Shown here: piece by piece, positions 1 through 18,486 of the stretch
Numbering within the stretch: the stretch's first letter is position 1
Layout: every line of letters begins with the position of its first letter
Source: an uncultured Bacillota bacterium
Lineage (GTDB): Bacteria; Bacillota_I; Bacilli_A; Erysipelotrichales; Erysipelotrichaceae
Length of the DNA stretch: 18,486 nt
Assembly: GCA_946619805.1 (NCBI GenBank)
Contig: CAMOMM010000002.1
Span: 1 to 18,486 of the forward strand
Direction: 5' to 3'
Program-made: the position numbers and the translations under genes
The notes under the pieces: generated by a model
What the model saw: the letters and a program-made list of their open reading frames with translations, nothing else
The model's database searches: none
Told to the model about the DNA's origin: nothing

Positions 1-109
1 AATATATTCCTTAGGAAAATAAAAGATAATCATGATGACTGCAGCAGGGTGATGATGGAAAAAACAGATAAAATATGATAGATTAATTTTGTTTAAGGAG
101 AGTGTGAAA

Positions 110-847
110 ATGTTTAAGATCATAATCAGAGACAATTACGATGAAGTATCAAAAGAAGCATTTAAAATCATGAAGGAAGTCCTCAATACCGGAAATCCTG
201 TATTGGGACTGGCTACCGGTTCTTCTCCTGTAGGTCTGTATAAGGAAATGATCGCAGACCATCAGGAAAACGGAACAAGCTATAAGAATATTCTGACTTT
301 CAACTTGGATGAATACTGCGGATTGCCTAGAGATCACAGGGAATCCTATTGGACATTCATGCATGAGAATCTGTTCAATCACATTGACATTCCTGATGAA
401 AACGTTCATGTTCCTCTGGGAAACGGTGATATAAAGAAAAACTGCAGGAATTATGAAAAGGAACTGAAGAAGCATACAGTTGACATTCAGGTTCTGGGTA
501 TTGGATCTGATGGTCACATTGCCTTCAATGAACCGGGCTGTCCGTTTGACAGTGTGACTCATGAAATGCCATTGACGGAACAGACCAGACAGGACAATGC
601 CAGATTCTTTGACGGAGATATCAATCAGGTACCTGTCAGCGCTGTAACCATGGGGCTGGCTTCCATAATGAGAGCAAAGAAGATCATCCTTATCGCAACA
701 GGTGAAAACAAAGCCAAAGCGATCAGAGACATGATTGAAGGACCTAAGACGACCGACTGCCCGGCCAGTGTTCTGCAGGATCACCCTGATGTAACGGTTA
801 TAATGGACAAGCAGGCAGCAGCAAAGCTGACCTTTGCCAGACCGTAG
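110..847 (+). CDS. nagB: Glucosamine-6-phosphate deaminase
   Basis: Cytoplasmic enzyme that converts glucosamine 6-phosphate to fructose 6-phosphate and ammonia, feeding amino sugars into glycolysis. The 245-residue product has the family's usual length for Gram-positives. Visible motifs are the phosphosugar loop LATGSSPVGLY (residues 34-44), FNLDEYCGLP with acid-base Asp67, and GSDGHIAFNEPG (132-143), with Asp134, His136 and Glu141 matching the catalytic Asp-His-Glu set of E. coli NagB. I chose the ATG at 110 over an in-frame TTG at 89 because AAGGAG lies at 95-100, correctly spaced for 110 and inside the longer version. A -10-like TATGAT is at 74-79 without a clear -35. The next gene starts 12 nt after the stop, so the two are probably one transcript ending at the hairpin near 1532. 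Identification is confident. Confidence 0.96.
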   Translation: MFKIIIRDNYDEVSKEAFKIMKEVLNTGNPVLGLATGSSPVGLYKEMIADHQENGTSYKNILTFNLDEYCGLPRDHRESYWTFMHENLFNHIDIPDENVHVPLGNGDIKKNCRNYEKELKKHTVDIQVLGIGSDGHIAFNEPGCPFDSVTHEMPLTEQTRQDNARFFDGDINQVPVSAVTMGLASIMRAKKIILIATGENKAKAIRDMIEGPKTTDCPASVLQDHPDVTVIMDKQAAAKLTFARP

Positions 848-859
848 GAAGAGACACAT

Positions 860-1525
860 ATGTATACGATCAGTGATTTATATGACCTTGACCATACTCT
901 GGCTAAGGATTACCTGCAGCAGTTTACCTATCCCTGGGAAGCGTTAAAGGGAATTAAGGAACTCATCATTGAACTGGGAAAGAGCCTTGATAAGGAAGAA
1001 TACGACGAAGTAAGCGAGAATGTCTGGGTACATAAAACCGCCAGGGTATTCCCGACAGCGTATCTTGGTGCACCTTGCATCATCGGACCTATGACGGAAG
1101 TCAGACACTGTGCTTTCATCAGAGGAAGTGCACTTGTAGGGGCTGACTGTGTAGTGGGCAACAGCGTTGAACTGAAGAACGTGATTCTGTTTGACCATGT
1201 TCAGACTCCGCATTACAACTATGTCGGTGACTCGATTCTGGGATACTATTCTCACATGGGAGCCGGATCAATAACTTCCAATGTCAAGAGTGACAAGAAG
1301 CTGGTTATTGTTCACAACGGTACCGAAAACATTGAGACCGGGCTGAAGAAGTTCGGGGCAATGATCGGTGATCATGTGGAAGTAGGATGTAACAGTGTTC
1401 TTAATCCGGGAACTGTGATCGGACGTCACAGCAATGTCTATCCGACCAGCTGTGTCAGAGGTGTTGTACCGGAAAACAGCATCTGGAAAAACAGCGGTGA
1501 GATCATAAACAAGAAAGAAGATTAA
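860..1525 (+). CDS. GlmU-like left-handed beta-helix acyltransferase
   Basis: The 221-residue product has an N-terminal helical stretch (about 1-50) and then hexapeptide repeats forming a left-handed beta-helix (about 55-205). The repeats include PTAYLGAPCIIG, SALVGADCVVG and AMIGDHVEVG. Residues 117-125 (PHYNYVGDS) and 134-139 (GAGSIT) align with the acetyltransferase half of GlmU, where the equivalent His (here His118) is catalytic; the N-terminal uridylyltransferase domain is absent. From the family I infer transfer of an acyl group, probably acetyl, onto a sugar phosphate or nucleotide sugar. Its position 12 nt behind nagB, with GGAAGAG just before the ATG, fits glucosamine-1-phosphate or a related amino sugar as substrate, but that is inference. 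Relatives are often labelled 'UDP-N-acetylglucosamine pyrophosphorylase', which would be misleading here because no nucleotidyltransferase domain is present. Confidence 0.8.
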   Translation: MYTISDLYDLDHTLAKDYLQQFTYPWEALKGIKELIIELGKSLDKEEYDEVSENVWVHKTARVFPTAYLGAPCIIGPMTEVRHCAFIRGSALVGADCVVGNSVELKNVILFDHVQTPHYNYVGDSILGYYSHMGAGSITSNVKSDKKLVIVHNGTENIETGLKKFGAMIGDHVEVGCNSVLNPGTVIGRHSNVYPTSCVRGVVPENSIWKNSGEIINKKED

Positions 1526-1531
1526 CAGCGG

Positions 1532-1560
1532 AAAGCCATGTATGACATGGTTTTTCTTTT
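1532..1560 (+). terminator. Rho-independent terminator after nagB operon
   Basis: CCATGT (1536-1541) pairs with ACATGG (1545-1550) across a 3-nt loop. The stem is extended by AAAG before and TTTT after, and a T-rich run continues to 1560. It closes the nagB-acyltransferase unit. Confidence 0.85.
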
Positions 1561-1594
1561 TGTGCAGATTCTGAAATAATTAACAAAAAATATG

Positions 1595-1623
1595 TTGACA
1601 ATAGTTCGGAGCCGAAATATAAT
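1595..1623 (+). promoter_or_regulatory. Consensus sigma-A promoter of marR
   Basis: TTGACA (1595-1600) and TATAAT (1618-1623) are both perfect and separated by exactly 17 bp. This is the strongest promoter in the window. The predicted start near 1630 leaves a leader of about 26 nt carrying AAAGGAG (1641-1647) ahead of the ATG at 1656. Operator palindromes occupy the spacer and the start-site region. Confidence 0.9.
1605..1616. promoter_or_regulatory. Operator palindrome 1 (TTCGG-AG-CCGAA)
   Basis: A 12-bp palindrome with 5-bp arms around a 2-bp centre lies wholly inside the -35/-10 spacer of the marR promoter. It shares both arms with the copy 22 bp downstream. A regulator bound here would block RNA polymerase, which fits MarR-type autorepression. 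The identity of the bound protein is inferred from position. Confidence 0.75.
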
Positions 1624-1626
1624 TAC

Positions 1627-1638
1627 TTCGGAACCGAA
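1627..1638. promoter_or_regulatory. Operator palindrome 2 (TTCGG-AA-CCGAA)
   Basis: Second copy of the TTCGGNNCCGAA palindrome, covering the predicted transcription start just upstream of the AAAGGAG site. The 22-bp offset from copy 1 is about two helical turns, so two dimers could sit on the same face of the DNA. Confidence 0.75.
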
Positions 1639-1655
1639 CGAAAGGAGTTGTATAC

Positions 1656-2165
1656 ATGGTCAGAAACACAGAATTACTTAAGAAAATGAACACAGTCTCA
1701 AGAGAGATCAGAATGAGTGCCTTCAGACAGATGCACGGTGAAATGCCGGAACACTTCAGAGGCAAAAAAGGTATGTGCGGTAATCAGAAAGCAGATAATG
1801 GCAGAAACGATTTCCAGCACAGAGGCCCTCGCCGCAGAAGAAGCCTGTCCAGAGAACGCCTGCTGGTGATCATCAGTGATTATCCTGATGGCATCAATCA
1901 GAAACAGCTGGCTGAAAGTGCCGGGATCAACGCTTCATCTACTTCTGAAGTAGTAGCCAGACTGGAAGATGACGGCTACATCGTCAGAAAGATCGACGAG
2001 AACGACAAGAGAGCTACCATTCTGAAACTTACGGAAATGGGTGCAGTAAGGGCTGAGGAAATCAGAAACGAAAGAGAAGGATTCCTTGATGAGGTCTTCT
2101 CAAAGCTGACTGAAGAAGAAAAGCAGACCTTATCTGACATTCTGGACAAGTTGATTGAGAAGTAA
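1656..2165 (+). CDS. MarR-family transcriptional regulator
   Basis: A 169-residue DNA-binding repressor type. The winged helix-turn-helix spans about residues 64-128: LSRERLLVIISDYP, then the helix-turn-helix QKQLAESAGINASSTSEVVARLEDDGYI in two adjoining parts, then the wing with the family's D-x-x-D-K-R-A pattern (DENDKRA, 114-120). A dimerising C-terminal helix follows (131-169). Between the N-terminal helix and the domain lies an unusual insert (about 25-63) rich in His, Lys, Arg and Gly and ending in a run of five basic residues near 59-63. The gene has its own consensus promoter with two palindromic operators, so autorepression is likely. A terminator follows directly, leaving no co-transcribed target. 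The ligand is unknown. Confidence 0.9.
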   Translation: MVRNTELLKKMNTVSREIRMSAFRQMHGEMPEHFRGKKGMCGNQKADNGRNDFQHRGPRRRRSLSRERLLVIISDYPDGINQKQLAESAGINASSTSEVVARLEDDGYIVRKIDENDKRATILKLTEMGAVRAEEIRNEREGFLDEVFSKLTEEEKQTLSDILDKLIEK

Positions 2166-2166
2166 G

Positions 2167-2194
2167 AAGATCGCCTGATGGCGGTTTTCTTTTG
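2167..2194 (+). terminator. Rho-independent terminator after marR
   Basis: CGCC (2172-2175), loop TGAT, GGCG (2180-2183), extended by weaker A-T and G-T pairs on both sides and followed by TTTTCTTTT. It isolates marR from the HAD gene. Confidence 0.75.
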
Positions 2195-2252
2195 GCAAAA
2201 ATGTTTCTGTAAAGGAAAATAAAAAGGTAGAATTATATTGAATGGAGTATTT

Positions 2253-3059
2253 ATGGTGAATAAGATCAGAATGGTTGTCTTTGATGTGGATGGAACGGTA
2301 TTTCCCATTGGCTCAGGCCAATGCAGTGAAAAGACCCGTGAAGCCCTTTTGGCCTGTAAGGAAGCAGGCATCATTACTGCACCGTGTTCGGGAAGAAGCA
2401 TCTTCATGTTTCCCCAACAGTTAAGTGAAGTAATTAATACGAAATATGTCATCTACTGCAACGGGGCTTACATTGCCAATCCCGAAACCGGAGAAATAGC
2501 TGACAGCAATACAGTTGACCCGCTAAAGGTCGCAGCCCTTTTCCGTCAGTTTCCGGGAAGTGACATTTACCATAAGGCTTCAACCTTTACCAGATTTCTG
2601 GATGACAATCCAAGAAAGAAGGAAACCAGGAGCATTCCAACCGTATTTGTGGATGATGTGATCACAATACTGGAAAACCTTGATGAACCGCTGTTTAAGG
2701 CAGAGTTCTTTTTCCAGGAAGAATCAAATTCCAAACCGGCAGTGCTGGAAAAGCTGAAAGACAACACAGATTTCACCTTCAGCAGTGCGTTGCCTGACAA
2801 CATTGAGGTAAACAACCCTCTGGCTACAAAGGGGAACGCTGTTCGCAAACTGGCAGGTCTGTATGGTCTGTCACTGGATGAGGTAATGGCCATTGGCGAT
2901 GGGGACAATGATTCTTCAATGCTGGAAACTGCCGGTTTTGCCATAGCCATGGGCAACAGTCCCGACAGTTTAAAGGAAATTGCCGATGCCATAACCGATA
3001 CGGTGGAAAACGATGGTTTTGCTCAGGCAATATATAAATACGCTCTGCAAAAAGAGTGA
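2253..3059 (+). CDS. Cof-type HAD-IIB family phosphatase
   Basis: A 268-residue haloacid dehalogenase-superfamily hydrolase. Motif I is FDVDGT (10-15) with nucleophile Asp11 and acid-base Asp13. Motif II is the Ser in PCSGRS. Motif IV is GDGDND (215-220), carrying the Mg-binding acids. The large cap between motifs II and IV is the C2B type of the Cof/YbiV/YidA group, which removes phosphate from sugar phosphates, flavin or cofactor phosphates. The ATG at 2253 is preferred over an upstream TTG at 2238 because GGAG (2244-2247) is correctly spaced for it. A -10-like TATATT lies at 2234-2239, giving a very short leader. The substrate cannot be told from sequence. The next gene begins 34 nt downstream. 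Confidence 0.9.
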   Translation: MVNKIRMVVFDVDGTVFPIGSGQCSEKTREALLACKEAGIITAPCSGRSIFMFPQQLSEVINTKYVIYCNGAYIANPETGEIADSNTVDPLKVAALFRQFPGSDIYHKASTFTRFLDDNPRKKETRSIPTVFVDDVITILENLDEPLFKAEFFFQEESNSKPAVLEKLKDNTDFTFSSALPDNIEVNNPLATKGNAVRKLAGLYGLSLDEVMAIGDGDNDSSMLETAGFAIAMGNSPDSLKEIADAITDTVENDGFAQAIYKYALQKE

Positions 3060-3093
3060 ATATCAAGTATACTTGTAAGTGAGAGGTATCAAC

Positions 3094-4575
3094 ATGTTAA
3101 CAATATCAATAGCGATGGATGAGAACAAGGGCATCGGCATCAAAGGCCGGCTGCCATGGCATCTGAAGGAAGAACTGAAACTCTTTAAGAACAATACTGT
3201 GGGAAAGACCATTCTGATGGGTCAGACTACCTATGACGGATTACCGCGCAAGCTGAAGGACAGACATACTGTTGTCTGTTCAATCGATCCTGAATACAAG
3301 GTTGATGATCCTGATGCAGAGGTCACCTATGACCTGATGAAGTTCCTCAACGAGAAGGAATTCAGTGATGATGAGGTAATTGTCTGCGGGGGAGCATCAA
3401 TTTACCGTCAGGCTTATCCGTTCTGTCATAAAGCGCTCATTTCCTTTGTAAAGGGAGACTATGAAGTAGACACTCATTTTGACGTCTTTGACATGAATGA
3501 CTGGGAAATTGTCAAAGAGGTTGAATACGAAGATTTCATCTACCGTGAAATGAACCGTAAAAAGAGCGGCAAGCGGGTCTTTGTGACCGGATGCTGCGGC
3601 TACATCGGTTCACATACGACAGTGGAACTGCTCAATGACGGCTATGATGTTGTCGGTCTGGATAACTTCAGCAATTCCCAGCCGGAAGTACTGGACAAGA
3701 TCACCCGGATCACCGGTAAGAAGGTGAAATTCTATGAAGGCAACATGCTGGACAGAGAGCTGCTGGAAAGGATCTTTGATGAGAATGACATCGGAGCGGT
3801 AATTGACTTTGCGGCATACAAGGCTGTCGGTGACAGTGTCAGAAAGCCGGTGGAATACTATACCAACAATGTCAGCAGTGTTCTGGTGCTGTTAAGTGTA
3901 ATGAAGGAAAAGAATGTCAAGTCAATCGTGTTCTCAAGCTCTGCTACGGTATACGGTGAGAATAATCCGATCCCTTATGTTGAGACCATGCCTATTGGCG
4001 GAACGACCAATCCATACGGTACCTCCAAGGTGTTTGTTGAACAGATCCTGAAAGATCTCTGTTTCGCTGACAAATCATTTAATGCCTGCATCTTAAGATA
4101 CTTCAACCCGATCGGCGCTCATGAAAGCGGCCTGCTGGGTGAAAATCCTAATGGGGTACCGGCTAACCTGATGCCTTATATTGACAAGGTTGCCTTAGGC
4201 AAGCTGGAAAGACTTAACATCTTCGGTGATGACTATCCTACCAAGGACGGTACCGGGGTAAGAGACTATATCCATGTTGTTGACCTGGCCAAGGTACACA
4301 TCAAGGGTCTCAAGAAGATCGAACATAAGAAAGGCAGTTATTATGTCTATAACATCGGTACCGGTGTCGGCTACAGCGTTCTGGATATTGTAAAAGCCTA
4401 TGAAAAGGTCAATGACATTACCATTCCATATGTCATAGCTCCAAGAAGACCGGGAGATCTGCCGGAATACTACGCTGATTCCAGCAAGGCTCAGAAGGAG
4501 CTTAACTGGCATACCGAGAAGACACTGGAAGACATGTGCCGAGACTGTTACAGATTTGTATTAAACTGCAGATAA
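3094..4575 (+). CDS. Dihydrofolate reductase-UDP-glucose 4-epimerase fusion
   Basis: One open frame of 493 residues encodes two complete enzymes. Residues 1-156 are dihydrofolate reductase (NADPH-dependent reduction of dihydrofolate): GIGIKGRLPWHL (13-24), acidic active-site Glu27, Thr46, folate-binding Arg57, CGG (98-100) and the final DTHF...DW strand region. Residues 157-493 are GalE (UDP-glucose/UDP-galactose epimerisation, bound NAD): Rossmann loop TGCCGYIGSH (165-174), SSSATVYG (281-288) and the catalytic Y308-x3-K312. The linker is only a few basic residues (NRKKSGKR). No stop, frame change or good ribosome site separates the halves. An in-frame ATG at 3550 could give separate GalE but lacks a clear Shine-Dalgarno. 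The ATG at 3094 is preferred over GTG 3079 because GAGAGGT lies at 3081-3087. I know of no standard fusion of this kind. Confidence 0.9.
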   Translation: MLTISIAMDENKGIGIKGRLPWHLKEELKLFKNNTVGKTILMGQTTYDGLPRKLKDRHTVVCSIDPEYKVDDPDAEVTYDLMKFLNEKEFSDDEVIVCGGASIYRQAYPFCHKALISFVKGDYEVDTHFDVFDMNDWEIVKEVEYEDFIYREMNRKKSGKRVFVTGCCGYIGSHTTVELLNDGYDVVGLDNFSNSQPEVLDKITRITGKKVKFYEGNMLDRELLERIFDENDIGAVIDFAAYKAVGDSVRKPVEYYTNNVSSVLVLLSVMKEKNVKSIVFSSSATVYGENNPIPYVETMPIGGTTNPYGTSKVFVEQILKDLCFADKSFNACILRYFNPIGAHESGLLGENPNGVPANLMPYIDKVALGKLERLNIFGDDYPTKDGTGVRDYIHVVDLAKVHIKGLKKIEHKKGSYYVYNIGTGVGYSVLDIVKAYEKVNDITIPYVIAPRRPGDLPEYYADSSKAQKELNWHTEKTLEDMCRDCYRFVLNCR

Positions 4576-4584
4576 ATCAATTAT

Positions 4585-4619
4585 GACTGAAACAGAAGCT
4601 TTGTTTCGGTCTTTTCTTT
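4585..4619 (+). terminator. Rho-independent terminator after DHFR-GalE
   Basis: GACTGAAACA (4585-4594) pairs with TGTTTCGGTC (4602-4611), a 10-bp stem with one G-T pair and a 7-nt loop, followed by CTTTTCTTT. The next gene starts only 20 nt beyond. Confidence 0.85.
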
Positions 4620-4638
4620 GAGAACAGGGGTAATAAGG

Positions 4639-5076
4639 ATGAAGATCTACATAGCAGCTCCGCTGTACTGCGACTATGAAAGAGAGTACAATCGGAGCAT
4701 TGATGAACTGTTAAGAAAAAACGGGTATGATACCTATCTGCCGCAGAGAGATGGCGGAGTGGTGAGTGAAATGCCTGATTACATTGACGGTATTCCAAAG
4801 GACCGTTATGTCTTTGAAAAGGACATTGCCGCCATGAACAGCTGTGACATTTTCCTGTTTCTGCTGGATGGCAGAGTTCCTGATGAAGGGGCATGCGTAG
4901 CACTGGGATATTTTCATGGAACAGGAAAGCCGGCAGTAGGACTTAAGACAGACAGCCGTACTCTCTGTCAGGGACTGGATAACCTGATGATCCGCATGGC
5001 TCTGGACAGAATATGTCTGAACAAAGATGAACTGTTACGGTTTCTGGCAGAGTTAAATCAGAAAGGAAGGAAATGA
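4639..5076 (+). CDS. Nucleoside 2-deoxyribosyltransferase-like protein
   Basis: A 145-residue protein of the nucleoside 2-deoxyribosyltransferase superfamily, which exchanges or hydrolyses bases on deoxyribonucleosides during salvage. The family fold is shown by the start MKIYIAAPLY, DIAAMNSCDIFLFLLDGRVPD split across residues 62-82, and GKPAVGLKTDSR (96-107). Residues 82-90 read DEGACVALG. In characterised members the equivalent of Ala88 is the nucleophilic Glu (usually ELG), so activity may be lost or altered. The ATG at 4639 with AGGGG (4626-4630) is chosen over the TTG at 4618, which lies in the terminator. One base separates its stop from the next ATG, so they are cotranslated. DHFR upstream gives a loose deoxynucleotide theme, but a terminator intervenes. 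Confidence 0.75.
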   Translation: MKIYIAAPLYCDYEREYNRSIDELLRKNGYDTYLPQRDGGVVSEMPDYIDGIPKDRYVFEKDIAAMNSCDIFLFLLDGRVPDEGACVALGYFHGTGKPAVGLKTDSRTLCQGLDNLMIRMALDRICLNKDELLRFLAELNQKGRK

Positions 5077-5077
5077 C

Positions 5078-5416
5078 ATGGTCATAAATGTATACGAGCA
5101 GTATTTTGAAGCACACGGTGTATTTTCAGCCGTTGAAAGAAAAGGTGCCTTGGTAATGTTAATAAGCGACAGTGAACGGGGCATGATCAGCTATAAGGCA
5201 GCCGTAACCTTCTTCCCGCACGCTGATGAAGAAGATTATGGGGTTTCGTATGACGCTTATTTTGAAAAGATCCTTTATGAAGGCAAGGGACGCAGATCAA
5301 GAAAAAAGGAAGCCGGTTATCTGCAGCAGCTTCCTGAAATAATAGATCAGCTGGCCCGGGAAAACAGAGCAGAGGTATTCTGGGACAGACCGTTAAGGGA
5401 AGCCAGAAGAGGATAG
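5078..5416 (+). CDS. Hypothetical protein, 112 residues
   Basis: I do not recognise this family. The product is soluble, with no signal peptide or membrane segment. It starts MVINVYEQYFEAHG, has a predicted beta-rich first half (GALVMLISDSERG, KAAVTFFPHADEEDYG), a very basic turn near residues 69-77 (GKGRRSRKKE) and a helical end finishing in Arg-rich residues. It begins one base after the stop of the deoxyribosyltransferase-like gene, with GGAAGG at 5065-5070 as ribosome site, so the two are probably expressed together. A real gene is supported by this coupling, by the ribosome site and by codon use like its neighbours. Function unknown. Confidence 0.7.
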   Translation: MVINVYEQYFEAHGVFSAVERKGALVMLISDSERGMISYKAAVTFFPHADEEDYGVSYDAYFEKILYEGKGRRSRKKEAGYLQQLPEIIDQLARENRAEVFWDRPLREARRG

Positions 5417-5467
5417 GAAAGTTAATTTTGCTTATTTGCTAAAATAAAATGAGTGAATTGCGCACTG

Positions 5468-5501
5468 CCCTGTTCCCTGATTGACGTACCGGGGAAAAGG
5501 G
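5468..5501. repeat. Inverted repeat upstream of NIF3-family gene
   Basis: CCCTGTTCCC (5468-5477) is complementary to GGGAAAAGGG (5492-5501) except for one internal G-A mismatch, with a 14-nt loop that contains TTGACG. No T-run follows on the plus strand, so it is not an ordinary terminator. It could be an operator straddling the -35 region. Confidence 0.45.
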
Positions 5502-5511
5502 TGATTATATT
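5481..5511 (+). promoter_or_regulatory. Candidate promoter of NIF3-family gene
   Basis: TTGACG (5481-5486) lies 17 bp before ATTATA (5504-5509) or 19 bp before TATATT (5506-5511). The -35 matches consensus at 5 of 6 positions and the -10 is only fair. The downstream leader carries GGAAAGGA (5529-5536). Confidence 0.45.
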
Positions 5512-5542
5512 AAAATAGATAATTATATGGAAAGGAATTAAT

Positions 5543-6379
5543 ATGAAGATCAGTGAGATTATTGATATTGTAAAGAAAAACTGCAAGGGATATGGCGAGA
5601 TCGATGACAACAGAACCAGAGACAAGGTTCTCTATGGTGAAACCGATAAGGAATGCACCGGCATCGTTACAACCATCTACGCCAGTGTCGATGTCATCAG
5701 AAAGGCACATGAGCTTGGAGCCAACTTCATCATTGCCCATGAAGCATGTTTCTGGAACCATGGGGACCACACCGACTGGCTGCAGGATAATGAAACATTC
5801 AGATTAAAGAAACAGCTGCTGGATGAAACAGGCATAACAGTCTGGAGAGATCATGATTACATTCATTCCGGCGTACTGCATGACGGCAAGTATGTAGACG
5901 GTATTTTCTATGGTCTGGCTTATGAGATCGGCTGGCTTGATTATGTCAGCGGCGATACCGTAACCCCGAGGATCTTCGACATTCCGGAAACACCTACCAG
6001 AGAAGTAGCGCAGTATCTGATGGAAAAGATGAACCTGAAGGGAATGAAGACCATGGGTAATCTGGATGGCACTACCAAGCGTGTCTATCTGCCGTTCCAT
6101 ATCATCGGACAGGCTGACAATGGTGAACTGGCATTTATTGAAGAACACCATGTGGATACCATTCTGTGCATGGAAATAACCGACTTCACCGTTGCCATTT
6201 ACATGAGAGATGGCGCTCAGCTGGGACTGGACAAGACCGTACTGGCTGCCGGACACTTCAACGTTGAGGAACCGGGCATGAAATGGCTGGCTGAACAGCA
6301 TCTTCCTGGATTACTGCCGGGAATCAGAATCGACTATGTTCAGGCCGGTGATTCCTATACGATGATTCACAGACATTAA
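5543..6379 (+). CDS. NIF3-family dinuclear metal-centre protein
   Basis: A 278-residue member of the NIF3/DUF34 family, sometimes labelled GTP cyclohydrolase I type 2, whose cellular role is still unsettled; members form toroidal hexamers with a two-metal site. Visible metal-ligand candidates are His66-Glu67 in IIAHEACFWNHGDH (64-76), Asp103 and His104 in VWRDHDYIH (100-108), and His238 with Glu242/243 in AAGHFNVEEPGM (235-246). This is the subgroup with HE plus a WNH or YNH motif in place of the usual HH. The start follows GGAAAGGA at 5529-5536. The gene stands alone between a candidate promoter and a strong terminator. The fold assignment is confident; any reaction is not. Confidence 0.88.
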   Translation: MKISEIIDIVKKNCKGYGEIDDNRTRDKVLYGETDKECTGIVTTIYASVDVIRKAHELGANFIIAHEACFWNHGDHTDWLQDNETFRLKKQLLDETGITVWRDHDYIHSGVLHDGKYVDGIFYGLAYEIGWLDYVSGDTVTPRIFDIPETPTREVAQYLMEKMNLKGMKTMGNLDGTTKRVYLPFHIIGQADNGELAFIEEHHVDTILCMEITDFTVAIYMRDGAQLGLDKTVLAAGHFNVEEPGMKWLAEQHLPGLLPGIRIDYVQAGDSYTMIHRH

Positions 6380-6403
6380 AATACATTATTTACGACAATT
6401 GAC

Positions 6404-6435
6404 GCGGATGTTTTGATTATTCATCCGCTTTTTTT
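6404..6435 (+). terminator. Rho-independent terminator after NIF3-family gene
   Basis: GCGGATG (6404-6410) pairs perfectly with CATCCGC (6422-6428) across an 11-nt loop and is followed by seven T residues. Confidence 0.9.
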
Positions 6436-6438
6436 ATA

Positions 6439-6444
6439 TATAAT
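6439..6444 (+). promoter_or_regulatory. Candidate -10 box before tyrosine phosphatase gene
   Basis: A perfect TATAAT directly follows the NIF3 terminator T-run, 32 nt before the phosphatase ATG. No good -35 is seen at normal spacing. Confidence 0.35.
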
Positions 6445-6476
6445 GTATTCAGGAAAGTCAGATAAGGTAAATAATA

Positions 6477-7727
6477 ATGAAAAGGCTTTTGGCGGCATTA
6501 CTGGCTATAATTGCACTTATACCGTTTATAGGTGTTTTTACCAATGACCCGGAAGTACAGCCGCCTGAAGATCCTCCGGTGATTGAGCCGGTTGATCCTG
6601 AACCGCAGCCGCAGGAGCCGTTAATTGAAGAAAAAGTTGAGATAACGCTGATTTCGCCGGAGAAAGATAAGACCATGATCCTGGTCAATGAGGAAATACA
6701 GGAATATCTGAGCATTTACCATAAGGGGATCGGACAGAACTACTACCGATACATGACTGATCATTTCATTGGCAATCAGGTCGTAAATCTGAAATGGCAG
6801 ATCAGCAGGGAACCGGAGTTTACCGTTGTCTATCTCAGCACCAGGCCGGACATGAAGGACGCCGATGAATATCTCTGCAGAGAGGATCATCTTGATATCA
6901 GTAATCTGTATACCGGGAAAGATTACTACTGGCAGATCTGTGCAGTGTACCGGGATTATGCCGTAATGTCTGAAACAGGACATTTCCATACCGAAGAGAC
7001 CCCGAGAATTGTCCTGATAGAAGGAGTATCCAATACCAGAGATATCGGGGGCTGTTATACAGAAAACGGCACCTGTCTTAACCAGGGGATGATCTACCGC
7101 ACTGCATCGGCAGATAACGTTACGGAATATGGCCGTAAACAGGCTGATGAAGATCTGCATATAAAGACAGAACTTGACCTCAGAGATGCAGGCGAAAGCG
7201 GAACCCGTCTGGAGAAAAGTCCTCTTGGTGAAGCCGTCAGATACATAAATGCTCCGGGTATACTCTACACCAACATAACAAAGGAAGCTTACTGGCCTTC
7301 TGCCAGAGATATCTTCAAAGTATTTGCGGATAAGGACAACTATCCGATCCTGGTTCACTGCCGGGCCGGGCGAGACCGTACCGGAACAGCCATGATCGTA
7401 ATTCTGGGGTTATGCGGGGTACCGGAAGAGACCATTTACAAAGATTATGAACTGTCGTTTTTCTCCCGGGCCGGTACTGAGATGCAGGAGGAAGGCCGTG
7501 AAGTAGAGATCCTTTTAGGATATGTCAGTGATCTGATGAAGAACCTTCACCGATTCGGCGACGAAAATACGACATTGGCCGGCTGCTGCCGTAATTATCT
7601 GCTGAAGATCGGACTGACTGATGAGGAAATAGAAACGATCCGTCTGATAATGACCGGTGATGCGGGAATTGAACTGCCGCATAGGAAAACTGATGTCAGG
7701 ATTCCTGAAATCAGAACATATGAATGA
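6477..7727 (+). CDS. Membrane-anchored or secreted tyrosine-protein phosphatase
   Basis: A 416-residue export protein. Residues 1-21 form a hydrophobic signal or anchor (MKRLLAALLAIIALIPFIGV) with no lipobox Cys. Residues 24-50 are a Pro/Glu-rich wall-spanning linker. About 100-173 look like a fibronectin III-type beta domain (WQISREPEF to GHFHTEE). From 180 on is a phosphatase of the bacterial LipA/PtpB type (Y_phosphatase3): GVSNTRDIGG (183-192), DLR (234-236) and the P-loop HCRAGRDRTG (294-303) with nucleophile Cys295 and Arg301. The reaction is removal of phosphate from phosphotyrosine, or in some relatives from phosphoinositides. The catalytic domain should lie outside the membrane. The weak site AAGGT (6465-6469) precedes the ATG. 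The target is unknown. Confidence 0.87.
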   Translation: MKRLLAALLAIIALIPFIGVFTNDPEVQPPEDPPVIEPVDPEPQPQEPLIEEKVEITLISPEKDKTMILVNEEIQEYLSIYHKGIGQNYYRYMTDHFIGNQVVNLKWQISREPEFTVVYLSTRPDMKDADEYLCREDHLDISNLYTGKDYYWQICAVYRDYAVMSETGHFHTEETPRIVLIEGVSNTRDIGGCYTENGTCLNQGMIYRTASADNVTEYGRKQADEDLHIKTELDLRDAGESGTRLEKSPLGEAVRYINAPGILYTNITKEAYWPSARDIFKVFADKDNYPILVHCRAGRDRTGTAMIVILGLCGVPEETIYKDYELSFFSRAGTEMQEEGREVEILLGYVSDLMKNLHRFGDENTTLAGCCRNYLLKIGLTDEEIETIRLIMTGDAGIELPHRKTDVRIPEIRTYE

Positions 7728-7751
7728 AAAGGCTGCCGATGGCAGCCTTTT
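7727..7751. terminator. Bidirectional terminator between convergent genes
   Basis: AAAAGGCTGCC (7727-7737), loop GAT, GGCAGCCTTTT (7741-7751): a perfect 11-bp stem with A and T runs on both sides. It serves the phosphatase gene on the plus strand and the export-protein gene on the minus strand. Confidence 0.9.
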
Positions 7752-7773
7752 GAAAGATCAATATGATTTACGG

Positions 7774-8268
7774 TTACAGCAGTACTCTAAGGAAACTGAG
7801 AACACCATAACTGGCCAGTGTCAGAATGATACCGGCCATTACAACACCAAGGAAAATTGACAGTAAGCCTTTCTTAAAGTCAAATTCCAGAATTGTCGCA
7901 ACCAGCGATCCCGACCAGGCTCCGGTTCCGGGAACCGGAATGCCGACAAACATGGTCAGGGCAAAGAAGCCATACTTCTTTACGGTTTCACTTTTGGCAT
8001 GCAGCTTGGCTTCATATCTGGTAAAGAAAGGGCCGAAGGTCCTGGTTGTCTTAAGCCATTTGATGATCTTCATACCAAACAGCAGAAGAAACGGTACCGG
8101 CAGCATGTTGGATATCACACAGATCGGCAGCACTTCGTACCATGGCATCTTTCGGGCAGCCCCGAAGATAATGGCTCCTCTTTCCTCAATAAGAGGAATA
8201 AGGGATATCATGAACAGGGCAAATCTGTCGCCCAGGACGGAGAAAAATGAGAACAGTTTCTGTATCAT
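7774..8268 (-). CDS. Small multidrug export-type membrane protein
   Basis: A 164-residue polytopic membrane protein of the small multidrug export family (Pfam Sm_multidrug_ex). It has about four hydrophobic spans and two re-entrant-like conserved motifs: SLIPLIEERGAIIFGAA (22-38) and FVGIPVPGTGAWSGSLVA (about 108-125). The family name rests on weak functional evidence; the repeated P-x-x-E-x-R-G and P-x-P-G-T-G-A motifs resemble small transporter or DedA-like folds, so the transported substrate is unknown. It begins 6 nt after the stop of the pseudouridine synthase gene, with an AGAGG ribosome site inside that gene's end (8278-8282), so they form one minus-strand operon. Confidence 0.85.
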   Translation of the reverse strand: MIQKLFSFFSVLGDRFALFMISLIPLIEERGAIIFGAARKMPWYEVLPICVISNMLPVPFLLLFGMKIIKWLKTTRTFGPFFTRYEAKLHAKSETVKKYGFFALTMFVGIPVPGTGAWSGSLVATILEFDFKKGLLSIFLGVVMAGIILTLASYGVLSFLRVLL

Positions 8269-8274
8269 TGCATA

Positions 8275-9153
8275 TTACCTCTCTGTAAACAGTTTAAAGT
8301 CAGGATTGTCATTGTCTCTGACTGTTATCTTCTTATGAGTAAACGGATGAACAAACTCCAGCTGATAAGCCCAAAGTCCCATGTTACGGATCTTATTGGA
8401 TGGGATACCGTACAGGGCATCGTTGAGGATCGGGAAGCCATGGTATGACAGATGTACTCTGATCTGATGAGTTCTGCCGGTCAGTAAACGGCATTTCATC
8501 AGAAGCAGACCGTCCTTTGATTCCAGGATCTCTGCCTTGGTAACGGCCTGTTTTCCGGTTTTGGAAACACGGTAGAGATTGTTACTGTGGCGGTCAGCGC
8601 CGATGTTTTCATTGAAAGTAAATTTCTGATGGACTTTACCATTTCCACTGGCTATGGCCAGATAGGTCCTGGTGATCTTTCTTTCTTCCAGCTGTTTGTC
8701 AAAATAAGCCTGGAACAGCGGAATCTTGCAGAACATGATCAGACCGGAAGTTTCCCTGTCAAGGCGGTGAATGTATCTGACAGGTGCCTTAATATCATGA
8801 CTGATCAGATAACGGGCAGCCTGATTGGCCAGGGAACCGTGTTCATCGTGAACGATGATGCCGGCTGGCTTGGAAACAATGTAAAGCAGTTCATCTTCCC
8901 AGACAACCGTGCACTCCTTATCATCCGGCTGGTAATCAGGATCGTATTGATCAAGGATGAATGACAGTCTGTCATTTCTGACCATGGTGACATCGGTATT
9001 CTTCACTGCTTCTCCATTGAGCAGCAGTTTGTGTTCACTGGTCAGCAGATATCGGTTTTTGCGGGAGATGCATAAGTACTCCAGCAGTTCTGCCAGATTG
9101 GTTTCCTTATCGATCATCAGATGAAGCATCCCGTCTTTAATGTTGTAATTCAT
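8275..9153 (-). CDS. RluA/RluD-family pseudouridine synthase
   Basis: A 292-residue RNA pseudouridine synthase that isomerises specific uridines in rRNA or tRNA. The catalytic motif HRLDRETSGL (129-138) contains Asp132. Other family landmarks are IVSKPAGIIVHDEHG (92-106), TRTYLAI, and the C-terminal LTGRTHQIRVHLSYHGFPI region with the conserved QIR and GDxxYG-like NDALYG. The N-terminal 70 residues resemble a degenerate S4 domain rather than a canonical one. The target site is not predictable. The chosen ATG (9153) has no Shine-Dalgarno but is preceded on the minus strand by TTGTCT, 17 bp and TATAAT, with 6 nt between the -10 and the ATG, which suggests a leaderless message. ATG codons further in (9129) have no better ribosome site. 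Confidence 0.88.
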   Translation of the reverse strand: MNYNIKDGMLHLMIDKETNLAELLEYLCISRKNRYLLTSEHKLLLNGEAVKNTDVTMVRNDRLSFILDQYDPDYQPDDKECTVVWEDELLYIVSKPAGIIVHDEHGSLANQAARYLISHDIKAPVRYIHRLDRETSGLIMFCKIPLFQAYFDKQLEERKITRTYLAIASGNGKVHQKFTFNENIGADRHSNNLYRVSKTGKQAVTKAEILESKDGLLLMKCRLLTGRTHQIRVHLSYHGFPILNDALYGIPSNKIRNMGLWAYQLEFVHPFTHKKITVRDNDNPDFKLFTER

Positions 9154-9159
9154 AACTAG

Positions 9160-9188
9160 ATTATATTTTCAGATCGAAAATCAGACAA
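9160..9188 (-). promoter_or_regulatory. Promoter of pseudouridine synthase operon
   Basis: Reading the minus strand, TTGTCT (9188-9183), a 17-bp spacer and perfect TATAAT (9165-9160). The expected start point coincides with the ATG at 9153. Confidence 0.6.
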
Positions 9189-9247
9189 GATGAAAAAAGA
9201 GAAATGGTCCCTTTATGCTTGTGATAGTCTGTCATCTGATAATTGAG

Positions 9248-9253
9248 TATAAT
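9248..9253 (+). promoter_or_regulatory. Candidate -10 box for GH3 gene
   Basis: Perfect TATAAT, 38 nt before the preferred ATG (9292). No convincing -35 is seen at 16-18 bp. It lies in the divergent region shared with the pseudouridine synthase promoter. Confidence 0.4.
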
Positions 9254-9291
9254 TTAAGCAGAAGACTGTAATGAAAGAAGGTTCTGGACAT

Positions 9292-11736
9292 ATGAAGAGA
9301 ATAACAGGGGCACAATATAATACTGAAGAAACCTTGAGAGAGAAAAACAACCGCAGGCTGGCTTACAGGGCTGCGGTTGAAGGTATCGTTCTGCTGGAAA
9401 ACAATGGGGTTCTGCCTTTGAAAAAGGGAGATATCGCCTTATATGGGGCCGGGGCCAGACATACCGTCAAGGGAGGTACCGGTTCAGGAGAAGTCAACGA
9501 AAGATATTCAGCGACAATATATGACGGACTTAAGGAAAAAGGCTTCAGCATTCTTACTGATAACTGTCTGCGCAGATATGACATGAAACTGGAAGAAGCC
9601 AGAAAGGCTTATGAAAAAGATGTCAGGGAAAACCATACGATCATCGATGTCTGGGGACTGGTATTCACCATGCCGGTGGCTGATGAAGTACAGGAAGAGG
9701 ACCTGGCAGACTGTGATACGGCCATCTATGTTGTAGCCAGACAGGCCGGGGAAGGCAGAGACCGCAGGCTTGAAGCAGGTTTTAACTTAGCCAAAGAGGA
9801 AACAGAGTCCATAAAGCTGTTGAGGAAGCATTACAGGAAAGTCATACTGGTCATCAATTCAGGTTCATCTGTGAACATTTCTGATGTTGATGATTACAGA
9901 CCTGATGCCGTGATCTTCTTCTGTCAGGAAGGACTGGAAGGGGGCAGAGCACTGGCTGCACTGTTAACCGGTGAGGAAAACTTCTCCGGTAAGCTGTCAG
10001 ATACCTGGGTGTACAGATATGAAGACATTCCATTCGGCAATGAGTTCTCATACATGAACGGGAACCTTGCCAGAGAATACTATAAGGAAGGGATTTATGT
10101 GGGGTACCGTTATTATGATTCCTTCAATGTACCGGTGAGATATCATTTCGGATATGGTCTGTCATACACTGACTTTGAAATATCAGCCGAAGCTGTCACA
10201 CTGCAGGGAAAGAATGTTCTGGTTGATGTTAGAGTCAGAAATACCGGTAAGGTTACAGGTAAGGAAGTTGTACAGGTCTATGTCAGTGCGCCGGCCGGCA
10301 AACTGGATAAGGAATACCAGAGGCTGGTGGCATTTGGAAAAACCGGGAATCTGAAACCTGGTGAAACAGAGACATTAAGACTCTGCTTTGACATGGAATA
10401 CTGTGCCAGCTATGACCGGCAGGAAAACTGCTTCATACTGGAAAAGGGCAATTACATCGTCAGAACTGGCAGCTCATCTGCCGGTACCGCTGTTGCGGCA
10501 GTAATCCGGAATGAGGAAACGATCGTTGTTTCCAGACATGGAGATCTGCTGAAATGTGAAGAGACATTTGAGGAACTTCATTCCCCGCAGAGAAAGCAGG
10601 AGATTCCTGAAGGAGTTAAAATTCTGAAGCTTGATGGATCCTGTTTTGAAACAAAGGTATATGAATATCCGGGAATGAAGGCTGCTGACGATGACAGGGT
10701 AAAGGAGATCATAGGAAAACTTACAACAGAGGAAAAGATAAAACTGGTCATGGGGGAAAGCAGGGATGACCGTGGCCTTTCAACCAGATACATCTATACT
10801 CCGGGAACAGTAGCCAGAACAACGGAAGATCTGCTGGATAAGGGTGTTATCAATACCAATCTGGCCGACGGTCCGGCCGGCTTACGACTGTTGAAGGAAT
10901 CTGCCCTTGATAAAAACGGGGAAGTAAAATACCTGAAAGGCAATTTCCCGGTGGCGGCAATGGAACTGTTTCTGGAAGCCAGCCCACTGGAAGAAACAGA
11001 TACGGTATATTATCAGTATCCTACTGCCTGGCCGGCAGCGACAGCCCTGGCGCAGAGCTTTAACACTGATCTGATTGAAGAAATCGGCAGAATAACCAGC
11101 CGGGAAATGGTGGAGTTCAACGTTACTTTCTGGCTGGCTCCGGGCATGAACATCCATAAGAACCCGTTATGCGGCCGTAACTTTGAGTATTATTCAGAAG
11201 ATCCGGTATTGTCCGGCAAGATCGCCTCAGCCCTGTTAAAAGGTGTGCGGTCTGTTGAGGGAAACTACATAACGATCAAGCACTTCGCATGCAATAATGC
11301 GGAAGACAACCGTTCATTTACTGACAGTGCAGTAAAACAGAGAGCCTTAAGAGAGATCTACCTGCGCGGTTTTGAGATTGCCGTAAAGGAAGGAAAGGCA
11401 ACGGGACTGATGACATCCTATAATAAGATCAACGGTATATATGCCCCGGACAACTATGATCTGGCAGTCAGGATCCTGAGAAATGAATGGGGCTTTGACG
11501 GAGTAGTAATGACAGACTGGACATCAACCCTGGAAGGTCAGGGCAGCAATGTCAAAGCTGTTAAGGCCGGTCACATCATCATGCCGGGAGGAAGCTATTA
11601 CCGGGATGAAATAAGAAAGGGACTGAAAGAGGGTTCGTTAAGTGAGGAAGAACTGGATATGACCATTTCATATCTTCTTAAGGCGATCCTTCACAGTAAT
11701 GTCGCTTCCCGATATAAAGCTGAAGATCTGATATAG
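9292..11736 (+). CDS. Glycoside hydrolase family 3, reversed domain order
   Basis: An 814-residue GH3 glycosidase (beta-glucosidase/xylosidase type) releasing sugars from the non-reducing end of beta-linked substrates. The domain order is swapped. The usual C-terminal alpha/beta domain comes first (about 28-290: EGIVLLENNGVLPL, GGTGSGEV, and RQAGEGRDR with probable acid-base Glu154). A fibronectin III-like domain follows (about 310-390). The TIM-barrel domain comes last (about 475-790: DGPAGLR, GRNFEYYSEDP, KHFACNN, MTSYN, and VMTDW with nucleophile Asp742). Such permuted enzymes are known from rumen Firmicutes. There is no signal peptide, so it acts in the cytoplasm on imported oligosaccharides. 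ATG 9292 is chosen over 9271 because AGAAGG (9277-9282) is well placed. The gene is monocistronic and ends at a hairpin. Confidence 0.9.
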   Translation: MKRITGAQYNTEETLREKNNRRLAYRAAVEGIVLLENNGVLPLKKGDIALYGAGARHTVKGGTGSGEVNERYSATIYDGLKEKGFSILTDNCLRRYDMKLEEARKAYEKDVRENHTIIDVWGLVFTMPVADEVQEEDLADCDTAIYVVARQAGEGRDRRLEAGFNLAKEETESIKLLRKHYRKVILVINSGSSVNISDVDDYRPDAVIFFCQEGLEGGRALAALLTGEENFSGKLSDTWVYRYEDIPFGNEFSYMNGNLAREYYKEGIYVGYRYYDSFNVPVRYHFGYGLSYTDFEISAEAVTLQGKNVLVDVRVRNTGKVTGKEVVQVYVSAPAGKLDKEYQRLVAFGKTGNLKPGETETLRLCFDMEYCASYDRQENCFILEKGNYIVRTGSSSAGTAVAAVIRNEETIVVSRHGDLLKCEETFEELHSPQRKQEIPEGVKILKLDGSCFETKVYEYPGMKAADDDRVKEIIGKLTTEEKIKLVMGESRDDRGLSTRYIYTPGTVARTTEDLLDKGVINTNLADGPAGLRLLKESALDKNGEVKYLKGNFPVAAMELFLEASPLEETDTVYYQYPTAWPAATALAQSFNTDLIEEIGRITSREMVEFNVTFWLAPGMNIHKNPLCGRNFEYYSEDPVLSGKIASALLKGVRSVEGNYITIKHFACNNAEDNRSFTDSAVKQRALREIYLRGFEIAVKEGKATGLMTSYNKINGIYAPDNYDLAVRILRNEWGFDGVVMTDWTSTLEGQGSNVKAVKAGHIIMPGGSYYRDEIRKGLKEGSLSEEELDMTISYLLKAILHSNVASRYKAEDLI

Positions 11737-11759
11737 GCCACCATACAGATCCAATTGAC

Positions 11760-11780
11760 AAAAGACCTCAGGGTCTTTTT
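11760..11780 (+). terminator. Rho-independent terminator after GH3 gene
   Basis: AAAAGACC (11760-11767), loop TCAG, GGTCTTTT (11772-11779) plus a further T. It sits only 16 nt before the next start codon and overlaps a TTGACA (11755-11760). Confidence 0.8.
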
Positions 11781-11782
11781 GT

Positions 11783-11790
11783 TATATAAT
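11783..11790 (+). promoter_or_regulatory. -10 region of HAD-NUDIX operon, leaderless layout
   Basis: TATAAT at 11785-11790, overlapping an extended -10 reading TGT-TATATA (11780-11788), lies 6 nt before the ATG at 11797. TTGACA at 11755-11760 is too distant (24 bp) for a normal -35, so the extended -10 may carry the promoter. Confidence 0.5.
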
Positions 11791-11796
11791 GGGGAT

Positions 11797-12615
11797 ATGA
11801 ACCGTGTTAAGTACATTGTGTTTGACCTGGATAATACCCTGATGGACAGTATGAAGACGATTTCTTCAGATACTTTAAGGTACCTTAATGAGATAAAAGA
11901 CAATACAGGTATCAGGCTTGGCATTGCCAGCGGCAGGACCTTACGCTCCTATGGGGCTAAGGAAAGGAAGTATCACCTGAATGAAATAATGAGCTTTCTG
12001 ATCCTGAATGATGGCTGTGACATCTACGATAATGACAGGAGCAGTCATTATGAATATGAGTTTCTTGACTACAGGCAGGCGGAAGAGATCTGCCGGGTAT
12101 TCAATAAATGGGAGTTCGCCAACGTGATATTCATCGGTGATAATGAAATGTACGCGGAAAAGTATACTGAAGAACTTAAGGATACCATGGAGCGACAGGG
12201 AATAGATCATTTCCTTAATGTAAGTGAAAAGATGACCGGCAGGATAAAGCGCTGTGTCGTGGTGTTTGACCGTAACAGACAGGAAGAAATAAGAAAGATC
12301 CGGATGGACAGCCCGGTAAGAGGTGTGAGATATCTGTTTTCCGAAGGTCATCTGCTGGATGTACTGCCCCAGGGAGTTTCCAAGCGGACTGCACTGGAAA
12401 AGTATCTTCGTGACAACGGTGATGACTGGAACAGCGTGATGTTTTTCGGGGACGGGGAAAACGACATGGAACTGATTGAAAAGTCTGAAATCGGAGTAGC
12501 GATGAAGAATGCTCCTGAAGCAGTCAGAAACATCCGGGACTACGTTACTCATGATGACTGTGATAATGAAGGATGCATCAGGTTCCTGAAGGAAATGGAG
12601 GATTTATGGAAGTAA
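11797..12615 (+). CDS. HAD-IIB family phosphatase
   Basis: A 272-residue Cof-like HAD hydrolase. Motif I is FDLDNT (9-14) with Asp10 and Asp12; Asn replaces the more common Gly. Motif II is in ASGRT, and FFGDGENDMEL is motif IV with Mg ligands, followed by GVAMKNAPEAV typical of the Cof group. The cap between them is C2B type. It should remove phosphate from a small metabolite; the substrate is unknown. An in-frame TTG at 11755 is rejected as start because it would translate the GH3 terminator. The ATG at 11797 has no usable ribosome site (GGGG lies only 2 nt away) and fits leaderless initiation. The end overlaps the NUDIX gene by 10 nt, a sign of translational coupling. Confidence 0.88.
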   Translation: MNRVKYIVFDLDNTLMDSMKTISSDTLRYLNEIKDNTGIRLGIASGRTLRSYGAKERKYHLNEIMSFLILNDGCDIYDNDRSSHYEYEFLDYRQAEEICRVFNKWEFANVIFIGDNEMYAEKYTEELKDTMERQGIDHFLNVSEKMTGRIKRCVVVFDRNRQEEIRKIRMDSPVRGVRYLFSEGHLLDVLPQGVSKRTALEKYLRDNGDDWNSVMFFGDGENDMELIEKSEIGVAMKNAPEAVRNIRDYVTHDDCDNEGCIRFLKEMEDLWK

Positions 12616-13139
12616 TTGAGATAGGCAGACTGGCTGATGACCAGTATGAATTCGAAGGATATGAAAATATCCGCTATACAGCCAGAGCCCTGGCAGAAAA
12701 TCAGGAAGGGCGATTCGGTTTCCTGCATATTGTCGGGGAAGACTATTTCGGAGAAAGAGACCATCTGGAAACCTGCGGTGGAGGACTGGAAGAAGGAGAA
12801 AACCTTTTTGATACTATCAGAAGAGAGGTAATGGAAGAGCTTGGTCTGGAAATACAGTCATGCGAATATGTCGGAACCATCATGGATTCCTATAATCTGA
12901 TCAGAAGGATCACTGTTTCCTCGTTCTTTCACTGCCTGGTTGATTCATCGGCTCAGAAACAGACGCACCGTACCGAAGAGGAACAGATACTGATCAGTGA
13001 AATAGTATGGCTGACAGCTGAAGAAGCGCTGGACTGGCTGGAAAACAGAGCTGAACACAAGGTAGATAAGCTGGTGCAACGCCGTGATGCCATGGCTTTA
13101 AGATACTATCTGGAGCAGACAGGACGTATTGAAAAATAA
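12606..13139 (+). CDS. NUDIX hydrolase
   Basis: A 177-residue member of the NUDIX superfamily, which hydrolyses nucleoside diphosphates linked to another group. The box G-x5-E-x7-R-E-U-x-E-E-x-G-U is complete and reads GGLEEGE, NLFDTIR, REVMEELGL within the second quarter of the protein. Flanking beta strands (RFGFLHIV, RRITVSSFFHCLV) fit the fold, and the C-terminal EEQILISEIVWLTAEEAL is typical of the ADP-sugar or nucleotide-sugar-like groups. The ATG at 12606 is preceded by GGAGG (12597-12601) and lies inside the HAD gene's end; a longer reading from 12573 is less likely. Pairing with a phosphatase suggests consecutive clean-up of a nucleotide-linked metabolite, but that is inference. Confidence 0.9.
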   Translation: MEVIEIGRLADDQYEFEGYENIRYTARALAENQEGRFGFLHIVGEDYFGERDHLETCGGGLEEGENLFDTIRREVMEELGLEIQSCEYVGTIMDSYNLIRRITVSSFFHCLVDSSAQKQTHRTEEEQILISEIVWLTAEEALDWLENRAEHKVDKLVQRRDAMALRYYLEQTGRIEK

Positions 13140-13141
13140 TG

Positions 13142-13169
13142 TGTTACCATTGCAGGCAGTAATCTGTCT
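13142..13169 (+). promoter_or_regulatory. Candidate ECF-sigma promoter for sigma operon
   Basis: TGTTAC (13142-13147), 16-bp spacer, CTGTCT (13164-13169). This resembles the TGWAAC/CGTC-type promoters used by Bacillus ECF sigma factors, which usually switch on their own operons. It is inferred only from this resemblance and its position just ahead of a sigma-factor operon. Confidence 0.3.
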
Positions 13170-13170
13170 G
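13153..13170. repeat. Hairpin between NUDIX and lipoprotein genes
   Basis: CAGGCAG (13153-13159), loop TAAT, CTGTCTG (13164-13170), 7 bp with one G-T pair. No T-run follows, so it is at best a weak terminator; it overlaps the candidate ECF promoter and could be an operator. Confidence 0.4.
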
Positions 13171-13193
13171 TTAGGGTGTGGAGGTATAAGGAT

Positions 13194-13679
13194 ATGAAGA
13201 AAATCATTATGTTTACACTTGGAATATTAACAATTCTGGCTTTGGCCGGATGCAATAAAAAAATACAGGAGGAGGAACCGATGATGCAGATACCAAATCC
13301 ATTCATGGAATATGGAAGTTTGGGCGATGCTGAAAAAGCCGTTGGTTTTGATTTCACGGTACCGGAAGGAATTAACGGCACAGCTGAATATGTTTACAGG
13401 GTCATGAATGGCGAAATGATGGAGATCATCTGCAGAAACGCTGCCGGTGAGGAAGTTGCCAGATTCCGCAAGGCCAAAGGCTCTGATGACATCAGCGGTG
13501 ACTACAATGAGTACAGCGATGTCAGAACGGATAACAGTCTGAAGAACATAACCTACAGAGGCGAAAACGGCATGTTTACCGGTGCCATCTGGGTAGAAGG
13601 TGAATATACCTTTGCTTTGTCACTTGCTGAAGCAATGACACTTGAACAGGTAGGAGTCATAATTTCACAGACACACTAG
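13194..13679 (+). CDS. Lipoprotein, DUF4367-like, of ECF sigma operon
   Basis: A 161-residue exported lipoprotein. The signal peptide (1-19) ends in the lipobox LAGC, with Cys20 as the lipidation site. After an acidic linker, residues 38-161 look like one compact domain: GSLGDAEKAVGFDFTVPEG, a central strand-rich part, and the end W133-VEGEYTFALSLAEAM. This pattern resembles DUF4367-type domains often found with ECF sigma and anti-sigma genes; I cannot confirm the family by eye. GGAGG at 13180-13184 supports the ATG at 13194 over the GTG at 13176. The stop is 3 nt before the sigma ATG. A role in sensing envelope conditions is inferred from context. Confidence 0.78.
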   Translation: MKKIIMFTLGILTILALAGCNKKIQEEEPMMQIPNPFMEYGSLGDAEKAVGFDFTVPEGINGTAEYVYRVMNGEMMEIICRNAAGEEVARFRKAKGSDDISGDYNEYSDVRTDNSLKNITYRGENGMFTGAIWVEGEYTFALSLAEAMTLEQVGVIISQTH

Positions 13680-13682
13680 ACA

Positions 13683-14243
13683 ATGGAAGATTTCGAGATC
13701 GTAGAACTTTACTGGAACAGGAACGAAGATGCCATCATCCAGAGTGAACGCAAGTATGGAAGATATTGTAAGAAGATCGCCAACAATATCCTCTTTAGTA
13801 ATGAGGACAGCGAGGAATGCGTCAACGATACCTGGATCAGAGCCTGGAGTTCGATCCCGCCAAACCGCCCGGATAATCTGGGGGCTTACCTGGGGAAGAT
13901 CACAAGAAATCTGGCCCTGAATATGTATGAGAAGATGAATGCACGGAAAAGAGGAAAAAACCAGACGCGGCTGGCTCTGGATGAACTAAGTGAGGTGCTG
14001 GGACACGAATCAGATGTTCAGCAGCACCTTGACCTTACAGCTCTGACTGAATCAATTAACCGTTTTCTGCGAACAATTGACAGTGAAAACAGAAAGATCT
14101 TTGTCAGAAGATACTGGTACATGGCTTCCGTAAATGAAATTGCCTGGGATTACCGCATAACTGTTGGCAAGGTCAAGATGTCACTGATGCGTACCAGAAA
14201 CAGTTTGAGAGAGTTTCTGAAGAAGGAGGGATTTGAAGTATGA
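13683..14243 (+). CDS. ECF-type RNA polymerase sigma factor
   Basis: A 186-residue group 4 sigma factor that directs RNA polymerase to a stress-type regulon. Sigma region 2 spans about 23-80 (YGRYCKKIANNIL, EDSEECVNDTWIRAWSSIP, GAYLGKITRNLAL). Sigma region 4 spans about 125-182 (DSENRKIFVRRYWYMASV, NEIAWDYRITVGKVKMSL, with the helix-turn-helix). There is no region 3 and no C-terminal extension, as expected for the class. The start has no Shine-Dalgarno and lies 3 nt after the lipoprotein stop, so translation probably depends on coupling. Its stop overlaps the next start as ATGA, with AAGGAGGGA ahead of that start. This sigma-then-membrane-protein order is the usual sigma/anti-sigma arrangement. 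Confidence 0.92.
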   Translation: MEDFEIVELYWNRNEDAIIQSERKYGRYCKKIANNILFSNEDSEECVNDTWIRAWSSIPPNRPDNLGAYLGKITRNLALNMYEKMNARKRGKNQTRLALDELSEVLGHESDVQQHLDLTALTESINRFLRTIDSENRKIFVRRYWYMASVNEIAWDYRITVGKVKMSLMRTRNSLREFLKKEGFEV

Positions 14244-14821
14244 AAAATACCGATCTGTTAAAAGCCATGACCGATATTGACGATGAATTCATAGAAGAAG
14301 CAGCCAGAAAAAGAACTTCACTGATTCCTTCCGGCTTCTCTTTAAGAACAGCAACATCACTGGCCATGGCGGCTATCGCTATTGTTGCGGTCATTGTTGT
14401 ACGGCCTCAGCTGGGAATGGGAAGAAAGGGTGATCGGTCTGATGACAAGTATGTTTATGAATACCATACCGAGGGCGAGGAAAAAGAATACCTTGTACCG
14501 TCATCTGTTTCAAATAAAGCCAATGATTCTCTGACAGCATTTGAGGAAAGAGAGGGAGAAGACGGGAAACAGTATTTCGCCCGGGACGGTACGGAATTAT
14601 ATACCGTAATAAAAACCAGGGAAGTGCAGGACTGGAATCTTCCGGTGTTTGTGAATCAGGGTGTTTATGATTACCGGGATTACAGCGTCCATGTTTTCGG
14701 CAATGAAGCTGATAAGGCAGAATTTGCCCAATGGGAAAGAAACGGGTATTATTACAGCATTACCTTTGCCGAGCCATTCGCTGTTGAAGAAGCCCTGAAA
14801 ATAATAGCGGAAATTGAATAG
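14240..14821 (+). CDS. One-pass membrane protein, probable anti-sigma factor
   Basis: A 193-residue protein with a short acidic and basic N-terminus facing the cytoplasm (1-35), one membrane span (about 37-55, TATSLAMAAIAIVAVIVV) and an extracytoplasmic domain of about 135 residues. The end reads W165-ERNGYYYSITFAEPF followed by a final helix, matching the spacing of W, Y and E at the end of the lipoprotein two genes upstream. The N-terminal part, EFIEEAARKR and nearby, is the type of segment that binds sigma in anti-sigma factors, though no ZAS His-Cys motif is present. Start and sigma stop overlap (ATGA), behind AAGGAGG at 14223-14229. The role as anti-sigma is inferred from topology and gene order. 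Confidence 0.8.
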   Translation: MKNTDLLKAMTDIDDEFIEEAARKRTSLIPSGFSLRTATSLAMAAIAIVAVIVVRPQLGMGRKGDRSDDKYVYEYHTEGEEKEYLVPSSVSNKANDSLTAFEEREGEDGKQYFARDGTELYTVIKTREVQDWNLPVFVNQGVYDYRDYSVHVFGNEADKAEFAQWERNGYYYSITFAEPFAVEEALKIIAEIE

Positions 14822-14845
14822 ACATTCATAAGGTACATTAACAAC

Positions 14846-14871
14846 AAAAAAGCAGACTGATGTCTGCTTTT
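14846..14871. terminator. Bidirectional terminator between sigma operon and SIS gene
   Basis: A-run (14846-14851), GCAGAC (14852-14857), loop TGAT, GTCTGC (14862-14867), T-run (14868-14871). It serves the convergent sigma operon and minus-strand SIS gene. Confidence 0.88.
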
Positions 14872-14877
14872 ATGTGC

Positions 14878-15999
14878 CTAGAATGTGGTCTTTAACAGAT
14901 CAAAGTAGGTCTTATTGTACTTATCTGACTTGATCGGTACCAGTGAAGAGAATGTCCTGTAAAGCTCATGTTCAGCGAAACAGTGACGCATATTGGTCAG
15001 ATCGTGAACCATCTGCTGATAGAATACCAGAGCATACAGAGGGATCAGTGAATCTGATACTTTGATCGGCAGATGGAAGACAGTTTCTTCATTTACCGAA
15101 GTATCAGGGGTCAGCAGGAAGGCAAATGGAGTAATGACCTTGCTGGCATGATAGATCTGCATTGTTCTGGCACGGGTCTTTTCGCTGGTGTCCAGGAAGA
15201 AGACGACCTGCCCCGGCTGCAGTTTGATGGATGGACCGTGAATGAATTCTTCCAGTTCGTGGGCATCGGTACTGATCTTGAGAAGTTCGCCGAATTTAAG
15301 CTTGGCTTCCAGTGACAGAGCATAGCCGGCACCGCTGCCGACAAAGTATACTGACTGCATGCCGATAAGCGGAATGCGGTGCTTCTGAACGAAGGCAGAT
15401 GTGCGGTTTAAGACATCGTCATGAGCTTCCATGCACCTGATCATTTCCTGACGGTAACCGTCATATTCTTCCTTAGTTACTGTTCTGCGCTGCAATCCGG
15501 CTTCCAGGGCAAATAACATGAAGTAAAGGGCCAGCAATGTAACGCCCTTGGTCTCATAAGGCTCTTCTTCGCCGTTGAGTCCGTATTCGATGGTTACATC
15601 GGCGATGTATTTGAAATCACTTTCCGGATAACCGGTAATGCCGATGGCCTGTCTGCCAGAGTTCTTGATCTTCTGCAGGGCAGAAATGGAATTGGTGCTG
15701 GCTCCTGAAAAGGATACGACACAGACCAGTTCATCATCTTCAATCAGGTTGTCGTAGAATTCAAAGCTTTCCGGTGAAAGCACACGGACCTTGCGCTTAA
15801 GTATCTTCTCCATGAAGGTACGTCCGCAATTGGCACCGTTGTAGCTGGATCCGCAGGCTACGATCGTAATGTCCTGGTAATTGTTGTTCAGATAGATGTC
15901 TGTTAGTGTTTTTGTGAGCTTTTCAGCCTGTGCTATGTTCTTTTTTCCCTGTTCGCTTACTTCGCGAATCATTCTGGCGATCAGAAGTTCTCTTTCCAT
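14878..15999 (-). CDS. Double-SIS sugar-phosphate isomerase or deglycase
   Basis: A 373-residue protein made of two SIS domains (about 42-175 and 205-345) and a C-terminal tail, like the isomerase half of GlmS. Landmarks are ACGSSYNGA (48-56), SFSGASTNS (96-104), EPYETKGVT (146-154) and, in the second domain, VGSGAGYALSLEAKLKFGE with ELEEFIHGP. The N-terminal glutaminase domain with its catalytic Cys is absent, so it cannot make glucosamine 6-phosphate from glutamine. Relatives of this form include FrlB-type fructoselysine-6-phosphate deglycases and AgaS-type amino-sugar isomerases/deaminases. Here no transporter or kinase partner lies beside it, so the substrate is open. AAGGAGA precedes the ATG, and an AT-rich divergent region with TATAAT at 16038-16033 (minus) likely drives it. 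Confidence 0.85.
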   Translation of the reverse strand: MERELLIARMIREVSEQGKKNIAQAEKLTKTLTDIYLNNNYQDITIVACGSSYNGANCGRTFMEKILKRKVRVLSPESFEFYDNLIEDDELVCVVSFSGASTNSISALQKIKNSGRQAIGITGYPESDFKYIADVTIEYGLNGEEEPYETKGVTLLALYFMLFALEAGLQRRTVTKEEYDGYRQEMIRCMEAHDDVLNRTSAFVQKHRIPLIGMQSVYFVGSGAGYALSLEAKLKFGELLKISTDAHELEEFIHGPSIKLQPGQVVFFLDTSEKTRARTMQIYHASKVITPFAFLLTPDTSVNEETVFHLPIKVSDSLIPLYALVFYQQMVHDLTNMRHCFAEHELYRTFSSLVPIKSDKYNKTYFDLLKTTF

Positions 16000-16032
16000 A
16001 ATTGTCTCCTTAACGTGTTCTCTGTTAATATT

Positions 16033-16038
16033 ATTATA
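16033..16038 (-). promoter_or_regulatory. Candidate -10 box of SIS gene
   Basis: Perfect TATAAT read on the minus strand, about 33 nt before the SIS-gene ATG in a very AT-rich stretch. No clear -35 is present. Confidence 0.4.
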
Positions 16039-16090
16039 AATTAAAAACAGTTAAATGCTTCAGCATGATATGAAAGAACGGGGGAGTTTT

Positions 16091-16738
16091 ATGAGTAAAA
16101 AGATAAAAGCTGTGTTATTTGATCTGGATGGTGTTCTGTTTGATACCGAATACATTTCGGCCGTAAATGTTATCCGCAAGGCCGAAACACTTGGTCTCCA
16201 TCTTGACTTCAACGCAGTTGTCAATACCGCCGGAATGGCTCATGATCAGGCAAGGCTGATTTTTGATGATCTGCTGAAAGAGGCTGGCGGGCTTGAAGAA
16301 TTTGAAAGAAAAACTGCTCACCTGCCTGAAGAGGAAATGCCATTCAGGGATATCAAGATCCCTTATGTTGATGAACTGCTTTCCTACCTGAAAAACAGGG
16401 GATACAAGATGGCAGTCTGCTCTTCTTCAACGATGAACTATATCAGAAGAGCATTGCAGGAAGGAAAAATTGAACAATACTTTGATTATGTGATCACCGG
16501 TTATGATCTGGCGGTAGGCAAACCAGATCCGGCTATCTATCTGAAGGCGATGAAGGAACTTGATGTCACACCGGATGAAGCGGTGATCATTGAGGATGCC
16601 TATTACGGTATTGAATCAGGTAAAAGAGCCGGCTGCTTTGTCATAGCCCGTCACGATCCGAAATACAGTTATGATCAGAGCAGAGCTGACATGCTGGTGG
16701 AAGACTACCGCGACCTGATTGACGGAGACATACTGTAA
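16091..16738 (+). CDS. Beta-phosphoglucomutase-like HAD phosphatase
   Basis: A 215-residue HAD subfamily IA enzyme of the beta-phosphoglucomutase/sugar-phosphatase group. Motif I is FDLDGVLFDTE (10-20) with Asp11 and Asp13. The helical C1 cap follows (about 20-85). Motif II is in VCSSST, motif III in GKPDPAIY, and motif IV in IIEDAYYGIESGKRAG. It either moves phosphate within a sugar phosphate or removes it; the length suits both. GGGGGAG at 16080-16086 sets the ATG at 16091, so in-frame ATGs at 16055 and 16070 are not used. It is divergent from the SIS gene and may share its promoter region. The sugar-phosphate theme fits its neighbours; the substrate is unknown. Confidence 0.88.
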   Translation: MSKKIKAVLFDLDGVLFDTEYISAVNVIRKAETLGLHLDFNAVVNTAGMAHDQARLIFDDLLKEAGGLEEFERKTAHLPEEEMPFRDIKIPYVDELLSYLKNRGYKMAVCSSSTMNYIRRALQEGKIEQYFDYVITGYDLAVGKPDPAIYLKAMKELDVTPDEAVIIEDAYYGIESGKRAGCFVIARHDPKYSYDQSRADMLVEDYRDLIDGDIL

Positions 16739-16743
16739 TATGA

Positions 16744-16783
16744 GAAAATGCCTTAAATATATATGCTTATGGCGGCAGTTTTC
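16744..16783 (+). terminator. Weak hairpin after HAD gene
   Basis: GAAAATGCC (16744-16752) and GGCAGTTTTC (16774-16783) can pair with one bulged G around a 21-nt AT-rich loop. It has no T-run after the stem, so it is only a possible terminator. Confidence 0.25.
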
Positions 16784-16804
16784 CTGAGCAAGAGACGCTA
16801 TTTG

Positions 16805-16813
16805 TGGTATATT
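16805..16813 (+). promoter_or_regulatory. Extended -10 promoter, leaderless layout
   Basis: TG-G-TATATT (16805-16813) is an extended -10 element ending 6 nt before the ATG at 16820. No -35 is visible at normal spacing, as is common for extended -10 promoters. The expected start point falls at or next to the ATG. Confidence 0.5.
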
Positions 16814-16819
16814 TAAAGT

Positions 16820-17140
16820 ATGAGGTTCATAAGTAATAAGGATACAATATTATTAAATTATAACCGTCTTATTGCGGACTGCGGACAGGAGCTGTTTCTG
16901 CATCCTTTAAGAGAGATCAGAAGGATCCTGATAATGACTACAGCCCAGAGAGTATTTAATCAGACGGTTTTTCTTGTCTTTGAAACCCGGCAGGAATTCT
17001 ATGTAATGGGGATCCTGCATCCCGACTTCCAGTACATTCTGCAGATGACGGAGAGAGTCTTTGACATTGACGAAAATGCCGTGATCGCAGCCATGCAGAA
17101 TGTGGGCCAGAAAGATTTTGTATTATACCAGAAGGGGTAA
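16820..17140 (+). CDS. Hypothetical protein, 106 residues, upstream of FAD oxidoreductase
   Basis: I do not recognise this family. The product has no signal peptide or membrane span. It is a mix of strand and helix: FISNKDTILLNYNRLIADCGQ, then REIRRILIMTTAQRVF, FLVFETRQEFYVMGILHPD and a helical end with MTERVFDIDENAVIAAM. The central alternating hydrophobic strands suggest a small alpha/beta domain. The stop is 6 nt before the FAD-oxidoreductase ATG, and GAAGGGG inside its last codons is that gene's ribosome site, so the pair is an operon. Its own ATG lacks a ribosome site and lies 6 nt from an extended -10, fitting leaderless initiation. A link to glycerol phosphate or flavoenzyme metabolism is inferred only from context. 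Confidence 0.65.
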   Translation: MRFISNKDTILLNYNRLIADCGQELFLHPLREIRRILIMTTAQRVFNQTVFLVFETRQEFYVMGILHPDFQYILQMTERVFDIDENAVIAAMQNVGQKDFVLYQKG

Positions 17141-17146
17141 ATAATT

Positions 17147-18486
17147 ATGTATGATGTAACGATTATCGGTGCTGGAATCGTCGGGTGTGCTACGGCCTAT
17201 TATCTGAGCCAGTACGACCTGAAGGTTGCAGTCCTGGAGGCATGCAACGATGTTTCCATGGGAACGACCAAGGCCAATTCGGCAATCATTCATGCCGGAT
17301 ACGATCCTGAACCGGGGACACTGATGGCCAGACATAATGTCAGAGGAGCCGCAATGATCAGAAAACTGTGCCGGCAGCTGGATGTTCCATACAGCCAGTG
17401 CGGAGCCATGGTCATCGGCTTTGATGACAAAGACATGGAAACAATCAGAACTCTTTATGACAGAGGTATCGCTAACGGTGTTGAACATCTGGAAATACTG
17501 GACCGTGAGGAAACACATTTACTGGAACCGCAGCTTTCTGCTGATGTACAGGGATGTCTGCTGGTACCGGACAGTGCCATTGTCTCACCGTGGGAACTGG
17601 CTCTGGCTTTAATGGAAACCGCCGTAAAAAACGGTGTTGAACTGAAACTTAACAACAGAGTGGAAGCCATTTCCAGAGATGATGAGAGCTTCACCATTAA
17701 GACTACTGAAGGTGAATACCGCAGCAGATACATAATCAATGCGGCTGGAATTAACAGCGATAAGGTGCATGAACTCATCGGTGAAAAGGAATTCACCATT
17801 ACCAAGACCAAGGGAGAATATTTCCTGCTTGATAAAAGCGAATTCACCAGAGCTTCACGTACGATCTTCCAGTGTCCAAGTGAAGTCGGCAAGGGTGTTC
17901 TGGTATCACCGACCGTGCACGGTAACCTGATCGTCGGACCTAATGCCGAAGACAGCGATAATACTGATACAACCTATGAAGGACTGCAGTTTGTCAGAAA
18001 GACAGCAGTCAGAAGCATTCCGTTTATTTCCTTCGGTGACAATATCCGTAATTTTGCGGGTATCAGAGCCAAAAACGACCGTAAGGACTTCATCGTTGAG
18101 GAAAGCCACAGCGTGCCGGGGTTCTACAATATTGCCGGCATCATGTCACCGGGTTTATCCAGTGCCCCGTCACTGGCTCTGGAAGCCATTGACTGGCTCG
18201 GCAGCAAGATGGAGATCCATAAGAAGGCAGAATACTGCGAAAGCAGGAAGAAGATCAGAGTCAGAGAGCTTAATGCTGAGGAAAGAAACGAACTGATAAA
18301 GAAAGACCCTCGTTACGGCAGAGTCATCTGCCGCTGTGAGACAGTCACGGAAGGAGAGATCGTCAATGCGATCCATGGTGTCATTCCGGCTGTTTCGATA
18401 GATGGAGTCAAGAGAAGATGCAATGCCGGAATGGGCAGATGCCAGGGCGGCTTCTGCGGCGGCAAGGTTGCGGAAATACTGGTCAG
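17147..18486 (+). CDS. GlpA-like FAD oxidoreductase with BFD [2Fe-2S] domain, 3'-partial
   Basis: The first 446 codons of a flavoenzyme that runs off the window edge. Residues 3-30 are the FAD-binding Rossmann start (VTIIGAGIVGCATAYYL with G8, G10 and G13). About 1-365 are a DAO-type glycerol-3-phosphate dehydrogenase/oxidase fold (TTKANSAIIHAGYDPEPG, IINAAGINSD, ending NIAGIMSPGLSSAPS). About 388-446 are a BFD-type [2Fe-2S] domain with Cys395-x-Cys397 and Cys432-x4-Cys437 (GRCQGGFC) as ligands; an extra Cys425 precedes them. The architecture matches anaerobic GlpA-like enzymes of Firmicutes, which oxidise glycerol 3-phosphate or a related hydroxyacid and pass electrons on. Partner genes (a second flavoprotein and a DUF1667 protein, often with glpK) would be expected downstream but are outside the window. 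GAAGGGG (17131-17137) precedes the ATG. Confidence 0.88.
   Translation, partial: MYDVTIIGAGIVGCATAYYLSQYDLKVAVLEACNDVSMGTTKANSAIIHAGYDPEPGTLMARHNVRGAAMIRKLCRQLDVPYSQCGAMVIGFDDKDMETIRTLYDRGIANGVEHLEILDREETHLLEPQLSADVQGCLLVPDSAIVSPWELALALMETAVKNGVELKLNNRVEAISRDDESFTIKTTEGEYRSRYIINAAGINSDKVHELIGEKEFTITKTKGEYFLLDKSEFTRASRTIFQCPSEVGKGVLVSPTVHGNLIVGPNAEDSDNTDTTYEGLQFVRKTAVRSIPFISFGDNIRNFAGIRAKNDRKDFIVEESHSVPGFYNIAGIMSPGLSSAPSLALEAIDWLGSKMEIHKKAEYCESRKKIRVRELNAEERNELIKKDPRYGRVICRCETVTEGEIVNAIHGVIPAVSIDGVKRRCNAGMGRCQGGFCGGKVAEILV

Follow-up and report, generated by a model that had tools for sequence, protein, structure and literature searches.

Dihydrofolate reductase fused in frame to UDP-glucose 4-epimerase in uncultured gut bacteria

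The fusion gene and its two halves

The analysed stretch of DNA (the window, 18,486 nucleotides of contig CAMOMM010000002.1 from an uncultured Erysipelotrichaceae bacterium) carries one open frame on the forward strand at 3094..4575, which runs from an ATG at 3094 to a stop codon at 4573-4575 without any inner stop and encodes a protein of 493 amino acids. This protein consists of a complete dihydrofolate reductase (DHFR; PF00186, residues 2-146) followed by a complete UDP-glucose 4-epimerase (GalE; TIGR01179, residues 161-489). The gene and its flanks comprise the following features:

3081..3087, + strand: ribosome-binding site GAGAGGT, with an anti-SD duplex of -7.1 kcal/mol
3094..3561, + strand: DHFR half, residues 1-156, assigned by the PF00186 match, conserved residues and a separate domain in the structure model
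3562..3573, + strand: linker KSGK, residues 157-160, without a stop and without a conserved start codon plus ribosome site
3574..4572, + strand: GalE half, residues 161-493, with catalytic S283, Y308 and K312 and gate residue Y459
4573..4575, + strand: stop codon TAA, from reading the frame
4585..4611, + strand: terminator-like hairpin of 12 pairs, then TTTTCTTT, a consensus match only

Anti-SD duplexes of -7.1 to -9.0 kcal/mol precede the start in all five fused loci examined. Three matches to the terminator consensus were found between 2900 and 5500 on both strands, and shuffled sequence gives a mean of 1.9 (sd 1.5). At the join the protein reads R155-K156-(KSGK)-R161-V162-F163-VTG, that is, with a basic linker of about four residues. 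The first-pass annotation had described two full-length halves joined in a continuous frame by a few basic residues, with neither a stop nor a good ribosome site in between, and this description holds: the halves score 125 bits (DHFR_1) and 414 bits (TIGR01179) with intact catalytic residues, and a scan of five fused loci revealed no internal start at the join that is both conserved and preceded by a ribosome site. The run of A given there as 3553-3563 had to be corrected, as the real run comprises only five bases (3559-3563, AAA AAG) and is not conserved, the corresponding bases being AAA AGA in loci L003 and L004.

On the 5' side, the fusion gene is neighboured by glucosamine-6-phosphate-isomerase-like, hexapeptide-repeat, MarR and HAD-hydrolase genes, on the 3' side by a nucleoside 2-deoxyribosyltransferase gene (PF05014, 64 bits; 4639-5076) and a short ORF that no Pfam model matches. 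By eye, the 2-deoxyribosyltransferase gene also follows the fusion in L061 (genome G225) and L033/L064 (G226), and it is missing there in L034 and L065. A link of this neighbour to deoxynucleotide metabolism is possible.

The DHFR half scores 125.3 bits against the DHFR_1 profile (cut-off 25) and covers positions 2-143 of its 159. W22, E27, T46, R57, G99 and G100 are kept in all 15 fused rows of the alignment, and the GGASIY motif occupies residues 99-104. We take E27 to be the equivalent of the catalytic acid D27 of E. coli DHFR, and W22 and G99-G100 to be DHFR functional residues and the cofactor GG motif, respectively; in 53 free DHFR relatives, position 27 is Glu in 47 and Asp in six. An AlphaFold model of the fusion (pLDDT 89, pTM 0.88) shows the DHFR half as a separate beta/alpha domain. 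In a fold search of the PDB, GalE-like structures over residues 154-493 filled all of the best 50 of 1000 rows, while in a viral structure library both DHFR and epimerase models were matched. Judged by its profile match and conserved residues, the DHFR half is predicted to be a working NADPH-dependent dihydrofolate reductase.

The GalE half reaches 414.4 bits against TIGR01179 (cut-off 262.3; profile positions 1-325 of 332) and 441.9 bits against the GalE model NF007956 (cut-off 394), also on residues 161-489, and it belongs to the GalE fold. Its Ser-Tyr-Lys triad (S283, Y308, K312) is kept in all 15 fused rows; in E. coli GalE, the catalytic triad is Ser124, Tyr149 and Lys153, as given in PMC6668579. 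A working UDP-glucose 4-epimerase acting on UDP-Gal and UDP-Glc is thereby predicted. The galactokinase model gave no match over its cut-off in any of the six genomes searched (four fused, two unfused; weaker matches in five), and the GalE half is therefore not assigned to growth on galactose here.

The residue at the Tyr299 position of E. coli GalE sets, together with others, the use of UDP-Glc versus UDP-GlcNAc (PMC10482301 and PMC6668579). In the window this gate residue is Y459 (4468-4470), and an assignment to the group 2 enzymes with dual UDP-Glc/UDP-GlcNAc use was rejected because these are recognised by a small gate residue (Cys or Ser). The closest solved relative by sequence, bGalE of Bifidobacterium longum (6k0g/6k0i, 433 bits), is a group 2 GalE with Cys299 at the sugar pocket (PMC6668579), whereas the window has Tyr, as in the group 1 enzyme of E. 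coli. Across the 15 fused rows the gate is Tyr in nine, which form the window's group, Cys in three and Met, Ser and Leu in one each; in 35 sampled free GalE relatives it is Cys in 34 and Asn in one. Sugar specificity has likely changed inside the fused clade, and this one residue predicts that the GalE of the window would prefer UDP-Glc/UDP-Gal and that the free relatives would be broader.

Relatives, copy number and folate context

Searching related genomes for the same architecture, as the first-pass annotation had advised, proved productive. A search of 5.8 billion proteins found DHFR-GalE in 32 clusters (P0001-P0032, the window's included) at 70-100% identity and with lengths of 480-498 amino acids (four of the 32 at 480-486, one named partial). 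By the tool's count, 99 contigs in sum stand behind these clusters, of which some hold as many as 12 and 44, and contigs carrying the fusion reach 224 kb. All 32 are joined at the same DHFR end with the frame open, in two linker lengths, and the DNA at the join varies from species to species without loss of the frame. Named genome contigs with the fusion are SIG225 and RGIG2297 (goat duodenum), both labelled Erysipelotrichaceae, and RGIG6836 (sheep rumen), the record of which is labelled Lachnospiraceae. Within the genus of the window the fusion occurs in four of nine genomes (G000, which is the window's own assembly, G225, G226 and G232), and among the matches listed, sorted by score, these same four are the only carriers in the 315 genomes of the order. 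In two further genomes of the genus (G227, G228) folA and galE are separate and do not adjoin. Pairwise dN between five loci amounts to 0.005-0.17 for the DHFR and 0.013-0.20 for the GalE half at dS values from 0.61 to saturated; purifying selection on both halves is strong.

These relatives decide the question whether a base-call or assembly error has joined two neighbouring genes. The fragmented assembly of the window (267 contigs, 68% complete) and the short A run at the join would have made such an error conceivable, but 32 clusters with an open frame at the same DHFR end, two of them with 12 and 44 contigs, exclude one confined to a single assembly, and the join DNA differs between species with the frame kept. 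Consistent occurrence of two separate genes, divided by a stop, in related strains, which the first-pass annotation had named as refuting the fusion, is not what the fused clade shows. The chance of such an artefact is negligible, the earlier judgement that this is a genuine fusion and not a sequencing error is supported, and the DHFR-GalE fusion is confirmed as real.

It is worth mentioning that each of the four fused genomes has exactly one PF00186 match and exactly one TIGR01179 match over the cut-off, and that both are the fusion. Weaker galE-model matches number 3, 3, 7 and 2 in G000, G225, G226 and G232, the best of them scoring 146 against the cut-off of 262. A second free-standing folA or galE, which had been proposed as a check, was thus not found over the cut-off in these four genomes, with counts that rest on incomplete MAGs (68, 83, 95 and 97% complete).

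Thymidylate synthase ThyA turns methylene-tetrahydrofolate into dihydrofolate, and DHFR is therefore expected alongside it. ThyA was found in seven of the nine genomes of the genus, including three of the four fused ones (G225, G226, G232), and was not found in the 68% complete G000. ThyX, as a stand-in that would make DHFR dispensable, is ruled out by its absence from all nine. The unfused G229, G230 and G231 have no DHFR match by Pfam or subfamily profile; G229 is also without ThyA, whereas G230 and G231 possess ThyA but not ThyX, so that the presence of ThyA becomes a weaker argument for a need of the fused DHFR. This gap may reflect an unrecognised alternative, or the assemblies may miss the DHFR gene.

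Two ThyA types occur in the genus, one of 290 amino acids (G225/G226; L051, L052), which is like that in the thyA-folA neighbours described below, and one of 282 amino acids (G230/G232/G227; L054, L055, L056), encoded near a gene that by eye resembles type III pantothenate kinase. The galE of G229 (L006) is interrupted by two stops inside the match, and it lies among genes similar to those around the uninterrupted galE of G227.

Origin of the fusion and its kin

The phylogeny of the GalE halves was obtained by a quick method from 76 rows, in which 13 of the 32 fused clusters are represented and P0033 and P0053 were retained. All 13 fused proteins form one clade (SH-aLRT 98) that also contains the latter two, owing to which three label changes are needed on the tree. 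P0033 is a GalE preceded by the final stretch of DHFR alone, perhaps through truncation at a contig end. The unfused P0053 is chimera-like, with a start nearly identical to P0031 and the rest from another subgroup, and the same applies to the DHFR P0160, which is nearly identical to P0031 over its first ~103 residues and resembles another DHFR group in the remainder; both appear to be either assembly chimeras or recombinants. In a first DHFR tree (81 rows: the 13 fused clusters plus P0127-P0134 and P0137-P0179 of 120 listed free DHFRs, leaving out P0135, a cut copy of the fused P0023), the unfused P0160 groups with P0031 (96/96) and P0032 stands apart. In a second one (65 rows, with P0160 and 15 near-copies also left out), the fused rows fall into two groups, with P0031/P0032 apart from the others, and one clade is recovered in 8% of 200 bootstrap trees.

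A single origin of the DHFR-GalE fusion is favoured, while several independent fusions are a possible but clearly less probable course of events. The occurrence of linkers in two lengths (RKKSGKRVFVTG as against ERKKSIFVTG and ERKPTALVTG), the separate placement of P0031/P0032 and the repeated changes seen among the DUF362 fusions of this DHFR family speak for several events; they are opposed by the single, well-supported clade of GalE halves and by the AU test, in which one clade of fused DHFR halves is not rejected (p 0.173).

Other partners are joined to the same DHFR subfamily. Searches with the DHFR half retrieved fusions to DUF362 (P0121, P0122, P0125) and to a GNAT acetyltransferase (P0123, P0124, P0126), and a search of short proteins one to a glutaredoxin-like partner (P0136); Pfam confirms one of each kind. 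Their DHFR parts are 57-74% identical to that of the GalE fusion, and the partners, which are unrelated, are attached after the same DHFR C-terminal stretch, which ends in R-K or, in P0124 and P0126, in R-N. The DUF362 fusions require two changes on the tree, gains or losses, with starred branches forcing two in the second DHFR tree and one in the first. In L083 and L086 an unfused DUF362 gene lies 114 and 111 bases after folA in the order thyA-folA-DUF362, and the fused DHFR-DUF362 genes of L067 and L072 occupy the same place behind thyA, whereas the GalE fusion does not lie behind thyA in the loci read. The folA gene of this family has thus merged with a downstream neighbour repeatedly, a recurrence that speaks for gene order plus deletion instead of a special partnership between DHFR and GalE.

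Among 30 DHFR loci fetched by profile (L058-L087; four DHFR-GalE fusions and 26 others), 22 have a thyA-like gene, named by eye and of the kind to which PF00303 matches in L051 and L052, that ends at or slightly inside the DHFR frame start. In G225 and G226 the 290-aa ThyA is encoded away from the fusion, the next gene there being pyrimidine-nucleoside phosphorylase-like (by eye). Neighbour orders read by eye in relatives are thyA-folA, LCP-like gene-folA-glycosyltransferase-like and folA-scpA-like. The second of these is found in G227, where one folA lies between LCP-family-like and glycosyltransferase-like genes, the start of the latter overlapping the folA stop (by eye); this folA and the galE of this genome share contig C90 and strand at a distance of ~15 kb, with glycosyltransferase-like genes beside both. 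In G228 (L045), folA is followed after 22 bases by scpA-like and scpB-like genes (by eye). None of the genomes seen has folA directly 5' of an unfused galE, and the G227 arrangement is the nearest thing to a precursor found. On this basis, folA would have left the thyA-folA arrangement usual among the relatives read and come to lie upstream of galE, where a deletion would have removed the folA stop and the spacer; the fusion probably arose once and would have been inherited since.

A probable bifunctional chain

Since no copy of either enzyme was found besides the fusion, one protein very probably does two unrelated jobs, folate recycling and the conversion of sugar building blocks for the cell surface, and we consider it probable that the gene encodes a genuine bifunctional enzyme, one chain with a working DHFR at the N-terminus and a working GalE at the C-terminus. 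From one start codon, a chain of 493 residues with both enzymes would be made, each half of which would fold and work like its free relatives. The DHFR half would use NADPH to reduce the dihydrofolate left by ThyA, and the GalE half would hold a tightly bound NAD+ and interconvert UDP-Gal and UDP-Glc. The usual dimerisation of GalE would turn the fusion chain into a dimer carrying two DHFR units. Substrate channelling would not be expected, because the two pathways share no intermediate, so that the most likely arrangement is two enzymes working independently within the same chain, which would probably dimerise as GalE does, without channelling.

That the one frame yields two proteins, by internal initiation, a programmed frameshift or proteolysis at the linker, is unlikely. 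The linker is basic, and an ATG at residue 153 (154 in L005) exists in four of five loci; however, no ribosome site precedes it in any of them (+0.6 to +0.9 kcal/mol), L034 does not have it, and P0027-P0029, P0031 and P0032 have Leu instead. The GTG at 164, present in three of five loci, has a weak site (-3.3 to -4.9 kcal/mol) that falls within the coding background of these loci (5th percentile -5.9 to -6.5 kcal/mol). Further candidates lie inside one of the halves, namely an ATG at 134/135 within DHFR (four of five loci, 0.0 to +0.3 kcal/mol), a GTG at 177/178 within GalE (four of five, -2.2 to -3.1 kcal/mol), a GTG at 131 in L004 (+0.5 kcal/mol) and, in L003 alone, a GTG at 125 within DHFR with a strong 5' match (-8.6 kcal/mol). 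As to frameshifting, the A run is not conserved and the -1 frame past the join closes after 1-25 codons in the five loci. The +1 frame closes after 6-7 codons in all five, and a +1 shift would release the DHFR, but this stop comes from the Val-Thr codons of GalE's own motif. For want of a conserved signal, programmed frameshifting and internal initiation at the join were rejected, with the constant +1 closure as a caveat.

Very unlikely, in turn, is a protein in which only one half is active and the other a passenger, e.g. with the DHFR as a folding or dimerisation aid. The three unfused genomes without a DHFR match suggest that DHFR may be dispensable in the genus, but the catalytic residues are complete in both halves of all 15 rows, dN is very low relative to dS in both, and G225, G226 and G232, in which no DHFR other than the fusion was found, contain ThyA. 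For the bifunctional enzyme, the reason for the join is a further matter. A reading in which it was kept for use, with a change of the epimerase gate and the DHFR C-terminus as a docking point, is doubtful. DHFR units mounted on a GalE dimer would then fix the ratio of the enzymes, stabilise them or co-localise nucleotide and cell-envelope precursor synthesis; the join would have gone along with the gate change (Cys in 34 of 35 free versus Tyr in nine of 15 fused proteins), and GalE, DUF362, GNAT and glutaredoxin would have been mounted repeatedly on a favoured DHFR C-terminus.

Fusions of either enzyme to other partners are known. In DHFR-thymidylate synthase of protists and plants, DHFR likewise precedes a second enzyme in the same chain, but the two catalyse consecutive steps, whereas DHFR and GalE share no metabolite. 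The DHFR half (residues 1-182) also matches positions 1-181 of 505 of NF001751/PRK00478 (segregation/condensation protein A) with 64.6 bits, far below the model cut-off of 436; this model, which we take to represent the DHFR-ScpA fusion of mycoplasmas, resembles DHFR-GalE in joining a bacterial DHFR to an unrelated gene and differs in the partner. On the GalE side, Gal10 of Saccharomyces cerevisiae (PDB 1z45) is an epimerase-mutarotase whose partner acts in the same Leloir pathway and sits C-terminally, while the partner here belongs to another pathway and is N-terminal; a Gal10-type protein was rejected, as no mutarotase domain is among the eight Pfam matches of P0001. The first-pass annotation knew of GalE-mutarotase fusions and of none to DHFR, in line with our finding no description of DHFR-GalE in the open-access literature searched, a search mostly outside subscription journals. 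Passages of PMC3675766 name galE genes and DHFR separately. To the extent of these searches, DHFR-GalE joins known enzymes in a new combination.

For five of the 32 clusters a source name is given, and this is only 'UDP-glucose 4-epimerase GalE', so that pathway reconstruction based on annotation overlooks the DHFR. In many of the known fusions between metabolic enzymes, the partners catalyse steps of the same pathway, and a fusion is commonly taken as evidence of two proteins working together. In this group of uncultured gut bacteria, apparently the sole DHFR forms one protein with the sole GalE, the two sharing no metabolite, and both kin DHFR fusions and unfused neighbour pairs are at hand, which makes the system a natural test of whether a fusion reflects function or records gene order.
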